In this document: piece by piece, positions 1 through 64,000 of the stretch | Position numbering within the stretch: the first letter of the stretch is position 1 | Layout: each line of letters begins with the position of its first letter | Origin: Lysobacter alkalisoli | Lineage (GTDB): Bacteria; Pseudomonadota; Gammaproteobacteria; Xanthomonadales; Xanthomonadaceae | DNA: 64,000 bases | Assembly: GCF_006547045.1 (NCBI RefSeq) | Contig: NZ_CP041242.1 | Coordinates: 3,730,001-3,794,000, forward strand | Direction: 5' to 3' | Translations under genes and position numbers: made by a program | The notes under the pieces: generated by a model | Told to the model about the DNA's origin: nothing | Databases searched by the model: none | What the model saw: only the letters and a program-made list of their open reading frames with translations

Positions 1-283
1 CGTGCAACACCATCGGCCCGCGCACCGGACCTTCGACCTTCGACCACGACAGCTCGGTGCCGTAGGGCAGCCGCGACTTGACCTGCGCGAGCAGCAGGTC
101 GCGGCCGCCGATCGTGCTCACCAGCCAGTACACCAGCGCCAGCAGCAGCAATACCATCGCGGCGAAAACCAGCCCGCTGCGGATCGCCAGCCAGCGCATC
201 CGCGCGAAGCGTCGCGCACGCAGTTCGGCGATGCGCAGGTCGTGCGGGTCGGGAGTGGGAAGCGAGTCGGCGGGCCTGTTCAC
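1..283 (-). CDS. tamB: TamB, translocation and assembly module inner-membrane subunit (5' part only)
   Basis: The N-terminal 94 residues of TamB; the rest lies beyond the left edge. TamB is a very large inner-membrane-anchored periplasmic protein that works with TamA in outer-membrane biogenesis. The visible part has a basic cytoplasmic stretch (LRARRFARMRW), one hydrophobic anchor around residues 33-52, and then the family's typical start of the periplasmic part, with PYGTELSWSKVEGPVRGP. I chose GTG at 283 because it overlaps the tamA stop (GTGA), the usual coupled tamA-tamB arrangement. The identification combines this motif with the neighbour and is quite secure, although only a fragment is visible. 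Confidence 0.85.
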   Translation of the reverse strand, partial: MNRPADSLPTPDPHDLRIAELRARRFARMRWLAIRSGLVFAAMVLLLLALVYWLVSTIGGRDLLLAQVKSRLPYGTELSWSKVEGPVRGPMVLH

Positions 284-2157
284 AAGTCGGCACCGATGTT
301 GAGATAGATCTGGAACGACGATTCGGGGTCGTTCAGACCGCGGGCGAGATCGAGCCGCAACGGGCCGACCGGCGAGACCCAGCGCAGGCCGACGCCGACG
401 CCGGTGCGCCAGTCCGGCCTGTCGTCGAACGCGCTGCCGCTGTCGACGAAGCCGGCCACGCCCCAGGTGTCGTTGAAGTAATGCTCGAATTCGACGCTGC
501 CGGTGGCCAGGCTCTTGCCGCCGGTGTAGTAGCGGCCGCCCTCGGTTTCCTCGCTCGGGCCGACCTCGCGCCAGCCGTAGCCGCGGATGCTGCGGTCGCC
601 GCCGGCGTAGTAGCGCAGGCTCGGCGGCAGGTTGACCAGATCGCCGGTGAAGGTATGGCCGACTTCGCCACGCGCGATCAGCCGGTTGCGCTCGCCGACT
701 CCTCGGTACCAGCGCAACGAACCGTAGGCCTGGGCGAAGTTGGCATCGGAGCCGAGGCCCTCGGCACCGCCGCGGATCTCGAGCCTGCCCGCGAGCGCAT
801 CGCGCGGAAACAGCGCGTTGTCCGCATCGACATAGTCGGCGCGCAATGACGGGTAGACGTATGTTCCGTACTGGTAGGGGAGCGGCTCAGGCACGCCGTC
901 GCCATCCTGATCCCGGTTGATCGCATAGCGCCAGCGCTCGCGCAGCGCATGCATCGAAGCGGTGGCGGTCAGGTAGCGGTTGATCTTGCCGGTGCGGCTG
1001 CCGGTGAATTCGATCCGGCGCGAATCGATGTACTTGCTCTGCTCGTCGACGCCCTGGGCGCCGACGATGTACCAGCCGTCCAGCCAGGCGAAGGCAGGGA
1101 TGCGGTACTGCACGGTCGCCGTCTTGCGGCGCTTGGCATAGTCGACTTGCGACAGCAGCTTGTGGCCGCGATCGTTGAGGTAGCGCCGCTCCAGCCCGAG
1201 CCGGATGCCGGGGCCGTCCAGGGTGCTGTAGCTGACGCCGGCGGTGTAGACGCTGCGTTTGGCCGGGGTCAGGGTGACCTCGACCGGGACCCGCCCGTCC
1301 ACTGCCTGATCGGGTTGCGGCACGATGTCGATGGCGGCGAAGTAGTCCAGCTGCGACAGCGACTGGCGGAAACGGTCGAGCCTGCCCTGATGGTAATACT
1401 CGCCTTCGTTCCAGTAGATCAGTTGCTCCAGCAGCGAGTCGCGGATGATCCGCTCCGGCTGCTGGGTGAAGGTGATCGTTCCCATGTCGTAGCGCGGGCC
1501 GCTTTCCCAGACCAGGTCGATGTCGGCGGCATGTTCGGCGCGGGTGACCTCGACCCGGCGCGAGACGAAGTCGGCATCGAAATAGCCACGCTCGGCCAAG
1601 CGCCGGGTGATCCGGACCTTGCTGGCTTCGTAGCTCTCGTGGTTGAGGGTTTCGCCCGGCGCCGGCCTGAACTTGGCCAGGTCCTGTTTCAGGTAGCGGT
1701 CGGTCGCGCCCGCGCCGATGATGGCGATGTCCGAATGCCGCACCCGCACCGGCTCGCCGGGTTCGACCCTGATCGAGACCGCGACCGCATCGCCCTCACG
1801 TCGGCGCTCGACGGTGATCTGCGGGTCGTAGTAGCCGAACGGTTCCAGCGCCTTGCGGGTTTCCTTCTCGGCGGCCGTGATCAGATAGCCGAGCCGGCGC
1901 CAGCTCAACTCCTCGCCGCGGGCATCGACCAGCGACAACGCGACCCGCACGTTCTCGGTCATCGGCTCATCGAGGCCATGGATGCCGACCTCGCCAACCT
2001 GGATGGCATGGGCGGTGCCACTGCCCAGCAGCAGCAATGCGGAGGCGAGGATGCCCGGCAAGCGACGGCCCGACGGTCGTACCACCACCGGAGGCGGGTC
2101 CTTTGCAGCCGGGGCAGATGAACAGGCAGGCATGCGCCGAGCATACCGGGCCGCCAT
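280..2157 (-). CDS. tamA: TamA, Omp85-family outer-membrane assembly factor
   Basis: About 625 residues, the usual TamA size (about 580-630). TamA is the outer-membrane partner of TamB and helps insert some outer-membrane proteins such as autotransporters. A signal peptide ends at ..GSGTAHA around residue 51. Three POTRA-type modules follow (about 52-300), then a 16-strand Omp85 barrel with the hallmark YYAGGDRSIRGYGWREVG and C-terminal GVGVGLRWVSPVGPLRLD motifs. ATG 2157 has a GGAGG 4 nt upstream and is preferred, but it leaves an unusually long n-region, so an internal start nearer the signal peptide (ATG 2133 or a later GTG) is possible. The stop overlaps the tamB start. Confidence 0.93.
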   Translation of the reverse strand: MAARYARRMPACSSAPAAKDPPPVVVRPSGRRLPGILASALLLLGSGTAHAIQVGEVGIHGLDEPMTENVRVALSLVDARGEELSWRRLGYLITAAEKETRKALEPFGYYDPQITVERRREGDAVAVSIRVEPGEPVRVRHSDIAIIGAGATDRYLKQDLAKFRPAPGETLNHESYEASKVRITRRLAERGYFDADFVSRRVEVTRAEHAADIDLVWESGPRYDMGTITFTQQPERIIRDSLLEQLIYWNEGEYYHQGRLDRFRQSLSQLDYFAAIDIVPQPDQAVDGRVPVEVTLTPAKRSVYTAGVSYSTLDGPGIRLGLERRYLNDRGHKLLSQVDYAKRRKTATVQYRIPAFAWLDGWYIVGAQGVDEQSKYIDSRRIEFTGSRTGKINRYLTATASMHALRERWRYAINRDQDGDGVPEPLPYQYGTYVYPSLRADYVDADNALFPRDALAGRLEIRGGAEGLGSDANFAQAYGSLRWYRGVGERNRLIARGEVGHTFTGDLVNLPPSLRYYAGGDRSIRGYGWREVGPSEETEGGRYYTGGKSLATGSVEFEHYFNDTWGVAGFVDSGSAFDDRPDWRTGVGVGLRWVSPVGPLRLDLARGLNDPESSFQIYLNIGADL

Positions 2158-2472
2158 CAATCCTCCGTTAACGCAATCGGTCCGGTTGCAGTGGGAAGCA
2201 CAAACGAGCGGCAGAAAGAAGGAACCGGCCGGGAATGGACACCCCGGCCGGCCCGGGATTCGGCCTGGTCATGGGGCACGCACCGTCCTGGCCGGCGTCC
2301 AGGGTTCGTCGGTGCGGATCGGCCAGGGACTGGCACTGGACGCCCATGGCTTCCTCGGCGGGCTGCGCCGGCTGTCCGGACGATGCCATCTTTGCGAAAC
2401 AGACCGCGCTTTCACGGCGGGTCCACTACCGTCACCCGGGCCACGCGGACTCGTTTCCACCAGGAGCAGACC
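2158..2472. other. Intergenic stretch between divergent genes
   Basis: About 315 bp between the divergent tamA and DUF3011 genes. I see a ribosome-binding site at each end (GGAGG before tamA, CAGGAGCAG before 2473). No convincing -35/-10 pair, gene, repeat or hairpin is visible. Open frames across it look like GC-rich shadows. Confidence 0.5.
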
Positions 2473-3096
2473 ATGAACATGAAACTCCCCGTATTGGCCA
2501 TCGCCGCCGGCCTGGCCTGGGTCGGGTCGCCGTCGCCCGCCTCCGCGGAGACGACCGTCGAATGCATCTCGCACGAGTACCAATACAACGAGTGCTATGC
2601 GCCGCTGGAGGCACCTCATCTGGTCTACCAGAGTTCGCATGCGGCCTGCATCATCAACCGCACCTGGGGCTTCAACCCAGCCACCCGCCGGATCTGGGTC
2701 TCGCAGGGTTGTTCCGGCGTCTTCGCCGATCCCGGCGGCTATCACCATGGCGAGGCCGGCACATATGACGACGGCACGCGCAGCTATGGCCCTCGCGGTC
2801 ACGACACCGGCGCGGTGGTGGCGGGCGCGGTCCTGGGCGCGCTGCTCGTGGGTGCGGCCGAGTCGGATCAAAAGCACCACCACACCAGCAACGCGCACCA
2901 CCATACCGGCAACTCGGGCTCCGGCTATACGGGCTGCCACGGCGTCGGTTGCCTGGTGGACGATCCGGACCAGCAGGTCATCGATGATCGTCCGCAGTAC
3001 GACCGGGAAGGCAATCCAAACTTCGACACCCATGGCAACTATCAGGGTTGCCACGGCCTTGGTTGCGAGGTGGATGACCCCGGCTCGGACGACTAG
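2473..3096 (+). CDS. Secreted DUF3011-domain protein with two C-terminal cysteine repeats
   Basis: 207 residues with a clear signal peptide (MNMKLPVLAIAAGLAWVGS..ASA). Residues 27-85 fit DUF3011, a cysteine-containing domain of unknown function in Gram-negative secreted proteins: CISHEYQYNECYA, then AACIINRTWGF and RRIWVSQGCSGVFAD. A glycine/alanine-rich hydrophobic segment (GAVVAGAVLGALLVGAA) may cross or touch a membrane. It is followed by a His/Ser/Gly-rich linker and two copies of Y-x-GCHG-x-GC-x-VDDP (about residues 154 and 192). I start at ATG 2473, after CAGGAGCAG, because the signal peptide begins there; the frame remains open upstream. The role is unknown, probably periplasmic or surface. 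Confidence 0.85.
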   Translation: MNMKLPVLAIAAGLAWVGSPSPASAETTVECISHEYQYNECYAPLEAPHLVYQSSHAACIINRTWGFNPATRRIWVSQGCSGVFADPGGYHHGEAGTYDDGTRSYGPRGHDTGAVVAGAVLGALLVGAAESDQKHHHTSNAHHHTGNSGSGYTGCHGVGCLVDDPDQQVIDDRPQYDREGNPNFDTHGNYQGCHGLGCEVDDPGSDD

Positions 3097-3132
3097 GGTC
3101 CGGACGACACTCTGGAAGACGAGGAGCCCGGA

Positions 3133-3702
3133 ATGAACACCGGAAATTCAATCGCCATCATCGGCATGTTGCTGCTGTTGCCCGCATGCGGCGGCTCGCA
3201 CGACGCCGCACCGGAAAGGTCGACACCTGCAGCCGAAGCACAGGACGCTGTGGCTCTCGATGAGGCCGGCAATGGTGGAACTGTGGATGCTGCTGCAGCC
3301 CCGGCCGAAGACGATGCCTCGGTCAGAGCGGGTATCGAATCGATACTCGGCGGCAATGCGGACGATTACAAATCGGCTTTCCTGGCCTTGCAGAAGGCCG
3401 TGGCCGCAGGCGACAAGGATGCCGTGGCACAAATGATCCTGTATCCGCTGAACGGTGCCGTCGACGGACAGCAGACGATCCGGGACGCCGGCCAGTTCGT
3501 CCGCGAGTACGACAGCATCGTCACGCCTGCGATTGCCGATGCTGTCGCCCGGCAGAATTTTGCCGACCTGATGGTCAACAAGAACGGTCTCATGTTCGGC
3601 AATGGAGAAGTCTGGCTGACCGGTATCTGCGAGGACGATGCCTGCGAAAAGCAGTCGATCCTGGTCACCACGCTCCAGGACACAAGCGATCTCGACAACT
3701 AG
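3133..3702 (+). CDS. Predicted lipoprotein of unknown function
   Basis: 189 residues with a lipoprotein signal peptide; the lipobox is LPAC, with the cysteine at about residue 19. A low-complexity Ala/Asp/Glu linker leads to a compact domain (residues 60-180) containing LQKAVAAGDKDAVAQMILYPL, an aspartate-rich turn, and MFGNGEVWLTGICEDDAC. This resembles small NTF2-like or stress-associated periplasmic domains, but I cannot name the family. ATG 3133 has GAGGAG upstream. It lies 36 nt after the DUF3011 gene on the same strand, so co-transcription is plausible. Confidence 0.8.
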   Translation: MNTGNSIAIIGMLLLLPACGGSHDAAPERSTPAAEAQDAVALDEAGNGGTVDAAAAPAEDDASVRAGIESILGGNADDYKSAFLALQKAVAAGDKDAVAQMILYPLNGAVDGQQTIRDAGQFVREYDSIVTPAIADAVARQNFADLMVNKNGLMFGNGEVWLTGICEDDACEKQSILVTTLQDTSDLDN

Positions 3703-3774
3703 ATGGGTACCGCCAACAGCGACTGATCGACCGCGACTGATTGAACAACGACCCAGAAAGCCACAGGCCGCCTC

Positions 3775-4890
3775 ATGGTTTCCGGATTCCTGCGCTCCAT
3801 CTACCCTGCATTCCTTGCCGCCTTGCTCGTACTCGCCGGAGCGGGTTCCGTCCATGCGCAGGATGCTTCTGCCGACACCGCTCCGCCTTCCGGACAGCTG
3901 ACCGTCGGGGTGTATGTCAGCCCGCCCTTCGTGATGAAGGAGGATGACCGGTACACCGGCATGGCGATCGACCTGTGGGAGCATATGAGTGGCCAACTCG
4001 ACCTGCAAAGCCGGTACGTGGAGCTGGACACCATCGGCGCGCTGGTCGACGCCGCCGCCAGTGGCGAGATCGACGTCGCGGTCACCAATCTCACGATCAC
4101 CCGCAGCCGGGTGGAACGCATCGACTTCACCCAACCCTGGTTCGACGCCGGGCTCAGGATCATGGTCCGCCAGGAGCAGGGCTCGAGCTTCAGGGATCTT
4201 GTCGCCGGGCTGCGCGAATCGGGCCACCTGAAGGCCTATGCGTGGATCGCGTTCGTCATCGTCATCGCCTCGGCCCTGCTGACCGTGTTCGATCGCCGTT
4301 TCGACAAGGATTTCCCGCGCCGTTGGCGCGACGGCGTGGCCGAGAGCTTCTACACCGTGATGTCGGTGGCCACCTCGGGCAAGACGCCCTCGCGCAAGAA
4401 CCTGTTCGGCTGGATTGGCCGGATCTGGCAGGGCGCGTGGCTGGTCTGCGGCATCGCGGTGCTGGCCTATGTCACCTCATCGGTGACCAGCGTGATGACC
4501 ACCCTGTCGCTGACCAACCAGATCAACAGCGTGGCCGACCTGTCCGGACGGCCGGTCGGGGTCCGCACCGGCAGCGTGGCGGAGGAATACGCCCGTGACG
4601 CCAATCTGGACACCCGCACCTTCGCGCACATCGAGGAGGCCGTGGAGGCCCTGGCCGCCGGCCGGGTTACCGCGATCATCGGCGACGCGCCCGTGCTCGA
4701 GTACTACGCCCATGTAAACCCGGACCAGCCGGTTTCGGTGGTGGGAGCGATCTTCCGGCCGGACAAGTACGGGTTCGGCCTGTCCCACCGCAATGAACTG
4801 ACACGACCGCTGACCGTGGAAGTGATCGGCGCGCGCAGGAGCGGCCTCGCAGAGGAGCTCAGGGCGCGGTATTTCGGCGACTCACGCTGA
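3775..4890 (+). CDS. Glutamate-receptor-like channel: periplasmic binding domain split by a two-TM pore
   Basis: 371 residues. After a signal peptide (residues 1-28) comes the first lobe of an SBP_bac_3 amino-acid-binding domain (about 41-140, including ITRSRVERIDFTQPW). Then there is a transmembrane helix (155-172), a pore-loop region (186-204), a second helix (218-243), and the rest of the binding domain (about 250-365). This TM-P-TM insertion into a binding protein is the architecture of prokaryotic ionotropic glutamate receptors such as GluR0. The filter position reads TVMSVATSGK instead of the K+-channel TTVGYGD, so K+ selectivity is not expected. The ligand is unknown; an amino acid is likely from the fold. 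Assignment of the architecture is firm, channel activity is inference. Confidence 0.85.
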   Translation: MVSGFLRSIYPAFLAALLVLAGAGSVHAQDASADTAPPSGQLTVGVYVSPPFVMKEDDRYTGMAIDLWEHMSGQLDLQSRYVELDTIGALVDAAASGEIDVAVTNLTITRSRVERIDFTQPWFDAGLRIMVRQEQGSSFRDLVAGLRESGHLKAYAWIAFVIVIASALLTVFDRRFDKDFPRRWRDGVAESFYTVMSVATSGKTPSRKNLFGWIGRIWQGAWLVCGIAVLAYVTSSVTSVMTTLSLTNQINSVADLSGRPVGVRTGSVAEEYARDANLDTRTFAHIEEAVEALAAGRVTAIIGDAPVLEYYAHVNPDQPVSVVGAIFRPDKYGFGLSHRNELTRPLTVEVIGARRSGLAEELRARYFGDSR

Positions 4891-4903
4891 TGAAGGCACG
4901 GTC

Positions 4904-5149
4904 ATGAAACAGATACAGCACGGCGACGATGTCGGCCAGATCCAGCTCGGCAGCGAGGACGTTGAAGCCGCTGCCGTCGCCGGCGACGTCATGGTCGACT
5001 TCAATGTTCTCACTGCCCGCAAGAGCGGGCCGGACAACCTCATCAGCTGCGATTTCATCGACGGGAAGCTTGCAACCGTTACGCCGGCACCCGTCGCATT
5101 GCACTGTGCCCTGATCGAAGTACGGTACGACACGAAACACAAGCCGTAA
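4904..5149 (+). CDS. Small hypothetical protein
   Basis: An 81-residue open frame 13 nt after the channel gene, on the same strand. Its codons favour G or C at the third position much as the neighbouring real genes do, and a GAAGG lies upstream of the ATG. There is no signal peptide, membrane segment or recognised motif. Two frames on the other strand are also open here, so this may be a chance frame. Its position makes it a possible last gene of the 2473-4890 group. Confidence 0.4.
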   Translation: MKQIQHGDDVGQIQLGSEDVEAAAVAGDVMVDFNVLTARKSGPDNLISCDFIDGKLATVTPAPVALHCALIEVRYDTKHKP

Positions 5150-5169
5150 CCGCCGCTTCGGGACCCGCC

Positions 5170-7304
5170 TCAGATCGCCAGCTGCTCGATCGCGGCGACG
5201 CTGCCGAGGCGCTCGCTCAGCCGCTTGAGCAGGGCCAGGCGGTTGCCGCGTACGGCCGGGTCGTCGGCGTTGACCATCACGTTGTCGAAGAACGCATCGA
5301 CCTGCGGGCGCAGCCGCGCCAGGTGGCGCAGCGCCTCGACGTAGTCGCCATGCGCGAGTGCGTGGCCGGTTTCGGCATGCACGGCCTCGACCGCCTCGGC
5401 CAGCGCCAGCTCGGCCGGCTCGCTCATCAGCTCGAGGTCGAAACCCGCGGGGATTTCACCCTCTGCCTTGCGCAGGATGTTGTTGATGCGCTTGTTGGCC
5501 GCAGCGAGGGCTTCCGCCTCCTGCAACGCGGCGAAGATGCCGATCGCGTCGATGCGGCGGTCGAAGTCGTACAGCGACTTCGGCTTCAGTTCGGCGACCG
5601 CGTTGAAGTGCTGCACCGGCACGCCCTTGTCGGCGTAGTAGCCGCGCAGGCGGTCGAGGATGAAGTCGTAAAGCTCTTTCGCACTCTGCTCTAAATGAGC
5701 GTGCGGATCTGATGGATCTTCCACACGGTCGACCGGAGCATTAATCCCCACAGCACTGGAGATAAAAGCGTTGATGTCCAGATCAAACCCACTCTCGATC
5801 ACCGTCCGCGCCAACCCCAGCGCATTGCGCCGCAGCGCGAACGGATCCTTGTTGCCGGTCGGCTTGAGTCCGGCGGCGAAACCGCCGGCCAGGGTATCCA
5901 GCCGCTCGGCAATCGCCAGCACCTTGCCCGCCGGCGACAGTGCGATGTCGTCGCCGCCGAAGCGCGGGCGGTAGGCCTCGTCGATGGCGTCGGCGACGGC
6001 AACTCGGTCGTCGTGCGGAAGATCGTCGAGCGAGACATCCTGCATCGCGTAGTGGCGACCGGCGATGCCCTGCAGTTCAGGGAACTCGCCGACCATGCGC
6101 GATTGCAGGTCGTTCTTCGACAACTGCGCGGCGAGCCGCACCAGCTTCTTGTCGGCACCGACCTGTTCCGCGATCGCCTCGGCCAGCGCGGTCACCCGCG
6201 CGACCTTGTCGGCGAGGGTGCCCAGCTTGGCCTGGTAGGTCACCGTCTTCAGGCCCTCGCCCATCGCGGCCAGGCCCTGCTTCATGTCCTCGACGAAGAA
6301 GAACTGGGCGTCGGCGAAGCGCGGGCGGATCACCCGCTCGTAGCCCTTGCGGACCTCGGCCTCGTCGTTGGATTCGATGTTGGCGATGCCGACGAAGTGC
6401 TCGGACAACCGGCCGTCGGAATCGAGCACCGGGAAGAACTTCTGGTTGGTCTCCATCGTCGCCACCAGCGCCTCGGCCGGCACCGCGAGGAACTCGGGCT
6501 CGAAGCTGCAGCGCACCGCCACCGGCCACTCGGTCAGGCCGTTGACCTCTTCCAGGATGCCGGCGTCGATACGCGCACTGCCGCCGGCCGCCTTCGCCGC
6601 CGCCTCGACCTCGGCGACGACGCGCGCGCGACGCTCGTCCGGGTCGGCCAGCACCTTGGCGCCGCGCAGGAACTCGATGTAGTCGCCGGGCACGCTGAAC
6701 CAGACCGGCTTGTCGTGCATGAAGCGGTGGCCGCGGCTCATGCGGTCGCTGCGCACGCCGAGCAGCTCGGCCTCGACCACGTCCTTGCCGTGCAGCACGA
6801 CCAGCCAATGCACCGGGCGGGCGAAGCCGTACTCGTGCGCGCCCCAACGCATCGGCTTGGGGATCGGCATCGCCGCGACCGCCTCGCGGATGATCTCCGG
6901 CAGCAGGTCGGCGCTGCGCGCGCCCGGCTTGACCGAGCGGTGGACGAAGCGCTCGCCCTTGTTGTCGGTGGTCTTCTCCAGCGCGCTCCACTCGACCCCG
7001 GCCTTGGCCGCAAAACCCTGCAGCGCGCGGGTCGGCTGGCCGTCGGCGTCAAGGGCGATGTTGAGGTAGGGACCGAGCACCTCGCTGCGCTGTTCGGGCT
7101 GCTCGTCCGCCACCAGTGGCAACAGCACCGCGAGCCGGCGCGGGGTGTACAGCGGCTTCGCGTCACCACGATCGAAGGCGATGCCGCGCTTTTCCAGTCC
7201 GGCGATGACGCCGTCGAAGAACGCCTGCGCCAGGCCCGGCAGCGCCTTGACCGGCAGCTCTTCGGTGCCGAGTTCGATCAGGAGGGGGTGCATGCTGGAG
7301 GCGC

Positions 7305-7308
<4 letters not shown>
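5170..7308 (-). CDS. glyS: Glycyl-tRNA synthetase beta subunit
   Basis: 712 residues, close to the usual 690-ish. This is the large subunit of the alpha2beta2 glycyl-tRNA synthetase and carries tRNA recognition. It opens with the characteristic [19 protein letters not shown] and later shows [32 protein letters not shown] and the C-terminal [23 protein letters not shown] 7308 overlaps the glyQ stop (ATGA), implying translational coupling; a second in-frame ATG 15 nt later is possible. Around 5690-5790 the DNA is visibly less GC-rich and uses codons unlike the rest of the gene. This coincides with a length-variable insert before the conserved [18 protein letters not shown]. Confidence 0.97.
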
Positions 7309-8240
<932 letters not shown>

Positions 8241-8306
8241 GGTGTCGCTGGGCGTGCGGCAAGGCGCGCTAGTATACCGGCAGGCCTAGTTCACCCTTCC
8301 CTTGCC

Positions 8307-9032
8307 GTGCCCCCACACTTCCTGATCATCGAGACCGGCCAGCCGGTCGAGTCGATGCGCCGCCACCGCGGCTTCCCGCACTGGATCCGCGTCGCTGCCG
8401 GACTGCCGGCCGGCGACTCGGTCGTGGCCAATGTCGAGGCCGGCGAGACGCTGCCCGCGCATGAAGGCCTGGCCGGAGCGATCGTCACCGGCTCGGCGGC
8501 GATGGTCACCGACCGCACCGAATGGAGTGAGCGCAGCGCGGCCTGGCTCGGCGAAGCCGCCCGCGCCGGGTTGCCGGTGCTCGGCATCTGCTACGGCCAT
8601 CAGCTGCTGGCGCACGCATTGGGCGGCAAGGTCGGCGACAACCCGCTTGGACGCAGGATGGGCACGCTCGAGATCCGCAAGGCCGCACCGGCCGGCGAGG
8701 ATCCGCTGTTCGAACCCCTGCCAGCGGCCTTCGCCGCCCAGCTCACCCACGTGCAGAGCGTGCTGGAACTGCCCGAAGGCGCCACGGTGCTCGCCCACTC
8801 CGAACACGATCCGCACCAGGCCTTCCGCTGGGGCGACCGCGCCTGGGGCGTGCAGTTCCATCCCGAGTTCAGCGCCACCCACATGCGCGGCTACGTGCGT
8901 GCGCGCCACGTCGCCCTCGCCCGCGAAGGCCATGACCCGGCCGCGATCCTCGCCAACGTCGGTGCGGCCCCGCAGGCACGCCGGGTACTGCGGCGATTCG
9001 TCCACCACGCACGCCAGCTGGCGCGCGCCTGA
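8307..9032 (+). CDS. Class I glutamine amidotransferase (GATase1-like)
   Basis: 241 residues, a stand-alone GATase1 domain. The nucleophile elbow is GICYGHQLLAHALGG (catalytic Cys), and the His-Glu pair sits in GVQFHPEFS, so the triad is complete. Free-standing proteins like this are often annotated 'glutamine amidotransferase' or 'GMP synthase-like'. The acceptor is not predictable; it is neither TrpG/PabA (no partner nearby) nor GuaA (no ATP-PPase domain). I place the start at GTG 8307, where homology-like sequence begins (PPHFLIIETG). No good ribosome-binding site is visible and the frame is open far upstream opposite glyQ. It is divergent from glyQ. Confidence 0.85.
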   Translation: MPPHFLIIETGQPVESMRRHRGFPHWIRVAAGLPAGDSVVANVEAGETLPAHEGLAGAIVTGSAAMVTDRTEWSERSAAWLGEAARAGLPVLGICYGHQLLAHALGGKVGDNPLGRRMGTLEIRKAAPAGEDPLFEPLPAAFAAQLTHVQSVLELPEGATVLAHSEHDPHQAFRWGDRAWGVQFHPEFSATHMRGYVRARHVALAREGHDPAAILANVGAAPQARRVLRRFVHHARQLARA

Positions 9033-9059
9033 CATCTGCTTCCGACACCCGATACCGAC

Positions 9060-9905
9060 ATGCCCCATATCAACAAACTTTCCGCCAGCCAGGGCGCGCA
9101 GTGGCTGCTCGACGGCTTCACCCTGCTGCGCAAGGCACCGCTCGCCCTCGGCGTGCTCGGGCTGATCTGGGGCGGACTGTCCGCAATCGCCTCGTTGACC
9201 GGCCAGGTCTGGATGAGCCTGGTGCTGGCCGTGTTCGGGCCGCTGTTGTTCGGCGGGGTGATCTACGCCGCGCGCGAGGTCGATCAGGGCCGCAGCGCCC
9301 AGCCCGGTCACCTGCTGCAGGGCCTGCGCGAAGGCAAGATGGCCCGCTTCCTGGTGATGCTGCTGCCACAACTGGCCGCGCTGCTGGTGCTGGCGTTGCT
9401 GCTGGTGGCGATGATCGGCAGCGAGCAGCTGCAACAGATGGCCGAGGTGATGCAGAAGATCCAGGACAGTGCGGGCAACCCGGACCCTGCGCTGCTGGAG
9501 GCGTTGCCGGTCGGCTCGCTGTTCGCCTGGCTGGTCGCGGTACTGGTGGTCAGCATGGTGGCCGGCTTCTTCACCCTGATCGCGATTCCCGACGTGATGT
9601 TCACCGACCGCAGCGGCTTTGCGGCGATGGGGCTGAGCTTCCGCGCCTGCCTGCACAACATCGGCGCGGTACTGGTGTTCATGGTGCTGCTGGTGATCAC
9701 CTTCTTCGCGCTGAGCATCGCCGCCAACATCCTGGTCGCCGTGCTTGGGATCGCGCTGGGCCTGCCGATCGCGATGCTGATCGGGCAGACCCTGTTGATG
9801 TCGGTGCTGCTGCCGTTGATGGGCGCGACGATCTATTCGGCATGGCGGCGGATGCTCGATGGCACCGCCCCGCCGCCGATGCCCAGTGCCGGGATCGAGG
9901 TGTAG
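9060..9905 (+). CDS. BPSS1780-family integral membrane protein
   Basis: 281 residues with about six hydrophobic helices. It starts with the family signature SASQGAQWLLDGFTLLRKAPLALG and has PDVMFTDRSGFAAMGLSFRACLHN in the middle. BPSS1780 proteins are conserved in beta- and gammaproteobacteria and have no established function. It begins 27 nt after the amidotransferase and is probably co-transcribed with it. It ends convergent with tatC. Confidence 0.85.
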   Translation: MPHINKLSASQGAQWLLDGFTLLRKAPLALGVLGLIWGGLSAIASLTGQVWMSLVLAVFGPLLFGGVIYAAREVDQGRSAQPGHLLQGLREGKMARFLVMLLPQLAALLVLALLLVAMIGSEQLQQMAEVMQKIQDSAGNPDPALLEALPVGSLFAWLVAVLVVSMVAGFFTLIAIPDVMFTDRSGFAAMGLSFRACLHNIGAVLVFMVLLVITFFALSIAANILVAVLGIALGLPIAMLIGQTLLMSVLLPLMGATIYSAWRRMLDGTAPPPMPSAGIEV

Positions 9906-9941
9906 GAACGGGAGAAGCGCAGCCCCGTGGCCCGGGGGCGC

Positions 9942-10706
9942 CTATTCCGGCTTGGGAGCCAGCCAGCGCGAGGCCAGGATGCCGAGTTCGTACAGGGCCA
10001 TCATCGGTATCGCCAGCATCAGCTGCGAGATCACGTCCGGCGGGGTCACGATCGCGGCGACCACGAACACGCCGACGATGGCGTAGCCGCGCGCTTCACT
10101 CATCTGCGCGGGCGTGACCCAGCCCAGCAACGACAGGATCACCAGCGCCACCGGCAGCTCGAAACTCAGGCCGAAGGCAAAGAAGATCACCAGCACGAAG
10201 TCGAGGTAGGCATTGATGTCGGTCATCATCGACACGCCTTCCGGGGTGATGCCGGTCAGGAAGCCGAACACCACCGGCAACACCAGGAAGTAGGCGAACG
10301 CGCAGCCGGCATAGAACAGCGCCACCGCCGATACCAGCAGCGGCATCGCCAGCCGTTTCTCGCGCTGGTACAGGCCGGGGGCGACGAAGGCCCAGGCCTG
10401 GTAAAGCAGCCACGGCATCACCAGCACCAGGGCGACGAAGAAGGCGAGCTTGAGCGGGGCGAAGAACGGCGAGGCGACCTCGACCGCGATCATGTGCGCG
10501 CCTTCCGGCAACCGGGCCACCAGCGGCGCGGCCAGCCAGGCGTACAGCTTGTGCGAGAACGGCATCACCACCAGCAGCGCGGCGAGCAGGCCGAGCACGG
10601 CACGCAGCAGCCGGCTGCGCAGCTCGACCAGATGGTCGAGCAGGCGCGGCTCCTCGGCCGCACCGTGCCCGCCGGCATGGGGATCAGGCGCGCGGGGCTG
10701 GGTCAT
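9942..10706 (-). CDS. tatC: Sec-independent protein translocase TatC
   Basis: 254 residues with six membrane helices. TatC is the receptor of the twin-arginine pathway, which exports folded proteins. Signature elements are LLDHLVELRSRLLRAV at the N-terminus, FFAPLKLAFFVALVLVMPWLLYQ, the conserved FAFGLSFELPV, and the TPPDVISQLMLAIPMMALYE segment. I start at ATG 10706, which overlaps the end of tatB by 23 nt; the longer open frame upstream is proline/arginine-rich shadow. Confidence 0.97.
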   Translation of the reverse strand: MTQPRAPDPHAGGHGAAEEPRLLDHLVELRSRLLRAVLGLLAALLVVMPFSHKLYAWLAAPLVARLPEGAHMIAVEVASPFFAPLKLAFFVALVLVMPWLLYQAWAFVAPGLYQREKRLAMPLLVSAVALFYAGCAFAYFLVLPVVFGFLTGITPEGVSMMTDINAYLDFVLVIFFAFGLSFELPVALVILSLLGWVTPAQMSEARGYAIVGVFVVAAIVTPPDVISQLMLAIPMMALYELGILASRWLAPKPE

Positions 10707-11061
10707 CGGATGGCGGCGTGTCGGTGGGGGCGGGCGGGTCGCCGGCAGGCTCGGACGGGGCTGGATCCGCGGCGGCGCGGTCCGGGTCCATCGTTTCGAT
10801 CTCGCGCCTGAGCGCGGCGCCGCCTTCATTGAGGCTGCGGCCGGCCTCGCGCAGGTCGTCGCGGGCGTCGAGCAGGCTGCGTTTGAGTTCTTCGTCGGCC
10901 AGCTCGCGCTCGAACTCGGTCTTCACCGAGTACCACTGCGCACGCGCGCGCCGCACCCACAGGCCGGCGAAACGCGCGGCCCTGGGCAGGCGCTCGGGCC
11001 CGAGCACGAGCAGCGCGATCACCGCGATCACGAAGATCTCGGTAAAGCCGATGTCGAACAT
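10684..11061 (-). CDS. tatB: Sec-independent protein translocase TatB
   Basis: 125 residues. The N-terminal membrane helix and hinge (FDIGFTEIFVIAVIALLVLG followed by PERLP) are typical of TatB. An amphipathic, charged helix follows, with a Pro/Asp-rich tail (about residues 95-125). TatB forms the receptor complex with TatC. It is in the tatA-tatB-tatC operon, with a 29-nt gap from tatA and an overlap with tatC. Confidence 0.96.
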   Translation of the reverse strand: MFDIGFTEIFVIAVIALLVLGPERLPRAARFAGLWVRRARAQWYSVKTEFERELADEELKRSLLDARDDLREAGRSLNEGGAALRREIETMDPDRAAADPAPSEPAGDPPAPTDTPPSDDPAPRA

Positions 11062-11090
11062 GTCAGGCGAAAACGCGTGCGGGGCCGGGA

Positions 11091-11333
11091 TCAGCGCGGA
11101 TCGCGCTCGTCCTCGGCTTTCTGCCCGCTGCGCGTCTGGGTGGACGAGGAAGCGTCGTCCTGCGGCAGTTGCTTCGGCGCGTCGTCGGCCTGGTCATCGG
11201 TCTTGACGCCGTCCTTGAAGCCCTTCACGGCTTCGCCCAGGTCCTTGCCGATGTTCTTCAGCCGCTTGGTACCGAACACCAGCACCACGATCAGGAGGAC
11301 GACCAGCCAGTGCCAGATGCTGAAACTGCCCAT
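11091..11333 (-). CDS. tatA: Sec-independent protein translocase TatA
   Basis: 80 residues. TatA forms the translocation element of the Tat system. The sequence shows the short N-terminal helix ([16 protein letters not shown]), the [21 protein letters not shown] amphipathic helix and an acidic/polar tail. It is the first gene of the tat operon. Confidence 0.97.
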
Positions 11334-11490
11334 GGGATTGCCCGTTGGTAAGTGGGCCTCACAGGATAGCGCAGTGCCGGCTCCAACCCGATGACAGCGG
11401 ACGCAGACCCGACTTGAAAGACCTCATCCACCCGCCATCCCGCGATTGCGGGAGGTGACGACGCTCACGGTCCGGGGTCGGTCCGCCCGT

Positions 11491-12390
11491 TCAGTGCGGC
11501 AACGGCTCGGCCTGGACCGGCTCCTGGATCGGCTCCTCGACCGTCTCGAACCCGCCCGATTGCGGCTCGGCCTGGCCGATCGGCGCGGTGCTCGCGGGCG
11601 GCGGCTCGACCGTGGTGGTCGGCAGGGTCGCGTCGGCCGGGGCCGGCCGGGTGTCGGTGCCGCGGGCGGCGCGGGCGGCGGCGGTGGCCTCCTCCAGCTG
11701 GTCGCGGAAATCGACCACCGCATCCGACGGGGTCTGTCTGGTGCGGCCCTCGAAGATCATCCGCGGGGTGGTGCCGTCGCCATAGACCGCCAGGTTGGCC
11801 TTGTCGTCGATGCTCAGCACCGCACCGTCCAGGGCGATGCCGGCGAACAGGCCGCGTGCGCGCGACCACGACCAGATCTCGGCCTTGAGCTGGCCGTCGG
11901 TGGCGGTGGCGGCATTGCGGCCGACCGGACCGGCGGCGACGCCGGCATCGGCGCCGAGGGTGACCTTGCCGTTGACGATCGAATCGAGCCCGCGCGCCTT
12001 GCGGAACACCAGCACCACGTCGGCCGACTGCACCCCGGCCTGGAAACCGACACTGCCGCCGGTCAGCTTGACGAAGCTCGGCTGCGACCAGGTGCCGTCC
12101 GGATTCTTGACCGACATCAGCCCGTGGCCACGGCGGCCACCGAGCACCAGGCCGATCTTGAGCGTGTCGGGCACGACCACGATCCCCTTGGCCTCGTCGA
12201 ACAGCTTGTCCGGGATCGCCGACTCCGGGATCCCCTGCACCTCGGCCAGGACCCGCAACGCATCGCGGGCGCGCTGGTCCTCGGTCGGGCCGGCAACGGC
12301 GGTGGTGGCGGCAGTAGCGACGCCAGCCAGCAGGATGGCTGCAAAGGACTTCCGGGCTAAGGATTTCAGGAACGCGATGTGGAGGAGCAT
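11491..12390 (-). CDS. Secreted YSC84/SYLF lipid-binding-domain protein
   Basis: 299 residues with a signal peptide (FAAILLAGVATAATTAVA). The SYLF (YSC84) domain spans about residues 35-215: GIPESAIPDKLFDEAKGIVVVP, GLVLGGRRGHGLMSV, GGSVGFQAGVQSADVVLVF, and the WSWSRARGLFAGIALDGA block. SYLF domains bind phospholipid in characterised members. The bacterial secreted ones have no settled role. The last 70 residues are Pro/Thr/Glu-rich and probably disordered. I start at ATG 12390, just before the signal peptide, not at the upstream end of the open frame. Confidence 0.9.
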   Translation of the reverse strand: MLLHIAFLKSLARKSFAAILLAGVATAATTAVAGPTEDQRARDALRVLAEVQGIPESAIPDKLFDEAKGIVVVPDTLKIGLVLGGRRGHGLMSVKNPDGTWSQPSFVKLTGGSVGFQAGVQSADVVLVFRKARGLDSIVNGKVTLGADAGVAAGPVGRNAATATDGQLKAEIWSWSRARGLFAGIALDGAVLSIDDKANLAVYGDGTTPRMIFEGRTRQTPSDAVVDFRDQLEEATAAARAARGTDTRPAPADATLPTTTVEPPPASTAPIGQAEPQSGGFETVEEPIQEPVQAEPLPH

Positions 12391-12582
12391 GGCGGCCTCA
12401 CGGCAGGGTTTGGCGACGATTGTGATCCAGCGTGACGGAGTGCGAATGAATCCGTGCGAAATCCGCGACAACACAGGGATGATGCGGCCTGTCGCACCCT
12501 GCGCGGCCCTCCCCCGGCTGAACCCGATCGCACCACCTGTCATGCTATGCGGCCCCGGATGCCAGCCGCAGACGCCAGCCCG

Positions 12583-13611
12583 ATGTCCCCATCACCCGCC
12601 ACCGCCGTCGTCCTCGTCAACCTCGGTACGCCCGATGCGCCGACCGCGGCCGCGGTGCGCCGCTACCTGGCCGAGTTTCTCAGCGACCCGCGCGTGGTCG
12701 ACATGCCGCGCTGGCTGTGGCTGCCGGTCCTGCACCTGGCGATCCTGCCGCTGCGCTCGCGGGTGGTGTCGGAGAAATACGCCAGCATCTGGATCGAAGG
12801 CGAGCACGGCCCTGCCCAGAACGGCCGCGCCGAGAATGGCAACTCGCCGCTGGCGGTGTATACCCGCCGGCTGACCCGGGCGCTGCAGGCCGAACTGCCG
12901 CAGGCGCATGCATCGGGCGTGCGGGTGATCGATGCGATGCGCTACGGCAACCCTTCGCTTGCAGCGACCTTGCAACGGCTGCGCGACGAGGGTGCGCAAC
13001 GGATCGTGGTGCTGCCGCTCTACCCGCAGTATTCGACCTCGACCACGGCCTCGGTGGGCGACGTGGTGGCGAAGTTTCGTGCATCCGCGCCCGGCGTCGA
13101 GGTGAAGATGGTCGAGGACTATCACCTCGACCCCGGCTGGGTCGCTGCGGTCGCCGACTCGATCCGCGCCCACCGCGAAGCCAATGGTGCCGGCGAACAC
13201 CTGCTGTTCTCGTTCCATGGCCTGCCGCAGCGCTTCGTCGACAACGGCGACCCGTATGCGCGCCAGTGCGAGGCCAGCGTGGCCGCGATCGCCGCCGCGC
13301 TGGGTCTGGCCGACGATGCCTGGACGCTGTGCTACCAGTCGCGCTTCGGACGCGAGCCGTGGCTGGAGCCGTCGACCGAGGCCACCCTGGCCACGCTCGC
13401 CGACCGTGGGGTGAAAACCGTGGACGTGGTCGCCCCCGGCTTCGCGGTCGATTGCATCGAAACGCTTGAGGAGGTCGCCATGATGCTGGCCAAGGGCTTC
13501 GCCGGACGCGGCGGCACGCTGCGCTACATCCCCTGCCTCAATGCGGAACCGGCGCACGCGCGTGCGCTGGCGGATATCGTGCGCCCGGTGCTGCAGGCGA
13601 CCGAGGCATGA
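12583..13611 (+). CDS. hemH: Ferrochelatase (protoporphyrin/coproporphyrin ferrochelatase)
   Basis: 342 residues, the normal length. HemH inserts Fe2+ into protoporphyrin IX, the last step of haem synthesis. Recognisable parts are VVLVNLGTPDAPTAAAVRRYL, VLPLYPQYSTSTTASV, the catalytic-histidine motif FSFHGLPQR, and the acidic metal-path segment GFAVDCIETLEE. ATG 12583 begins just before the conserved start; ATG 12559 is a possible alternative. It overlaps the next gene by 4 nt (ATGA), implying translational coupling. Confidence 0.96.
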   Translation: MSPSPATAVVLVNLGTPDAPTAAAVRRYLAEFLSDPRVVDMPRWLWLPVLHLAILPLRSRVVSEKYASIWIEGEHGPAQNGRAENGNSPLAVYTRRLTRALQAELPQAHASGVRVIDAMRYGNPSLAATLQRLRDEGAQRIVVLPLYPQYSTSTTASVGDVVAKFRASAPGVEVKMVEDYHLDPGWVAAVADSIRAHREANGAGEHLLFSFHGLPQRFVDNGDPYARQCEASVAAIAAALGLADDAWTLCYQSRFGREPWLEPSTEATLATLADRGVKTVDVVAPGFAVDCIETLEEVAMMLAKGFAGRGGTLRYIPCLNAEPAHARALADIVRPVLQATEA

Positions 13612-14480
13612 GCGCGCCGATGCGCGAGCTCGTCCTCGATACCCCGATGGGCCGGATGAGCGGCCTGCGCGGCGGCCCGTCGAACGGTACACGCGTACTG
13701 GCCCTGCACGGCTGGCTCGACAACGCCGCCAGCTTCGTGCCGCTGCTACCGCACCTGGACGGCCTCGACCTGGTCGCGATCGACCTGCCCGGCCACGGCC
13801 GCAGCGCGCATCTCGCACCCGGCGCCGACTACTCGTTCGCCGGCGCGGTCAACGCGGTGCTCGACGTCGCCGACGCGCTGGGCTGGGAGCGCTTCGCCCT
13901 GCTCGGCCATTCGATGGGCGCCGGCATCGCCAGCCTGCTCGCCGCAGCCTGCCCGCAACGGGTCGAGCGGCTGCTCGCGATCGAGGCGCTCGGCGCGCTG
14001 GCCGATGAGGTCGACAATACGGTGGTGCGGATGCGGGACGCGATCATCGCGACACGCGCGCTGCAGGGCAAGTCGCTGCGAGTGTTCCCCGACCTCGCGC
14101 AGGCGGTGCGTGCGCGCATGAGCGCCGGCCACCGGCTCGGCAGTCGCCTCGCCGAGCCGGCCGCACGGCTGCTGGTCGAGCGCGGTACGGCGCCGGTCGA
14201 GGGCGGCTTTGTCTGGTCCAGCGACCCGCGCCTGACCCTGCCGACCTTCCAGCGCCCGACCGAGGCGCAGGTCAATGTGCTGGTGGCCGGGATCGAATGC
14301 CCGGCACGGGTGATCTTCGCCGACCCGGCCCAACCCTACCTGCCCGATCCGCTGCGCCGCGAACGCGTCGCCCTGCTGCCGCGTGGCGAGCTGGTGGTGA
14401 TCGAGGGCGGCCACCATCTGCACATGGAACAACCAGAAGCGGTGGCACAGGCCATCGGCGATTTCTTCATCGCCCCGTAG
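13608..14480 (+). CDS. Alpha/beta-hydrolase fold protein
   Basis: 290 residues. The fold signatures are the oxyanion motif LHGWLDNAASF, DLPGHGRS, the nucleophile elbow GHSMGAG and a late histidine in EGGHHLHMEQPEAV. Such proteins are esterases, lipases or related hydrolases; substrate cannot be told. It is coupled to hemH by a 4-nt overlap. Its last 14 nt overlap the end of the convergent metallopeptidase gene. Confidence 0.9.
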   Translation: MSAPMRELVLDTPMGRMSGLRGGPSNGTRVLALHGWLDNAASFVPLLPHLDGLDLVAIDLPGHGRSAHLAPGADYSFAGAVNAVLDVADALGWERFALLGHSMGAGIASLLAAACPQRVERLLAIEALGALADEVDNTVVRMRDAIIATRALQGKSLRVFPDLAQAVRARMSAGHRLGSRLAEPAARLLVERGTAPVEGGFVWSSDPRLTLPTFQRPTEAQVNVLVAGIECPARVIFADPAQPYLPDPLRRERVALLPRGELVVIEGGHHLHMEQPEAVAQAIGDFFIAP

Positions 14481-15270
14481 GACCGCCGCACAGCGCGCGC
14501 ATCATCGCCTTCAGGCGGCGGCCTTCGGCATGGAAATAGTCGCGTTCGGCGCGCCAGTCGGGGAAGCGAGCCTCGACCTCGCGCCAGAACGCGTGCGAGT
14601 GGTCGGCGTGGACCAGATGGCAGAGTTCGTGCACCAGCACGTACTCGAACGCCGACGGCCGTGCCAGCACCAGGCCGAGGTCCAGCGCCATGGTGCCGTC
14701 CGGGGCCAGCGAACCCCATTGCGAACTCATCACCTTCAGCCGCACCCGCCGCGGTGCGCACGGCAGCCCGGACAGGTAGCGCGGCAGCCAGCGACCGACA
14801 TCGGCGCGCGCCTGCGCCTCGTAGAAGTCGCGCAGCGCGCGGCGCAATGCCGGGTCGCCGGCACGAGGGTTGGCGATGAACAGCAAGTGGCCGTCGGCTT
14901 CGGCCTGCAGCCGGGTGAAGCGGCCTTCCCGCCATTCGACCGGTAGGCTGTCGCCGCGCAGCGGCAGGGCGACGGTCTCGCCCTTGATCAGGGTCGGCAG
15001 GGCGTCGATGGTATAGCGGTCGATCTGCTCGGCCAGCCAGCTGCCGTGTTCGAGCGCGAAGCGCTCTGCGGCGACCAGAGACGAACGCGGCGGCAGGGTC
15101 AGGCGCGCACCGCGCTCATCGACCGACAACCGCAACCGCCGAGCGCGCGGATCGCGCACCCGTGTCATTTCGATCAGGCGGCCGTCGGGCAGGGTGAACT
15201 CGACGGCTTCGCGCTCGACACGGCCAACGGACCGTGCCCGCGGCGCGAGCAGGCGGAAAGGGGGTGTCAT
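14467..15270 (-). CDS. YgjP-type zinc metallopeptidase (M48/DUF45, SprT-like)
   Basis: 267 residues. A basic N-terminal part (RDPRARRLRLSVDERG, then LTLPPRSS) is followed by the zinc site HELCHLVHADHS, with the third ligand region downstream, and YRY-like alternation typical of DUF45. The core MSSQWGSLAPDGTMALDLGLVLA fits the KKRWGSC-type motif of the family. Members are predicted metal-dependent proteases. It converges on the hydrolase gene with a 14-nt overlap. Confidence 0.88.
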   Translation of the reverse strand: MTPPFRLLAPRARSVGRVEREAVEFTLPDGRLIEMTRVRDPRARRLRLSVDERGARLTLPPRSSLVAAERFALEHGSWLAEQIDRYTIDALPTLIKGETVALPLRGDSLPVEWREGRFTRLQAEADGHLLFIANPRAGDPALRRALRDFYEAQARADVGRWLPRYLSGLPCAPRRVRLKVMSSQWGSLAPDGTMALDLGLVLARPSAFEYVLVHELCHLVHADHSHAFWREVEARFPDWRAERDYFHAEGRRLKAMMRALCGGPTGR

Positions 15271-15520
15271 CGACGTATGGGCAACTGCGAGGCGGGAGGA
15301 GGACTCGACGCCGTCCCCGCGCGGCGGAAACGGCGATCAAGAACAGGCGACGTCGTACATCACCGATCTTCCATGGATGGAGGCATGATACCTCCGGGCA
15401 TCGTCGCCAGGACATCGTGAAGGCGAGTCCACCAGGTGCGTACGGAGTGTGGGAACGCCTTGCCGGCCCCGAAAACTGCGCGGCAGCTCTCGGGGCTTAC
15501 CAGGCACAGCTTGGTAGCAG

Positions 15521-16423
15521 TCAGTCGACCTTGCTGAGCTTGAGCGCCGACTCCAGCACCGCGAACAGGCGCTTGGTCTCGCCTGCCATCAGTGCGAAAC
15601 GGGCGTCGAGCTCGGCGCGCATGTCCTCGGTGTCGGTGGCCTCGAGCTCGTCGACGGCACCGTCGAGCAGCTTGAACTTGCGGATCACCAGGTCCTCGCC
15701 GAGCACGAAGCTGACGTGGTCGTCGAGATTCAGCGCCAGCCGGGTGACCTGCTTGCCGGACTCCAGGTGCTTGTTGATCTCGTCCGATTGCAGTTCCATC
15801 CGCTGCACCTTGACCACCGCGCCCTGGTCGACCGGATCGCGCAGCTCGCATTCGTCGCCCAGCGACAGGCCGTCGGGCAGCGGCTCGCCGGCGAGCCAGC
15901 CGGTCAGAATCGAGCGCGGGGCGACCTCGGCATTGAGCGGCAACGCCGGGAAACTGCCCATCGCACGGCGGATCTCGCTGACCACGGTCTCGGCGTTCTT
16001 GCGGCTGGACGTGTCGACCACGACGATGCCGTGACTGCGGTCGATCAGTGCATCGGTGCGGCTGGGCTTGATGAAGGCGCGCGGCAGCAGGTCGGTGATC
16101 AGTTCGTCCTTGATCCGCTTGCGGGTGCGACCACCGGGCTTGCGGCCTTCCTTGCGCTCGATCTCGGCCAGCTTCTTGCCCAGCATGTCGTTGACCACGC
16201 TGCCCGGCAGCAGCCGGTCCTCGCCGCCGACGGTCAGCCACATCGCGTCGTTGACCGCGTGCGACAGGGCCTCGGCATCGCGCCCGAACGGGCTGATGAA
16301 ACCGCGGCTGGACAGCTCCAGCGGGCCGACCGGCTTGAGCTGGCATTCGTCGAGGCCGCTGTCGAGGTCGTCGAACTTCTGCGCGGTGGGGAAGCGGAAC
16401 AGGGTCAGGTTGCGGAAGAACAT
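15521..16423 (-). CDS. rdgC: Recombination-associated protein RdgC
   Basis: 300 residues (E. coli 303). RdgC is a ring-shaped, sequence-independent DNA-binding protein that restrains RecA. It opens FFRNLTLFRFPTA and contains GFISPFGRDAEALSHAV, IDRSHGIVVVDTSSRKNAE and FVLGEDLVIRKFKLLD, all typical. I start at ATG 16423; the longer frame upstream runs into a REP-like repeat (16445-16530) and is unlikely to be coding. Confidence 0.96.
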   Translation of the reverse strand: MFFRNLTLFRFPTAQKFDDLDSGLDECQLKPVGPLELSSRGFISPFGRDAEALSHAVNDAMWLTVGGEDRLLPGSVVNDMLGKKLAEIERKEGRKPGGRTRKRIKDELITDLLPRAFIKPSRTDALIDRSHGIVVVDTSSRKNAETVVSEIRRAMGSFPALPLNAEVAPRSILTGWLAGEPLPDGLSLGDECELRDPVDQGAVVKVQRMELQSDEINKHLESGKQVTRLALNLDDHVSFVLGEDLVIRKFKLLDGAVDELEATDTEDMRAELDARFALMAGETKRLFAVLESALKLSKVD

Positions 16424-16444
16424 CGAATCGAGGATTCCTTGCGT

Positions 16445-16530
16445 CATGGTCATCCCGAACGAAGTGAGGGATCTGCTTTTCTTGCCGTGGCAAAGCAGAC
16501 TCCTCGGGCATCGCCCTCGGAATGACAGGG
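16445..16530. repeat. Palindromic intergenic repeat between rdgC and ttcA
   Basis: The segment has imperfect palindromes: ATCCC-GAACGAAGTGA-GGGAT, then a TTGCC/GGCAA-centred one, then GCCTCGG-type arms. It has the look of the dispersed 'catcccgaacgaagtgagggat' elements common in xanthomonads. It lies between two minus-strand genes and overlaps only the rejected N-terminal extension of rdgC. A role as transcript-stabilising hairpin or REP is inference. Confidence 0.55.
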
Positions 16531-16531
16531 G

Positions 16532-17407
16532 TTATTCGTTCGCGTGCGGCTCGCCGGCCAGCCACGCATGCATGTCGGGCACGTCGCCGCCATGGCGGCC
16601 GAGCGCGAGGAAATCGAACAGCTTCGGGTCGCTGAGCTGCGACGGACGAATGTCGCCAAGCGCACGCGCGATCGTCTCGATGCGGCCGGGCGACTCGCGC
16701 TCCCATGCCGCCATCATCTTCCCGACCTGCTTGCGCTGCAGGTTCTCCTGCGAACCGCACAGGTTGCAGGGGATGATCGGGAACTGCTTGAGCTCTGCAT
16801 AGCGGGCGATGTCGTCTTCGCGCACATAGGCCAGCGGGCGGATCACCACGTGCTTGCCGTTGTCGCTGAGCAGCTTGGGCGGCATGCCCGACAGCTTGGC
16901 GTGGAAGAACAGGTTGAGGAAGAACGTCGCCACCAGGTCGTCGCGATGGTGGCCGAGCGCAATCTTGTTGAAGCCGTACTCCTCGGCGTAGGTGTACAGC
17001 GCGCCGCGACGCAACCGCGAGCACAACGAACACATGGTCTTGCCTTCCGGCACCACGCGGGTGACCACCGAGTAGGTGTCCTGCTCGATGATGTGGTGGT
17101 CGACGCCGATCGAGCGCAGGTACTCCGGCAGCACGTGTTCCGGGAAGCCGGGCTGCTTCTGGTCGAGGTTGACCGCGGTGATCGAGAACTCGACCGGCGC
17201 CCTCGATTGCAGCTGCAGCAACACGTCGAGCATCGTGTAGCTGTCCTTGCCGCCGGACAGGCAGACCATGACCCGGTCGCCGTCCTCGATCATGCCGAAG
17301 TCGGCGATCGCGCGGCCGACCTGGTGGCGCAGGCGCTTGGCCAGCTTGTTGGCCTCGTGCGCGGCGCGGCGCGGCAGCGGTTCGGCTAGGGGCAGGACAG
17401 TATTCAT
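16532..17407 (-). CDS. ttcA: tRNA 2-thiocytidine(32) synthetase TtcA
   Basis: 291 residues. TtcA is the ATP-dependent, Fe-S-containing enzyme that thiolates cytidine 32 of certain tRNAs. The PP-loop SGGKDSYTM and two Cys-x-x-Cys motifs (CSLCSR and CNLCGS) that bind the cluster are present. [27 protein letters not shown] is also characteristic. Confidence 0.97.
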
Positions 17408-17525
17408 CGACCGCCAGATTCTACCGGAGTGCCCCGCCGGACGAGCAGCCAGGCCGGATCGTCATGACGCAACAGCCGGCGGCGCGCTAAGCTGCCGACA
17501 GCGATCCAAGCCCGGCCCAGCCCGC

Positions 17526-17744
17526 ATGCTCGAGAACGACGACCCCGCCATCATCGCCCGCCGCCTGGGCGAGCTGCGGCTCGAACACCGCGACCTCGAC
17601 GCGGCCATCGTCCGTCTGGTCGCGCTGGGAAGCAGCGACCCGCATGACGACCTCGCGCTCAAACGGATGAAGAAACGCAAGCTGTGGCTGAAGGACTGCA
17701 TCGCCCGGCTCGAGAGTGCGCTGATTCCCGACGAGCCGGCCTAG
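17526..17744 (+). CDS. YdcH family (DUF465) protein
   Basis: 72 residues, mostly one helical hairpin: LGELRLEHRDLDAAIVRL and LALKRMKKRKLWLKDCIARLE. This matches the small DUF465/YdcH family, which is widespread and of unknown function. I start at ATG 17526; a long open frame upstream is shadow of ttcA. Confidence 0.85.
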   Translation: MLENDDPAIIARRLGELRLEHRDLDAAIVRLVALGSSDPHDDLALKRMKKRKLWLKDCIARLESALIPDEPA

Positions 17745-17772
17745 GGCCGCCAGTTTCCGCGCAACTCGAACC

Positions 17773-20499
17773 TCACCCGCCCGCAACGGGCTCGGCCGGT
17801 ATGTCTCCGGCAACCTCCGGCGCCATCTCCGGGCTGATCTTCTCGATCGTGTGGCGCAGTTCGCGGCCGAGGATGAACTTGGCGTCGCGGGCCCACTGGT
17901 CGAGACGGTTGTCGAAGGCGAGCTTGCCGTCATCGTCGCTCCAGACCAGACCCAGCTCGCGCAGTTTCTGGATGAAGCCGCGGAACAGGGTCTTGTCGAA
18001 GAACTCCGGCGCGGCCGGTGCGTACAGCAGACTCAGGCGCTGCGCGGTGAGCTGGCACATGCTTTCCAGCTGACCGGCAGTAAGGGTGCCGGCGCCGTTC
18101 TTGGCCAGCACCGAGATCGCGATGTAATAGCGCTCGAACGCCTGCTGCAGCGAATGGCCGATCGCGCGCAGGCGGAACACCTCGTCGCTCTGGCCGGGGC
18201 TGCGGGCAAGGATGCCGCCCTCGTCGTCGCTGACCCGCTGCAGCAGCCCCTCGTCGATGAACACGCCAATGGTGGCCTCGATGCGGGCGGCGAACTCGTC
18301 TTCGCTCCACGGCAGGAACAGTTCGGCCTGCAGGAACGGGTACACGCTGCGGCCCAACCGCAGCAGGCCGGCCAGACTCATGCGCCGGTTGTGCTGGAAG
18401 CAGCAGGCGATCCACGATGCGGCGGTGAACAGGTGGACGACGTTGTTGCGGTAGTAGCTCAGCAGCACCGCGTTGTCGCCTGACACGCCGAGCACGTCGC
18501 CGAGCGGATGCGCGGTACGGACGAGCACGCCGATTTCCTCGCCGTGGGCGATGATCTGTTCGGGCGGGTGCGGGGTGACGGTGACGCGCTCGCCGTAAGG
18601 CACCTGGTCGAGCAGGGTCTTGCTCAACGCGATCTGGGCCAGCAGGTCGCCCTCGCCCATCGCGTGCTTGGGCGTGGACAGCAGTGCCAGCGCGAGCAGG
18701 TTGATCGGATTGACGTCGGCGGCGCGATTGACGTTGACCTGGATGCGCTGCGCGAGTCCGTCGATGGTCTCCGCCAGCCAGGCCGGCTTTTCCTCCTCCG
18801 ACAGCGGCTCGCCATTCCAGCCCGGCGCATGCTCGGCGAGCATGTCGTTGAGCCGGATCGGCTCGCCGAAGTTCACCACCACCTGGCCGTAGTTGCTGCG
18901 CAGGACCTTGGGGATGCCGGTCAGCAACTGCCAGATCGACTCCTTGTTCTTGGGCTTGCCAGACAACTCGTCGAGGTAGCTGTTGCCCTCCATCAGCTTC
19001 TCGTAGCCGATGTAGACCGGCTGGAACAGCACCGGCCGGGTCGGCTGGCGCAGATAGGCGCGCACGGTCATCGCCAGCGAGCCGCCCTTGGGAGGCAGCA
19101 GCCGACCGGTACGCGAGCGGCCGCCCTCGATGAAGTATTCGATCGAGTAGCCGCCGGCGACCAGCTGCGCCATGTACTCGCGGAACACCGCCGAGTACAG
19201 CGCGTTGCCGCGGAACGTGCGGCGGGCGAAGAACGCACCGCCCTTGCGCAGGAAGGTGCCGATGACCGGCAGGTTGAGGTTGACCCCGGCAAAGATGTGC
19301 GGCGGCACGATGCCGCGGGTGTACAGCAGGTAGCTCAGCAGCAGGTAGTCCATGTGGCTGCGGTGGCTGGGCACGTAGACCACCTCGTGGCCGGGGGCGT
19401 CCTGCTTGAGCTTGTCGAGGTGGTGGACCAGCACGCCGCGGTAGATCCGGTTCCAGACGAAGGTGAGCAGGAAGCTGGCCGAGCGCACCACCGGGTGCGA
19501 GTAGTCGGCGGCGATCTCGTAGGCGTAGGCGTGCGCCTTCTTCCAGGCGTCGGTCTGGGAGGTCTTGTCGCGGCGGGCCTGGTCGGCGATCGCCTCCTTG
19601 ACCGTCGACGCGGCCAGCACCCGGTCGACCAGCAGGCGGCGGGTCGACAGGTCGGGGCCGATGATCGCGGCACGGATGCGGCGGAAATGCGCGCGCAGCA
19701 CCCGCGACAGTTTGCGCACGGTGCGCTCGGGCGGCAGGCCTTCATCGCTGATTCCGCGCAGCGACACCGGCGGCGCGAACCGGACCAGGGTGTCGCGCCC
19801 ATTGAGCAGGATCGCGAGCAGGCGGCGGAAGCGGCCGACCAGCGCCCAGTTCTCCGAGAACAGCACCGAGAACCAGCCGCTCTGCTTGTCCGGCGCACGG
19901 CCGACGAAGATCGACACCGGCACCAGTTGCACGTCGAGCCCGGGCTCGGCGCGATGCGCCTCGAGCAGGCGCGCCAGCGATTCGGAATGACTCTTGCCCG
20001 AGGGCGGCGAGCTCCCCAGCGGCACGCGGGTGGCATTGCGCCGCGACAGCGCAACGTAGGCGCGCTTGCGGCCGAGCGGATCGCCCGGCAGCGGCTGCAG
20101 CGGTGAGGGCAGGCCGGCCTCGCGACAGGCGCGGTCGAGGATCAGCGCGTTGGACAGGCCGTAGTCCTCGAGCACGTAGCAGAGCGGGCGGCCGCGGCCG
20201 TCGTCATGGATGCCGGGGTCCGACGGTTCGATGGTCAGCGAGACCCATGGCGCCAGCATCCGCCCGAGCAGGCGCGCCCACCAGGGGCGGCGGGTACGCA
20301 CCGGGCGCGAGGCGGCGGGCGCGACGGCCGGGGCGGCGTCGGAGATTGGCGGCGGGCTGGGATCGGCGGCATCCCCGTCACCCGTGTGGCTCGGCTTCAC
20401 CTCCGCCGACGGCATGGACATGGCGGAGTCGGCCGGCGCGTCCGCGGTCTTCGACGGGTCGGCGGCGTCCGGGAATGGCAGGGGCGACTGTTTCGGCAT
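17773..20499 (-). CDS. plsB: Glycerol-3-phosphate acyltransferase PlsB
   Basis: 908 residues, a little over the usual ~810-890 because of an N-terminal Pro/Ala/Asp-rich tail (residues 1-75). PlsB makes lysophosphatidic acid from glycerol-3-phosphate and acyl donors at the inner membrane. The acyltransferase blocks are PSHRSHMDYLLLSYLLY (HX4D), GGAFFARRTFRGNALYSAVF, and YFIEGGRSRTGRLLPPKGG. ATG 20499 precedes a PKQSPLPFPD start seen in similar proteins; ATG 20505/20508 are close alternatives. Confidence 0.95.
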   Translation of the reverse strand: MPKQSPLPFPDAADPSKTADAPADSAMSMPSAEVKPSHTGDGDAADPSPPPISDAAPAVAPAASRPVRTRRPWWARLLGRMLAPWVSLTIEPSDPGIHDDGRGRPLCYVLEDYGLSNALILDRACREAGLPSPLQPLPGDPLGRKRAYVALSRRNATRVPLGSSPPSGKSHSESLARLLEAHRAEPGLDVQLVPVSIFVGRAPDKQSGWFSVLFSENWALVGRFRRLLAILLNGRDTLVRFAPPVSLRGISDEGLPPERTVRKLSRVLRAHFRRIRAAIIGPDLSTRRLLVDRVLAASTVKEAIADQARRDKTSQTDAWKKAHAYAYEIAADYSHPVVRSASFLLTFVWNRIYRGVLVHHLDKLKQDAPGHEVVYVPSHRSHMDYLLLSYLLYTRGIVPPHIFAGVNLNLPVIGTFLRKGGAFFARRTFRGNALYSAVFREYMAQLVAGGYSIEYFIEGGRSRTGRLLPPKGGSLAMTVRAYLRQPTRPVLFQPVYIGYEKLMEGNSYLDELSGKPKNKESIWQLLTGIPKVLRSNYGQVVVNFGEPIRLNDMLAEHAPGWNGEPLSEEEKPAWLAETIDGLAQRIQVNVNRAADVNPINLLALALLSTPKHAMGEGDLLAQIALSKTLLDQVPYGERVTVTPHPPEQIIAHGEEIGVLVRTAHPLGDVLGVSGDNAVLLSYYRNNVVHLFTAASWIACCFQHNRRMSLAGLLRLGRSVYPFLQAELFLPWSEDEFAARIEATIGVFIDEGLLQRVSDDEGGILARSPGQSDEVFRLRAIGHSLQQAFERYYIAISVLAKNGAGTLTAGQLESMCQLTAQRLSLLYAPAAPEFFDKTLFRGFIQKLRELGLVWSDDDGKLAFDNRLDQWARDAKFILGRELRHTIEKISPEMAPEVAGDIPAEPVAGG

Positions 20500-20545
20500 C
20501 CCCATCATTATGCCGGTAGCCGGCGACGGGTAGCGTTTGCCCGAC

Positions 20546-21517
20546 TCAGGATGCCGCCGCCGCAGGCTCGCCGCTATCGGCGCCAGTCCCATCGGGCGCG
20601 GCGTCCGGCTCCCCCGCATCGGTCTCGCCAGTCGACGGCAGCGGCCCGGCCTCGTTCTCGGCATGGCGCAGCAGATCGCTCAGGTACCAGCGGTCGTCAT
20701 GGCGCTCCAGCGCGAGCACCACGTCGATCTCCTGCCCGGCCAGGACGTAGCGCAGGCGCACCTGTGCCCGGTCGCCGGTCTGTTCGACCAGACTGGATTC
20801 GACACTGTCCAGCGCGGCATCCAGGTCCAGGCCGTAGTCGGCCAGCACCTGCTTCAACGTTTGGATGAAGGGCGTCATCCGTTCCAGGCCGGGCTCCAGG
20901 CCGGCCGCGGCAAAGGCGTCATCGCCGGCCAGCCCGGTTTCACGGGCCGCGGCCGCCAGCCGGGCCAGTGCCGGACCGGCACGCTGGCGATCGGACAGTG
21001 GCGCCTGCTGACCCCACTGGCTGAGCACGGCGGCCAGTTGCACGTAGTGCTCGCGCTCCGCGTCGCTGTAGTCGGAGTGGTTGTTGATGTACTGCGCCGC
21101 GAACAGACCCAAGGCCGAGGCGGTGGCGCGCAGTTCGCGGGTGGCGCCAGCGAACTGGCGGTTGTAGACCGCCATCAATTCCTGCTCCGAGTCCGGCTCG
21201 GCCAGGGCGGTGATCATCGCCGGCAACTGCTCGTCCAGAGGCAACAGGGTCAGCGGCCACAGCGTGCGGCCCTGCGACCACGCGACGCCCAGCCGCGCAT
21301 GCAGCGCGGGCGGTACCGCGTGACGGGCATAGGCGTTGAGATCATTGCGGCGCAGGTCGTCGACCAGTTGAGCCACCGCTTCGGTCGGGCGGTTCGGCGC
21401 AGTTCCGACGTCCAGCGGCGCCGGCTCAGGCCGGCAAGCCGCCAACAATACCGCCCCGGCCAGCACGGCCCATAACCAACGCTGGCGATTGACCGGAGCC
21501 CCCCGGAAACCTTGCAT
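20546..21517 (-). CDS. Predicted lipoprotein of unknown function
   Basis: 323 residues with a lipobox LLAAC (Cys about residue 23). The mature part is predominantly helical and acidic, for example AVAQLVDDLRRNDLNAYARHAV, and a C-terminal segment (VRLRYVLAGQEIDVVLALERHDDRWYLSDLLRH) looks like a small NTF2-like sheet. The final 35 residues are Asp/Glu/Ala-rich. I start at ATG 21517, spaced 6-8 nt from AAGGGG; an ATG two codons upstream sits on top of it. It ends 47 nt before plsB on the same strand, so co-transcription is possible. I do not recognise the family. Confidence 0.85.
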   Translation of the reverse strand: MQGFRGAPVNRQRWLWAVLAGAVLLAACRPEPAPLDVGTAPNRPTEAVAQLVDDLRRNDLNAYARHAVPPALHARLGVAWSQGRTLWPLTLLPLDEQLPAMITALAEPDSEQELMAVYNRQFAGATRELRATASALGLFAAQYINNHSDYSDAEREHYVQLAAVLSQWGQQAPLSDRQRAGPALARLAAAARETGLAGDDAFAAAGLEPGLERMTPFIQTLKQVLADYGLDLDAALDSVESSLVEQTGDRAQVRLRYVLAGQEIDVVLALERHDDRWYLSDLLRHAENEAGPLPSTGETDAGEPDAAPDGTGADSGEPAAAAS

Positions 21518-21788
21518 GCGCATCCCCCCTTTCGCTGACCGGCATCTTGGCGGTCGCGGTACGGGCAGACAAGGCGGGGTATTGCCAACCTGGTCGCGGA
21601 TCGAACCCGCAATCGAGACGCATCGGGCACGGTGCTCAACGTTGCGTGGGAACTGACACAGGACGTCATAAGTTGTCGCTGAACCAGGCAACAGAACAGA
21701 AAACATGATGGTTGCGTGAAGTAATGCGCTCTGCACCACACCACTTCAGAGCCGCTTCAGCGCCTTAATGTGATGCGCATCTCAATAG

Positions 21789-21805
21789 TTGGCACGATTC
21801 CTGCT
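21789..21805 (+). promoter_or_regulatory. Sigma-54 (RpoN) promoter of the pilus-like operon
   Basis: TTGGCACGATTCCTGCT matches the -24/-12 consensus TTGGCACG-N4-TTGCW, with GG at 21791-21792, GC at 21803-21804 and exactly 10 nt between them. Transcription would start near 21816, giving a ~80-nt leader before the first ATG at 21895. The surrounding DNA (21740-21830) is AT-richer than average. An upstream RpoN activator site is not identifiable by eye. Confidence 0.75.
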
Positions 21806-21894
21806 CGCCTCTTCACGTTTTCTTCATCTTGCCCAGCGTCCATCCGACACAAGCCGCAACCACTCCCCCCACCCTTCAGACCCAGCGAGCCAAC

Positions 21895-22491
21895 ATGCCC
21901 ATGAACCTCAAGCACAGCCTTCTCGCCGCCGCCGTCCTGGCGGTCGCACTTCCGCTCACCACCCACGCCAATTCGAGCTTCATCGACGGCAACGGCAGCG
22001 CGACCGCGCACCTGGACTTCCAGGTGACCGTGCCGCGGGTCCTGCTCCTGCGCGTCGGCTCCGACGCCGGCACCGTCGACCTGATCGATTTCGACGTGAC
22101 CGCCGCCGACCTGCAGAACGCCGGCACGCAGACGGTCAGCGGCACCGGTGGCGACCTGGGCGGCGGCAGCGTCACCGCGCACGTGATGGGCAACAACGGT
22201 GCGATCACCCTCGGCGCGACCACCGTGGGCGCGCTGCTCAACGGAGACGGCGATTCGATCTCCTATGCCGAGATCACCACCAGCAGCAGCGACTCTGGCC
22301 TGCCCTCGCCGACCCTCGTCGACGGCACGACCAGCTCGGTAGTACTGGCCCCGACCTCGGGCAGCAAGGTCACCGACCGCAGCGCCCAATGGACCTTCGA
22401 GTACGCCAACAGCGCGCTGGTCGCAGCCGGCACCTACGGCGGCCAGAACGTCAACAACGGTCGGGTGACCTACACCGCCGCGATGCCCTGA
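21895..22491 (+). CDS. Secreted pilin-like subunit 1 of a chaperone-usher-type operon
   Basis: 198 residues with a signal peptide ending at about THA (residue 24). The mature protein is beta-rich, Gly/Ser/Thr/Asn-rich and lacks cysteine. Near the N-terminus it has FQVTVPRVLLLRVGS. The C-terminus WTFEYANSALVAAGTYGG and GRVTYTAAMP is echoed in the next gene, so the two are paralogues. Being first after a sigma-54 promoter suggests it is the abundant (major) subunit. No named pilin family was recognised; subunit status is inferred from the chaperone and usher-like genes downstream. Confidence 0.8.
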   Translation: MPMNLKHSLLAAAVLAVALPLTTHANSSFIDGNGSATAHLDFQVTVPRVLLLRVGSDAGTVDLIDFDVTAADLQNAGTQTVSGTGGDLGGGSVTAHVMGNNGAITLGATTVGALLNGDGDSISYAEITTSSSDSGLPSPTLVDGTTSSVVLAPTSGSKVTDRSAQWTFEYANSALVAAGTYGGQNVNNGRVTYTAAMP

Positions 22492-22619
22492 CCCGGCGCT
22501 GGTACGGACGCGCGGGCAGGCCGTCCCGAAGCCGCCTGTCTGCCCCGTCCGCGAAGACGGCGGCCCGTCATGGGCCGCCGTCGCACCCCACCCCGATTGC
22601 ACGCTTTCCCGGATCCCGC

Positions 22620-23249
22620 ATGCACACCCGCGCGCTCGCGACCACGCTACTCCTGCTGATGGCAACGCTCTGGTCGGCACAGGCCGCGGCGTTCACCGTC
22701 AACATCAGCTCAGGCTCCCGCCAGCTCTACCTGCGGGTCGGCGACGGCGTCTTCAGCAGCGCCAATTACGTCAACGGCGGCATCCCAGGCAACGGAGGTT
22801 CGATCAACCGGGTCTCGGTAAGCGTGCCGGCCGCGGCGCTGGGCAACGGCACCGCGCTGGCGATGACCGGCAACGCGACCCAGAACACCAGCAATTACGA
22901 CGGCTATGCGTTCTGCAATACCGGCCAGGTCTACGTGGGCGGGTTCTATCGCCGGCCGAACAACAATGCGAGCGTGGCGACGCTTACCGTCAGCACGCCA
23001 ACCCACCTGGCCAATGCCGCCGGCGACACCCTGCCATTCAACCGGATCAGCTGGACCAGCAGCGGCAACGGCGATACCGGCGCCCAGCCGATTCCTGCGG
23101 GCGCTTTCACCGGCGGCCAGCAGACCCTGGCGACGTTCTCCCGCAACACCTGGAACGAGAGCTGCCTGAGCTTCAGCTACGCCAACACCGACGTACTCGC
23201 TGCCGGCGAGTACAACGGCCGCGCCACCTACACCCTGTCGGCGCCATGA
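22620..23249 (+). CDS. Secreted pilin-like subunit 2 (possible minor or tip subunit)
   Basis: 209 residues with a signal peptide ending SAQAA (about residue 23). It shares with subunit 1 the motif LYLRVGDG and the C-terminal FSYANTDVLAAGEY followed by GRATYTLSAP. It has two cysteines (in YAFCNTG and ESCLSF), absent in subunit 1, which could form a disulphide. Longer loops rich in Asn, Gly and Ser distinguish it. Its stop overlaps the next start (ATGA at 23246-23249). Confidence 0.8.
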   Translation: MHTRALATTLLLLMATLWSAQAAAFTVNISSGSRQLYLRVGDGVFSSANYVNGGIPGNGGSINRVSVSVPAAALGNGTALAMTGNATQNTSNYDGYAFCNTGQVYVGGFYRRPNNNASVATLTVSTPTHLANAAGDTLPFNRISWTSSGNGDTGAQPIPAGAFTGGQQTLATFSRNTWNESCLSFSYANTDVLAAGEYNGRATYTLSAP

Positions 23250-23752
23250 TGCTGCGCCGCCTGCCGATCACCGCCCGGCTTGCCGCCTGCACCCTGCTTG
23301 CCACCTTCCTGTACCTGGCCTTGGCCATGCACGACGCACAGGCCCAGTCGCGCAGCTACCCGGTCGACGACAGCGCCAGCCAGGTACTCGAACGACTGGT
23401 GCCGATGGAGTGGGACAGCACGCCCGGCTCAGGCGCCGCCTCGCACGCGGTGAGCGGTACCGTGACCGTGCTGGTACGGCTGGACGTGGCGCCATGGCGC
23501 GGCCGGCCGGGCCGGATCTACATGAGCCTGCCGCACCAGCCCAGCGGCCCGGTCACCGCGACCTGGACCACCCGCGGCCCATTGCTGCCCGGCGTTCTGC
23601 GTGCGGGCGAGCGCCAGCTGGTCTACGCCGGCCCCATCGATACCGCCCTCATCGAAGACACGATGCGCCTGCACCTGCAGGCCGACGGCCGCCGCCTGGG
23701 CCGCAATGAGCAGCTGGATTTTTCGTTCGAGATCGAACCCGGAGCCCTGTGA
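23246..23752 (+). CDS. Small secreted protein of the pilus-like operon
   Basis: 168 residues. A signal peptide ends near AQA|QS (residue 34). The rest is beta-rich with VSGTVTVLVRLDVAPWRGRPG and GPVTATWTTRGPLLPGVLRAG. It could be a minor subunit, an initiator, or an assembly factor; I do not recognise a family. ATGA overlaps at both ends couple it to subunit 2 and to the chaperone gene. Confidence 0.75.
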   Translation: MMLRRLPITARLAACTLLATFLYLALAMHDAQAQSRSYPVDDSASQVLERLVPMEWDSTPGSGAASHAVSGTVTVLVRLDVAPWRGRPGRIYMSLPHQPSGPVTATWTTRGPLLPGVLRAGERQLVYAGPIDTALIEDTMRLHLQADGRRLGRNEQLDFSFEIEPGAL

Positions 23753-24594
23753 TGACCTGTTTCCGCCTCCGCGTACGCGACCTGCATCGCGCCTGCCTCC
23801 CGGCCGTAGCAGTGCTTGGCGTGCTGCTGCCGGGCCTGCTGCTGCCGGGCACGAACGCGCATGCGGGCGAATTCGCGATACTGGCCTCGCCCCCGCGCAT
23901 CGAGGCTCGAGCCAGGCCCGGGGAGACCTGGCGCAGCATCGTCGAACTGACCAACGTGGCCCGCAGCGATACGCCGCTGACAGTGATGACGGCCGATTGG
24001 ACGTTGGATGCGTCCGGCAATGCGCAGTTCGACGATGCGCTGGCCGACGGCAGTTGCCGGCCCTGGGCCGCCATCGAGGCGCGCGAGTTCAGCCTCGGGG
24101 CCGGCCGCAAGCGCCGCTTCCGCTTCGAGGTCGACGTGCCTGCCGATGCGCCACAGGGCGAGTGCCGTTTCGCGCTGATGTTCGAAGGCGCGCCGCAGGC
24201 CGCGCCGGGCGATGTACCGGTGCCGGTATCGGGCCGGCTGGGGATCATCGTCTACCTGGCCATCGGTGACGCCGCGCCGTACCTGGCCGTGGCCGGCCAC
24301 CACGTCGCGATGGTCCAGGGCCAGCGGCTTCCGGTACTGGAAATCAGCAATACCGGCGATGCCCACGGCCGCCTGGACGGTTACCTCAACGGCACCGATG
24401 CCGAAGGCAGACGTATCGCCCTCGCCCCTTCGAGTCTGCCGATCCTGGCCGGCGAGACCCGCGCCATCATCCTGTCGCCGGTGCAGGACGACAGCGGTAC
24501 GCCGGTGCCGGCGATCCATTATCCGCTGACCCTGAAAGGCCGCCTCGACGCCGGCCGGCAGCGCGTCGACATCGACTTCGTCGTCCGGCCGTGA
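23749..24594 (+). CDS. Periplasmic pilus chaperone-like protein
   Basis: 281 residues with a long hydrophobic signal segment ending near ..NAHA. The mature protein has two Ig-like halves. The first begins FAILASPPRIEARARPGETWRSIVELTN, which is the edge-strand and Arg-containing pattern of PapD-type chaperones. The second contains VLEISNTGDAHGRLDGYLNG. Such chaperones cap subunits by donor-strand complementation in the periplasm. It resembles the alternative (CS1-like) chaperones more than FimC/PapD, but I am unsure of the class. Overlaps of 4 nt flank it. Confidence 0.75.
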   Translation: MMTCFRLRVRDLHRACLPAVAVLGVLLPGLLLPGTNAHAGEFAILASPPRIEARARPGETWRSIVELTNVARSDTPLTVMTADWTLDASGNAQFDDALADGSCRPWAAIEAREFSLGAGRKRRFRFEVDVPADAPQGECRFALMFEGAPQAAPGDVPVPVSGRLGIIVYLAIGDAAPYLAVAGHHVAMVQGQRLPVLEISNTGDAHGRLDGYLNGTDAEGRRIALAPSSLPILAGETRAIILSPVQDDSGTPVPAIHYPLTLKGRLDAGRQRVDIDFVVRP

Positions 24595-26630
24595 AGGCCG
24601 TGCGCCTGCCGATGCCGCGGCATCCGGCGACGATGAGCGCACTCGCTTCGGCGGTCGCGCTGTTGCTGGCGACACTGCCGGCCGGCGCCGATCCGGCAGA
24701 CGATCCGACAGACGACCCGCCGGCCTACCAGGACCGGGTGATCGACCCCGCATCGCTGTCGAAGGCGTCCGACGACGACGCGGACACGGACTACGACGCG
24801 AACGGCCTGCCGCGCGCGTTCCACGCCGAAGCGGCGTACAGCCACGGCAGGTTCGGCGACGATACCTACCGCGAACACGGCGTCTCGGCCGGCGGCTTCC
24901 GCGAAACCGGACACCACGGCACCCTGTCGCTGCAGGCGAGCCTGTCCCGTCGCGACGACACCCGCGCGAACGCATCCCCGACCGGCAGCGCTGGCGACGA
25001 ATGGCGCGGCGCGGCCACGCTCTGGCAGCGCAACCTCGCCATGCCCGGACAGTGGTCCGGCGACAACGGCCTGGGTGTGCTCAATACCCCGGCACTGCCG
25101 CTGCAGCGTAGCCAGTACCGCTTCTTCCTGCCCAGCGTGGCCTTCGCCGGCGCCAGCAGCGAATGGCGCAACACCGACTCGGGCCTGCGCCTGCAGGCCG
25201 GCGGCGGGCGCATCGGCCATTTTACCGGCACCCGCCTGCTCGGCTTCGAACTGGACGAGGGCCACGTCGGCGCCATCGGCGCGCAATGGCGCTGGGCCCC
25301 GGGCTGGACCGGCGCCGTCACCGCGTTGAGCAGCGACGGCCGCCTGGTCGCCGGCGACCAGGGCCAGGCAGTGATCGAGGCGAACACCTCGCACGCCGTC
25401 CATGCCGCCACCGCCTGGCAGGGCACCCGCGACCGGATCCAGCTGAACCTGCTGGCCAGCGACGCCGACGCCGGCGCGGCGAACGGGGCATGGATCGATG
25501 CCAGCGCCGCCCGTGGCCGTTACAGCCACAACTACGGCGCCTTCTACCTGGGCGACGATCTCGCCTGGGGCAGCTATCCGATCAACAACGACGTCCGCGG
25601 CGGTTACTACCGCATCGCCTATCAGTTCGCCCGCTGGAGCTGGAACGCGGGCCTGGACCGCATCGAGTCGATCTCCGGCGACAGCTTCGATGGCACCTAT
25701 GCCAACGCCCATGTCCGCTACCAGGCCAGCAGCCGCCTCGGCTACGGCGGCAGCCTGAGCCTGCGCGACGGCAGCGATGACGCGGTCGGCGCCCAGCTGT
25801 TCCTCGACGCACGCAACGACTGGGGCAACACCCGCCTGCAGGTCGACGGCGCCAGTGCCCGGAACGGCAACGGCCAGAGTGGGGACCGCGACAGCTGGCA
25901 GCTCACCCTCGATCAGGCGTTTCCGGTCGACACTGGGAGCCGACTGTCGGCGTCGTTGTCGCATGGTGAACTGTCATACGACGGCCGCCCGGCCACGCGC
26001 AGCACCGGCCTGGCGCTCTACGGCGGCCAGGACCTCGGCGACCGGCTCGCGATCGATGGCCAGGTCCGCTGGACCCACGGCAATGGCCCCGACGCGTTGC
26101 GCGGCTTCAACGCCAACATCGGCATCAACTGGCGTCTGGCCCGCCACTGGTCGCTGGCGGCGACGCTGTACCAGAACCAGGGCGCGCGACGTTCTCCGTT
26201 CCAACTCGACCCGCTGGCGAACGACCCGCTGTTCGTCGACCTGCCGCGCGAACGCTCGGCCTTCCTGGTGCTGCGCTACGAGCGCGAGGCCGGGCGCCCG
26301 CGCGCGGTGATCGGCGGCGCCCCGGGCGCTGCCACCGGCCACGTCGCCGGCAGCGTCTACCTGGACGACAACAACGACCGCGTCCGCAACGCGGCCGAGC
26401 TGCCGGTCGCCCACCTCACCGTGATCCTCGACGGCCGTTACGCGGTGCGCACCGACAGCGCCGGGAATTTCGAGTTCCCCAACGTCGCGGTCGGCCGCCA
26501 CACCCTCACCGTGCTGGCCGACAATCTGCCACTGCCCTGGTTCTTCGACGACACCGAGGCCGAGCGCCAGATCGAGCTCGAGGTCCGCCAGGACCTGCGC
26601 ATCGACATCCCCGCCACGCGGCCGCGCTGA
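24591..26630 (+). CDS. Short outer-membrane usher-like beta-barrel protein
   Basis: 679 residues against 800-plus for classical ushers. A signal peptide (SALASAVALLLATLPAGA) leads to an acidic linker (about 35-60), then a long run of alternating beta-hairpins (for example GHHGTLSLQASLSRRDD, SLRLQAGGGRIG-like stretches, NIGINWRLARHWSLAATLYQN) consistent with an outer-membrane barrel. Residues about 585-650 form a small Ig/carboxypeptidase-regulatory-like domain (AGSVYLDDNNDRVRNAAELP, then DSAGNFEFPNVAVG), as found near the C-terminus of CS1-type ushers. GTG 24591 overlaps the chaperone stop; ATG 24612 and 24633 are alternatives. No recognisable plug or N-terminal chaperone-binding domain was seen. 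It likely exports the operon's subunits. Confidence 0.75.
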   Translation: MKAVRLPMPRHPATMSALASAVALLLATLPAGADPADDPTDDPPAYQDRVIDPASLSKASDDDADTDYDANGLPRAFHAEAAYSHGRFGDDTYREHGVSAGGFRETGHHGTLSLQASLSRRDDTRANASPTGSAGDEWRGAATLWQRNLAMPGQWSGDNGLGVLNTPALPLQRSQYRFFLPSVAFAGASSEWRNTDSGLRLQAGGGRIGHFTGTRLLGFELDEGHVGAIGAQWRWAPGWTGAVTALSSDGRLVAGDQGQAVIEANTSHAVHAATAWQGTRDRIQLNLLASDADAGAANGAWIDASAARGRYSHNYGAFYLGDDLAWGSYPINNDVRGGYYRIAYQFARWSWNAGLDRIESISGDSFDGTYANAHVRYQASSRLGYGGSLSLRDGSDDAVGAQLFLDARNDWGNTRLQVDGASARNGNGQSGDRDSWQLTLDQAFPVDTGSRLSASLSHGELSYDGRPATRSTGLALYGGQDLGDRLAIDGQVRWTHGNGPDALRGFNANIGINWRLARHWSLAATLYQNQGARRSPFQLDPLANDPLFVDLPRERSAFLVLRYEREAGRPRAVIGGAPGAATGHVAGSVYLDDNNDRVRNAAELPVAHLTVILDGRYAVRTDSAGNFEFPNVAVGRHTLTVLADNLPLPWFFDDTEAERQIELEVRQDLRIDIPATRPR

Positions 26631-26662
26631 CCGCACGACGCCGGAGGCAAGGCCGAGATCGG

Positions 26663-27559
26663 TCAGGGCGCGACGTCGAGTGCGGCACGCTTGGCTGCGC
26701 GGCGTACTTCCAGCGGCTGGCTCCAGTCGTTGTTGAAGGTCGCCGGTTCCCACGAACCGTAGGTCGGGTTGGGCAACATCCACCAGCGCTCGCCGAACCA
26801 GTCGCCGTACTCCTCCAGCAACGCGGCGCGGCCCTCGGGCGTGTTGCTGACGACCTCGACGAAGTCGCCGAGCTGGTCGCCGAACTGCATCAGCACCCGG
26901 TACTCGCGCCCGGCCAGCCGCCGTCGGCATTTCTTCTCGCTGCCGTGCTGCTCGCAGCCCTCGACATGGGTACCGAGGCCGAGGAACACGCTGTCGTCGG
27001 CGACCGGCAGGCCGACCTCACGCAGGTTGGCAAGGGTCGCCTCCTGCAGATGCTGGGCGCGGTTGGACAGATACAGCAGGGTCACGCCCTTGTCCGCCGC
27101 GGCCCTGGCGAAGTCGACCACGCCCGGCACCGGCTTGGCCTTCTTCTCCGCCACCCAGGCCGCCCAGCTGACCTCGTCGTAGCTTTCGCCATCGCGCACC
27201 AGCCGCGCCTGGTAGGGCGAGTTGTCGAGCACGGTCTCGTCGATGTCCACGATCACCGCCGGCCGCAAACCCGCGCCCGGGTTCTCGCGTTCGGCCGGCA
27301 CCAGCGCATCCCAGTTCGGCTCGGCCAATGCCTTGTCGAGGTGGTCGGCGGCGGCCTTGAACGTCTGCGTGGTCAGCATCCGGTACTCGGCCGAGGTCTG
27401 CACCCACAACACCGCATTGAGGTTGTCGTCGGCGGGGACGGCTTCGGCGCTGTCCGCGGCGGTCGGCGACGCTTGCGACGGGACAGGCTCGACGCGCTTG
27501 CAGGCGACGAGGGCAAGGGAACAGGCCAGCAGGGACGCGGCCAGGAGATGGGGGCGCAT
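26663..27559 (-). CDS. Class C-type acid phosphatase lipoprotein (HAD superfamily, e(P4)-like)
   Basis: 298 residues. The lipobox LVAC puts the cysteine at about residue 20, so it is likely anchored to the outer membrane facing the periplasm. HAD motif I is DIDETVLDN (catalytic aspartates) and motif II LLYLSNRAQH. GDQLGDFVEV carries the later acidic residues. e(P4)-like enzymes hydrolyse nucleotide monophosphates and help use NAD or phosphate esters. It converges on the usher-like gene. Confidence 0.9.
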   Translation of the reverse strand: MRPHLLAASLLACSLALVACKRVEPVPSQASPTAADSAEAVPADDNLNAVLWVQTSAEYRMLTTQTFKAAADHLDKALAEPNWDALVPAERENPGAGLRPAVIVDIDETVLDNSPYQARLVRDGESYDEVSWAAWVAEKKAKPVPGVVDFARAAADKGVTLLYLSNRAQHLQEATLANLREVGLPVADDSVFLGLGTHVEGCEQHGSEKKCRRRLAGREYRVLMQFGDQLGDFVEVVSNTPEGRAALLEEYGDWFGERWWMLPNPTYGSWEPATFNNDWSQPLEVRRAAKRAALDVAP

Positions 27560-27616
27560 GACGGCTCCGGGATCCATGGAAACGTCCGAGTGTAGCGGCC
27601 CTGGATTTCAGTCGAT

Positions 27617-27644
27617 GTGCGGGGCCTGGAATCCGGCCCCGCAC
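27617..27644. terminator. Hairpin downstream of the outer-membrane barrel gene
   Basis: A perfect 10-bp stem, GTGCGGGGCC and GGCCCCGCAC, with an 8-nt loop lies 20 nt past the stop of the minus-strand barrel gene. There is no run of T after it, so it could be a weak terminator or transcript-end stabiliser. Confidence 0.5.
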
Positions 27645-27663
27645 GTGCCCGTGACCCGCAGGC

Positions 27664-28305
27664 TCAGAAGCGCAGTTCCAGGCCGAGGGTGTTGGTGGCA
27701 GCGGTGCCGTAGTCGTCGTTCCAGTCGCCGCTATCGGAGCTGGAGAAAGCGTAACCGCTACGCATCACGCTGACGCTGAAATTGGGTGTGACATCGAAAC
27801 CGATGCCGGCACCGAAGTAGGCGCCACCGCCATCATCGCTGTGGGACCCGGAATAGCTGTCGATGATGCTGCCCTCGAAATACGAGGTGCTTTCGAAACT
27901 CACGTCCTGCTTGTAACCGATGTATCCGGCGCGCAGGATGGCGAACCAGCGGCTGCCCTCGCCGAAGCTGAAGCGCGCATTGGCACCGATATGGGCATAG
28001 CGGGCCTTCATGCCGACGCGCGCATGACCGGAGTCGGTGTAACCGTTGCCCCAGCTATGCGCCTCGTGGACCTCGTTGACCCTGCCATAGCCGGCCTCGA
28101 CACCGACCTGGGTGACCGCTCCGGCCTGCCAGCGGTAACCGCCGCTGATCGCGTAGGTACCGGCCGTATCGTCGCCGAAATCGATGTCGTGGTACTTCGC
28201 CTGGCCGACCTGGCCGGCGACGAAGAAATTTCCTTCTGCGTGTGCGGCCGGCACGACGGCAGCGCATGCGATGGCGACCAGCGCCATGCATCCATGTTTG
28301 AACAT
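27664..28305 (-). CDS. Small outer-membrane beta-barrel protein
   Basis: 213 residues. Signal peptide ends ..AAHA (about residue 22). The mature protein alternates polar and aromatic strands, as in FFVAGQVGQAKYHDIDFG, AISGGYRWQAGAVTQVGVEAG and HIGANARFSFGEGSRWFA, and ends with a phenylalanine (LGLELRF), the usual C-terminal signal for BamA. It belongs to the OmpA-like/opacity-porin-like 8-stranded class. Function is unknown. ATG 28305 is preceded by AGGGGAC at good spacing. Confidence 0.88.
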   Translation of the reverse strand: MFKHGCMALVAIACAAVVPAAHAEGNFFVAGQVGQAKYHDIDFGDDTAGTYAISGGYRWQAGAVTQVGVEAGYGRVNEVHEAHSWGNGYTDSGHARVGMKARYAHIGANARFSFGEGSRWFAILRAGYIGYKQDVSFESTSYFEGSIIDSYSGSHSDDGGGAYFGAGIGFDVTPNFSVSVMRSGYAFSSSDSGDWNDDYGTAATNTLGLELRF

Positions 28306-28413
28306 GTTGTCCCCTGATGTTGATGTTGGTGACGAAAGCCGTTGCAGCATCCGCCTCCCGCGATGCGGGCGCGGCATTCTAACCGCAGACGGTGCAGAAC
28401 CACGGAAGGCCCA

Positions 28414-28530
28414 GCCCCCTGAGTCAGGGGGCGATTCGCGCCGCAGGCGCGAATGGGGGTATGGCAGTGCACGGCGGGGTCCAAGGTTTGCGCTGCAGAC
28501 TTCGGGGATTCCCGGGCACAGCCCGGGAAT
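28414..28530. repeat. Three perfect hairpins in tandem between the barrel gene and rep
   Basis: Three back-to-back perfect palindromes: 28414-28432 (9-bp stem, 1-nt centre; arms GCCCCCTGA/TCAGGGGGC), 28434-28454 (9-bp stem, GCA loop; arms ATTCGCGCC/GGCGCGAAT) and 28508-28530 (10-bp stem, ACA loop; arms ATTCCCGGGC/GCCCGGGAAT). The last is just past the rep stop, so it may act as its terminator, though no T-run follows. Confidence 0.75.
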
Positions 28531-28534
28531 TGCC

Positions 28535-30517
28535 TCAACCTTCTTCCAGCAACGCCCGGATCGCGGCCAGCCCGGCCTGAGCACGTTCCTGCTTGCGCGC
28601 GGCGTCGGCTTCCGGGTCGGCACCGTCGCGCTGGATCTCGGCGGCGGGCAGTTCGTCGAAGAAGCGGCTTGGCTGCAGGCGGAGGCGGTCGCCCCAGCGC
28701 TGGGTCTCGCGGCAATGCGACAGCCACAGCTGTTCCTTGGCACGGGTGATGCCGACGTAGAGCAGGCGGCGCTCCTCCTCCAGGCTGCCTTCCTCGACCG
28801 CGACCTCGTGCGGCAGGGTGCCGTCGTCCATGCCGACGATGAACACATAGCGGAACTCCAGTCCCTTGGCCGCGTGCAGGCTCATCAACCGGACCTGGTT
28901 GCCGGCCTCGCCCTTGTCGGCGTGCGAGAGCAGCGCGAGCTGTGCGGCGAGTTCGCCGGGACCGCTGCTCTTGCCGCCTTCGAACCAGTCGGCCAGTTCT
29001 TCGAGGTTGGCCTTGCGGCGCTGGAACGTCGCCTCGTCCTTGCACTGGGCGCGGATCGCGGTGAGCAGGCCGCTCTTCTCGGCCAGCACCCGCACCAGCT
29101 CGGCCGGCGGCAGGCGCTGCGCATCGCCGCGCAGCGAGCGGATGATGCCGATGAAGCCATCGAGCGCATTGCCGGCCCGCGGCGCGAGCTGCTTGAGCAC
29201 GCCGACCGACTCGGCCGCACGCGACATCGGCATGTGCGCCTTCTGCGCCATCTCGGCCAGTTTCGACAATGTGGTCGCACCGACCTCGCGCTTCGGCGCC
29301 TGTACCGCGCGCAGGAACGCCGCGTCGTCGTCGGGGTTGGCGATGAGCCGCAGCCAGGCCAGCGCGTCCTTGACCTCACCGCGTTCGAGGAAGGCGGTGC
29401 CGCCGGTCAGGTGGTAGGGCACCTTCAGCAACTGCAACGACTTCTCCAGCGCGCGGCTCTGGTGGTTGCTGCGGAACAGGATGCAGAAGTCGCTCCACGG
29501 CGCCTGTTTGGCGGTGGCGATGAAGTGGATCTCGGCGGCGACCTTCTCGGCCTCGTGGGCGCCGTCCTTGCATTCCCAGATGCGGATGCGCTCGCCGTCG
29601 GCGTTGTCGCTCCACAGGGTCTTGAGGTGCTCGTGCGGGTTGTGCGCGATCAATGCGTTGGCGGCGCGCAGCACACGGTTGGAGCAGCGGTAGTTCTGCT
29701 CCAGCTTGACCACTTTAAGCTCCGGGTAGTCGGTACCCAGGGTCAACAGGTTGTCCGGGTTGGCGCCGCGCCAGGCATAGATCGACTGGTCGTCGTCGCC
29801 CACGCAGGTGAACAGACCCTTCGGGCCGGCGATCGCCTTCAACAGCCGGTACTGGGCATCGTTGGTGTCCTGGCACTCGTCGACCAGCAGGTAGCCGATG
29901 CGCTCGCGCCAGCCCAGGCGCGCATCCTCATCGTTCTCCAGCAGCTCCACCGGCAAGCGGATCAGGTCGTCGAAGTCGACCGCGTTGAAGGTGGTCAGCC
30001 GCGCCTGGTAACGCGCGTACAGCTGCGCGGCCTCGATCTCGCGCTGCGAACGCGCCACCGCCAGTGCCTGCTCCGGCGACAGCCCGGCATTCTTGGCGCG
30101 CGAGATCAGGTTGCGGGCGTTGTCGAGTGCGTCGGGCTTGCTGCCGGCCGGCAACAGGTCCTTGATCTGGGCGGCGGTGTCGTCGGAATCGAACACCGAA
30201 AAACCGCGCCGCAGCCCGACCTTGGCCTGGTCGATCTGCAGCATCTTCAGCCCCAGCGCATGGAAGGTGCAGACGGTCAGCCCTTCGGCCGCATCGCCCC
30301 GGATGCGCTTGGCCACGCGCTCCTTCATCTCCTTCGCCGACTTGTTGGTGAAGGTGATCGCCGCGATCCGCCGCGCCGGCATGCGGCCGGAAGCGATCAG
30401 GTGGGCGATCTTCTCGACGATCACGCGGGTCTTGCCGCTGCCGGCGCCGGCGAGCACGAGCAGGGGGCCGTCGGTATGCAGGACGGCGGCGCGTTGGGGG
30501 GGGTTGAGGCCGTGCAT
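28535..30517 (-). CDS. rep: ATP-dependent DNA helicase Rep (UvrD/Rep superfamily 1A)
   Basis: 660 residues (E. coli Rep 673). Rep is a 3'-to-5' helicase that clears replication forks. The start LNPPQRAAVLHTDGPLLVLA, Walker A AGAGSGKTRV, ITFTNKSAKEMKERV, Walker B LLVDECQDTN, CVGDDDQSIYAWRGA, LEQNYRCS and the late LMSLHAAKGLEF and EEERRLLYVGITRAKEQL motifs are all present. It is closer to Rep than to UvrD or PcrA in length and motif detail. It is divergent from the methylglyoxal-synthase-like gene, with a structured repeat in between. Confidence 0.95.
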   Translation of the reverse strand: MHGLNPPQRAAVLHTDGPLLVLAGAGSGKTRVIVEKIAHLIASGRMPARRIAAITFTNKSAKEMKERVAKRIRGDAAEGLTVCTFHALGLKMLQIDQAKVGLRRGFSVFDSDDTAAQIKDLLPAGSKPDALDNARNLISRAKNAGLSPEQALAVARSQREIEAAQLYARYQARLTTFNAVDFDDLIRLPVELLENDEDARLGWRERIGYLLVDECQDTNDAQYRLLKAIAGPKGLFTCVGDDDQSIYAWRGANPDNLLTLGTDYPELKVVKLEQNYRCSNRVLRAANALIAHNPHEHLKTLWSDNADGERIRIWECKDGAHEAEKVAAEIHFIATAKQAPWSDFCILFRSNHQSRALEKSLQLLKVPYHLTGGTAFLERGEVKDALAWLRLIANPDDDAAFLRAVQAPKREVGATTLSKLAEMAQKAHMPMSRAAESVGVLKQLAPRAGNALDGFIGIIRSLRGDAQRLPPAELVRVLAEKSGLLTAIRAQCKDEATFQRRKANLEELADWFEGGKSSGPGELAAQLALLSHADKGEAGNQVRLMSLHAAKGLEFRYVFIVGMDDGTLPHEVAVEEGSLEEERRLLYVGITRAKEQLWLSHCRETQRWGDRLRLQPSRFFDELPAAEIQRDGADPEADAARKQERAQAGLAAIRALLEEG

Positions 30518-30572
30518 GAGTGTTCCCTGGAGCGGGCGACAGTGTAGCGGCCTTGCCTGGCCAGGAGATTAT

Positions 30573-30892
30573 TTGGTTCTTCGCCCAATCGCGGGGAAAG
30601 CGCCGGGTCTGTTGGAGGACCGGGCGCCGGGAGCGAAGGCCCTTGGATGCGAATGTCCCCCGGCACCGGCCAGGGCCGGTGCCTCCTCCTTGATTTCGCA
30701 CCCAAGGGCCTTCACCCCCGGCGTTCCGACATGACCGGTGGTTCCAGAAGCGCACTCCCAGGGAGGGCCTGCTTCGCGTTCCAGCGTGGCCACGCGATCC
30801 CGACGTGGCCTGCCGGCCTTGACGGCGAAATCAAGGAGGAGGCCGCCGCCACGGGCGGCGGCCGGGGGACATTCGCCGTCAAGGCCGGCAGG
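30573..30892. repeat. Structured dispersed repeat, copy A (two long hairpin modules with a shared internal loop)
   Basis: Between the rep start and the methylglyoxal-synthase-like gene. Module A1 (30625-30723, core 30635-30713): outer stem gaaggcccttggatgcgaa with its complement at 30695-30713 (one mismatch), internal loop TGTCCCCC/TCCTCCTTGAT, inner stem GGCACCGGCC/GGCCGGTGCC. Module A2 (30809-30892) is the same design in reverse orientation: perfect 21-bp outer stem, the same two loop sequences, inner stem GGCCGCCGCC/GGCGGCGGCC. The ~85-nt spacer also folds weakly. A second copy is at 40556-40828. The remaining 30893-31120 holds nothing I can name. Confidence 0.9.
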
Positions 30893-31120
30893 TCGCGTCG
30901 GGACAGCCAGGTAGCGGCGAAAAGTAGCGGCGAGAACCGGCGATCGAACGCAAGCGGCGGCACCCACGCCTTCGCTGAAAGCGAGCCCCCCTCACTTGGG
31001 AGAAGAGCCAGAACAGAGCCCTCACTGCGCCCGGGATGATGTGCTTCGTCAGGCAGCGAGCGCTTGATCGTCGTCATTCGCCCGTAGACTGGAGCTCCTC
31101 CACTTGTTCCGGAGCCGCCG

Positions 31121-32014
31121 ATGCGACTGGGCCTGGCCGCCAACCGTTTGCACCACGCTACCGAAGACGCCGCATTGTTCCGCTGGCTGCGCGCCTGCGA
31201 GTCCGGCATCCGCGAGCTGAAACTCGACCTGCACGCGGTCGGCCGCACCCATGACGCGATCGCCGCGGCCGGCATGCTTGGCGGCTACCCCGGCCTGCGC
31301 CGTTATCCGTACGGCCGCGAGGGCGGGCTGATGAAGCTGGTCGCCGAAGTGGTCGGCCTCGACGACGGCAACCCCGATGGAAGCCGCACCCTCGACGGCG
31401 CGATCTACCTGATCGACCCGGTCGACCCGTCCTCGACCTTCCCCGAGGCGGTCGCACTCAAGCGCCAGTGTGTGATCCACGGCAAGCCGTTCGTGTCGAC
31501 GGTGGCGTCGGCGCGCGACTTCATCGAACTCGAGCGCATCCACGCCGGCTTCGCCCCCGATCCCGGCGCCGACCGCTTCTTCGACCATCGCGGCCAGACC
31601 CTGGCGCTGATCGCGCACGACGCGATGAAGGCCTCGATGCTCGACTTCGCCACCGCCCATTTCGACCTGCTCTCCGGGTTCGCCCGCCGGGTCGGCACCG
31701 GCACCACCGGCCAGCGCCTCAACGAACTGGCCTGGAGCCGCGGCTGGCCGGCCGACACGCCATGGGTGGACCGCTACAAGAGCGGCCCGCTCGGTGGCGA
31801 CGCGCAGATCGCCGACCTGGTGCTGGAGCGGCGCTGCCAGCGGGTGGTGTTCTTCGAGGACCCGCACGTCGCCCGCCAGCACGAGGCCGACATCCAGCTG
31901 CTCGAACGCGCGGTCACCACGGTCACCGACGACGCGGTCTGCGTGACCTCGCCGACGATGGCGGCGCGCTGGGCGGAGGGGGTGGCGAAGCGGGAGATGC
32001 AAAGGCCGCTCTGA
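31121..32014 (+). CDS. Methylglyoxal-synthase-like protein with two tandem MGS domains
   Basis: 297 residues, twice the size of MgsA (about 150). The C-terminal half (about 158-285) is a good MGS domain: LALIAHDAMK (His-Asp pair), GTGTTGQRLNE, SGPLGGDAQIADL (the catalytic-type Asp) and FFEDPHVARQHEADIQLL. The N-terminal half (1-135) matches the same pattern in degenerate form (PYGREGGLMKLV for the GPMGGD motif, IYLIDPVDPSSTFPEAVAL for FFWDP) without the His-Asp pair, so it is probably a non-catalytic duplicate. MGS converts dihydroxyacetone phosphate to methylglyoxal. Activity of this protein is inference. ATG 31121 follows CCGGAG. Confidence 0.85.
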   Translation: MRLGLAANRLHHATEDAALFRWLRACESGIRELKLDLHAVGRTHDAIAAAGMLGGYPGLRRYPYGREGGLMKLVAEVVGLDDGNPDGSRTLDGAIYLIDPVDPSSTFPEAVALKRQCVIHGKPFVSTVASARDFIELERIHAGFAPDPGADRFFDHRGQTLALIAHDAMKASMLDFATAHFDLLSGFARRVGTGTTGQRLNELAWSRGWPADTPWVDRYKSGPLGGDAQIADLVLERRCQRVVFFEDPHVARQHEADIQLLERAVTTVTDDAVCVTSPTMAARWAEGVAKREMQRPL

Positions 32015-32151
32015 GAGGACTTGGGTGTCATCCTGGGTGACGCGAAATCGGTTCACGCAATGTGTCCAGGCGCAGCCGGGCATCGCCCCACGAGCAGGCA
32101 ACAACGGCTTCGGTCGAGACGGCCCGGCACGCGCCGCCCTAAAATGCGCGG

Positions 32152-32775
32152 ATGGCCAAGCTCTACTTCTACTACTCGGCGATGAACGCCGGCAAGACCA
32201 CCACCCTGCTGCAGTCGGCGCACAACTACCGCGAGCGCGGGATGCAAGTGGCGATCCTGACCCCGCGGCTGGACGACCGCGCCGGGGCCGGCCGGGTCGC
32301 ATCGAGGATCGGCCTGCAGTCGGAGGCGATCGCGTTCGAGCGCGACGACGACCTGCAGCGGCGGGTCGAGCGCGACATCACCACCCACGGCAAGCTGCAC
32401 TGCGTGCTGGTCGACGAGGCACAGTTCCTGTCCAAGGCGCAGGTCTGGCAGCTCAGCGAAGTGGTCGATGCGCTGCGCATCCCGGTGCTGTGCTACGGCC
32501 TGCGCACCGACTTCCGCGGCGAGCTGTTCGAGGGCAGCCAGTACCTGCTGGCCTGGGCCGACGAGCTGACCGAGATCAAGACCATCTGCCACAGCGGCAG
32601 CAAGGCGACGATGGTGGTGCGCGTCGATGCACAGGGCCGCGCCGTGCGCGAGGGACCCCAGGTCGAGATCGGCGGCAACGACCGCTACGTGTCGGTGTCG
32701 CGTGCCGAATACAAGAGAGTGATGCGGGGCGAGGGCACGATCGATCCGCTGCAACCGCCGTTGTCGCTGGACTGA
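32152..32775 (+). CDS. tdk: Thymidine kinase (type II)
   Basis: 207 residues. Phosphorylates thymidine in the salvage pathway. The P-loop [40 protein letters not shown] and [14 protein letters not shown] match bacterial type II kinases. Usually a structural zinc is held by C-x-x-C and C-x-x-C/H. Here only the first ligand (Cys146) remains; the others read Gly149, Ser183 and Glu186, so zinc binding may be lost. Confidence 0.95.
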
Positions 32776-32862
32776 TGCCCCGAAGACCCCATGACCTTCC
32801 ACCTGCGACGCTGGCACCGGCGGCATCGTAGAGTCCGCACCGTGAGACAAGGAGGAACACCT

Positions 32863-33576
32863 GTGCGCACGCTGTTGCTGCTGGCCTGCCTGCTATGCAC
32901 GTCCCCCGCCCTGGCTGCGGGACAGGCCGAGAATCTCGAAGCCGGTTTCGATCCGGCAGTGATGACCGAAGGCTTCCTTGCCGCGCACCCGGACCTGCGC
33001 TGGCGCGGCGAAGGACTGCATGCCTACGGGCAGGCAAACTACGAACTGGCGATGACCCGGCTCAAGCGCGCCGCGCGCTATGCCGACAAGCCCTCGCAGG
33101 CGATGATTGCCGAGATGTACTGGAACGGCATCGGCGTGCCGCAGGACCGCGCGCTGGGCTATGTCTGGATGGACATCGCGGCCGAGCGCCATTACCACGA
33201 TTTCCTGGTGCGCCGCGAAATCTATTGGGATGCGCTGTCGGAGCATGAGCGCGCAGCCGCGGTCGAGCGTGGACAGGCCGTGCTGGCCGAGTACGGCGAC
33301 GATGTCGCAAAACCGCGCCTGGAACGGGTGCTCCGGCGCGAGCGGCGCCGGATGACGGGCAGCCGCACCGGTTTTACCGGCTTCCTGACCATCGTCCCGA
33401 ACACCGGCCCGATGTCGGACATGGGCATGACCCTGCGCGGCGACCAGTACTACGCGAAGAAGTACTGGGAACCTGAGTACTACTGGGCGATGCAGGACAT
33501 TCTCTGGAAAGCCCCGCTGGAAGGCCGGGTGGACATCGGCGACGTGGAAAAGCTGGACGAGCCGCTGGACCCGTAG
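32863..33576 (+). CDS. Secreted Sel1-like repeat protein
   Basis: 237 residues with a signal peptide (RTLLLLACLLCTSPALA). A Sel1-like repeat is visible in QAMIAEMYWNGIGVPQDRALGYVWMDIAAERHY, and an earlier degenerate one in HAYGQANYELAMTRLKRAARYAD. GTG 32863 is preferred because AGGAGG stands 8-10 nt before it, whereas the frame is open further upstream without a signal peptide. The C-terminal 70 residues (from TGFTGFLTIVPNTGPMSDMG) are unrelated to the repeats. Function unknown. Confidence 0.83.
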   Translation: MRTLLLLACLLCTSPALAAGQAENLEAGFDPAVMTEGFLAAHPDLRWRGEGLHAYGQANYELAMTRLKRAARYADKPSQAMIAEMYWNGIGVPQDRALGYVWMDIAAERHYHDFLVRREIYWDALSEHERAAAVERGQAVLAEYGDDVAKPRLERVLRRERRRMTGSRTGFTGFLTIVPNTGPMSDMGMTLRGDQYYAKKYWEPEYYWAMQDILWKAPLEGRVDIGDVEKLDEPLDP

Positions 33577-33656
33577 CATCGAACGGAATCGCTCCGGGTC
33601 CCGGCCAGTTGCGAACTTCAGCTCCGAGCTCCCGTTCCGAGCCTCCAGCCCCGAGC

Positions 33657-36485
<2,829 letters not shown>

Positions 36486-36495
36486 GGAACCGAGT

Positions 36496-36576
36496 GGAGA
36501 GTGGAGAGGAGTGAGAAACGAGGGAGAAGCGAAAACCGCCGTGCCTTCACTCTCTTCTCACTCCTCTTCACTCTCT
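36496..36576. repeat. Purine/pyrimidine inverted repeat between ECF sigma and kinase genes
   Basis: Arms of 22 nt (36496-36517 and 36555-36576) are complementary at 21 of 22 positions. One strand is nearly all purine in each arm (ggagagtggagaggagtg), and the arms contain smaller ggagagtgg-type repeats. A 37-nt loop separates them. It occupies almost the whole gap between the ECF sigma stop and the kinase start, so a mRNA hairpin or DNA structure controlling the kinase is possible. Confidence 0.65.
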
Positions 36577-36577
36577 C

Positions 36578-37159
36578 CTAGTTCTCTTGCAGCGAGGCCA
36601 GCAGGAACAGCCGCGCCTTCTGCCAGTCGCGGCGGATGCTGCGCTCGGAGCGTTCGAGCAGGCCGGCGATCTCCAGCTCCGACAGCCCGCCGAAATAACG
36701 CAGTTCGACCACCTGCGCCAGCCGCTTGTCGACATTGGCCAGCCGGGTCAGTGCGGTGTCCAGGCCCAGGGTTTCCTCGTCCAGGCGCAGCCCGCCATCG
36801 AGATCTTCGGGCAGGTCGGTGACCCGGTGCATGTCGCCGCCGCGCTTCTGCGCCAACCGCTGTCGGGCGTAGTCGACCACCACGCTGCGCATGGCCGAAG
36901 CGGCGTAGGCAAAGAAATGGGCACGATCGTCGAACTTGGCGTCGCGGCGGCCGATCAGCTTGAGGTAGGCCTCGTGGACCAGCGCGGTGGCGTCAAGGGT
37001 ATGCCCGTGCTGTCCGGCCAGCTGGCGGCGGGCCATCGAGTGCAACTCCCGGTACAGGGTGGCCAGCACCGAGTCGAGCGCGCCGCGGTCGCCGTCGCGG
37101 GCGGCGCCCAGCAGTTGAGTGATGTCTGCGGCCCGCGCAGGGGTGTCGCCGATCTCCAT
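36578..37159 (-). CDS. ECF-type RNA polymerase sigma factor
   Basis: 193 residues. Region 2 is in ATLYRELHSMARRQLAGQHG and DDRAHFFAYAASAMRSVVVDYARQR, region 4 in LAQVVELRYFGGLSELEIAGLLERSERSIRRDWQ (helix-turn-helix). It matches the ECF subgroup that accompanies Ser/Thr kinases in xanthomonads and planctomycetes. I start at ATG 37159. The kinase follows downstream on the same strand; mutM lies upstream with a 19-nt gap, suggesting a shared transcript. Confidence 0.92.
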   Translation of the reverse strand: MEIGDTPARAADITQLLGAARDGDRGALDSVLATLYRELHSMARRQLAGQHGHTLDATALVHEAYLKLIGRRDAKFDDRAHFFAYAASAMRSVVVDYARQRLAQKRGGDMHRVTDLPEDLDGGLRLDEETLGLDTALTRLANVDKRLAQVVELRYFGGLSELEIAGLLERSERSIRRDWQKARLFLLASLQEN

Positions 37160-37178
37160 GGGCGCGAATATAGCGCGT

Positions 37179-38006
37179 TCAGCGCTGGCAATGGCCGCAC
37201 CAGACCGTCGCGCGCTGGCCGATGCTGGCCTGCCTGAACGCACGACCGCAGCGCGGGCAGGGTTCGCCGCCACGGCCGTAGGCCAGCAGTTCCTGCTCGA
37301 AGTAGCCGGGCGCACCGTCCGGGCTGATGAAATCGCGCAGGGTGGTGCCGCCACGCGCGATCGCATGGCCGAGGATCGCCTTCACCGCAGCGGCCAGCGC
37401 CGCATAGCGCGCGCGCGCGACCCGACCGGCCGCGCGCAGCGGCGAGATGCCGGCCATGAACAGGGCCTCGGCAGCGTAGATGTTGCCGACCCCGACCACC
37501 ACCGCCTGATCCATCAGGAAAGTCTTGACCGGCGCGCGGCGGCCGCGGCTGAGATTGAACAGGTAATCCCCATCGAAAGCCGTCCCATCGAACGCATTCG
37601 ACAAGGGCTCCGGGCCGAGTCCGCGCAGCAGTTCATGCACTTCGCCCGCCGGCTGCCAGAGCAGGCAGCCGAACCGGCGTGGATCGTTGAAGCGCAGCAC
37701 CCGCCCCGAATCGAGGGCGAGGTCGACGTGGTCGTGCGTGCGTACCGGGGTGTCGGCCGGCACCACCCGCAGGCTGCCGGACATGCCCAGGTGCAGCAGC
37801 GCGCTGCCAGCGGCGGTGTCCAGCAGCAGGTACTTGGCACGCCGGCGCACCGCATCGATGCGCTGGCCGGGCAGGGTGCGTTCGATCTCGGCCGGGATCG
37901 GCCAGCGCAGGTCGGGGCGGCGCAGCCGCACGGCGGTGACGCGGCGGCCCTGCAGATGCGGCGCCAGGCCGGCACGGGTGGTTTCGACTTCGGGCAACTC
38001 AGGCAT
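37179..38006 (-). CDS. mutM: Formamidopyrimidine-DNA glycosylase (MutM/Fpg)
   Basis: 275 residues. Removes 8-oxoguanine and other oxidised purines. The catalytic N-terminal [17 protein letters not shown] (Pro after the initiator Met), the DPRRFG motif, [16 protein letters not shown] and the C-terminal zinc finger [25 protein letters not shown] are all intact. ATG 38006 is required because the active proline must follow Met1. Confidence 0.98.
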
Positions 38007-38176
38007 GCGTGACTGTTCGCAATCCGTGCGTGGCCGTCGCCGGAGCGGCAGGCTCGCAGAGCTCAAGGACGAGCGGGGAAGTGTATGCCGATACGTGACC
38101 GGGCGATGCTGCCGCGCTGCACGCGGACAGCGCCGAAGGTATGCTCGATTCTCCTATCTGCCGCGCGGTATCGACC

Positions 38177-39085
38177 ATGTCGAACCCGGAAGGCAATGAC
38201 CCGGAACATGTCAGCGGGCGGCCATTGCCCGGCCCCGCGCTGCGTCGTCATGCCCACACCGAGCTCGATGCCGCGATCGACTGGCTGACGGTCGACGATG
38301 CCGGCAAGCGGCGCCTGCACCGGGGCGTGCACCAGGGCCGCAAGGCACTGCGCCGGGTCCGGGCCACGCTGGCGCTGGGCCGGCCGGCACTCGGCCCGGG
38401 CGCGGACATGGTCGATCGCGAGCTGCGCCGGGTGGTACGCAGCCTGGGCAAGCTGCGCGACGGCCAAGCATTGGTGGAAACCCTCACCCGCCTGCAGGCC
38501 GGCTGCGACGATCCGATAACCGTATCGCACCTGCGCGGTGTTCGACGCATGGCGAGCCGGCGCCGTCGTGCGCTGGCCGATGCAGCGCTGGCCGACGACC
38601 CTGGCCTGACCGACCGCCGCGCCGTGCTGGCCGCCCTGGCCGGCGCCCTCGATACCCTGCCCTGGGCGGCAGTGTCCATGGAGATCGTCCATACCGCCCT
38701 GCAGGCCAGCGCAACCACAACGGCCAAGACGCGCGCGCGGGTCGCAGCCAGCGGGCGCGATCGCGACTGGCACCGCTGGCGCCGACGGATGCGGCGGCAG
38801 TCGCAGCAGCACACGATACTGGCCAGGTGCGGCATCCCCATCGCGAGCGGCGCGGATGCAGGGACACCGGTATCGGGCAAGGGCATCATCGACGAAGGCC
38901 GCGCCGACAAGAGCGACGTGGACAAAAGCACCGCGGCCCTGCTCGGCACCGCCCAGGATCTGAGCCTGCTGCTCGAACACTGCGGACGTAGCGGCGGCTT
39001 CGGCAAGGCCGATCGCCATGCCCTGGCACGCTATGCCGAAATCGAGCTGGCGAAGTTGCGCGAACGCATCCGCCACCGTGCCTGA
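38177..39085 (+). CDS. CHAD-domain protein
   Basis: 302 residues, helical and rich in Arg, Ala and Asp. The core VHQGRKALRRVRATLAL and later KLRDGQALVETLTRL and HLRGVRRMASRRRRALAD follow the CHAD pattern of conserved histidines and basic residues. CHAD domains bind polyphosphate. No CYTH triphosphatase is fused or adjacent. I start at ATG 38177; the frame opens 12 codons earlier at 38141. Confidence 0.82.
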   Translation: MSNPEGNDPEHVSGRPLPGPALRRHAHTELDAAIDWLTVDDAGKRRLHRGVHQGRKALRRVRATLALGRPALGPGADMVDRELRRVVRSLGKLRDGQALVETLTRLQAGCDDPITVSHLRGVRRMASRRRRALADAALADDPGLTDRRAVLAALAGALDTLPWAAVSMEIVHTALQASATTTAKTRARVAASGRDRDWHRWRRRMRRQSQQHTILARCGIPIASGADAGTPVSGKGIIDEGRADKSDVDKSTAALLGTAQDLSLLLEHCGRSGGFGKADRHALARYAEIELAKLRERIRHRA

Positions 39086-39260
39086 GTATCCGGAGCGCCC
39101 ATTCAGGCACCCGGTCACGCACGGCATGTGAACGCCACCCCTCCCACGACCATCGTCGTGCCGCCATACCGGAGCGAACGGTCACGCCCGGGTGGCATGA
39201 TGAGTACAGGGCTGGCCGCATCAAACGTATCGGTCCCGCCTTCCCCGCCGGCAGTCGTGG

Positions 39261-39290
39261 TTGACACGGCTGCGGACGGCGCCATTTACC
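39261..39290 (+). promoter_or_regulatory. Possible sigma-70 promoter of the desaturase gene
   Basis: An exact TTGACA at 39261-39266 is followed after 17 nt by ATTTAC (39284-39289), a weak -10. Transcription would start near 39296, about 20 nt before ATG 39316. The -35 is striking in GC-rich DNA; the -10 is not. Confidence 0.4.
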
Positions 39291-39315
39291 CGGACCCCGG
39301 TCCACGGAGTTCCAG

Positions 39316-40503
39316 ATGCTCGCTTCACTGCTCGACTTCCTCGCCGGCGGCCTGATCCAGGCCAGCCTCGGCACCCTCGTGATCTATTTGCTGGTCGCGA
39401 CCCAGCTGACCATCCTCTCGGTCACGTTGTATCTGCACCGTTCGATGGCGCACCGCGCGGTCGACTTCCATCCCGTGGTGGCGCACTTCTTCCGCTTCTG
39501 GACCTGGTTGACCACCTCGATGATCACCCGCGAATGGGCGGCGATCCACCGCAAGCACCACGCCAAGGTCGAGACCGCGGACGACCCGCACAGCCCGCAG
39601 GTCAAGGGCATCGGCAACGTGTTCTGGCGTGGCGTCGAGCTGTACCGCGAGGCACGCGGCGACCGCGAGTCGATCGAGAAGTACGGCAAGGGCTGCCCGG
39701 ACGACTGGATCGAGCGCCACCTCTATACCCCGCACGCGACGCTCGGCCCGACCCTGCTGCTGTTCATCAGCTTCGCCCTGTTCGGCTTCGCGGGCGTCGC
39801 GGTATGGGCGATCCAGATGGCCTGGATCCCGTTCTGGGCCGCCGGCGTGGTCAACGGCCTCGGCCACTGGTGGGGCTACCGCAACTTCGAGAGCGCCGAC
39901 ACCTCGACCAACCTGACCCCGTGGGGCGTGTGGATCGGCGGCGAGGAGCTGCACAACAACCACCACGCGTTCCCGTCGTCGGCCAAGTTCGCGCTGCGCA
40001 AGTGGGAGTTCGACATCGGCTGGGCCAGCATCCGCGTGTTCGAGAAACTCGGCTTGGCCAAGGTGCTGCGCGTGGCGCCGTCGCTCGACGTGCGCCCCAA
40101 CATCGCCATGCCCGACGGCGAGACACTCAGGGCGCTGCTGGCGATCCGCTTCCAGGCGATGACCGACTACTACCGCAACGTCACCCTGCCGGCGCTGCGC
40201 GAAAGCCGCGGCGGCAAGTTGCCGCTGGCGTTGCGCCGTGGCCTCGCCGACGGCGGCCGCTGGCTCGACGATGGCAAGCGCGAGCGCCTGCAGGCCTGGC
40301 TGGCCGAGCGGCCGAAGATGGCGACCCTGGCCGAGTACCGCCAGCGCCTGGCCCACGTGCTCGACGACCGTTCGCACGACGCCCAGGCCACGTTGCAGCG
40401 GCTGCAAGCCTGGTGCGCCGAGGCCGAGGCCAGCGGCATCGCCGCGCTGGAAGCCTTCTCCATGCGACTCAAGGGCTACACGCTGGCGCCGGCACGCGGT
40501 TGA
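39316..40503 (+). CDS. Acyl-CoA/acyl-lipid desaturase (delta-9 type)
   Basis: 395 residues, an integral membrane di-iron desaturase. The three histidine boxes are HRSMAH, HRKHHAK and HNNHHAF, with GHWWGYRNFE between. It introduces a double bond into saturated acyl chains and thus adjusts membrane fluidity. At least four membrane segments lie around the boxes; the last ~130 residues are a soluble helical tail longer than minimal desaturases. A hairpin terminator follows. Confidence 0.93.
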   Translation: MLASLLDFLAGGLIQASLGTLVIYLLVATQLTILSVTLYLHRSMAHRAVDFHPVVAHFFRFWTWLTTSMITREWAAIHRKHHAKVETADDPHSPQVKGIGNVFWRGVELYREARGDRESIEKYGKGCPDDWIERHLYTPHATLGPTLLLFISFALFGFAGVAVWAIQMAWIPFWAAGVVNGLGHWWGYRNFESADTSTNLTPWGVWIGGEELHNNHHAFPSSAKFALRKWEFDIGWASIRVFEKLGLAKVLRVAPSLDVRPNIAMPDGETLRALLAIRFQAMTDYYRNVTLPALRESRGGKLPLALRRGLADGGRWLDDGKRERLQAWLAERPKMATLAEYRQRLAHVLDDRSHDAQATLQRLQAWCAEAEASGIAALEAFSMRLKGYTLAPARG

Positions 40504-40530
40504 TCCGGTCCGCCCCGAGTGCATCACCGA

Positions 40531-40555
40531 AGCCCGCGCAATGCGCGGGCTTTTT
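40531..40555 (+). terminator. Rho-independent terminator of the desaturase gene
   Basis: A 9-bp stem AGCCCGCGC/GCGCGGGCT with an AAT loop, followed by TTTTT, starts 28 nt after the desaturase stop. It is a canonical intrinsic terminator on the plus strand. The structured repeat copy B begins immediately after the T-run. Confidence 0.88.
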
Positions 40556-40828
40556 ATTGGTTCTTCGCCCAATCGGGGGAAAGCGCCGGGTCTGTTGGAT
40601 GACCGTTGCGCCGGGGGCGAAGGCCCTTGGATGCGAATGTCCCCCGGCACCGGCCAGGGCCGGCACCTCCTCCTTGATTTCGCACCCAAGGGCCTTCGCC
40701 CCCGGCGTTCCGACATGACTGGTGGCTCCAGAAGCGCACTCCCGGGGAGGGCCCGCTTCGCGTTCCAGTGTGGCCGCGATTCGACGTGGCCTGTCGGCCT
40801 TGACGGCGAAATCAAGGAGGCCGCCGCC
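40556..40828. repeat. Structured dispersed repeat, copy B (second module truncated)
   Basis: The sequence is clearly homologous to 30573-30850. Module B1 (40609-40707) has a 29-bp outer stem with one mismatch, the same TGTCCCCC and TCCTCCTTGAT loop strands, and inner arms GGCACCGGCC/GGCCGGCACC with two mismatches. Module B2 starts at 40790 with the expected left arm and ATCAAGGA but stops after GGCCGCCGCC, losing its right half. A 3-nt deletion sits in its loop. Confidence 0.88.
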
Positions 40829-40930
40829 CCTGTTTCCGGAGATTGGCACCTTCCCGCCGATCATCGCCTTCGCGAACACGAAGGCTTGCCGCTCCGGATG
40901 GTTTTTCATCAAGCACCGACAATGTGTCCA

Positions 40931-41036
40931 GAAGCCGGCGGCCAGTGCGTTGCGGGACCGTCCGCGACATGGATGTCGCGGAAGAGCCCCATGGATGGGT
41001 TCACGCGTGTCCCGCAACGCACTGGCCGCCGGCTTC
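40931..41036. repeat. Long perfect inverted repeat (27-bp arms) with inner hairpin
   Basis: Arms 40931-40957 and 41010-41036 (starting GAAGCCGGCGGCCAGTGCG) are perfectly complementary over 27 bp. Between them lies a second perfect hairpin with arms CCGCGACAT/ATGTCGCGG (40962-40970 and 40973-40981). No transposase, no clear direct repeats flanking it. It resembles a small non-coding dispersed element; only one copy is in this window. Confidence 0.8.
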
Positions 41037-41123
41037 CCCGCAAGCCCCGCAGCTCCATGGAAAGCAAAGAAACATTTCCAGAGACACCTGAAAACCCACG
41101 CACGAATCCGGTAGCCTGCCGCC

Positions 41124-41456
41124 ATGCGCCGTCACATCGCCCTCACCGCCCTGCTGCTCGTCACGCCCCTGGCTCATGCCCAGGTCCAGGCCACCGATGA
41201 ATACCTCGCACGCATGGACACGGATGGCGACGGCCGGGTGTCGCTGGAGGAATACCTGGACTGGATGGGCTACGCCTTCGAGCAGATGGACCGCGACGGC
41301 GACGGCGTGCTGAGCGCCGACGAGCTGCCCGGCGGCAAAGGCACGCCGGTCACCCGCGAGGAACACCGCCAGCGCCTGACCGAACGCTTCCACAGGCAGG
41401 ACCGCAACGGCGACGGCCATCTCGATGCCCGAGAACTGGCCGCCCCGCCGCTGTAA
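41124..41456 (+). CDS. Secreted EF-hand calcium-binding protein
   Basis: 110 residues: signal peptide (ALTALLLVTPLAHA), then three EF-hand loops DTDGDGRVSLEE, DRDGDGVLSADE and DRNGDGHLDARE. All have the acidic and glycine positions needed for Ca2+ binding. Acts in the periplasm or outside. Small calmodulin-like periplasmic proteins of this sort have no clear function; a Ca2+ buffer or sensor is plausible. Confidence 0.9.
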   Translation: MRRHIALTALLLVTPLAHAQVQATDEYLARMDTDGDGRVSLEEYLDWMGYAFEQMDRDGDGVLSADELPGGKGTPVTREEHRQRLTERFHRQDRNGDGHLDARELAAPPL

Positions 41457-41536
41457 CGGCGCATTCGACCAATGCCTGCATTGCCTGCCCGCGCGGCTTG
41501 CCTCAAAGTGCGGGAGTCCGTCCAGCACAGAGCGCC

Positions 41537-42205
41537 ATGAAGCAGAACGATTCCCTGGCCGACCGCATGCAGGCCGGCATTGCCGGTTTCGTCTCGCAAT
41601 GCCGCGACTACCTCGGCATCGGCGGCAAGGTGCGCCGCGAACCGGTGCGCGATGCCGATGAACTGCACGCGTTCATCAACAGCCGCGCCAGCTTCATCGC
41701 CCAGACCAGCCTGTACGGCTACCTGCGCACCCGCGCCGGGATGCGCTATCCGGAGTTGTTCGACGACGATGTGTTCGTGGCCTCGATCAACATCGCCAAG
41801 TGGCACATGTGGCTGGCCTGCGTGTCCGACCTGACGGTGTATGCCGGCGGCCTGCTGGTACACCGCGGCATTCCGGAAGAGCAGACCGGCGCGTTGATGC
41901 GGCGGACGGTCGAGGACATCCTCGTCGCGACCGGCGTCCCGGCCGAGGCCGACGCAGAGTTCCCCGCCCACGCCGAGCGTGTGCGTGCGCGGATCGCACT
42001 GACCCCGTGGCACCAGGTCGAGGACGGTGAAGGCTGTTTCCATGAAAGCCCCACCGCGCTGGTGAAGTGGGCGCCGGTGGTCGAGAACCTCAAGCGGTTC
42101 GACGAAGAGGTCGTGCGCAACTCGGTGCGTTTCCATTGGAAGGACGTGCGCGCCGAACTGCGCGGGATGCTCGACGCCGATGCGATCGCGCGCAGCCTCG
42201 ACTGA
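41537..42205 (+). CDS. Conserved protein of unknown function
   Basis: 222 residues, soluble, without signal peptide. Conserved-looking blocks are FINSRASFIAQTSLYGYLRTRAG, SINIAKWHMWLACVSDLTVYAGG and NSVRFHWKDVRAEL. Similar proteins in alpha- and gammaproteobacteria are sometimes labelled 'esterase', but I see no serine hydrolase elbow or catalytic triad and do not adopt that name. I start at ATG 41537, shorter than the open frame. It converges on the YggT-like gene. Confidence 0.8.
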   Translation: MKQNDSLADRMQAGIAGFVSQCRDYLGIGGKVRREPVRDADELHAFINSRASFIAQTSLYGYLRTRAGMRYPELFDDDVFVASINIAKWHMWLACVSDLTVYAGGLLVHRGIPEEQTGALMRRTVEDILVATGVPAEADAEFPAHAERVRARIALTPWHQVEDGEGCFHESPTALVKWAPVVENLKRFDEEVVRNSVRFHWKDVRAELRGMLDADAIARSLD

Positions 42206-42245
42206 CGCCCGGACAAGGCCGAAGGCCGGATCCGGGGCGGTTAGT

Positions 42246-42279
42246 CCCCGGGTGCGCTTCGCTTACCCGGGCTACGGGG
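42246..42279. repeat. REP sequence (CCCGGG-arm palindrome), copy 1
   Basis: CCCCGGGTGCGCTTCGCTT followed by ACCCGGGCTACGGGG is a palindrome with CCCGGGT/ACCCGGG arms around GCGCTTCGCTT. The same unit is at 52673-52749 (twice) and, altered, at 56269-56298. Here it is nested in a larger inverted repeat (about 42211-42345) made by aaggccgaaggccgg and its near-complement, between two convergent genes. It could act as a bidirectional transcript end. Confidence 0.82.
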
Positions 42280-42345
42280 TGCCGAACGGGTTCATGCCGC
42301 CTTTGTCCCGGGTCCGGCCTTCGGCCCTGCCCGGGCTGCATTCGC

Positions 42346-42705
42346 TCAGCTGCCCAGCAGCAGGTGCCAGAAGTAGCGCAGCGCCTTGGTGATCTGCCCC
42401 TCCAGCGGGAACGACAGCATGCCCATCACCGAATAGCCGAGCAGCCAGGGCATCAGGTAGAAGCGGGCCATGAAGAAGAACCAGGCCACGTACAGCGGCA
42501 CCATCGCCGGGACCAGGAAGCCCGGGGTGATCGGCTTGAACAGCCTGATCAGCGGATCGGTGACGCGGATGAAGAAGCGGCTGAAGAAGAACTTGCTGTC
42601 TTCCGGCAGGAAGATGCGCATGCCGAAGCGGCCGATCAGCGTCCACATCACCATGCCCAGCAGGTAGTCGATCACGACTGCGTACAGCGGTACTTCTGTA
42701 ATCAT
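42346..42705 (-). CDS. YggT-like integral membrane protein
   Basis: 119 residues with three or four hydrophobic segments. VTDPLIRLFKPITPGF is the YGGT-domain signature, and LLGMVMWTLIGRFGMRIFLP the preceding helix. YggT proteins have unclear roles in membrane or osmotic physiology. I start at ATG 42705, which has CCGGAG at good spacing; the open frame continues 24 codons upstream. Confidence 0.72.
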   Translation of the reverse strand: MITEVPLYAVVIDYLLGMVMWTLIGRFGMRIFLPEDSKFFFSRFFIRVTDPLIRLFKPITPGFLVPAMVPLYVAWFFFMARFYLMPWLLGYSVMGMLSFPLEGQITKALRYFWHLLLGS

Positions 42706-42798
42706 CTCGACTCCGGAAACTCTCTTGCCCGCGGCCTCGTCCGTAATGCTCTCATACGGCGAAGCCGGCGGCTGCAAGCACCGCCGACTTCACCAGAA

Positions 42799-42822
42799 GG
42801 CCTGCTCCGACCGGAGCAGGCC
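42799..42822. terminator. Hairpin ending the symporter operon
   Basis: Perfect 10-bp stem GGCCTGCTCC/GGAGCAGGCC with a GACC loop, 8 nt beyond the symporter stop on the minus strand. No clear T-run follows, so it may work as a Rho-assisted or stabilising hairpin. Confidence 0.55.
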
Positions 42823-42830
42823 GTGCGCCA

Positions 42831-44651
42831 TCAGGATCTACCGATGATGGTCTCGCCGCGCGGCACGCGGACCTCGTCGACCATGCGCTGGGTTTCCTCA
42901 TCCGGCGCCGGGAACATCAGCGTCACCACGATCATCGCGACGAAGCTGACGACCACGCCGACCACGCCGAAGCGCAGATGGTCGAGGCCGAGCCAGGGCT
43001 CCATTCCTCCACGCACCGCGAGCAGGTAGCCCCAGCCCGCGGCCAGGCCGAACACCATGCCGGCGATCGCGCCCTGGCGATTGGCGCGCTTCCACCACAC
43101 GCCCAGCACCAGTGGCGCGAACAGACCCGACATCGCGAAGCAGAACGCCCAGGCCACCGCACCGAGGATGCCGGTCAGCTTCATGCTGGCCACCAGCGCA
43201 CCGGCCAGACCGATGACGATCAGCAGGACGCGTGCGGTCAGCAGGCGCTTGCGGGTCTCGGCCTTCGGGTCGAGGATCTTGTAGTACAGGTCATGCGACA
43301 GGGTGTTGGCCATCGCCAGCAGCAGGCCGTCGGCGGTGGACATCGCCGCGGCCAGGCCGCCTGCGGCGACCAGTCCGGAGATCACGTACGGCAGGCCGGC
43401 GAATTCCGGCGTGGCCAGCACGATGATGTCCGGGTTGAGGAAGAACTCGTTGACCTGCAGGATCCCGTCGCCGTTGGAGTCGCGGATCGCCAGCAGGCCG
43501 ACCTCGCCCCAGTTCCGCACCCAGCTCAGTGCTTCGACCTCGGCAATGCTCTTGCCGAAGATCGAGCTGGCCAGATTCGGGTCCATCAGCGACAGCTTGC
43601 TGAGGGTGGCCAGGGCCGGTGCCGAGAAGTACAGCAGGAAGATGAAGAACAGCGACCATGCCACCGAGTTGCGGGCGGCCTTCACCGATGGGGTGGTGAA
43701 GTAGCGCATCAGGATGTGCGGCAGCGAGGCGGTACCGACCATCATGCAGAACGCCAACGTGACGAACTGCCAGGCCGCCAGCGCACCCGCCTGGGGTTCC
43801 GCGTGCAGGGTGGTCAGCACGCCCAGGCCGGGAACCTGCTCGGCTGCCGCTGTGCCAACACCCAGCATCGGCTCCAGCTCGATGATGCGCTCGACCGCCG
43901 GACCGTACTGGAACTGCGGGAACCAGCCGAAGCCCTGTGCACCCGACATCCATACGATCGGGACGAGGTAGGCGATGATCAGCACGATGTACTGCGCCAC
44001 CTGGGTCCAGGTCACCGCGCGCATGCCACCGAGCATCGAACAGACCAGGATGCCGGCCAGGCCGATATAGACGCCCCACTCGAACGGGATCAGGAACGCG
44101 CGCGCGGCGATCGTGCCGCTGGCGGTGATCTGCGCGGTCACATAGGTGAACGATGCGACGATCAGCACCACGATGGCGCAGAAGCGGGTCAGCTTGCCGC
44201 CGTAACGGGTACCGATGAAGTCCGGCACCGTGTAACAGCCGAACTTGCGCAGGTACGGCGCCATCAGCGTCGCCACCAGGATGTAGCCGCCGGTCCAGCC
44301 GACCACGAACGCGAGGTACGGGTAGCCGGACATGAAGATGCCGCCGGCCATCGCCACGAACGAGGCACCCGACATCCAGTCGGCTGCCGTGGCCATGCCG
44401 TTGAACACCGGGGGCACGCTGCGGCCCGCCACGTAGTAGGCATCGACCGCCATCGTGCGCGAGAGGATACCGATGAAAGCGTAGATCACGACCGTGAAGG
44501 CCACGAACGAGATGCCGATCGCGGCGGCGCTCATGCCCATCTTCTCGCCGATCGCCATCAGCGCGAAGAAGACCAGGAAGCCGCCGGTGTAGACCCCGTA
44601 GATCTTCGGCAGGTTGTCGATGAAGGATTTACCTTCCCATTGCAGTCCCAT
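42831..44651 (-). CDS. Sodium:solute symporter (VC_2705/ActP-like), probable acetate uptake
   Basis: 606 residues, about 13 membrane helices. An SSF-family transporter like ActP, using a Na+ gradient to bring in acetate or similar acids. Recognisable parts: DAYYVAGRSVPPVFNGMATAADWMSGASFV, GGYILVATLMAPYLRKFGCYTVPDF, GLAAAMSTADGLLLAMANTLSHD. Between two helices at 391-402 it carries an EF-hand-like loop, DSNGDGILQVNE. It is downstream of the DUF4212 gene, separated by 12 nt, as in the usual pair. The acetate link comes from the neighbours acs, crbR and crbS. Confidence 0.9.
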   Translation of the reverse strand: MGLQWEGKSFIDNLPKIYGVYTGGFLVFFALMAIGEKMGMSAAAIGISFVAFTVVIYAFIGILSRTMAVDAYYVAGRSVPPVFNGMATAADWMSGASFVAMAGGIFMSGYPYLAFVVGWTGGYILVATLMAPYLRKFGCYTVPDFIGTRYGGKLTRFCAIVVLIVASFTYVTAQITASGTIAARAFLIPFEWGVYIGLAGILVCSMLGGMRAVTWTQVAQYIVLIIAYLVPIVWMSGAQGFGWFPQFQYGPAVERIIELEPMLGVGTAAAEQVPGLGVLTTLHAEPQAGALAAWQFVTLAFCMMVGTASLPHILMRYFTTPSVKAARNSVAWSLFFIFLLYFSAPALATLSKLSLMDPNLASSIFGKSIAEVEALSWVRNWGEVGLLAIRDSNGDGILQVNEFFLNPDIIVLATPEFAGLPYVISGLVAAGGLAAAMSTADGLLLAMANTLSHDLYYKILDPKAETRKRLLTARVLLIVIGLAGALVASMKLTGILGAVAWAFCFAMSGLFAPLVLGVWWKRANRQGAIAGMVFGLAAGWGYLLAVRGGMEPWLGLDHLRFGVVGVVVSFVAMIVVTLMFPAPDEETQRMVDEVRVPRGETIIGRS

Positions 44652-44663
44652 GACGATCTCCCC

Positions 44664-44918
44664 TTATTGCTCGTCTTCGTGGACGCCGTACTTCGTGTCG
44701 ACCGCGTGCTGCTGCCTGCTGAACAGGAACAGCTGGATCACGAACACGATCAGCGAGCCCTGGGCCGCCATGTAGTAGTTGAGCGGCCAGCCGAGGAAGT
44801 TGACGTTGTAAAGCGACGATGCGAACCAGTGGATCAGGAACGAGAATACGAACCAGACCGTCAGGTGCCCGAGCATCAGGTTGCGCGTATGGCGCCAGTG
44901 TTCCGATGAGACACTCAT
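44664..44918 (-). CDS. DUF4212 membrane protein (sodium/substrate symporter small subunit)
   Basis: 84 residues, two membrane helices: LTVWFVFSFLIHWFASSLY, and a second around GSLIVFVIQLFLFSRQQ. This matches the small subunit that accompanies VC_2705-type symporters. ATG 44918 follows GGAGG. It lies between the porin and the symporter. Confidence 0.93.
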   Translation of the reverse strand: MSVSSEHWRHTRNLMLGHLTVWFVFSFLIHWFASSLYNVNFLGWPLNYYMAAQGSLIVFVIQLFLFSRQQHAVDTKYGVHEDEQ

Positions 44919-44994
44919 TGTTGAAACGCCTCCGTGGGTTTTCTGTCTGTGAGAACAGCCGGGTGCCCGCCCATGCGGGGCCCGGCCGGCCGGG

Positions 44995-46323
44995 TCAGAA
45001 GCTGTACTTGACCGTGGTGTGGAAGCGCTTCAGATCGCCTTCGCGGTCGTCCTCGAGCGCGCGCTCGCCGTAGGTCACTTCCGCGCCGATGTCGAGCTTG
45101 GGGAACGGCGAGTAGATCAGGTTGGCGCGGATCGAATGCGAGCGCTCGGTGACGCCCCAGCCGGTCAGGCTGGGATCGTTGTCGTAATACGCCGCCGAGA
45201 AGATGATGTTGCTGCGCAGCTGGGGATTGAACGCATGCCGCCAGCCGATGAAGCCGCCATAGGCGTTGATCGGTTCGAGGTCGCTGCCGGCATCGAGTAC
45301 CACGTCGGTGCCCTGGCCGAAGGCGAAGTAGCGGCCGAGGCCCTGACCGTAGTTGGCCATGTAGCGGATGTCGTCGTTGGCGCCCAGATTGAACTTGCCG
45401 GCCACGCTGACCGACGCGCCGGTCGCGGTTTCATCGCCGGCCTTGAACTGGCGCAGCAGGCCGGCCACGCTGAAGTGGCCCCAGTCGCCCTTGGTGTTCC
45501 AGCGCGCGGTGATGTCAGGCAGCACGTTGTCGCCGGAGCTGAAGCGGCCGGTGCCCCCGAAGTTGGTCGCCAGCGTGTGCGGGTTCTCGATCGAGAACGA
45601 CCACGGGCCGTTGGTGTAGCGCAACTGGGCCTGGCGCACGAAGATGGTGCCGTCGGACACGCCGAGGAAGTCCACCGTTTCCGGCAGCGAGCCCAGGTCC
45701 TGGAAGTTGGTCCAGGTCTGGCCGGCCAGCCAGTTGTTCCAGGTCACGAAGGCGTGGCGGATGGTGATGCCGTGGGTGTTGGTGGAGACCTCGTTGCCGA
45801 GATTGGCGCTGCCGCCGCCGAACAGGTCGGCCTCGATATAGCCCCTGAACTTGTCGTCGTTGTCGGTGGTGTGGTCGACCGCGAACCAGAAGCGCGAGAA
45901 CGCGGCGTGGAAGTCGGTATACGGATCGGTGTCCGGCTCGGTACCGTTCGCGACCACCGGAATGGTGCTCGGCACGTAGAACAGGCGGCCTGCCGAGCCG
46001 TCGGCGATCTTGCCGTCGCTGGTGTCGGTGACCATGGCATCGAACTTGATGAAACCGCCGTACGAGAACCGGCTGCCCGGATTGGCCCCGGGCAGGATCG
46101 TGGTGGACTGGATCGTCTTGCCCGGATCCGCTGCCGGCGCAGGCGCCACGGCCGGCGCCTCCTGCTGGTGCTGCAACAGCTGTTGCACCATCTTTTCGAG
46201 TTCGGCGACGCGAGCTTCGAGCTCGGCCTCCTTGGCGGTCTGGGCGCCGGCCAGGCCAGGCAGGACCAGCGCGGCCGCCAATGCGACCGCGAGGGGCCGC
46301 TTGAGCGCATTATGTGTGGACAT
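44995..46323 (-). CDS. Outer-membrane porin, DcaP-like
   Basis: 442 residues. Signal peptide ends LAGAQ; a coiled-coil segment [24 protein letters not shown] (about 25-50) follows, then a Pro/Ala linker and a 16-stranded-type barrel ending KYSF. The coiled coil plus [20 protein letters not shown] and the [36 protein letters not shown] blocks resemble DcaP-type dicarboxylate porins. With the symporter and acs it would admit acetate or other carboxylates. ATG 46323 is preceded by AGGGAGGAAG. Gene order porin-DUF4212-symporter suggests one transcript. Confidence 0.88.
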
Positions 46324-46625
46324 GGACTTCCTCCCTCCCAAAAGGAAATACCGTGCCTTTGCACGGTCCCGTGCAGACTGAGCGCAGCGCCCCGACACGA
46401 ACCATTCCCCATTGGTCGCATAAGCGGGCCCGGATGACCCGATATGGGGCCTGTACGGGCCGGAAACATGTCTTTTGCGACCATCGTCTAACCCAAGCCG
46501 GGCCGGGGGCCGCCGGCCGATGCGGCACACTTGGGCTCCGGCCGCCGCGCGCGGCCATCAATACGGCCGCGGACGCCTGTGCCCGCGGCCCCGTCCCACG
46601 CACCACCCGTCACATGGAGCGCCGC
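46324..46625. promoter_or_regulatory. Divergent regulatory region between the porin and acs genes
   Basis: 302 bp control both the porin/symporter operon and acs. An inverted pair TGGTCGCA (46413-46420) and TGCGACCA (46476-46483) has centres 63 bp apart, about six helical turns, as might be expected of a regulator bound to both promoters. Nearer the porin, ACCGTGC-CTTT-GCACGGT (46350-46367) is a perfect palindrome lying in its leader. Sigma-54 -24/-12 sequences were not found. CrbR is the natural candidate regulator, by analogy with CrbSR control of acs elsewhere. Confidence 0.4.
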
Positions 46626-48578
<1,953 letters not shown>

Positions 48579-48599
48579 CGGCCGAACCGGCCTCTTGCC

Positions 48600-48688
48600 C
48601 CTTCCCCCGTTTACGGGGGAAGGTTGGGATGGGGGGCGTGCCCAGCGCCCTTTGCCCTCACCCCGACCCTCTCCCACGCGGGAGAGGG
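48600..48688. repeat. Two hairpin repeats between acs and the crbR-like gene
   Basis: Hairpin 1: CCTTCCCCCGT and ACGGGGGAAGG (48600-48610/48613-48623), TT loop, 21 nt after the acs stop. Hairpin 2: CCCTCTCCC and GGGAGAGGG (48667-48675/48680-48688), loop ACGC. The right arm of hairpin 2 continues into GGGGGAG, the ribosome-binding site of the next gene (ATG at 48700). Both look like dispersed xanthomonad repeats, and hairpin 2 could hide the Shine-Dalgarno. Confidence 0.75.
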
Positions 48689-48699
48689 GGAGAAACCGA

Positions 48700-49383
48700 A
48701 TGTCCAGCCCTCCCCCCGCCACCGTCATCGTCGCCGACGACCATCCGCTGTTCCGCGAAGCCCTGCGCGGCGCAGTCGCGCGGGTGCTACCCGATGCCCG
48801 GCTGTGCGAGGCCGATGGCGTCGAGTCGCTGTACACGCTGGTCGAGAGCGAGCCCGATGCCGATCTGCTGCTGCTCGACCTCAACATGCCCGGTGCGCAG
48901 GGGTTCTCGGCTCTGGTTCATCTGCGCGCGCTGCATCCGCAGTTGCCGATCGTGGTGGTGTCGGCACGCGAGGAACCGGTGGTGATGCGGCGCGCGCTGG
49001 ACCACGGCGCGGTCGGCTTCATCCCCAAGTCCGCGGATGCCGCGACCCTGGGTAGCGCGATCACCGCCGTGCTCGCCGGCGACCGCTGGGCGCCACCGGC
49101 GGCACTGTCCGCACCGGCCGCCGACGATGCCGAACACGATGCCGCCCGGCGCGTGCGCGAACTGACTCCACAGCAGTTCCGCGTCCTGCAGATGCTCGGC
49201 GCCGGCCTGCTCAACAAGCAGATCGCCTACGACCTCGGCGTGTCGGAAGCCACGATCAAGGCCCACGTCACCGCTATCCTGCGCAAGCTGGGGGCCAGCA
49301 ACCGCACCCAGGCGGTGCTGATCGCCGGCCGCCTCGCGGTCGACCCGGGCGCGATCGTGCCGCCACCGGAAGAGACGGATTGA
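48700..49383 (+). CDS. crbR: LuxR-family response regulator, CrbR-like
   Basis: 227 residues. REC domain (1-125) with VIVADDHPLFREAL, phosphorylated Asp in LLLLDLNMPG, and conserved Lys in GFIPKSA; LuxR helix-turn-helix (160-215) with LTPQQFRVLQMLGAGLLNKQIAYDLGVSEATIKAHVTAIL. In Vibrio and Pseudomonas CrbR acts with the SSF-linked histidine kinase CrbS to switch on acs. The presence of acs before it and a CrbS-like sensor at 52.7-56.2 kb supports that name. The pair is interrupted here by the borosin genes and a diguanylate cyclase. Confidence 0.85.
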   Translation: MSSPPPATVIVADDHPLFREALRGAVARVLPDARLCEADGVESLYTLVESEPDADLLLLDLNMPGAQGFSALVHLRALHPQLPIVVVSAREEPVVMRRALDHGAVGFIPKSADAATLGSAITAVLAGDRWAPPAALSAPAADDAEHDAARRVRELTPQQFRVLQMLGAGLLNKQIAYDLGVSEATIKAHVTAILRKLGASNRTQAVLIAGRLAVDPGAIVPPPEETD

Positions 49384-49599
49384 CGGTCGCGGTCTTGCCC
49401 ATCACACCGCGCCTCTTGCTCGTCATCTGGCCCTGATCAGCGCCGAGCAGCCGGACGACGGCCTCGCCCGGCCCATCGGCCGCCTGCTCGATCGTTTCGG
49501 CTTCCGCCGCACTCCGGAACGGGCCAGCGCCCCGGCCTGTGCCGCTGGGAACTGCCGTGCCGGCATTGGAGCGCCCTGCGGGCAAACCGCTGAGCCGGC

Positions 49600-49627
49600 T
49601 TGCAAACCTGTTCGGTGGGAGTATCGT
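49600..49627 (+). promoter_or_regulatory. Candidate promoter of the borosin genes
   Basis: TTGCAA (49600-49605), a 16-nt spacer, then TATCGT (49622-49627). Transcription would start near 49634, 26 nt before ATG 49660. The 276-bp gap after crbR (49384-49659) otherwise holds no gene or clear terminator that I can see. Confidence 0.3.
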
Positions 49628-49659
49628 CGGCTTCTGGTCCGGGGGGGCACACATCAGCA

Positions 49660-50517
49660 ATGCCGAAGATCGCCACCAAGCCACCGGGCAGACTCGCCTG
49701 CATCGGCGTGGGGATGATGCTCGGGGCCCATATCGGGCCGCGCGCGCGCAGTCATGTCGAACAGGCCGACGTGGTGTTCGCCGCCGTATCCGACCCGCTG
49801 GTGGAACTGTGGCTGCAGGATATGAACGCCGACGTGCGCAGCCTGCAGCCCCATTACGCCGAGGGCAAGTCGCGCCACCAGACCTATCGCGAGATGGTCG
49901 AGGCCATGCTGGCCGAGGTCCGCGCCGGCAAGCAGGTCTGCGGCGCCTTCTACGGTCACCCCGGCGTGTTCGCCCAGGTAGCCCACGAGGCCATCGCCCA
50001 GGCCCGCCGCGAGGGCTTCCACGCCCACATGGAACCCGGCGTCTCCGCCGAGGACTGCCTGTACGCCGACCTCGGCATCGACCCGGGCAGGTTCGGCTGC
50101 CAGCACTACGAGGCCAGCCAGTTCATGTTCTACCGGCGCCGCATCGACCCCTCGGCCTACCTGGTGCTTTGGCAGGTCGGCATCGCCGGCGACCGCAGCT
50201 GCCGCCGCTTCGCCACCGGCCCGGCCCACCGCCGGCTGCTGGTCGAGCGCCTGCTCGAGGACTATCCGGCCGACCACGAGGCCGTCGTCTACGAGGCCGC
50301 CACCTTGCCGATCACCGCGCCACGGATGGAGTCGGTGAAGCTGAGCAACTTGGCCGACACCGAACTGCACATGCACAGCACCCTGGTGCTGCCACCGGCC
50401 ACAGCGCTGCAACCCGACACCGCCATGCTGGCGCGGATCGAGGCGCTCGAACGCGCAGCCGTGACCGGTTCACTCACGATTTCCTCGTTATCGCTTGAAA
50501 CAGAAGGAGCCACCTGA
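49660..50517 (+). CDS. Borosin-type peptide backbone alpha-N-methyltransferase (split pathway)
   Basis: 285 residues. The tetrapyrrole-methylase fold with the residues that define borosin methyltransferases. SAM-binding GVGMMLGAHIGPRAR (residues 16-30) is followed by HYAEGKSRHQTYREM (65-79) giving Tyr66, Arg72 and Tyr76, and by GAFYGHPGVF (95-104) giving Tyr98; these are the same positions as in fungal OphMA. EPGVSAEDCLYADLGIDPG and LVLWQVGIAGD also match. These enzymes methylate amide nitrogens in the backbone of a ribosomal peptide. OphMA carries its peptide fused at the C-terminus; here the peptide is encoded separately by the next gene, as in Shewanella SonM/SonA. ATG 49660 opens the conserved part; the stop overlaps the precursor start (TGATG). 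Confidence 0.92.
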   Translation: MPKIATKPPGRLACIGVGMMLGAHIGPRARSHVEQADVVFAAVSDPLVELWLQDMNADVRSLQPHYAEGKSRHQTYREMVEAMLAEVRAGKQVCGAFYGHPGVFAQVAHEAIAQARREGFHAHMEPGVSAEDCLYADLGIDPGRFGCQHYEASQFMFYRRRIDPSAYLVLWQVGIAGDRSCRRFATGPAHRRLLVERLLEDYPADHEAVVYEAATLPITAPRMESVKLSNLADTELHMHSTLVLPPATALQPDTAMLARIEALERAAVTGSLTISSLSLETEGAT

Positions 50518-50810
50518 TGTCGAATGTCGTTCAGTTCCTTGAAACCATGGGCCGGCATCCGGCCCTGCTTTCGGACGCGGACTATATCCGCACCGTGATG
50601 GATGCCGGGCTGGACGAGAGTTCGCGCGATGCCCTCTTGCAGCGTGATGCCGAGAGCTTGATACACGCCCTGGATGCCCGCTCACCGATGTTCTGCTTCA
50701 GTTTTGTCGCCACTCCCGATGGCGGCAAGGAGCAGCCCCTCGACGACGACCGTGAAGACGAAGGCGTGGAGACGCCGGTCGAAGAGCCGACACCCAAGGA
50801 ACCTGAGTAG
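50517..50810 (+). CDS. Borosin precursor peptide with leader (borosin-binding domain) and core
   Basis: 97 residues, with AAGGAG before ATG 50517 and a 1-nt overlap with the methyltransferase. Residues 3-50 are a small helical domain, VVQFLETMGRHPALLSDADY then IRTVMDAGLDESSRDALLQR, with the LxxFLxxLGxxxxLxxxYxxxPxxVMxxxGLxxxxxxALLxxD spacing of SonA-type borosin-binding leaders. Next, SPMFCFSFVATPDGG (57-70) is a hydrophobic beta-type stretch, the likely core to be N-methylated. The final 25 residues are almost entirely Asp, Glu, Pro and Lys, an acidic follower tail. Which residues are methylated and whether the core is cut out are unknown; no protease gene is adjacent. Confidence 0.88.
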   Translation: MSNVVQFLETMGRHPALLSDADYIRTVMDAGLDESSRDALLQRDAESLIHALDARSPMFCFSFVATPDGGKEQPLDDDREDEGVETPVEEPTPKEPE

Positions 50811-50882
50811 ACGTTGCACCCGCGCCCGGGCATTGCGGGTGCGGCCGGCAGCGCCAGCAGCGGATGGCTGGAGGATGACACC

Positions 50883-52652
50883 ATGATGTGCAGAGCAGTT
50901 CGTGCAGTGCTGGTCACCATGATCCTGGCCGCTTGCGCGGTGGCGATGCCGGCCCGGGCCGGCATCGAAGCGGCCCTGAAGCACGCGGACTCGATTCGCA
51001 CCAGCGACCCCAGGGAGTTCGCCGACGCCCTTGCCGGCCTCGCCGCGTTCGAGCCGGAAGCAACACCGAATCAGAAGCTTCGCATCCGGCTCCTCCGGAC
51101 CTACCAGAAGACTCTCACCGGCAACTACGAGTCCGCCATAGCCGACGCGATCGACATCCATCAACGCACCGACGATCCAACCCTGAAGTTCCGTGCCGCC
51201 CTGCTGGCGGCAAACACCGCGGCGATCACCCGGGAGTTTTCGCTGGGCTTGCGCTATCTGGAAATCGCCCTGGCAATGCAGGACCAGGTGCCAGAGGCCG
51301 ATGAGCGGCACCTGGGTTCTCTGGTAGCCGCGATCTTGTACACCGAGTACGGACAGCATTCGCTTTCGCTCCACTACGCCAAGCAGCTTCTTTCCCTCGA
51401 AACTTCAGCGCGCACCCGATGTGCAGCCCGCCTTAAGAAAATCGAGGCAGAGTGGAAGCTCGGCACCAGGCCTGAAGTCGAGCGCGATACACATATCGCA
51501 ATCAGCGACTGCATGGCCCAGAAGGAGCCGATTGCCACGGGACTCCTTCGTGGTTACCTGGCCCGCCAATGGGCGGGGGCGGGCAAGACAGCCAAAGCCA
51601 TCGAACTGCTTGAGACCCATCTGTCGGAAGTCGAGGCAACCGGCTTTCCGCGCCTGATCGGCGAGATCCACAGCCTGCTTGCGGAATACCGCCAGGCGAC
51701 CGGCGATCTGGCACGCGCCGATCAGCATGCCCGCACCGTACTGGAGCTGGGCGAAAAGGATGCCTATTCGCTGCCTCTGGTCATCGCACACCGGGTGCTG
51801 TTCGAAACCGCGCTCAAACGAGGCGACCTCGCCACCGCTCTCGACGAATACCGCAGCTACGCCAAAGCCGACAAGGCGCGCCTCGACGAGGTCAAGGCGC
51901 GCGAGTTCGCGTTCCAGCTCAGCCGCCATGAGCTGCAGCAGCGCGACCAGGCGATCGGCCTGCTGAGCAAGCAGAACGAGGTACTGCGGCTGGAGCAGGA
52001 AGTCGCGCGCAAGTCGGCGCAGAACACCCACCTGCTGGTCCTGCTGCTGATCGTGATCGCGTCGGCAGTCGGCTTCTGGGCCTGGAAGACCAAGCGCATG
52101 CAGATGAAGCTGCGGCGCCTGGCGCAGACCGATGGCCTGACCGGGATCAGCAACCGCCGCCACTTCCGCGAACAGGCCGACGCGCTGCTGATGCGTTGCG
52201 CGTCGTCCGGACGCGAGACCGCGCTGATCCTGCTCGACCTGGACAACTTCAAGCGCCTCAACGATCACCACGGCCACGCCGCCGGTGACTGGGTGCTGGC
52301 CCGGGTCGCCGAAGCCTGCCGCAGCGTGTGCCGCGACGGCGACCTGTGCGGGCGCCTCGGCGGCGAGGAGTTCGCGATCATGTCCTGCGGTGGCGACCTG
52401 GCCGCCGCCGAGCGCATCGCCCGCCAGTGCCGCGAGCAGCTGGCCGCGATCGACACCTCTCCGATCGGCCATGGCGAGCCGATCACCGCCAGTTTCGGCT
52501 GCACCACCTCGGTCCGTTCGGGCCCGACTTTCGAACTGATGTTCGCCCACGCCGACAACGCGATGTACCGGGCCAAGGCCGAGGGCCGCGACCGCATCCG
52601 CATCCATGGCGGCCCGTCGGGGGTGGCGGTGCTGCAACGGGGCACGGCGTAG
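50883..52652 (+). CDS. Membrane diguanylate cyclase with periplasmic TPR-like sensor region
   Basis: 589 residues. Signal anchor (VRAVLVTMILAACAVAMPARA), about 330 helical TPR-like residues in the periplasm, a coiled coil, a transmembrane helix (THLLVLLLIVIASAVGFWAW) and a cytoplasmic GGDEF domain. The active motif is GGEEF (in LCGRLGGEEFAIM), preceded by RDGD five residues upstream, the product-inhibition I-site. It should make c-di-GMP. ATG 50883 has GGAGG 8 nt ahead. It begins 72 nt after the borosin precursor, so it may share its transcript. Confidence 0.92.
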   Translation: MMCRAVRAVLVTMILAACAVAMPARAGIEAALKHADSIRTSDPREFADALAGLAAFEPEATPNQKLRIRLLRTYQKTLTGNYESAIADAIDIHQRTDDPTLKFRAALLAANTAAITREFSLGLRYLEIALAMQDQVPEADERHLGSLVAAILYTEYGQHSLSLHYAKQLLSLETSARTRCAARLKKIEAEWKLGTRPEVERDTHIAISDCMAQKEPIATGLLRGYLARQWAGAGKTAKAIELLETHLSEVEATGFPRLIGEIHSLLAEYRQATGDLARADQHARTVLELGEKDAYSLPLVIAHRVLFETALKRGDLATALDEYRSYAKADKARLDEVKAREFAFQLSRHELQQRDQAIGLLSKQNEVLRLEQEVARKSAQNTHLLVLLLIVIASAVGFWAWKTKRMQMKLRRLAQTDGLTGISNRRHFREQADALLMRCASSGRETALILLDLDNFKRLNDHHGHAAGDWVLARVAEACRSVCRDGDLCGRLGGEEFAIMSCGGDLAAAERIARQCREQLAAIDTSPIGHGEPITASFGCTTSVRSGPTFELMFAHADNAMYRAKAEGRDRIRIHGGPSGVAVLQRGTA

Positions 52653-52672
52653 CGCGAGCCTTCGCAACTCGC

Positions 52673-52749
52673 GTAGCCCGGGTAAGCGAAGCGCACCCGG
52701 GAATGGTCGCCGCCGATCACCCGGGGTGAGCTTCGCTTGCCCGGGCGAC
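52673..52749. repeat. REP sequences, two copies in opposite orientation (copies 2 and 3)
   Basis: GTAGCCCGGGTAAGCGAAGC then GCACCCGGG at 52673-52701, and an inverted copy CACCCGGGGTGAGCTTCGC then TTGCCCGGGCGAC at about 52718-52749, between the convergent cyclase and histidine kinase genes. The second copy overlaps the 3' end of the kinase gene, so its last residues (PVARASEAHPG) are encoded by the repeat. Confidence 0.85.
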
Positions 52750-55700
52750 GGGTTTTTGCGCGGCGAGGAAGGCACGCATCGAGGCCGGCTTGACCGGCTT
52801 GGTCAGCACCCGGCAGCCGCGTTCGCGGGCGGCATGCTTGAGGGCGTCGCTGCCGTCACCGGTCAGCAACGCGACCGGGAACAGGGGGCCGAGCCGGGAG
52901 CGCAGGGCATCGATCACACCGAGGCCGTCGAGGCGGTCGTGCAGGTGGTAGTCGACCAGGGCGACGTCCGGCGGCCGCATCGAGTCGGCGGCGGCCAGCG
53001 CCTCGTCGGTGTTGACGGCGGTGACCACATCCGCGCCCCAGCGCTGAAGCAGGGTGCGCATGCCATCGAGAATTTCGCGGTCGTTGTCCACGCACAGCAC
53101 CTGCAGTCCGGCCAATGCGTCGATATCGCTGATGGGCGATGCCACCGCAGGCGCCTGCAGATTGGCCGTGGCGGCCACCGCCTGCCCGGCATCCGTTCCG
53201 GCAGCCCTGCCGAAAGGCACGGTGATCGAGAACACACAGCCCTTGCCTATCCTTGAACGCACCCGCAGCGGATGGTCGAGGGTGCGGGCAATGCGCTGGC
53301 AGATCGAAAGACCGAGACCGAGCCCGCGCTCGCCGCCGCGGGCCGGTGTATCGAAACGACGAAATTCGTCGAAGATCTGCGCAAGATGATGTTCGGAAAC
53401 GCCCGGGCCGGTATCCCAGACCTGCAGCTCGATCGCGCTTTCGCGCACCCGTGCGGCGATCAGCACGCCGCCCTCGCGGGTATAGCGCAGCGCGTTGGCG
53501 AGGAAGTTCTGCAGCGCGCGCCGCAACAGCCGGCGGTCGCTGCGCACGGGCTGTGGCCGCTCGGGCGCGCGCACGCGCAGTTGCAGGCCGCGCTCGGCGG
53601 CGATCGGCGCGTACTGGGCCACGAGTTCGCGCAATAGTTCGTTGACGTCGAAGTCGCCGATTTCGACCCGCAGCGCTCCGGCATCCAGGCGCGAGATGTC
53701 GAGCAGGCCGTCCAGCAGGTCTTCCGCGGCCCGCAGCGCGGCATCGACGCGCTCGGCCAGGCGCGCCTGTTCGTCGCCGTCGCGACTGTCGCGCAAGGCG
53801 GTGGTGAACAGCCGCGCGGCGTTGAGCGGCTGCAGCACATCGTGGCTGACCGCGGCCAGGAAACGGGTACGCGACTGCTGCGCGGCCTCGGCTTCGCGGG
53901 TGCGCTGCTCGACCCGCTGCTCCAGGGTCTCGTTGACCTCGCGCAGGGCCTGTTCGGCGCGTTTGTAGTCGGTGACGTCGCTGTAGCTGGTGACGTAGCC
54001 GCCCCCCTGCAGCGGACGCCCGCGCATCTCCACCACCTGGCCGCTGGCGCGCACGCGCTCGAACACATACGGGGTGCCGGCACGCAGGTGACCGAGACGG
54101 CGCCGCACCTGCTCCTCGATATCGCCCTCGCCCATCTCGCCGCGCTCGGCATTCCAGCGGATCAGGTCGGCCACCGGACGGCCGACGTAGAGCATGCCGT
54201 CCGGATAGTCGAACAGTTCCTGGTACTGGCGGTTCCAGGCCACCAGGCGCAGCTCGGCATCGACCACGCTGACGCCCTGGCTGATGTTCTCCAGCGTGGT
54301 CGACAGCACCTGGCGGTTGAAGCGCAGCTCCTGGTTGGCTTCATCGAGCAGGGCCACCACCTCGCCCAGCTCCATGCCCGAGCCGCGCAGGGCGCTGGTC
54401 AGGGTCAGGCGCGCGGAGGCGGCACCGATCGCCGAGGCCAGCAGGCGCTCGGTGAACTGGGCCAGCGCGCGATCGGCCGGTTGTTCGGGCTGCCAGGTGC
54501 GGTTCTGCTGCGCGGCATGGGTCTCGAACGCGCGCCGCGCATGACGCTCGCCGACGATGCGCTCGGCCAGCGCCAGCAATTCGCCGGCACGCACGCTGCC
54601 GGCCCAGCCGCCCGGGCCGAGCGCGGGCCGCTGCACATAGGGGTCGAGGAACGGTGCGGCCAGCAGCTGATCCTGCAGGCGCGGACGCTGCCGCATCGAC
54701 ATGAACACGAACACGCCGACATTGAACAGCAGCGACCAGAACACGCCATGGGTCAACGGATCCCAGCCCTGCAGGCCGAACAGCTGCTCCGGCTGCAGCC
54801 AGTCGATGCCGAACGGACCCCGTTCGATCCAGCCCTGGTCGAACCAGCCGCCACGCGCCAGGGCCGGCAGCAGCAAGGTCCAGCCCCACAGCACCGCACC
54901 GGCGAGCAGACCGCTGAAAGCGCCGGTCCGGCTGGCCCCGCGCCAATACAGGCCGCCGATCAATGCCGGTGCGAACTGCGCGACCGCGGCGAACGCGAGC
55001 AGGCCATGCTGGGCCAGGCTGCCGGCGTCGCCACGCTGCAGGTCGCCGCGGTGATAGGCATAGGCCAGCATCGCCAGCATCACGATGGTGATCCGGCGCA
55101 CCCACAGGATGTGGCGATTGATCGCAGGCGTCTCGTCGAGGCTGCGGCTGCGCAGCAGCAGCGGCATCACCAGGTCGTTGCTGACCATGGTCGCCAGCGC
55201 GACGCTGGCCACGATCACCATGCCGGTGGCGGCGGAAAAGCCGCCGATGTAGACGACCATCGCCAGGGTGTTGTGGTCCAGCGCCAAAGGCAGGGCCAGC
55301 ACGTAGCTGTCCGGCGAGGCCCCGGAGCCCCCCAGCACCGCCCAGCCGGCCAGGGTGATCGGCACCACCAGCACGCTGATCAGGATCAGGTAGCCGCCGA
55401 ACATCCAGCGCGCGGTGCGCACGTCGGCCGGGTTCTGGCACTCCACCACCGCGACATGGAACTGTCGCGGCAGGCACAGGATGGCGGTGAACGCGAGCAG
55501 AGTCTGGACCATGAAGCCGGTCGGCATGCCGGGCGAGAGCACCACGTCGGCGGCCTGCACCATGCGTTCGCCGACATGGCCGGTGCCGGGCAGGTGCATC
55601 AGTGCGAACACGCCGATCGCGACGAACGCGACCAGCTTGACCATCGACTCCAGCGCCACCGCCAGCACCATGCCGCGGTGGTGCTCGGTGGCGTCGATCT

Positions 55701-56235
55701 GGCGAGTGCCGAACAGGATCGCGAACACCGCCAGCAGCAGTGCGGTGTAGAAGGCCGGGTCCGACAGCGGCGGGGAATTGGCCGGCAGCCCGGCCAGTAC
55801 GCCCACGCTCATCGCCACCGCCTTGAACTGCAGCGCGACGTAGGGCACCGCCGCGACCAGCGCCAGCAATGCCACCAGTGCCGCCAGCCCGGGCGCCCGC
55901 CCGTAGCGCGAGGACAGGAAGTCGGCAATCGAGACGATCCGGTTCTCGCCCGAGATCAGCACCAGCCGCTCCAGGATCCGCCAGCCGAAGAACAGCAGCA
56001 GCAACGGGCCGAGATAGATCGGCAGGAAGCCCAGGCCGGTGCGCGCGGCGGTGCCGACCGCGCCATAGAAGGTCCATGACGAGCAGTACACCGCCATCGC
56101 CAGCGAATAGATCGCCGGCCGCAGCCATCGCCAGCGCGGCATCGATTCGCTGTGCCGGTCGCCCCAGTAGGCGACCGCGAACAGCAGGGCCACATAGCCC
56201 AGCGACACCAGCAGCAGTACCCAGCCCGGGATCAC
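52717..56235 (-). CDS. crbS: Hybrid histidine kinase with N-terminal sodium/solute symporter domain, CrbS-like
   Basis: 1172 residues. An SSF-type 13-helix region (about 1-480), a linker with coiled coil, PAS (about 640-760, ENISQGVSVVDAELRLVAWNRQYQEL), HisKA (VSHDVLQPLNAARLF), HATPase (NFLANALRYT, DTGPGV, GLGLGLSICQ) and a C-terminal REC domain with VALVDYHLHD and LTKPVKP. CrbS, also known from MxtR/NahK-like proteins, couples substrate sensing at the membrane to a CrbR-type regulator and controls acetate use. GTG 56235 is the start chosen. The C-terminal 11 residues come from a REP sequence. Confidence 0.9.
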   Translation of the reverse strand: MIPGWVLLLVSLGYVALLFAVAYWGDRHSESMPRWRWLRPAIYSLAMAVYCSSWTFYGAVGTAARTGLGFLPIYLGPLLLLFFGWRILERLVLISGENRIVSIADFLSSRYGRAPGLAALVALLALVAAVPYVALQFKAVAMSVGVLAGLPANSPPLSDPAFYTALLLAVFAILFGTRQIDATEHHRGMVLAVALESMVKLVAFVAIGVFALMHLPGTGHVGERMVQAADVVLSPGMPTGFMVQTLLAFTAILCLPRQFHVAVVECQNPADVRTARWMFGGYLILISVLVVPITLAGWAVLGGSGASPDSYVLALPLALDHNTLAMVVYIGGFSAATGMVIVASVALATMVSNDLVMPLLLRSRSLDETPAINRHILWVRRITIVMLAMLAYAYHRGDLQRGDAGSLAQHGLLAFAAVAQFAPALIGGLYWRGASRTGAFSGLLAGAVLWGWTLLLPALARGGWFDQGWIERGPFGIDWLQPEQLFGLQGWDPLTHGVFWSLLFNVGVFVFMSMRQRPRLQDQLLAAPFLDPYVQRPALGPGGWAGSVRAGELLALAERIVGERHARRAFETHAAQQNRTWQPEQPADRALAQFTERLLASAIGAASARLTLTSALRGSGMELGEVVALLDEANQELRFNRQVLSTTLENISQGVSVVDAELRLVAWNRQYQELFDYPDGMLYVGRPVADLIRWNAERGEMGEGDIEEQVRRRLGHLRAGTPYVFERVRASGQVVEMRGRPLQGGGYVTSYSDVTDYKRAEQALREVNETLEQRVEQRTREAEAAQQSRTRFLAAVSHDVLQPLNAARLFTTALRDSRDGDEQARLAERVDAALRAAEDLLDGLLDISRLDAGALRVEIGDFDVNELLRELVAQYAPIAAERGLQLRVRAPERPQPVRSDRRLLRRALQNFLANALRYTREGGVLIAARVRESAIELQVWDTGPGVSEHHLAQIFDEFRRFDTPARGGERGLGLGLSICQRIARTLDHPLRVRSRIGKGCVFSITVPFGRAAGTDAGQAVAATANLQAPAVASPISDIDALAGLQVLCVDNDREILDGMRTLLQRWGADVVTAVNTDEALAAADSMRPPDVALVDYHLHDRLDGLGVIDALRSRLGPLFPVALLTGDGSDALKHAARERGCRVLTKPVKPASMRAFLAAQKPVARASEAHPG

Positions 56236-56268
56236 GTCTTGTTGGCCCCCTCTGCGATCCGGATGAGT

Positions 56269-56298
56269 GTAGCCCGGCTAAGCAAAGCGCACCCGGGG
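56269..56298. repeat. REP-like sequence, copy 4 (diverged)
   Basis: GTAGCCCGGCTAAGCAAAGC followed by GCACCCGGGG, a variant of the units at 42246 and 52673, in the gap between the divergent sensor kinase and DUF294 genes. The arm has a mismatch (CCCGGCT against ACCCGGG). Confidence 0.7.
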
Positions 56299-56373
56299 CC
56301 ACGCTACCGGCATCCGGCCACCTTCCCCTAAAGTCGCATGCGCAGCGTGCCCTGCCGTGGCACGCTGCGCGGC

Positions 56374-58215
56374 ATGGAACCGGTGCCCGGCCTCGATCTC
56401 GATCACCCGCCGTTCGACCTGCTGACCGATGTCGAACAGGCGCGGGTGCAGCGTGCGGTCGACATGGGCTTCCATCCGGCCGGCACCGTGCTGCTGCCGG
56501 CCGGGGCCGCCTCGGAACACGTGCATGTGATCCTCAAGGGCGTGGTCCGGGCCTGGGACGAGCCGGGTGGTCATGGCGACGACGCGCCGCGGCTGTTCGC
56601 CGACTTCGGCCCCGGCGACGTGTTCGGCGCCTGGGCGGTGATCGCCGGCCGCGCGCGGCACCGCTACCAGGCCGCGGAGGACGTGCTCGACTTCCTGATC
56701 CCGGCCACGCTGTTCCGCGAACTGCTGGCCGGCAATCCCGCCTTCGCCGCCTGGTTCCACGAAGGCCTGGCCCTGAAGCGGCAACGCGCAAGCCGCGAGC
56801 AGCAGTCCTCGGAAGTGACCGAGCTGATGCTGACCCGGGTCGGCGACGCGCAACTGGCGCCCGCGGTACAGGTGCCGGTCACGACCACCGTGGCCGAGGC
56901 CGCACGCCAGCTGCGCGAATCGCGGGTCGACTGCCTGCTGGTCGATGACCCCGATGCCGGCCCCGGCATGTTGACCCGCACCGACCTGCTCGAAGCCGTG
57001 GCCCTGAATGGGCTCACGCCGGAGGATGCGGTCGCGCCGCTGGCACAACGGCCGGTGATCGGCGTGCGCGCCCACGACGTGCTGTTCCAGGCGCTGGTGA
57101 CGATGACCGAGCATCACATCGAGCGGGTGCTGGTCACCGAGGGCGAGGCCCGCACTGGCGGGCGCATGCTCGGCACCCTCGGCATGGCCGAAGTGCTGGC
57201 CCACTACGCCAGCCATTCGCACCTGATCAGCCTGCGCCTGGCGCGCGCCGAAACCCTCGCCGAGGTCGCCGAGGCGGCGCGCAGCATGACCGCGCTGGTG
57301 CGCCAGCTGCATGCCCAGGGCGCGCGCATGAGCTACCTGATGGAACTGGTGTCCGCGCTCAACAGCCGCATCCTCGGCCGGGTCTTCGACGAGGTCGTGC
57401 CGGAACCGCTGCGCAACCATGTATGCCTGCTGGTGCTCGGCAGCGAGGGCCGGCGCGAGCAGATCCTCAAGACCGACCAGGACAACGCCCTGGTACTCGA
57501 CGACGGCTTCGAATGGGACGGGCTCGAAGATGCGATGCGCCGTTTCAGCGAAGCGCTGGCCGACATCGGCTATCCGCCCTGTCCGGGCGGGGTGATGGCC
57601 TCCAACCCGCACTGGCGGATGAGTCGCGCGCAGTGGCTCCAGCGCATCGAGCACTGGCGGCGCGAGGGCGACGGCCAGAGCGTGCTCGACCTGTCGATCG
57701 CGATCGACGCGCGCCCGCTGGCCGGCAACCCGGCGCTGTTCGAGCCGGTCGCCGAGCGAATCGCCACGCTCGGCGGCGACGACATCCTGCTGCGCCAGCT
57801 GGCCCGCGCCACGCTCGACTTCTCCAGCCCGCTCAACCTGTTCGGCCGGGTCCGCGGCGACGCCGACGGCATCGACCTGAAGAAGGGCGGGGTGTTCCCG
57901 CTGGTCAACGGCATCCGCATGCTGTCGCTGCGCCACGGCGTTCGCCGCCACAACAGTTTCGACCGTTGCGCCGCGCTGCTGGAAGCCGGCGCGCTGCCGC
58001 CCGATCTCGGCCGCGACGTGCCGCAGGCGCTGGCGGTGTTCATGCGCCTGCGGCTGGGCGCCCAGCTGCAGGCGCTGGCGGCCGGGCGCGAGGCCGGCAA
58101 CAGACTCGATCCGGCCGCACTGCGCCGACTCGACCGCGAACTGCTGCGCGATGCGTTCCGGGTGGTCAACGCGTTCAAGGACCACATCCGCGCCACCTTC
58201 AGCCTGTACGAATGA
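56374..58215 (+). CDS. CBS and cyclic-nucleotide-binding-domain nucleotidyltransferase-like protein (DUF294)
   Basis: 613 residues. A cNMP-binding fold at the N-terminus (VLLPAGAASEHVHVILKG, GDVFGAWAVIAG), two CBS motifs (about 165-290, for example QLRESRVDCLLVDD and MTEHHIERVLVTEGE), a DUF294 nucleotidyltransferase motif GSEGRREQILKTDQDNALV and the DUF294 C-terminal domain. Proteins of this composition sit next to acs/actP-type genes in many proteobacteria. Their biochemical role is not settled. ATG 56374 is preferred; the frame is open back to 56338. It overlaps the exonuclease start by 4 nt. Confidence 0.9.
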   Translation: MEPVPGLDLDHPPFDLLTDVEQARVQRAVDMGFHPAGTVLLPAGAASEHVHVILKGVVRAWDEPGGHGDDAPRLFADFGPGDVFGAWAVIAGRARHRYQAAEDVLDFLIPATLFRELLAGNPAFAAWFHEGLALKRQRASREQQSSEVTELMLTRVGDAQLAPAVQVPVTTTVAEAARQLRESRVDCLLVDDPDAGPGMLTRTDLLEAVALNGLTPEDAVAPLAQRPVIGVRAHDVLFQALVTMTEHHIERVLVTEGEARTGGRMLGTLGMAEVLAHYASHSHLISLRLARAETLAEVAEAARSMTALVRQLHAQGARMSYLMELVSALNSRILGRVFDEVVPEPLRNHVCLLVLGSEGRREQILKTDQDNALVLDDGFEWDGLEDAMRRFSEALADIGYPPCPGGVMASNPHWRMSRAQWLQRIEHWRREGDGQSVLDLSIAIDARPLAGNPALFEPVAERIATLGGDDILLRQLARATLDFSSPLNLFGRVRGDADGIDLKKGGVFPLVNGIRMLSLRHGVRRHNSFDRCAALLEAGALPPDLGRDVPQALAVFMRLRLGAQLQALAAGREAGNRLDPAALRRLDRELLRDAFRVVNAFKDHIRATFSLYE

Positions 58216-58832
58216 TGCTCGCGAGCCTGCGAAGGTGGCTGGACAGGCGCCGTCACGGCGATGGCCCCTGGGGTGGCCTGCTGGCACCGCCGCCGGCCGG
58301 TGAATGGGTGTCGCTCGACCTGGAGACCACCGGGCTGGACACCACCCGCGACCACATCCTGACCATCGCCGCGATACCGGTGTCCGCGGGGCGGGTTCAC
58401 CTCGCAGACCGCTTCGAAGCCGTGGTGCGACCGCCGGACGGCGCCCCCCGCGCCGCCGACATCGAGGCGATCCGCCACCATCGGCTGCGCCCGCAGGACC
58501 TCGCCCACGGCTCGGACGTGCAGGTGGCGGTGGCGCAACTGCTCGACTGGCTCGGCCCGCGCACCCTGATCGGCTACCGGATCGGCTTCGACGTGGCGAT
58601 ACTCGACCGCATCGTGCCGGCGATCACCGGCTTCCGGCTGCCCAACCCGCACATCGACATCGCGCTCGAATACGCCGCCCATGCCCATCGCAATCCGGAT
58701 GCGGGCCTCGATACCACCGGTTTCGAAACCGTCGCCGCCGCCCTCGGCGTGCCCATGCTTGGCCGTCATACCGCCCTTGGCGACGCGACTACAGCCGCAG
58801 CCTGCTGGCTGGCATTGCGGGCACGACGGTGA
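58212..58832 (+). CDS. DnaQ-like 3'-5' exonuclease
   Basis: 206 residues. An RNase T/DNA polymerase III epsilon-type fold: motif I SLDLETTGLD (Asp, Glu), motif II around IGYRIGFDVAILDR (Asp), and motif III RHTALGDATT (His-x4-Asp). The gene is coupled to the DUF294 gene by an ATGA overlap, as in other acs loci. The first ATG of ATGATG is used. Substrate is unknown. Confidence 0.9.
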   Translation: MMLASLRRWLDRRRHGDGPWGGLLAPPPAGEWVSLDLETTGLDTTRDHILTIAAIPVSAGRVHLADRFEAVVRPPDGAPRAADIEAIRHHRLRPQDLAHGSDVQVAVAQLLDWLGPRTLIGYRIGFDVAILDRIVPAITGFRLPNPHIDIALEYAAHAHRNPDAGLDTTGFETVAAALGVPMLGRHTALGDATTAAACWLALRARR

Positions 58833-58874
58833 ACCCATGGCGACCGCCCCGGTACGGTTCCGCGGCCGTTTCTC

Positions 58875-60296
58875 TCACATGAACGAATCCGCCAGCCGTG
58901 CGATGCCCTCCAGGCTGCGCTTCCAGCCCGGACGCCTGCGCCACTGCTCCAGCGACAGCTGTTCCGAATCGCGCAGGTACTCGGCCTCGATCCCGCGCAT
59001 GCGCGCCACCGCATCGCGGTCGTAGCAGAGCAGGCCGATCTCGGCATTCAGGGCGAAGGAACGGAAGTCGAGGTTGATCGACCCGATCAGGACGATGCCG
59101 TCGTCCACGCTCATGTGCTTGGCGTGCAGGAAGTGCGGCCGGTACAGGGCGACCTTGACCCCGCAGGCAAGCAGTTCCTCGTACCAGGAATGCTGTGCCC
59201 AGGCGGTCAGGCGCTGGTTGTTGCTGGCCGACAGGATCAGCTGCACTTCCACGCCGGAGAGCGCGGCGATGCGCAGCGCGGCCATGATGGCGTCGTCGGG
59301 CACAAAATAGGGGGTGGTCAGCACCAGCCGGTGCCGGGCCAGGTGGATCAACGCATTGACGGTGTCGCGGGCATTGGCGAAGGGATAGGCCGGACCGCTG
59401 GGCAGCAGCTGCGCCGCCGCATCGTCGGAGTGGGTCGGCCGCGTCGATGAGACCGCCAGTATCTCGCCCGTCTCCAGATACCAGTCGCTGGCGAACACCG
59501 CTTCCAGGTGCGCTACTGCGGGGCCGCGAACGCGCGCCACCAGCTCGCGGTTGGGAAAGCCGCGCACGAACTCCGCCTCGGCCAGGTTCTGCGAGCCGAC
59601 ATGGGCGACGTCATCGTCGATCACCGCGATCTTGCGGTGATTGCGCAGGTCCATTCGGCCGCTGCGGCGCCAGCGCAGGCCGCCGGGCAGCATGTCGTGC
59701 ACCTCCACGCCGGCCGCGCGCAGGCGTCGTGCATAGCGGCGGAAACCACGCTTGGCCCCCACCGCGTCCAGCAGCAGGCGACAGCACACCCCACGCCCGG
59801 CAGCCCGCTCCAGCGCGCCAACCACCGCCTCGCCAACCGCATCGTCGAACATCAGGTAGTACAGCAGGTGCACGCGCTCGCGTGCGCCATCGATATCGTC
59901 CAGCAGCGTACGCAGCGAGGCGTCGTAGTCGTCGAGCAGCGCGATCGTGTTGCCGCGCACCGGCATGAAGTCGCCCAGGCGCTCGACCAGCGGCGCCATC
60001 TCGTACTCCGCCCCGCCGGTCGGCGGCGTCCAGCGCAGCGCCGCCTGCGGCGCCTGCCCCTCGCGGATCGCCTGCGAGGCCAGCGCCTGACGGCGGATGC
60101 GCTCGCGAGAGAGCCACGGATGGCCGAACAGCAGGTACAGCGGCAGCCCCAGCAGCGGCAGGAAGAACACCAGCAGCAGCCAGCTGCGTGCGGCAGCCGG
60201 GGAGGTGCGGGCCGGTATCCAGACCAGCGCCGCCAGCCGGATCGCCCAATCCAAGGCGAGCAGCAAAGCGCCGGTGGACAGCAGGTCCCAGCTCAT
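58875..60296 (-). CDS. cls: Cardiolipin synthase (ClsA-like, phospholipase D superfamily)
   Basis: 473 residues. Two N-terminal membrane helices (LLALDWAIRLAALVWIP, SWLLLVFFLPLLGLPLYLLFG), then two HKD motifs: NHRKIAVIDDDVAHVGSQN and HAKHMSVDDGIVLIGSINLD. Joins two phosphatidylglycerols into cardiolipin. ATG 60296 places the first helix just after the start; the longer open frame upstream is shadow. The N-terminal length matches ClsA. Confidence 0.92.
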   Translation of the reverse strand: MSWDLLSTGALLLALDWAIRLAALVWIPARTSPAAARSWLLLVFFLPLLGLPLYLLFGHPWLSRERIRRQALASQAIREGQAPQAALRWTPPTGGAEYEMAPLVERLGDFMPVRGNTIALLDDYDASLRTLLDDIDGARERVHLLYYLMFDDAVGEAVVGALERAAGRGVCCRLLLDAVGAKRGFRRYARRLRAAGVEVHDMLPGGLRWRRSGRMDLRNHRKIAVIDDDVAHVGSQNLAEAEFVRGFPNRELVARVRGPAVAHLEAVFASDWYLETGEILAVSSTRPTHSDDAAAQLLPSGPAYPFANARDTVNALIHLARHRLVLTTPYFVPDDAIMAALRIAALSGVEVQLILSASNNQRLTAWAQHSWYEELLACGVKVALYRPHFLHAKHMSVDDGIVLIGSINLDFRSFALNAEIGLLCYDRDAVARMRGIEAEYLRDSEQLSLEQWRRRPGWKRSLEGIARLADSFM

Positions 60297-60415
60297 CGTT
60301 GCGCGTCCGCCATGACGTCCATCGCCCGATTCTGGAGTGTTGCGCCGGCAAACGGAACCGCGGGGCCTGGATCGGATGGCGGGGCATTCGCGCCGTGTGC
60401 GAAGGCGCAAAAGCA

Positions 60416-60439
60416 ACAGCCCGCCAAATGGCGGGCTGT
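60416..60439 (-). terminator. Hairpin terminator downstream of rpmG
   Basis: Perfect 10-bp stem ACAGCCCGCC/GGCGGGCTGT, loop of 4 nt, about 90 nt after the rpmG stop. On the minus strand it is followed by TGCTTTT. A second palindrome (GCGTTTTCG and CGAAAACGC, around 60492-60513) lies between it and the stop. Confidence 0.55.
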
Positions 60440-60523
60440 CTGAAAAGCCGGATCCCGGCTGAAAGCATGCCGGGATGACGTCCTGGCAAAGGCGTTTTCG
60501 CTACGCGAAAACGCGCCAGGTCG

Positions 60524-60688
60524 TCACTTGATCTTGCCTTCCTTGTAGATCACGTGCTTGCGAACGACGGGATCGTACTTCTTGATCTCCATCTTGTTCG
60601 GCGTGTTCTTCTTGTTCTTGTCGGTGGTGTAGAAGTGGCCGGTGTTGGCCGAGGAGATCAGGCGGATCTTGTCGCGCTTGGAAGCCAT
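60524..60688 (-). CDS. rpmG: 50S ribosomal protein L33
   Basis: 54 residues, too short for many gene finders: [20 protein letters not shown], then [20 protein letters not shown] and a basic tail. A part of the large ribosomal subunit. The zinc-ligand cysteines of the C+ form are absent (C-minus form). It lies 13 nt after rpmB, in the usual rpmB-rpmG order. Confidence 0.97.
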
Positions 60689-60701
60689 GGTTCAGTCCTC
60701 C

Positions 60702-60938
60702 TCAGACCTTTTCGCCGCGTGCACGCAGGTCGGCGAGCACGGCGTCGATGCCGTTCTTGTCGATGGTGCGCAGCGCCTTGGTGGAAATACGCAGCTTCAC
60801 CCAGCGGTTCTCGCTGGCGACCCAGAACTTGCGCTCGTGCAAGTTGGGCATGAAACGGCGACGGGTCTTGTTCATCGCGTGCGAGACGTTGTTGCCGGTC
60901 GTCGTACGCTTGCCGGTGACTTGGCATACTCGGGACAT
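60702..60938 (-). CDS. rpmB: 50S ribosomal protein L28
   Basis: 78 residues: [20 protein letters not shown], then [20 protein letters not shown] and [21 protein letters not shown] part of the large ribosomal subunit. I start at ATG 60938, not four codons upstream, because the protein family begins [10 protein letters not shown]. Promoter at 61113-61141. Confidence 0.98.
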
Positions 60939-61112
60939 TACGCACCTCAAGTGTTCGTGGTACCGCCCTTAGCCAGGGAGGTGGCGGCCCCATCGCCATG
61001 GGCGATGCGCGATCCGGGAGGGTCCAATCTGCGCTGCCAGCTGGCGGCCGGAATCGCGCTTCCGGGCCGCCCGACGGGATCGTGAGAACCTGCCGGACAC
61101 AGCGAGCCGGGC

Positions 61113-61141
61113 ATTATGCACGCCCTGGGGGCATCGCGCAA
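61113..61141 (-). promoter_or_regulatory. Sigma-70 promoter of rpmB-rpmG
   Basis: On the minus strand TTGCGC (61141-61136), a 17-nt spacer, and CATAAT (61118-61113). It is well positioned about 175 nt upstream of rpmB. Immediately upstream, TTATCCACA on the plus strand (61145-61153) is a perfect DnaA-box sequence, adjacent to the -35. Confidence 0.6.
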
Positions 61142-61167
61142 GACTTATCCACAAGCCCGACAGGCGC

Positions 61168-62157
61168 TCAGACCGTGCCGAAATAATCGCGGCACCAGTC
61201 CACGACTTCCGGCAGGCCGTCCTCGATCGCGGTGCGCGGCTCGAAGCCCAGTGCCTCGCGGGCGCGTTGGGTGTCGGCCATGGTTTCGACCATGTCGCCG
61301 GGTTGCATCGGCTTGTAGACCTTGTCCGCCTTGCGGCCGGCGGCGGCTTCGATCACCGCGATGAAACGCTCCAGTTCGACCGGGGTGTGGTTGCCGAGAT
61401 TGAACACCCGGTGCGGCGGTACGCCGTCGACGGCGGCTGGCGGCGGGCGATCGAGTGCGGCCAGCACGCCAGCGACGATGTCGTCGATGTGGGTGAAGTC
61501 GCGCCGCATCTCGCCGTTGTTGAACACCTCGATCGGCTGTCCGGCCAGCACCGCGCGGCTGAAGATCATCGGCGCCATGTCCGGCCGTCCCCACCGGCCG
61601 TAGACGGTGAAGAAACGCAGCCCCGTCATGCGCAGGCCGTACAGCTGGGCATAGCTGTAGCCCATCAGCTCGTTGGCGGCCTTGGTCGCCGCATACAGCG
61701 AGCGCGGTTTGTCGATGCGCTGGTCCTCGGAGAACGGCGGCGTGGCCGAGTCGCCGTAGACCGAGGATGAGCTGGCGTAGACCAGGTGCCCGACATGGCG
61801 ATGCCGGCACAGCTCCAGCAGATTGACGAAACCGGCGAGGTTGCTGTCGACGTAGGCGTGCGGGTTCTGCAGCGAGTAGCGCACCCCGGCCTGGGCGGCG
61901 AGGTGGATGACGCGCTGCGGCTGCAATTCGTCGAACAGCGCGGCCAGGCCTGCACGGTCAGTGAGATCGAGCGTGCGCAGGTCGATGTCCGGGCACAGCG
62001 CCGCTACCCGGTCGCGCTTGAGCTGCGGGTCGTAGTAGCCGTTGAAATTGTCGAGCCCGATCACGGCCTCGCCGCGTGCGCGCAGGGCACGGCACACATA
62101 GGCGCCAATGAAGCCGGCGGCGCCGGTGACCAGGACGGGAGGAGTGGAATCGCTCAT
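61168..62157 (-). CDS. NAD-dependent sugar-nucleotide epimerase (UDP-glucuronate 4-epimerase-like)
   Basis: 329 residues, extended SDR fold: GAAGFIGAYVCRALRARGE (NAD-binding Gly motif), LAAQAGVRYSLQNPHAYVDSN, the Tyr-x-x-x-Lys active site in SLYAATKAANE, and GLRFFTVYGRWGRPDMAP. The GVRYSL motif and LDNFNGYYDPQLK are typical of UDP-glucuronate epimerases, which supply UDP-galacturonate for lipopolysaccharide or capsule. Exact substrate is inferred. It is followed by rpmB on the same strand after 229 nt. Confidence 0.9.
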   Translation of the reverse strand: MSDSTPPVLVTGAAGFIGAYVCRALRARGEAVIGLDNFNGYYDPQLKRDRVAALCPDIDLRTLDLTDRAGLAALFDELQPQRVIHLAAQAGVRYSLQNPHAYVDSNLAGFVNLLELCRHRHVGHLVYASSSSVYGDSATPPFSEDQRIDKPRSLYAATKAANELMGYSYAQLYGLRMTGLRFFTVYGRWGRPDMAPMIFSRAVLAGQPIEVFNNGEMRRDFTHIDDIVAGVLAALDRPPPAAVDGVPPHRVFNLGNHTPVELERFIAVIEAAAGRKADKVYKPMQPGDMVETMADTQRAREALGFEPRTAIEDGLPEVVDWCRDYFGTV

Positions 62158-62178
62158 CGATTAAGGCTCCTGGCGCAC

Positions 62179-62610
62179 TCAGTCGGCGCCGGGATGGATA
62201 TCGAAGGCCAGCGACAGGCGCAGCCGGGCGGTAGCCTCGCACAGCCAGTTGCCGAGGTCGAAGCCGAAACTGTTGTCGGCAAACAATCCGATGAAGAGCT
62301 CGCAGCGCCCGCCTTGACTGGCGAGCGCCTGGAATGCGGGCTGGTGCGGCGCCAGGCGGTCGAGCTGGCGGCGCAGGAAGGCTTCCAGCGGTTCCTCGGT
62401 CCAGCCGCGCGGCGCGGCCTGGTCGAGCAGCGATGCGCTCGCGTAGCTGTCGGGGTAGGCGCCCTCCAACCGATGTCCGGCCGGGGTGCGCCGAGGCTCG
62501 CCTGCACGCCAGGCGCGCGTGGGCCGCAACCCGATCGCCTCGAACAGCGGCTTCAGATCGTCACTGGGATGGGTGGCGCGCAGGGCCACCTGATAGCGGT
62601 AGGGATTCAC
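62179..62610 (-). CDS. DUF4279-domain protein
   Basis: 143 residues, GTG start at 62610. YQVALRATHPSDDLKPLFEAIGLRPTRAWRAGE and the later ELFIGLFADNSFGFDLGNWL fit DUF4279, a small alpha/beta domain of unknown function. It ends 21 nt before the epimerase and may be co-transcribed. No further role can be told. Confidence 0.75.
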   Translation of the reverse strand: MNPYRYQVALRATHPSDDLKPLFEAIGLRPTRAWRAGEPRRTPAGHRLEGAYPDSYASASLLDQAAPRGWTEEPLEAFLRRQLDRLAPHQPAFQALASQGGRCELFIGLFADNSFGFDLGNWLCEATARLRLSLAFDIHPGAD

Positions 62611-62661
62611 GATCGTTGCGGGCGTCAGCTGTGAATCGGCGCCGTCCTCGATGGCCCGGCT

Positions 62662-63600
62662 TCAGTCGGCCTTGCCGCGGAGCTTCTCGAGCACGCCGTC
62701 GAGCGCGTCGAGGTTGGAATAGTGGATCACCAGCCGGCCCTTGCCGCCGCGGCCGTGCAGCACATTGACGCGGGTGTTGAGCGACTCCGCCAGCTCGCGT
62801 TCGAGGCTGAGGATGTCGGCTTGTGGCGCGGCCCTGGCCGGCTTGCTCTTGCCGTTCGTCGGCACCATGCCGGCGGCGAGCTGCTGCACGCGGTGCTCGA
62901 CCTCGCGCACCGACCAGCCATGCTCGGCAGCCTGGCGAGCGAGCGCGATCGCCGCCTGCGGGGTCAGGGTCAACAGCGCACGGGCGTGGCCCATTTCCAG
63001 CGCGCGGGTCTCGACCAGCACCCGGATTTCCGGCGGCAGTTCGAGCAGGCGCAGCAGGTTGGACACCGCCGCACGCGAACGTCCGACCGCTTCCGCGGTC
63101 TGGGCGTGGGTCAGGTCGAATTCGTCGATCAGGCGCTGCAGCGCGGTGGCTTCCTCCAGCGGGTTGAGATCCTCGCGCTGGATGTTCTCGATCAGCGCCA
63201 TCGCGACCACGGTACGGTCGTCGACCTCGCGCACCACCACCGGGATCTCGCTCAGGCCGGCACGCTGGCTGGCGCGCCAGCGGCGCTCGCCGGCGATGAT
63301 TTCCCAGGTCTTGCCGCCGCGCTCGGCGATCTCGCGCACCACGATCGGCTGGATCACGCCCTGCGCCTTGATCGACTCGGCCAGCTCGTCGAGCTTGTCT
63401 TCGTCCCAGTGCTTGCGCGGCTGGTACTTGCCCGGCGCCAGCGCATCGACCGGCAGGGTGCGCAGGGCGTCGCCCGGGGTCGCTTCCAGCGCCGGCGCCT
63501 CGGCCGCGCCCTTGGGACCGAGCAGGGCTTCAAGCCCCCGCCCGAGTCCACGCTTCTTCGCCACACTTGCCTTGGCCGTCGCGTCCTTGGCTGCGGTCAT
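62662..63600 (-). CDS. parB: Chromosome partitioning protein ParB
   Basis: 312 residues. N-terminal KKRGLGRGLEALLG (contact with ParA), the ParB/CTPase motifs YQPRKHWDEDKLDELAESIKA and IIAGERRWRASQRAGL, helix-turn-helix THAQTAEAVGRSRAAVSNLLRLLELP and C-terminal dimerisation part. ParB spreads from parS sites as a CTP-dependent clamp and drives origin segregation. No parS match was noticed in the window. The start overlaps the parA stop (ATGA). Confidence 0.96.
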   Translation of the reverse strand: MTAAKDATAKASVAKKRGLGRGLEALLGPKGAAEAPALEATPGDALRTLPVDALAPGKYQPRKHWDEDKLDELAESIKAQGVIQPIVVREIAERGGKTWEIIAGERRWRASQRAGLSEIPVVVREVDDRTVVAMALIENIQREDLNPLEEATALQRLIDEFDLTHAQTAEAVGRSRAAVSNLLRLLELPPEIRVLVETRALEMGHARALLTLTPQAAIALARQAAEHGWSVREVEHRVQQLAAGMVPTNGKSKPARAAPQADILSLERELAESLNTRVNVLHGRGGKGRLVIHYSNLDALDGVLEKLRGKAD

Positions 63601-64000
63601 GCCGCCACCTCCGGTGTGCCGGCAGCCGAGGCCGCCTGTGGTTGCGCTGCCGCACGTGCGGCCTGTTCACGCTCGCGCTGGCGGCGGATCACCTCGCCGG
63701 CCAGTCCCAGGTAGGCGATGCCGCCGCGGCTGGCGCGGTCGTAGCCGACGATGCTCTGGCCATGGCTGGGCGCCTCGGCCAGGCGCACGTTGCGCGGCAC
63801 GATGGTGCGGAACACCTTGTCGCCGAAGTGGTTGGTCAATTCGGCCGAAACCGCGTTGGCGAGGTTGTTGCGCACATCGAACATGGTCCGCAGCACGCCC
63901 TCGATCTCCAGCTTCGGGTTGAGCCGCTGGCGGATCGCCTCGATCGTCTCCATCAGCGCACTGATGCCTTCCAGCGCGTAGTACTCGCACTGCATCGGCA
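63597..64000 (-). CDS. parA: Chromosome partitioning ATPase ParA (3' part only)
   Basis: The C-terminal ~134 residues; the start lies beyond the right edge. PMQCEYYALEGISAL is the conserved ParA/MinD block, followed by LNPKLEIEGVLRTMFDVRNNLANAV and FRTIVPRNVRLAEAPSHGQSIV. ParA is the Walker-type ATPase that pulls ParB-parS complexes. A ~30-residue Gln/Ala/Arg-rich tail ends the protein. It overlaps parB by 4 nt, the usual parA-parB operon. Confidence 0.95.
   Translation of the reverse strand, partial: PMQCEYYALEGISALMETIEAIRQRLNPKLEIEGVLRTMFDVRNNLANAVSAELTNHFGDKVFRTIVPRNVRLAEAPSHGQSIVGYDRASRGGIAYLGLAGEVIRRQREREQAARAAAQPQAASAAGTPEVAA

Follow-up and report, generated by a model that had tools for sequence, protein, structure and literature searches.

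Ushers have been described as five-domain machines that depend on an N-terminal domain (NTD), a plug and a second C-terminal domain (CTD2) for recruiting, gating and handing over subunits. Specifically, known ushers are composed of a 24-stranded β-barrel, a plug, an NTD and two C-terminal domains, CTD1 and CTD2 (PMC8410936). In classical ushers, about 60% of the surface that binds the chaperone belongs to the N-terminal tail (PMC9452303), and a proline kink in strand D1 of the partner chaperones (Pro59 of CsuC) is reported to be invariant across chaperone-usher systems (PMC4654587). The described types with which we compared the present locus are the archaic (sigma) type, such as Csu of Acinetobacter, the alternative (alpha) type, which includes CS1, CFA/I and ECP, and the classical type of type 1 and P pili.

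The window analysed here, a stretch of 64,000 nt from Lysobacter alkalisoli, carries an operon of five genes, termed g1 to g5, that looks like a new minimal version of the chaperone-usher pathway and an undescribed branch of it. The open-licence literature yielded no description of this operon, nor of an usher that is devoid of plug and NTD. The genome itself is present as one contig of 3.86 Mb. The features of the locus are as follows.

20546 to 21739, minus strand: left flank, a divergent gene beside a plsB-like gene (17773 to 20664); the flank is conserved, and the plsB-like name was read from the sequence.
21895 to 22491, plus strand: g1, a secreted subunit and probable major pilin of 198 aa, with a signal peptide, a putative donor-strand motif and a GTYxGxVTYTAxxP strand.
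22492 to 22619, plus strand: g1-g2 spacer with a perfect 11-bp hairpin, a candidate attenuator or mRNA-stability element.
22620 to 23249, plus strand: g2, a paralogue of g1 (209 aa) and candidate tip or initiating subunit.
23246 to 23752, plus strand: g3, a small secreted protein (168 aa) with an N-terminal DDSxS motif.
23749 or 23752 to 24594, plus strand: g4, a periplasmic PapD-like two-domain chaperone of 281 aa (GTG start) or 280 aa (ATG start).
24591 to 26630, plus strand: g5, a putative minimal usher (679 aa) with an N-terminal tail, a β-barrel and a single C-terminal domain.
26663 to 27577, minus strand: right flank, a convergent gene for a phosphatase-type lipoprotein, followed by a Rep-type helicase gene (28535 to 30517); both names were read from the sequence.

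All five open reading frames lie on the plus strand, and all five proteins begin with a hydrophobic stretch resembling a signal peptide. The original prediction described five co-oriented genes, the last four of which overlap by 4 nt each, and this layout is confirmed at g2/g3, at g4/g5 and, if the GTG start of g4 is used, at g3/g4. The gap between g1 and g2 is 128 nt. A genome search showed that the order g1 to g5 is kept in 22 of 22 Xanthomonadaceae loci (L017, L018 and L095 to L114). The Lysobacter loci from the contig collection exhibit the same order, with the exception of L010, where a contig end cuts the locus. Full-length g5 homologues are encoded by 43 of the 297 Xanthomonadaceae genomes searched with a g5 profile, a count from which matches to the SdrD_B-like end only were left out. 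Beyond this family, a class-wide search recovered the gene set, in rearranged form, from about a dozen further gammaproteobacterial families, where g5 is mostly located upstream or on the opposite strand. The number of subunits differs between systems, since loci L087, L089 and L091 contain extra g1-type genes, and g4 adjoins every full-length g5 examined. The five-gene unit is therefore real and beyond chance. In a phylum-wide sample, the g4 profile matched 10 of 398 genomes; g4 homologues found in another class were dropped as candidate systems, having no usher or subunit nearby.

The fimbrial models of Pfam and NCBIfam match none of the five window proteins, and the only sub-cut-off score in these scans belongs to the SdrD_B/carboxypeptidase-like end of g5. 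Likewise, PF00577, PF00345 and PF05229 match no family member scanned, and a profile search of PDB sequences with the operon proteins gave no useful match. Current Pfam and NCBIfam models thus do not see the family, and fimbrial surveys based on them would miss it, despite its being common in Xanthomonadaceae.

The g4 protein is a two-Ig-domain periplasmic chaperone of the PapD fold, as judged from its predicted model, Foldseek, VIA-align and HHalign. Its AlphaFold2 model has a mean pLDDT of 81, and the best Foldseek matches of this model are the archaic chaperone CsuC and the alternative chaperone CfaA (E about 1e-9). VIA-align matched it to YadV with a Z of 12.5 (rmsd 4.8, 188 aligned) and to CsuC with a Z of 12.4 (rmsd 4.6, 181 aligned). 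Furthermore, an alignment of 16 divergent g4 proteins matched archaic chaperones with an HHalign probability of 97.1% over 187 columns that span both domains, compared to 0.3% for a reversed control run with a related alignment. Numbered from the ATG at 23752, the putative G1 donor strand is formed by L163, I165, V167, L169 and I171, whose columns are hydrophobic in 100% of the 16 sequences; since 166 and 168 are non-polar as well, the alternation is less strict than that of g1 (see below). Cys102 and Cys138 are invariant.

We placed the anchor columns of g4 by its alignment to CsuC and by the published description of archaic chaperones (PMC4654587). The column of the archaic Arg89 in strand F1 is occupied by Ala141 in 15 of 16 sequences and by Met in one, and R139, two positions earlier, is mostly a basic residue. 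The column of the classical Arg8 corresponds to residue 49, which is Arg or Lys in 16 of 16 (R49 in the window), and that of the classical Lys112 corresponds to Ile166. The predicted carboxylate-anchor residues of g4 are therefore a mixture. The otherwise invariant proline column falls on Glu109, although a 7-residue insertion with P104 adjoins it and makes this placement uncertain.

Profile comparison links g5 to archaic ushers. An alignment of 42 g5 homologues matched the archaic ushers of relatives, including that of the window’s own genome, with an HHalign probability of 96.6% over 349 columns, versus 2-3% for a reversed control and 11% for TonB receptor barrels. In the 890-residue archaic frame, residues 295-679 of g5 correspond to positions 394-806, co-linear through the end of the barrel and CTD1. 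A looser alignment of 15 g5 sequences gave 96.0% for ushers and 68% for TonB barrels, and hence the g5 barrel alone is not fully discriminating; the usher profile match of the barrel alone is 85-87%. The AlphaFold2 model of g5 is weak (pLDDT 60) and predicts a barrel of 26 strands at about residues 70-570, with the first strand starting from about residue 74. FimD and PapC occupy all of Foldseek ranks 1-12 for this model. VIA-align listed generic barrels only, with ushers absent from the list and Z values that are similar for OprD-type porins, but a model this weak makes the comparison uninformative.

No NTD was found in g5, in which about 40 mature residues precede the first strand and match no archaic NTD profile. 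A plug was not found either: the longest predicted gap between strands is 22 residues, and no plug-region profile matches. Nor was a CTD2 found by profile, and g5 stops where CTD1 stops (residue 806 of 890 in L118). Relative to five-domain ushers, g5 thus consists of a barrel and one C-terminal domain. This domain (about residues 580-679) matches archaic CTD1 at 92% over 92 columns, compared to 47% for an SdrD_B control. It is closer still to SdrD_B-type domains (99%), and falls in the same fold group as SdrD B-like and carboxypeptidase regulatory-like domains, but carries an additional C-terminal segment, absent from them, that can be aligned to usher CTD1.

At its N-terminus, g5 has a short, conserved tail. 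Tyr46 and Asp48 are invariant in 15 distant homologues, with identities as low as 22%, and 41 of the 42 g5 proteins have a YxDxx[hydrophobic] motif in the tail. Given the share of the chaperone-binding surface that the tail provides in classical ushers, it is plausible that the tail alone recruits the chaperone in g5.

The N-terminal region of g1 carries a motif, A36-A38-L40-F42-V44-V46, whose six columns are hydrophobic in 94-100% of 18 divergent homologues, versus 0-22% for columns 35, 37, 39, 41 and 43 and 39% for column 45. Read from the sequences, this six-position alternating pattern is that of a predicted donor strand. The g1 and g2 proteins are homologous (HHalign 99.7-99.9%) and have in common a conserved C-terminal GxYxGxVxYT strand. 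The pattern is absent from g2, in which about 15 residues separate the signal peptide from a conserved RVG, versus about 28 in g1. A subunit that carries no donor strand matches the expectation for the tip of a fibre. Likeness of g1 and g2 to SCPU pilins in HHalign is weak and mostly limited to the last strand, and PF05229 (SCPU) matches neither 18 members of the g1 family nor the g2 of the window.

In profile comparisons, g3 showed no similarity to usher NTD, plug or CTD2, to chaperones or to SCPU pilins. We had considered g3 as a source in trans of the missing usher domains; this is not supported, in view of the same lack of profile similarity and of the absence of g3 from L089 and L091, where the locus leaves no room for it.

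On the hallmarks tested, the operon belongs to none of the archaic, alternative and classical classes. It is nearest to the archaic type, with which it shares the two-domain chaperone, a profile match over the end of the usher barrel and CTD1, subunits with a predicted donor strand and one chromosomal slot, yet it lacks the archaic hallmarks: there are no SCPU subunits and no PF00577 or PF00345 match in the window operon, g4 lacks Arg89, g5 lacks three domains, and g3 is an extra protein. Among alternative systems, the chaperone CfaA resembles g4, but g5 matches alpha ushers at 12-29% only, no CS1-type subunit match was obtained, and PF16967 and PF15976 (alpha usher) match none of the g5 family members scanned. 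Likeness to the classical type lies in R49 of g4 and the FimD and PapC entries that head the Foldseek list of g5; in contrast, Ile166 takes the place of Lys112, and only two of the five classical usher domains are present in g5.

These results agree with the original prediction of a pilus-like operon with a PapD-like chaperone and an usher-like barrel much shorter than classical ushers, a reading that the chaperone fold and the usher profile support at the level of sequences and models. Of the two types that it offered, a divergent CS1/alternative one is not supported, given the preference of g5 for archaic ushers (96-97%) over alpha ushers, and a new minimal one is supported by the three missing usher domains. 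A full match to a well-described fimbrial class, which it had named as grounds for withdrawal, was not seen.

As far as sequence and models can tell, the operon probably encodes a divergent form of the chaperone-usher pathway whose product is a surface fibre. That it constitutes a fourth, old branch of the pathway, exporting donor-strand fibres through an usher reduced to a tail, a barrel and a single C-terminal domain, is a narrower proposition whose chances we consider evenly balanced. Computed support comes from the conservation of the genes, the fold of g4, the donor-strand pattern, the profile match that ties g5 to archaic ushers, the absence of three usher domains (NTD, plug and CTD2) from g5, and the slot exchange described below; from these we infer a fibre, its polymerisation, the role of g2 at its tip and docking on the g5 tail. 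Specifically, g1 and g2 would be carried into the periplasm by Sec, and each subunit would be held by g4, which would lend its G1 strand and grip the C-terminus of the subunit in the cleft between its domains. The short tail at the N-terminus of g5 may serve as the docking site of the loaded chaperone. Having no donor strand, g2 would begin the fibre, and g1 would polymerise next via donor-strand exchange. The fibre would then exit through the g5 barrel, its base being held by the single C-terminal domain, with g3 in an accessory role, perhaps that of an anchor or a minor subunit.

The chromosomal position of the operon bears on its function. The same flanks enclose it in the Lysobacter loci and in members of two further genera (L110 and L112). 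In G001, of the same genus, and in G021, of a different one, they enclose, in the same orientation, a Csu-type operon comprising SCPU, chaperone, usher and SCPU genes. In G002 the two flanks are about 370 nt apart and the slot is empty. Outside the genera that share the slot, most copies of the operon are located elsewhere. The swap between the two operons provides independent evidence for a common role, and since the two alternate in one slot, their functional equivalence can be tested directly. This slot sharing, together with the fact that both g4 and g5 find their nearest profile matches among archaic proteins, would also fit an ordinary archaic (sigma, Csu-type) operon with drifted sequences, whose usher had lost domains from a normal archaic form. 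We consider such an origin unlikely, in light of the failure of PF00577, PF00345 and PF05229 to match any member scanned, the Ala141 at the archaic anchor column and the lack of an archaic counterpart of g3 in our searches. Moreover, the window’s genome also holds a Csu-type operon elsewhere (C1:2.613-2.618 Mb), such that both systems coexist, and g5 is just as short in all of the distant families examined, which indicates an old, stable state.

A less probable arrangement, for which we see little chance, is a non-fibrous surface complex of g4 with g1 and g2, like that of WxL and WxLIP proteins, in which g5 exports or displays single subunits that do not polymerise. The top VIA-align match of the g4 model is WxLIP (Z 14.2, rmsd 6.8, 226 aligned), distant g4 members show sub-threshold similarity to PF06030 (best E 4e-5; best 24.0 bits against a cut-off of 27.3), and WxLIP is predicted to insert a β-hairpin strand into WxL (PMC10599100). 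Against this, the WxLIP match stays below the Pfam cut-off and covers domain 1 only, g1 appears to have a donor strand of its own, and the usher-like g5 is always present. In addition, the WxL system is Gram-positive and has no outer-membrane partner, and g1 and g2 match no WxL model. Finally, that g5 has no kinship with ushers and acts as a porin or transporter, with the chaperone-like neighbour incidental, is highly improbable: the original prediction had allowed for a porin with no usher-like plug, and the plug is indeed absent, the model is of low confidence with VIA-align Z values similar to those of OprD-type porins, and solitary barrel-only homologues occur (g5 relatives that have no chaperone, subunits or C-terminal domain), but g4 stands next to every full-length g5 examined, the usher-like C-terminal domain that g5 carries beside a chaperone and predicted donor-strand subunits is the very part absent from solitary barrels, and usher profiles outscore TonB in both g5 alignments.

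If the divergent chaperone-usher pathway proposed here is correct, a natural usher that lacks NTD, plug and CTD2 would offer a minimal model for the essential steps of the process and for pore closure in the absence of a plug. The five linked genes could reveal which chaperone-usher parts are really needed, and how a gate operates without three of the five known domains.

A scan for sigma-70 promoters and T-run terminators revealed nothing beyond chance level. The spacer between g1 and g2 contains the hairpin GACGGCGGCCC-GTCAT-GGGCCGCCGTC, with its perfect 11-bp stem. Perfect stems of at least 9 bp, located at most 110 nt 3′ of the gene, follow 25 of 47 g1-type genes versus 0 of 42 g2-type genes, and the stem sequences after g1-type genes differ widely. 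This distribution suggests that the hairpin attenuates or stabilises in favour of g1, as might be expected of a major subunit.

In the small secreted protein g3, Asp42 is invariant and lies within a DDSxS motif downstream of the signal peptide. Outside operons of the g1-g5 type, no recognisable relative of g3 came up.

Window 23246-23752 (+), g3, small secreted protein

The genome that carries g1-g5 (G000) also encodes a separate archaic chaperone-usher operon of the Csu type.

G000:C1:2613032-2617656, Csu-type operon (locus L245), domains PF05229, PF00345, PF00577, PF05229

In the assembly of another genome, G004, the g1-g5-type operon appears in two copies with equal scores, on contigs C8 and C25 (loci L002, L009; L010, L013). 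Contamination of this assembly is estimated at 6%, and the second copy stems from a duplication or else is an artefact of the assembly.

At four loci from another class of the same phylum (L229-L232), a g4 chaperone homologue stands alone, with no usher or subunit profile match nearby at any of the four; the genes surrounding the homologue at L229 appear unrelated. Relatives of g5 at L092, L093 and L094 consist of the barrel only (about 430-560 aa), lacking the C-terminal domain, and no chaperone or subunit genes lie near them. Those of L093 and L094 share one conserved gene neighbourhood. Two giant open frames with repeated SdrD_B-like domains, of about 4,258 codons (L019, G026:C33) and about 8,576 codons (L070, G601:C17), came to light solely through their resemblance to the C-terminal domain of g5.

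Follow-up and report, generated by a model that had tools for sequence, protein, structure and literature searches.

A family of hairpins about 100 nt long, in which a near-fixed purine-rich internal loop sits between stems that change in sequence and remain paired, was found in Lysobacter alkalisoli, in other Lysobacterales and in Burkholderiales, two distantly related orders. The structure, the covariation of its stems, the asymmetry between its two strands, its conservation in place, its doublet arrangement and its past mobility in the host genome are established. We give roughly even chances to the reading that these hairpins are single strands, probably RNA, whose loop is recognised by a candidate trans-acting factor and which are kept site by site.

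Two opposed hairpins form a repeat unit in the window

The window, that is, the whole stretch analysed, comprises 64,000 nt of the L. alkalisoli genome (contig NZ_CP041242.1, positions 3,730,001 to 3,794,000), and its features are listed in Table 1. The first-pass annotation of this DNA had described a repeat at 30573–30892 with two opposed modules, each having the loop sides TGTCCCCC and TCCTCCTTGAT flanked by GCGAA/TTCGC. Both modules are present, with these sequences on the plus strand in hairpin A and on the minus strand in hairpin B. The repeat lies where it had been placed, but that extent was too short, the terminal inverted repeats setting the limits given in Table 1. A third module was also located, and its partner hairpin is broken off.

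Table 1 Features of the hairpin repeat units in the window
Feature	Position	Strand	Basis or score
Whole repeat unit, MITE-like, 435 bp, two opposed hairpins	30575–31009		BLAST boundaries against other host-genome copies, and end sequences
Left terminal inverted repeat, GGTTCTTCGCCCAATC	30575–30590	+	End sequences
Right terminal inverted repeat (ACTTGGGAGAAGAGCC on +)	30994–31009	−	End sequences
Hairpin A	30625–30723	− (putative functional single strand)	cmsearch 101.9 bits, E 4.2e-22 on −; 37.7 bits on +
Hairpin A internal loop, 3′ side, invariant (GGGGGACA on −)	30654–30661	−	
Hairpin A internal loop, 5′ side, invariant (ATCAAGGAGGA on −)	30684–30694	−	
Hairpin B	30801–30900	+ (putative functional single strand)	cmsearch 104.5 bits, E 1e-22
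Hairpin B internal loop, 5′ side, invariant (ATCAAGGAGGA)	30830–30840	+	
Hairpin B internal loop, 3′ side, invariant (GGGGGACA)	30864–30871	+	
Second unit, comprising the left terminal repeat (from 40559) and a complete hairpin A (40609–40707, − strand)	40559–40707		100.8 bits
Second unit: hairpin B remnant, broken off within the hairpin (about 40830)	40790–40830	+	GCCTCCTTGAT on − at 40811–40821

Hairpins A and B have the GCGAA/TTCGC collar and the asymmetric internal loop in common and differ in their outer and inner stems, as the annotation had reported, and both fold strongly (z = −7.8 to −10.7 with dinucleotide shuffles as the control). With at most one mismatch, TCCTCCTTGAT occurs six times in the window, a number reached in none of 100 shuffles. 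The first unit is flanked by divergent gene starts, with a minus-strand start codon at 30517 and a plus-strand ORF start at 31121, which is an unusual setting for the hairpin family; the gene starting at 30517 encodes a Rep-type helicase, named by eye from its motifs. The test for intrinsic terminators revealed no T-run directly after hairpin A or B in the window.

Stems covary around a near-fixed loop

Because the host genome alone has just two stem types, recently copied, the deciding evidence comes from other species. The hairpin consists of an outer stem of about 26–29 bp, an inner stem of about 6–10 bp and a small end loop; the asymmetric, purine-rich internal loop has 19 nt, 11 on the 5′ side (5′-AUCAAGGNGGA) and 8 on the 3′ side (5′-GGNGGACA). 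In an alignment of 34 diverse copies, picked by loop and never by stems, standard pairs occupied 95.5% of 1326 stem cells and both sides had changed in 36 of the 39 base pairs. The covariation score was 0.801, compared with 0.202 after shuffling and 0.12–0.16 with slid partners. By this test for a structured RNA, the compensatory changes exceed both the shuffled and the slid controls; orthologous sites show compensatory changes as well.

The reverse test used 292 hairpins from outside the host genome, found by their stems with a loose loop (up to 9 mismatches in 19). The result showed that the loop is near-fixed, reading R-U-M-A-A-G-G-N-G-G-A on the 5′ side and G-G-N-G-G-A-C-A on the 3′ side. 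Mean column entropy in each of two groups was 0.11–0.16 bits in the loop and 1.2–1.4 bits in the outer stem, in a set that required pairing and whose paired fraction is therefore non-independent evidence. The two N positions of the loop covary, occurring as A/G, G/A or C/G, and this joint swapping suggests that they touch each other. A reading of AAGGAGG as an anti-Shine-Dalgarno or Shine-Dalgarno decoy was rejected, as the central base swaps with its cross-loop partner, which is more in keeping with an internal contact of the loop than with 16S rRNA pairing. In Burkholderiales copies (e.g., L183, L186 and L190), A.G and G.A mismatches recur beyond the GAA/TTC collar (GCAGC/GCGGAG), at fixed sites that hold normal pairs in most Lysobacteraceae copies.

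Pairing rules point to one selected strand

When loop-selected copies were read as 5′-AUCAAGGAGGA...GGGGGACA-3′, G.U outnumbered A.C by 92:8 in the outer stem and by 36:3 in the inner stem; over 280 hairpins the ratio was 609:62, with copies related by descent being non-independent. This excess of G.U is confined to readings of the purine-loop strand. An A.C mismatch is a G.U pair on the opposite strand, and therefore the pairing rules bind the purine-loop strand alone. The first-pass annotation had written out the other strand, and it is the complement of its version that is selected. The cmsearch scores of hairpin A on the two strands concur (Table 1). The G.U rule is obeyed by RNA and more weakly by single-stranded DNA (ssDNA). 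One single strand, most likely RNA, thus appears to be selected.

In codirectional gaps, the strand asymmetry was 103:12 for antisense hairpins and 126:7 for sense hairpins (p = 0.15). The antisense asymmetry is equally strong, and the hairpin therefore seems independent of read-through from the upstream gene. Such an antisense asymmetry is not predicted by simple read-through RNA and would require antisense transcription, a promoter of the element's own, or ssDNA.

Hairpins are conserved at orthologous sites

In the related genomes G133, G169 and G184, many elements occupy matching positions, flanked by the same genes. Across 16 orthologous comparisons, 9 of 599 loop positions differed (1.5%), compared with 150 of 1622 in the outer stem (9%) and 168 of 871 in the spacer between hairpins (19%); the near flank differed at 309 of 1745 positions and the farther surroundings, largely coding sequence, at 1292 of 15376. 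The divergence of the loop and that of the spacer are clearly distinct (p = 2e-30). Most of these sites were picked on the basis of a score in both genomes, a choice biased towards intact copies, yet their stems and spacer do differ. In deeper orthologous groups (Luteimonas and Thermomonas), 371 of 1632 stem positions differed (23%), with 100 double changes from one Watson–Crick pair to another, and the loop differed at 8 of 646 positions (1.2%); these comparisons overlap, and orthology was assigned by shared neighbouring genes.

Copying or gene conversion is not easily the cause of this pattern because the stems of paralogues differ. Judged by the sequence comparisons, selection preserves the hairpin copies at their individual sites. 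The spacer is not conserved and therefore gives no sign of a promoter common to both hairpins. The annotation had claimed that structure was selected in RNA or ssDNA, and both the strong covariation and the slow loop support this. It had also named the opposite outcome, an absence of covariation genome-wide and loops drifting like the stems; what was found is strong covariation and a loop that changes far more slowly, also at orthologous sites.

Hairpins occur as inverted intergenic doublets in two bacterial orders

Neighbouring hairpins were arranged as '−+' in 88 of 97 cases and as '+−' in one. All but one of 179 elements lie outside predicted genes (genes predicted with a simple codon model), and the test for REP/REPIN organisation identified inverted intergenic doublets of a palindrome. 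The elements occupy 69 convergent gaps versus 11 divergent ones and are often within 150 bp of gene ends, and single hairpins in codirectional gaps comprise 23 in sense and 16 in antisense orientation. In some Lysobacteraceae copies (31 of 345 hairpins) the motif AGGT(C/A/T)G stands at a fixed 8–9 nt past the stem.

The exact motif was present in 23 of 297 Lysobacteraceae genomes, covering seven genera. A covariance model was built from 34 diverse copies, mostly of other species, and run against xanthomonad genomes, a search that the annotation had proposed. Scoring in the large searches was capped per genome, and the counts are therefore lower bounds: the model matched at least 34 of 198 Lysobacteraceae genomes, at least 63 of 150 genomes in the family of G528 (Comamonadaceae, judged by named matches), a few genomes in two further families of Burkholderiales, and few genomes (at least 3 of 274) in a sample of the whole class. 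Among the matches listed in a scan of named species were Lysobacter, Luteimonas, Thermomonas, Stenotrophomonas and Pseudoxanthomonas, and also Ramlibacter, Rhodoferax, Hydrogenophaga, Polaromonas, Variovorax and Pseudorhodoferax; within genera, presence is patchy, in the manner of a mobile element. In plasmid collections, convincing copies were seen only on Variovorax megaplasmids, and no hairpin copies were found in phage collections. Tandem or alternating arrays, resembling variable-number repeats, occur in L062 (896–1329; three hairpins with a period of about 192 bp) and L196.

The unit has been mobile in the host genome

An exact search of the 3.86-Mb host genome for the two-part loop motif gave 69 occurrences, and the reversed control gave none; the covariance model found 93 hairpins in this genome. 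These are of two types, A and B, which mostly occur together in one unit; an inverted hairpin or an A/B chimera is present in a few units. The test for MITEs showed GGTTCTTCGCCCAAT ends and a target duplication of fixed length in this genome. The lengths of the direct repeats around the units show a sharp peak at 8 bp, with 7 of 38 perfect, and the mean match of the 8-bp flanks was 5.0 of 8, versus 2.7 with shuffled flanks, a value as high being reached in none of 2000 shuffles. The flanks are 77% A+T. Judged by its terminal inverted repeats and 8-bp duplications, the host-genome unit has spread like a MITE. The unit at 30575–31009 lacks a matching 8-bp duplication (0 of 8 positions). Host copies L009–L057 favour A/T-runs, often the T-run of an apparent transcription terminator.

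In the chimeric hairpins L025, L035, L042 and L051, the left arm of one type is joined to the right arm of the other, and the outer stem is therefore unpaired; they apparently arose by recombination through the common loop. Single hairpins inverted in place were observed in the host genome (L038, L045 and L052) and in Thermomonas (L113 versus L119); recombination between the two outer-stem arms would produce such inversions. Directly next to the incomplete hairpin B in the second unit lies another MITE-like repeat (GTGTCCAGAAGCCGG..., CATGGATGTCGCGGAAGAGCCCCATGGATGG), at 40836–41050 of the window, and sequences related to it neighbour L033 and L044, starting with the same GGTTCTTCTC end. Given this common end, the two repeat families may share one mobiliser.

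An ISL3 transposase (PF01610) was suggested as a partner by the terminal repeats and is ruled out by the absence of a match in the host genome; G108 likewise had none, and matches elsewhere were weak. No Y1 (RAYT) transposase was found in G169 (40 hairpins, one contig) or G184 (26 hairpins), and these two high-copy genomes rule out mobilisation by RAYT. A search for a partner gene beside the hairpins, by clustering all ORFs and nearest genes, returned only orthologous sites of related species, common families and ORFs spanning the repeat.

Comparison with known elements

Searching the window against Rfam 15 gave nothing at the gathering threshold. The best hits were sub-threshold plant and animal miRNA models, an identity that was rejected since any long hairpin matches such models. 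Nine loci, mostly from Burkholderiales, matched no Rfam 15 family. The annotation's remark that no named element has this loop thus stands for Rfam, with the caveat of one poorly characterised repeat, BRE.

According to the accessible text of its description, BRE (beta-proteobacterial repeat element) is about 75–91 bp long, GC-rich and mostly intergenic, with up to 29 copies, in Bordetella and Comamonadaceae (Polaromonas, Rhodoferax, Acidovorax and Delftia); it forms tandem copies and is contained in the sRNA BprJ (Hot et al., 2011; PMC3110155). Compared by description with that text, BRE fits the hairpin family in length, G+C, intergenic site, copy number and taxa, and its almost adjacent tandem copies fit more poorly. 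The accessible account contains no secondary structure, invariant loop, covariation, inverted doublets or Lysobacteraceae (PMC3110155). BRE and the hairpin family may be identical, on a comparison by description with a partly accessible source. A BvgA query for Bordetella, which had no positive control, gave no match in 399 and 239 genomes of two families. BprJ was reported to change in an RNase III mutant (PMC8386462); if BRE is the hairpin family, BprJ, as far as the accessible text describes it, supplies evidence of expression. Even in that case, the structure, the loop, the strand rule, the doublets, the selection in place and the occurrence in Lysobacteraceae would be new by the accessible texts.

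REP/BIME and REPIN elements with RAYT are likewise inverted, intergenic, multi-copy palindromes of alternating orientation. Unlike them, the family described here has a hairpin of about 100 nt, an invariant loop of 11/8 nt and free stems, and requires no RAYT. Integron attC sites also act as a folded single strand, in which stems vary and some bases are unpaired. However, attC sites conserve stem boxes, whereas the hairpin family has a fixed loop between variable stems. NEMIS/Correia and ERIC differ from it in their conserved stem sequences and narrower host groups. Like the hairpin family, they are MITE-like or palindromic intergenic repeats by the accessible text of the BRE paper (PMC3110155).

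Proposed function and alternative explanations

In the explanation that we prefer, the stems would serve only to present the constant purine-rich loop; a constant loop held out by free stems is built like a recognition site. A trans-acting factor, either a protein or an RNP, would dock on the loop in any transcript with the purine-loop strand, and a doublet would offer a loop site whichever strand is transcribed. The loop is probably such a docking site, and the strand probably RNA rather than ssDNA. Hairpins would travel as inverted doublets, in the host as a MITE-like unit with terminal repeats of about 16 bp and 8-bp target duplications; the doublets would come to rest between genes, for the most part close to gene 3′ ends, and selection would then keep each site. 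More specifically, and with confidence a shade short of even, we propose a new class of structured RNA domain in Lysobacterales and Burkholderiales, whose G-rich loop (GG-N-GG / GG-N-GG) would bind a conserved factor and which would be present in inverted doublets, by the dozens and in either orientation, under selection at each site. In this loop, G.G and A.G pairs may be stacked, or the bases may form a two-layer quadruplex. The GG doublets, four in number and invariant, make the quadruplex feasible, and we offer it as a guess; RNA quadruplexes of GGA repeats are known, e.g., r(GGAGGAGGAGGA), from the accessible part of PMC7080826.

It is possible, although we think it unlikely, that the family is a REPIN-like DNA element, in which the purine-loop strand is ssDNA that folds while the DNA is replicated or excised and serves as the binding site of an enzyme moving or maintaining the doublets. 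The intergenic inverted doublets, the selection independent of orientation, the tandem clusters, the single-hairpin inversions in the host (L038, L045 and L052) and the signature of mobility would all follow, but G169 and G184 have no Y1 transposase, the host genome has no ISL3 match, and selection at fixed orthologous sites is unexpected of a purely mobile unit. Another reading is that the repeat is an ordinary MITE with incidental hairpins, conserved by recent copying or gene conversion. The host genome, with two stem types only, near-identical copies, terminal repeats and 8-bp duplications, looks this way; however, unrelated stems hold the same loop in other genomes, and orthologues retain the loop despite diverged spacers and stems, whereas copying or conversion would homogenise the stems too. 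We therefore disfavour this account as highly improbable.

A cis-acting element at the 3′ end of adjacent mRNAs, in sense orientation and serving stability, processing or Rho-dependent termination, would explain the intergenic location, the excess of convergent over divergent gaps and the frequent position within 150 bp of gene ends. It is rather improbable, because no T-run follows the window hairpins, codirectional singles are only 23 sense versus 16 antisense with an equal asymmetry in antisense, and the window copy lies between two divergent gene starts. CsrA prefers GGA, usually in terminal loops, and two near-invariant GGA triplets, one on each loop side, bracket the inner stem, each of their bases being kept in about 96–99% of hairpins; with many copies per genome, the hairpins could be a sponge-like decoy of CsrA/RsmA. 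What CsrA requires is, however, far smaller than a 19-nt loop, and we consider such a decoy very doubtful.

The usual view of intergenic palindromic repeats is that they are passive or selfish DNA. The evidence from this family is that the precise single-stranded structure of each copy is maintained, in two bacterial orders and with up to 93 copies per genome. On the preferred reading, with a loop docked by a trans-acting factor, the maintained hairpins suggest that environmental and plant-associated bacteria have an unrecognised system for binding RNA or ssDNA, and the 19-nt loop would be a ready bait for finding the candidate partner.

Follow-up and report, generated by a model that had tools for sequence, protein, structure and literature searches.

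The DNA considered here is a 64,000-nt stretch ('the window') from the soil-type bacterium Lysobacter alkalisoli (GCF_006547045.1, NZ_CP041242.1, positions 3,730,001-3,794,000, forward strand). Three of its genes, in the order methyltransferase, precursor, and then cyclase, are a compact split-borosin operon. Features are as follows, by window position:

42831-44651, - strand: SSF-family (ActP-like) symporter
46626-48578: acetyl-CoA synthetase (acs)
48700-49383: ErdR-like response regulator
49388-49600, + strand: remnant of a GNAT acetyltransferase C-terminus, a frameshifted pseudogene fragment (local alignment versus shuffles)
49660-50517, + strand: split-borosin alpha-N-methyltransferase, SonM-like, 285 aa, stop TGA (Pfam, phmmer versus PDB, alignment)
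50502-50509, + strand: Shine-Dalgarno sequence AGAAGGAG, within the methyltransferase 3' end (sequence)
50517-50810, + strand: precursor peptide gene, 97 aa, overlapping the methyltransferase stop by 1 nt (open reading frame, homologues, profile)
50517-50681, + strand: leader, residues 1-55, a borosin-binding-domain-like helical bundle (AlphaFold model, match to SonA)
50682-50720, + strand: predicted core SPMFCFSFVATPD, residues 56-68, with boundaries deduced from the multi-core relative L139 and from alignment
50721-50807, + strand: C-terminal tail, residues 69-97, acidic and proline-rich, its character conserved (homologue comparison)
50883-52652, + strand: TPR-sensor diguanylate cyclase, 589 aa, with predicted signal sequence (approximately 1-26), TPR sensor, membrane helix (approximately 384-400), and GGDEF domain (Pfam, segment prediction, model)
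51420-51512, + strand: sensor Cys180 codon (51420-51422) to Cys210 codon (51510-51512), a putative disulfide (alignment, model)
52332-52373, + strand: RDGD inhibitory-site motif (residues 484-487) and GGEEF active-site motif (residues 493-497) (alignment)
52717-56235, - strand: PAS-histidine kinase-receiver protein, with an extended N-terminal region in which Pfam, at the cut-off applied, finds no match

The original prediction for this DNA stopped at position 50810 and saw in it a borosin pathway, a reading which stands, though it left out the conserved TPR-GGDEF gene and the remnant of an acetyltransferase and did not see how widely such loci are distributed. The 1-nt overlap that it described is as stated, with both frames present, a TGATG junction, and a 97-aa partner, and the strong ribosome-binding site which it gave to that partner is found as AGAAGGAG, 7 nt before the ATG at 50517. 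The cyclase gene then starts 72 nt past the precursor end, with GGAGG at 50870-50874 before the start. No terminator-like sites were found on the + strand over 49660-52652, and the promoter search found no sigma-70-type match at all; neither result is given weight as evidence.

As matched against the PDB using phmmer, the methyltransferase has SonM as its best match (E 3e-77), with fungal borosin proteins matching at E 1e-48 to 9e-52, and the best tetrapyrrole methylase, a precorrin-2 methylase, reaching only E 0.006. The Pfam match is to PF00590, TP_methylase (E 5e-23), a superfamily which includes porphyrin methylases, and by that match borosin enzymes and porphyrin methylases are not separable. 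The NCBIfam corrin models, however, all fall far under their cut-offs, and none yields an equivalog match. Tyr66, Arg72, Tyr76, and Tyr98 sit at exactly the positions previously predicted, and in the phmmer alignment they pair with SonM Tyr58, Arg67, Tyr71, and Tyr93, mutants of which display reduced activity (PMC8429565). These four residues are invariant across 75/75 aligned sequences, that of the window included, and the previously noted FYGHPGVF and WQVG motifs are both there as well. The prediction had named a ranking led by CobA/SUMT-type enzymes, with no borosin hits, as one outcome that would speak against it, and that outcome is absent. Indeed, match ranking along with the sub-threshold corrin models rules out a tetrapyrrole (CobA/SUMT/Cbi) methylase identity. 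The broader idea, of a methylase of tetrapyrroles or of some other small molecule which happens to be followed by an unrelated small protein, would be in agreement with the Pfam match but can for practical purposes be dismissed, given the gap between SonM and precorrin-2 methylase, the invariance of the borosin catalytic residues, and the presence of a partner peptide in 32/34 methyltransferase-positive relatives but in no negative one.

The precursor, as a single query, has no match in Pfam, NCBIfam, or the PDB. A profile built from 60 precursor homologues finds nothing significant in the PDB apart from seven SonA sequences (E 8e-4 to 2e-3, with the next at 1.6). In the AlphaFold model, residues 1-50 form a block with pLDDT 78-92, and core and tail, with pLDDT 53-68, are without regular structure. 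The leader of that model superimposes on SonA with Z 7.1 (rmsd 2.0 over 53 residues) at a structural identity of about 20%. With the OphMA clasp and with SonA the leader matches at Z 5-7; LigAB falls in the same range (Z 6.2), and the next unrelated chain is at Z 3.9. With Foldseek the E-values are weak (0.8-2), yet borosin chains take every one of the first 15 places. The SonA-type leader of the original prediction is borne out, that is, by profile and fold alike.

The predicted core is hydrophobic, with hydrophobic columns at 58-65 in the 60 relatives, and its Cys60 is found in 43/60 of these. Assignment of SPMFCFSFVATPD as the core, already made in the original prediction, gains support from the multi-core precursor of L139, since this repeats the core unit as TYFCWVATPEEE, TYFCAVNTPELE, and PYFCGVLTPEEL. 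Versus two near relatives, the precursor has an overall NG86 dN/dS of 0.22-0.24, i.e., purifying selection, and the core differs in amino acid at 2/13 codons (dN 0.07, dS saturated). The expected novelty of the product applies to its exact sequence only, as nearly the same core is present in loci L021 and L022, and the acidic, proline-rich tail, previously presented as a peculiarity, actually is common to the precursor family. Steroidobacter-type precursors (L060, 6414-6842; L065, 6458-6886) possess a long, lysine-rich C-terminal extension past the core. In L010 (2352-3188; genome G008), one cyclase is preceded by three consecutive precursors with different cores.

Because the methyltransferase is a SonM relative with its key residues invariant, because the precursor profile finds SonA only, and because the leader folds as does the borosin-binding domain of SonA and OphMA, the gene pair is almost certainly a split borosin pair, with backbone methylation predicted. 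Present, that is, are SonM/OphMA homology with its active-site set, a separate and adjacent precursor, a borosin-binding leader, and a hydrophobic core, i.e., the makings of a type IV-like split borosin. Split borosins are an established kind (PMC8429565), to which later work added types V-X and 0 (PMC11395268). The pair described here is a further member of that established kind, and the locus, taken alone, is ordinary within a widespread family.

Just how widespread was underestimated by the original prediction, which placed free-standing precursors in Shewanella and only a few more bacteria. In fact the methyltransferase is found (E < 1e-60) in 34/60 genomes drawn from the window's own genus, family, and order, and also in 52/60 Shewanella genomes, in the latter as two subtypes of approximately 60% and 50% identity. 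Its holders include Lysobacter, Luteimonas, Pseudoxanthomonas, Dyella, Rhodanobacter, Steroidobacter, Rheinheimera, and Alteromonadaceae, among others, with Lysobacter aestuarii and L. ruishenii supplying the nearest named relatives. Even sampling of the class gave a match in just 12/321 genomes, which is uninformative for co-occurrence. Imani, in 2022, reportedly counted more than 1600 split-borosin pathways. An alphaproteobacterial example, L093 (a Hyphomonadaceae MAG, 4992-5774), has a borosin-type methyltransferase near which neither precursor nor cyclase was detected. Over the 94 loci compared, a precursor homologue is close to the methyltransferase in 88.

Other genes are less constant. 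A GNAT acetyltransferase (PF13302) is found in 69/94 loci, positioned between methyltransferase and precursor or else immediately ahead of the methyltransferase, and a pepsin-like peptidase (PF00026) lies upstream in 19/94, with none adjoining in the other 75. Such peptidases occur in 9/60 relatives, all of them methyltransferase-positive, and mostly are adjacent. Lee et al., in 2024, reportedly showed that shewasin A accepts a borosin precursor as substrate. The window genome has no pepsin-like peptidase as judged by Pfam family search and by close homologue query. For the acetyltransferase, a first analysis of the gap supplied only a weak hint of a remnant, and the matter was settled by using closer relatives along with shuffles: The fragment at 49388-49600 has a local alignment score of 135 versus a shuffle maximum of 63, its second frame, PGLCRWELPCRHWSA, scores 73, and relatives have an intact acetyltransferase gene at that position. 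As the window genome lacks both the peptidase and an intact acetyltransferase yet retains a frameshifted GNAT C-terminus, an ancestral operon of peptidase, acetyltransferase, methyltransferase, precursor, and cyclase, in that order, has most likely been cut down in this lineage.

A missing peptidase and fragmented acetyltransferase could mean that the pathway is losing function, or that the window copy no longer yields a product. Decay to that degree nevertheless would be quite improbable, as frames are open, catalytic residues and GGEEF are intact, Shine-Dalgarno sites are present, dN/dS is about 0.2 with the core conserved, and two further lineages, L021 and L022, keep the same reduced operon form. 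Methyltransferase and precursor look constrained, in other words, despite loss of tailoring genes.

The third gene is predicted, from its intact GGEEF, to encode a membrane diguanylate cyclase. Its GGDEF domain is matched by Pfam at E 2e-39, with the GG(D/E)EF active site present as GGEEF. This GGEEF is found in 83/83 cyclases and RxxD in 64/83, an N-terminal hydrophobic segment is found in 83/83, and a membrane helix in 82/83; the sensor portion is predicted to be periplasmic. As modeled (pLDDT 94.9), the sensor is a TPR superhelix, the best fold matches of which include Rap, NprR, and AimR (Z 18-25), with eukaryotic TPR proteins scoring as high as Rap. Cys180 and Cys210 are invariant over 63 aligned sensors and are found on neighboring antiparallel helices in the model, a placement which would seem to suit a periplasmic disulfide.

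A cyclase-like protein was found by a first BLAST in 91/94 loci, in nearly all of them directly behind the precursor. With sensor matches taken on whole genomes and counted as linked if within 5 kb and on the same strand, the sensor cyclase is linked to 37/39 methyltransferase copies among the 60 relatives and to 71/72 among the 60 Shewanella genomes. The lone Shewanella exception is a contig ending inside the sensor cyclase, and including this one gives a linkage of 109/111 copies. By genome, the sensor is present in 33/34 methyltransferase-positive versus 0/26 negative relatives, and in 51/52 positive versus 0/8 negative Shewanella genomes, counts which are not independent events since the genomes are related; Fisher values on this co-occurrence ignore kinship, with agreement between two separate groups the stronger point. 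The exceptions among relatives are G027 and the second methyltransferase copy in G043, and four sensors are without methyltransferase or detected precursor. The sensor cyclase is present in SonA-type loci as well (e.g., L143, L136-L138). The L139 locus (G027:C1:577000-584000, 1998-3161) consists of methyltransferase, acetyltransferase, and the multi-core precursor, with xYFCxVxTPE units, but without a sensor cyclase.

Precursor and cyclase have also been duplicated jointly. Two consecutive precursor-cyclase pairs are found behind one methyltransferase in five Rheinheimera-type loci and in one Dyella (Dyella acidisoli). For four of the Rheinheimera-type loci, sensor 1 versus sensor 2 identity is 32-35%, and sensor 2 is 86-96% conserved with precursor 2 in parallel at 82-93%. 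Of pair 1, only L055 versus L091 displays close conservation (sensor 94%, precursor 86%). A precursor-cyclase pair can even be remote: L129 (G055:C8:291500-297000, 569-2591, - strand) is approximately 87 kb from the methyltransferase. As only one methyltransferase was found in genome G055, the L129 precursor would need to be methylated in trans. Over 54 loci, precursor distances correlate with sensor distances upon removal of the methyltransferase contribution (partial Mantel r 0.54, p 0.001, a p from which phylogenetic or rate effects are not all removed), and the correlation of precursor with methyltransferase, sensor removed, is lower (r 0.23). In L037, L039, and L042 (Pseudoxanthomonas) and in L089 (Pleionea), a single precursor precedes two TPR-GGDEF cyclases in tandem.

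The borosin operon sits inside an acetate-use locus, and the order acs, regulator, borosin operon, and then kinase is kept in Lysobacter loci L021, L022, L025, L026, L030, and L032. This conserved order could tie the borosin operon to acetate metabolism. As parts of the system proper, acs and response-regulator genes were rejected, however, for they adjoin only in close relatives (13-14/94 loci).

Linkage, pair duplication, the remote pair, the precursor-sensor distance correlation, and the TPR fold together are what connect peptide with cyclase, and the borosin pair probably is functionally coupled to that cyclase. How it might be so can be put as a model which, as a whole, is somewhat favored. 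Acting as a homodimer, the methyltransferase would hold the newly made 97-aa precursor by its helical leader and, proceeding from N to C, would move methyl groups one at a time from SAM onto backbone nitrogens within the hydrophobic core, around residues 56-68; the reaction is presumed by analogy with SonM-SonA, and family membership is drawn from sequence, fold, and linkage. Proteolysis would then release the methylated core, a step for which some relatives would use a pepsin-like peptidase and the window genome another one. A Shewanella denitrificans pepsin homologue is mainly cytoplasmic (PMC4814920), which would suit core release inside the cell. The released core would cross the inner membrane, passage that backbone methylation is said to favor (PMC8429565), and would bind to the periplasmic TPR groove, thereby setting c-di-GMP output. 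Precursor and cyclase, that is, would serve as 'signal' and receptor. That the peptide is a ligand of the TPR sensor is, as a claim by itself, possible but somewhat doubtful: A signal peptide is absent from the precursor, whereas the predicted location of the sensor is periplasmic, and TPR folds are common. More tentative still is the generalization that this group's borosins are signals rather than antibiotics, acting via a periplasmic TPR sensor upon c-di-GMP, within or between cells, as coevolving signal-receptor pairs.

From a different perspective, the split borosin product may act elsewhere, as a secreted antibiotic, metallophore, or other metabolite, with the cyclase a lifestyle regulator of its production rather than a receptor. 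Cyclases often adjoin pathways that are under their control, linkage alone does not separate ligand from regulator, and the absence of an export signal, given a sensor predicted to be periplasmic, also is in this reading's favor. From a regulator one would not expect duplication with the precursor but without the methyltransferase, however, nor precursor divergence tracking the sensor more than the methyltransferase, and cyclase as regulator only is viewed here as rather unlikely. Less likely again is that no small peptide is released at all, the methylated but unprocessed precursor instead remaining intracellular as a protein regulator. Its leader does resemble LigA-type caps (LigAB, Z 6.2), the acidic tail is retained, and a peptidase is not found adjoining in 75/94 loci nor anywhere in the window genome, but the restriction of pepsin-like peptidases to methyltransferase-positive relatives, mostly adjacent, and the repeated cores of one relative, which are typical of released peptides, point instead toward release of the core. 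Under the favored model of a released core acting upon the cyclase, backbone N-methylation would serve signaling, in a peptide-to-c-di-GMP circuit common to many Gammaproteobacteria. Should the ligand idea be false, linkage still points to a likely pathway regulator. Either way, having a TPR-sensor cyclase as near-obligatory neighbor, and one which is duplicated along with the precursor, makes the peptide's role directly testable.

As of 2021, no bacterial split borosin had been tied to a final natural product, leaving their role open (PMC8429565). A GGDEF domain is listed among borosin architectures or clusters in the legend to Figure 1 of PMC11395268, so, by that legend, borosin-GGDEF linkage is at least partly known; none of the papers searched joins borosin with di-GMP. 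Among known systems, shewasin-type bacterial pepsin homologues (PMC4814920) are comparable to the PF00026 peptidases adjoining the operons of some relatives, although none is present in the window genome. The fungal borosins OphMA/dbOphMA (types I-III) share methyltransferase homology, the Tyr/Arg/Tyr/Tyr set, and a clasp with the same fold as the leader, but are fused, rather than two proteins as here. With Rap, NprR, and AimR (RRNPP), the likeness is of a TPR superhelix, these being, along with eukaryotic TPR proteins, among the nearest sensor folds, and of a small-peptide gene adjoining its receptor, a likeness in fold for which no sequence homology is claimed. Unlike the RRNPP receptors, which are cytosolic and read a peptide that is exported and then re-imported, the window sensor, with signal sequence and membrane helix, is predicted to be periplasmic and to drive a GGDEF cyclase, and the adjoining peptide, unlike theirs, presumably is backbone-methylated and lacks an export signal. 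Also close is the type IV split borosin SonM-SonA of Shewanella oneidensis (PMC8429565), with its separate but adjacent genes, borosin-binding leader, and the same four active-site residues. Versus SonA, the window precursor is longer, with a cysteine-containing core, an acidic, proline-rich tail, and a leader that is only about 20% identical, and versus SonM the methyltransferase is of another subtype, Shewanella having both. The Shewanella SonM/SonA-like locus L143, though, likewise continues with a TPR-GGDEF gene.
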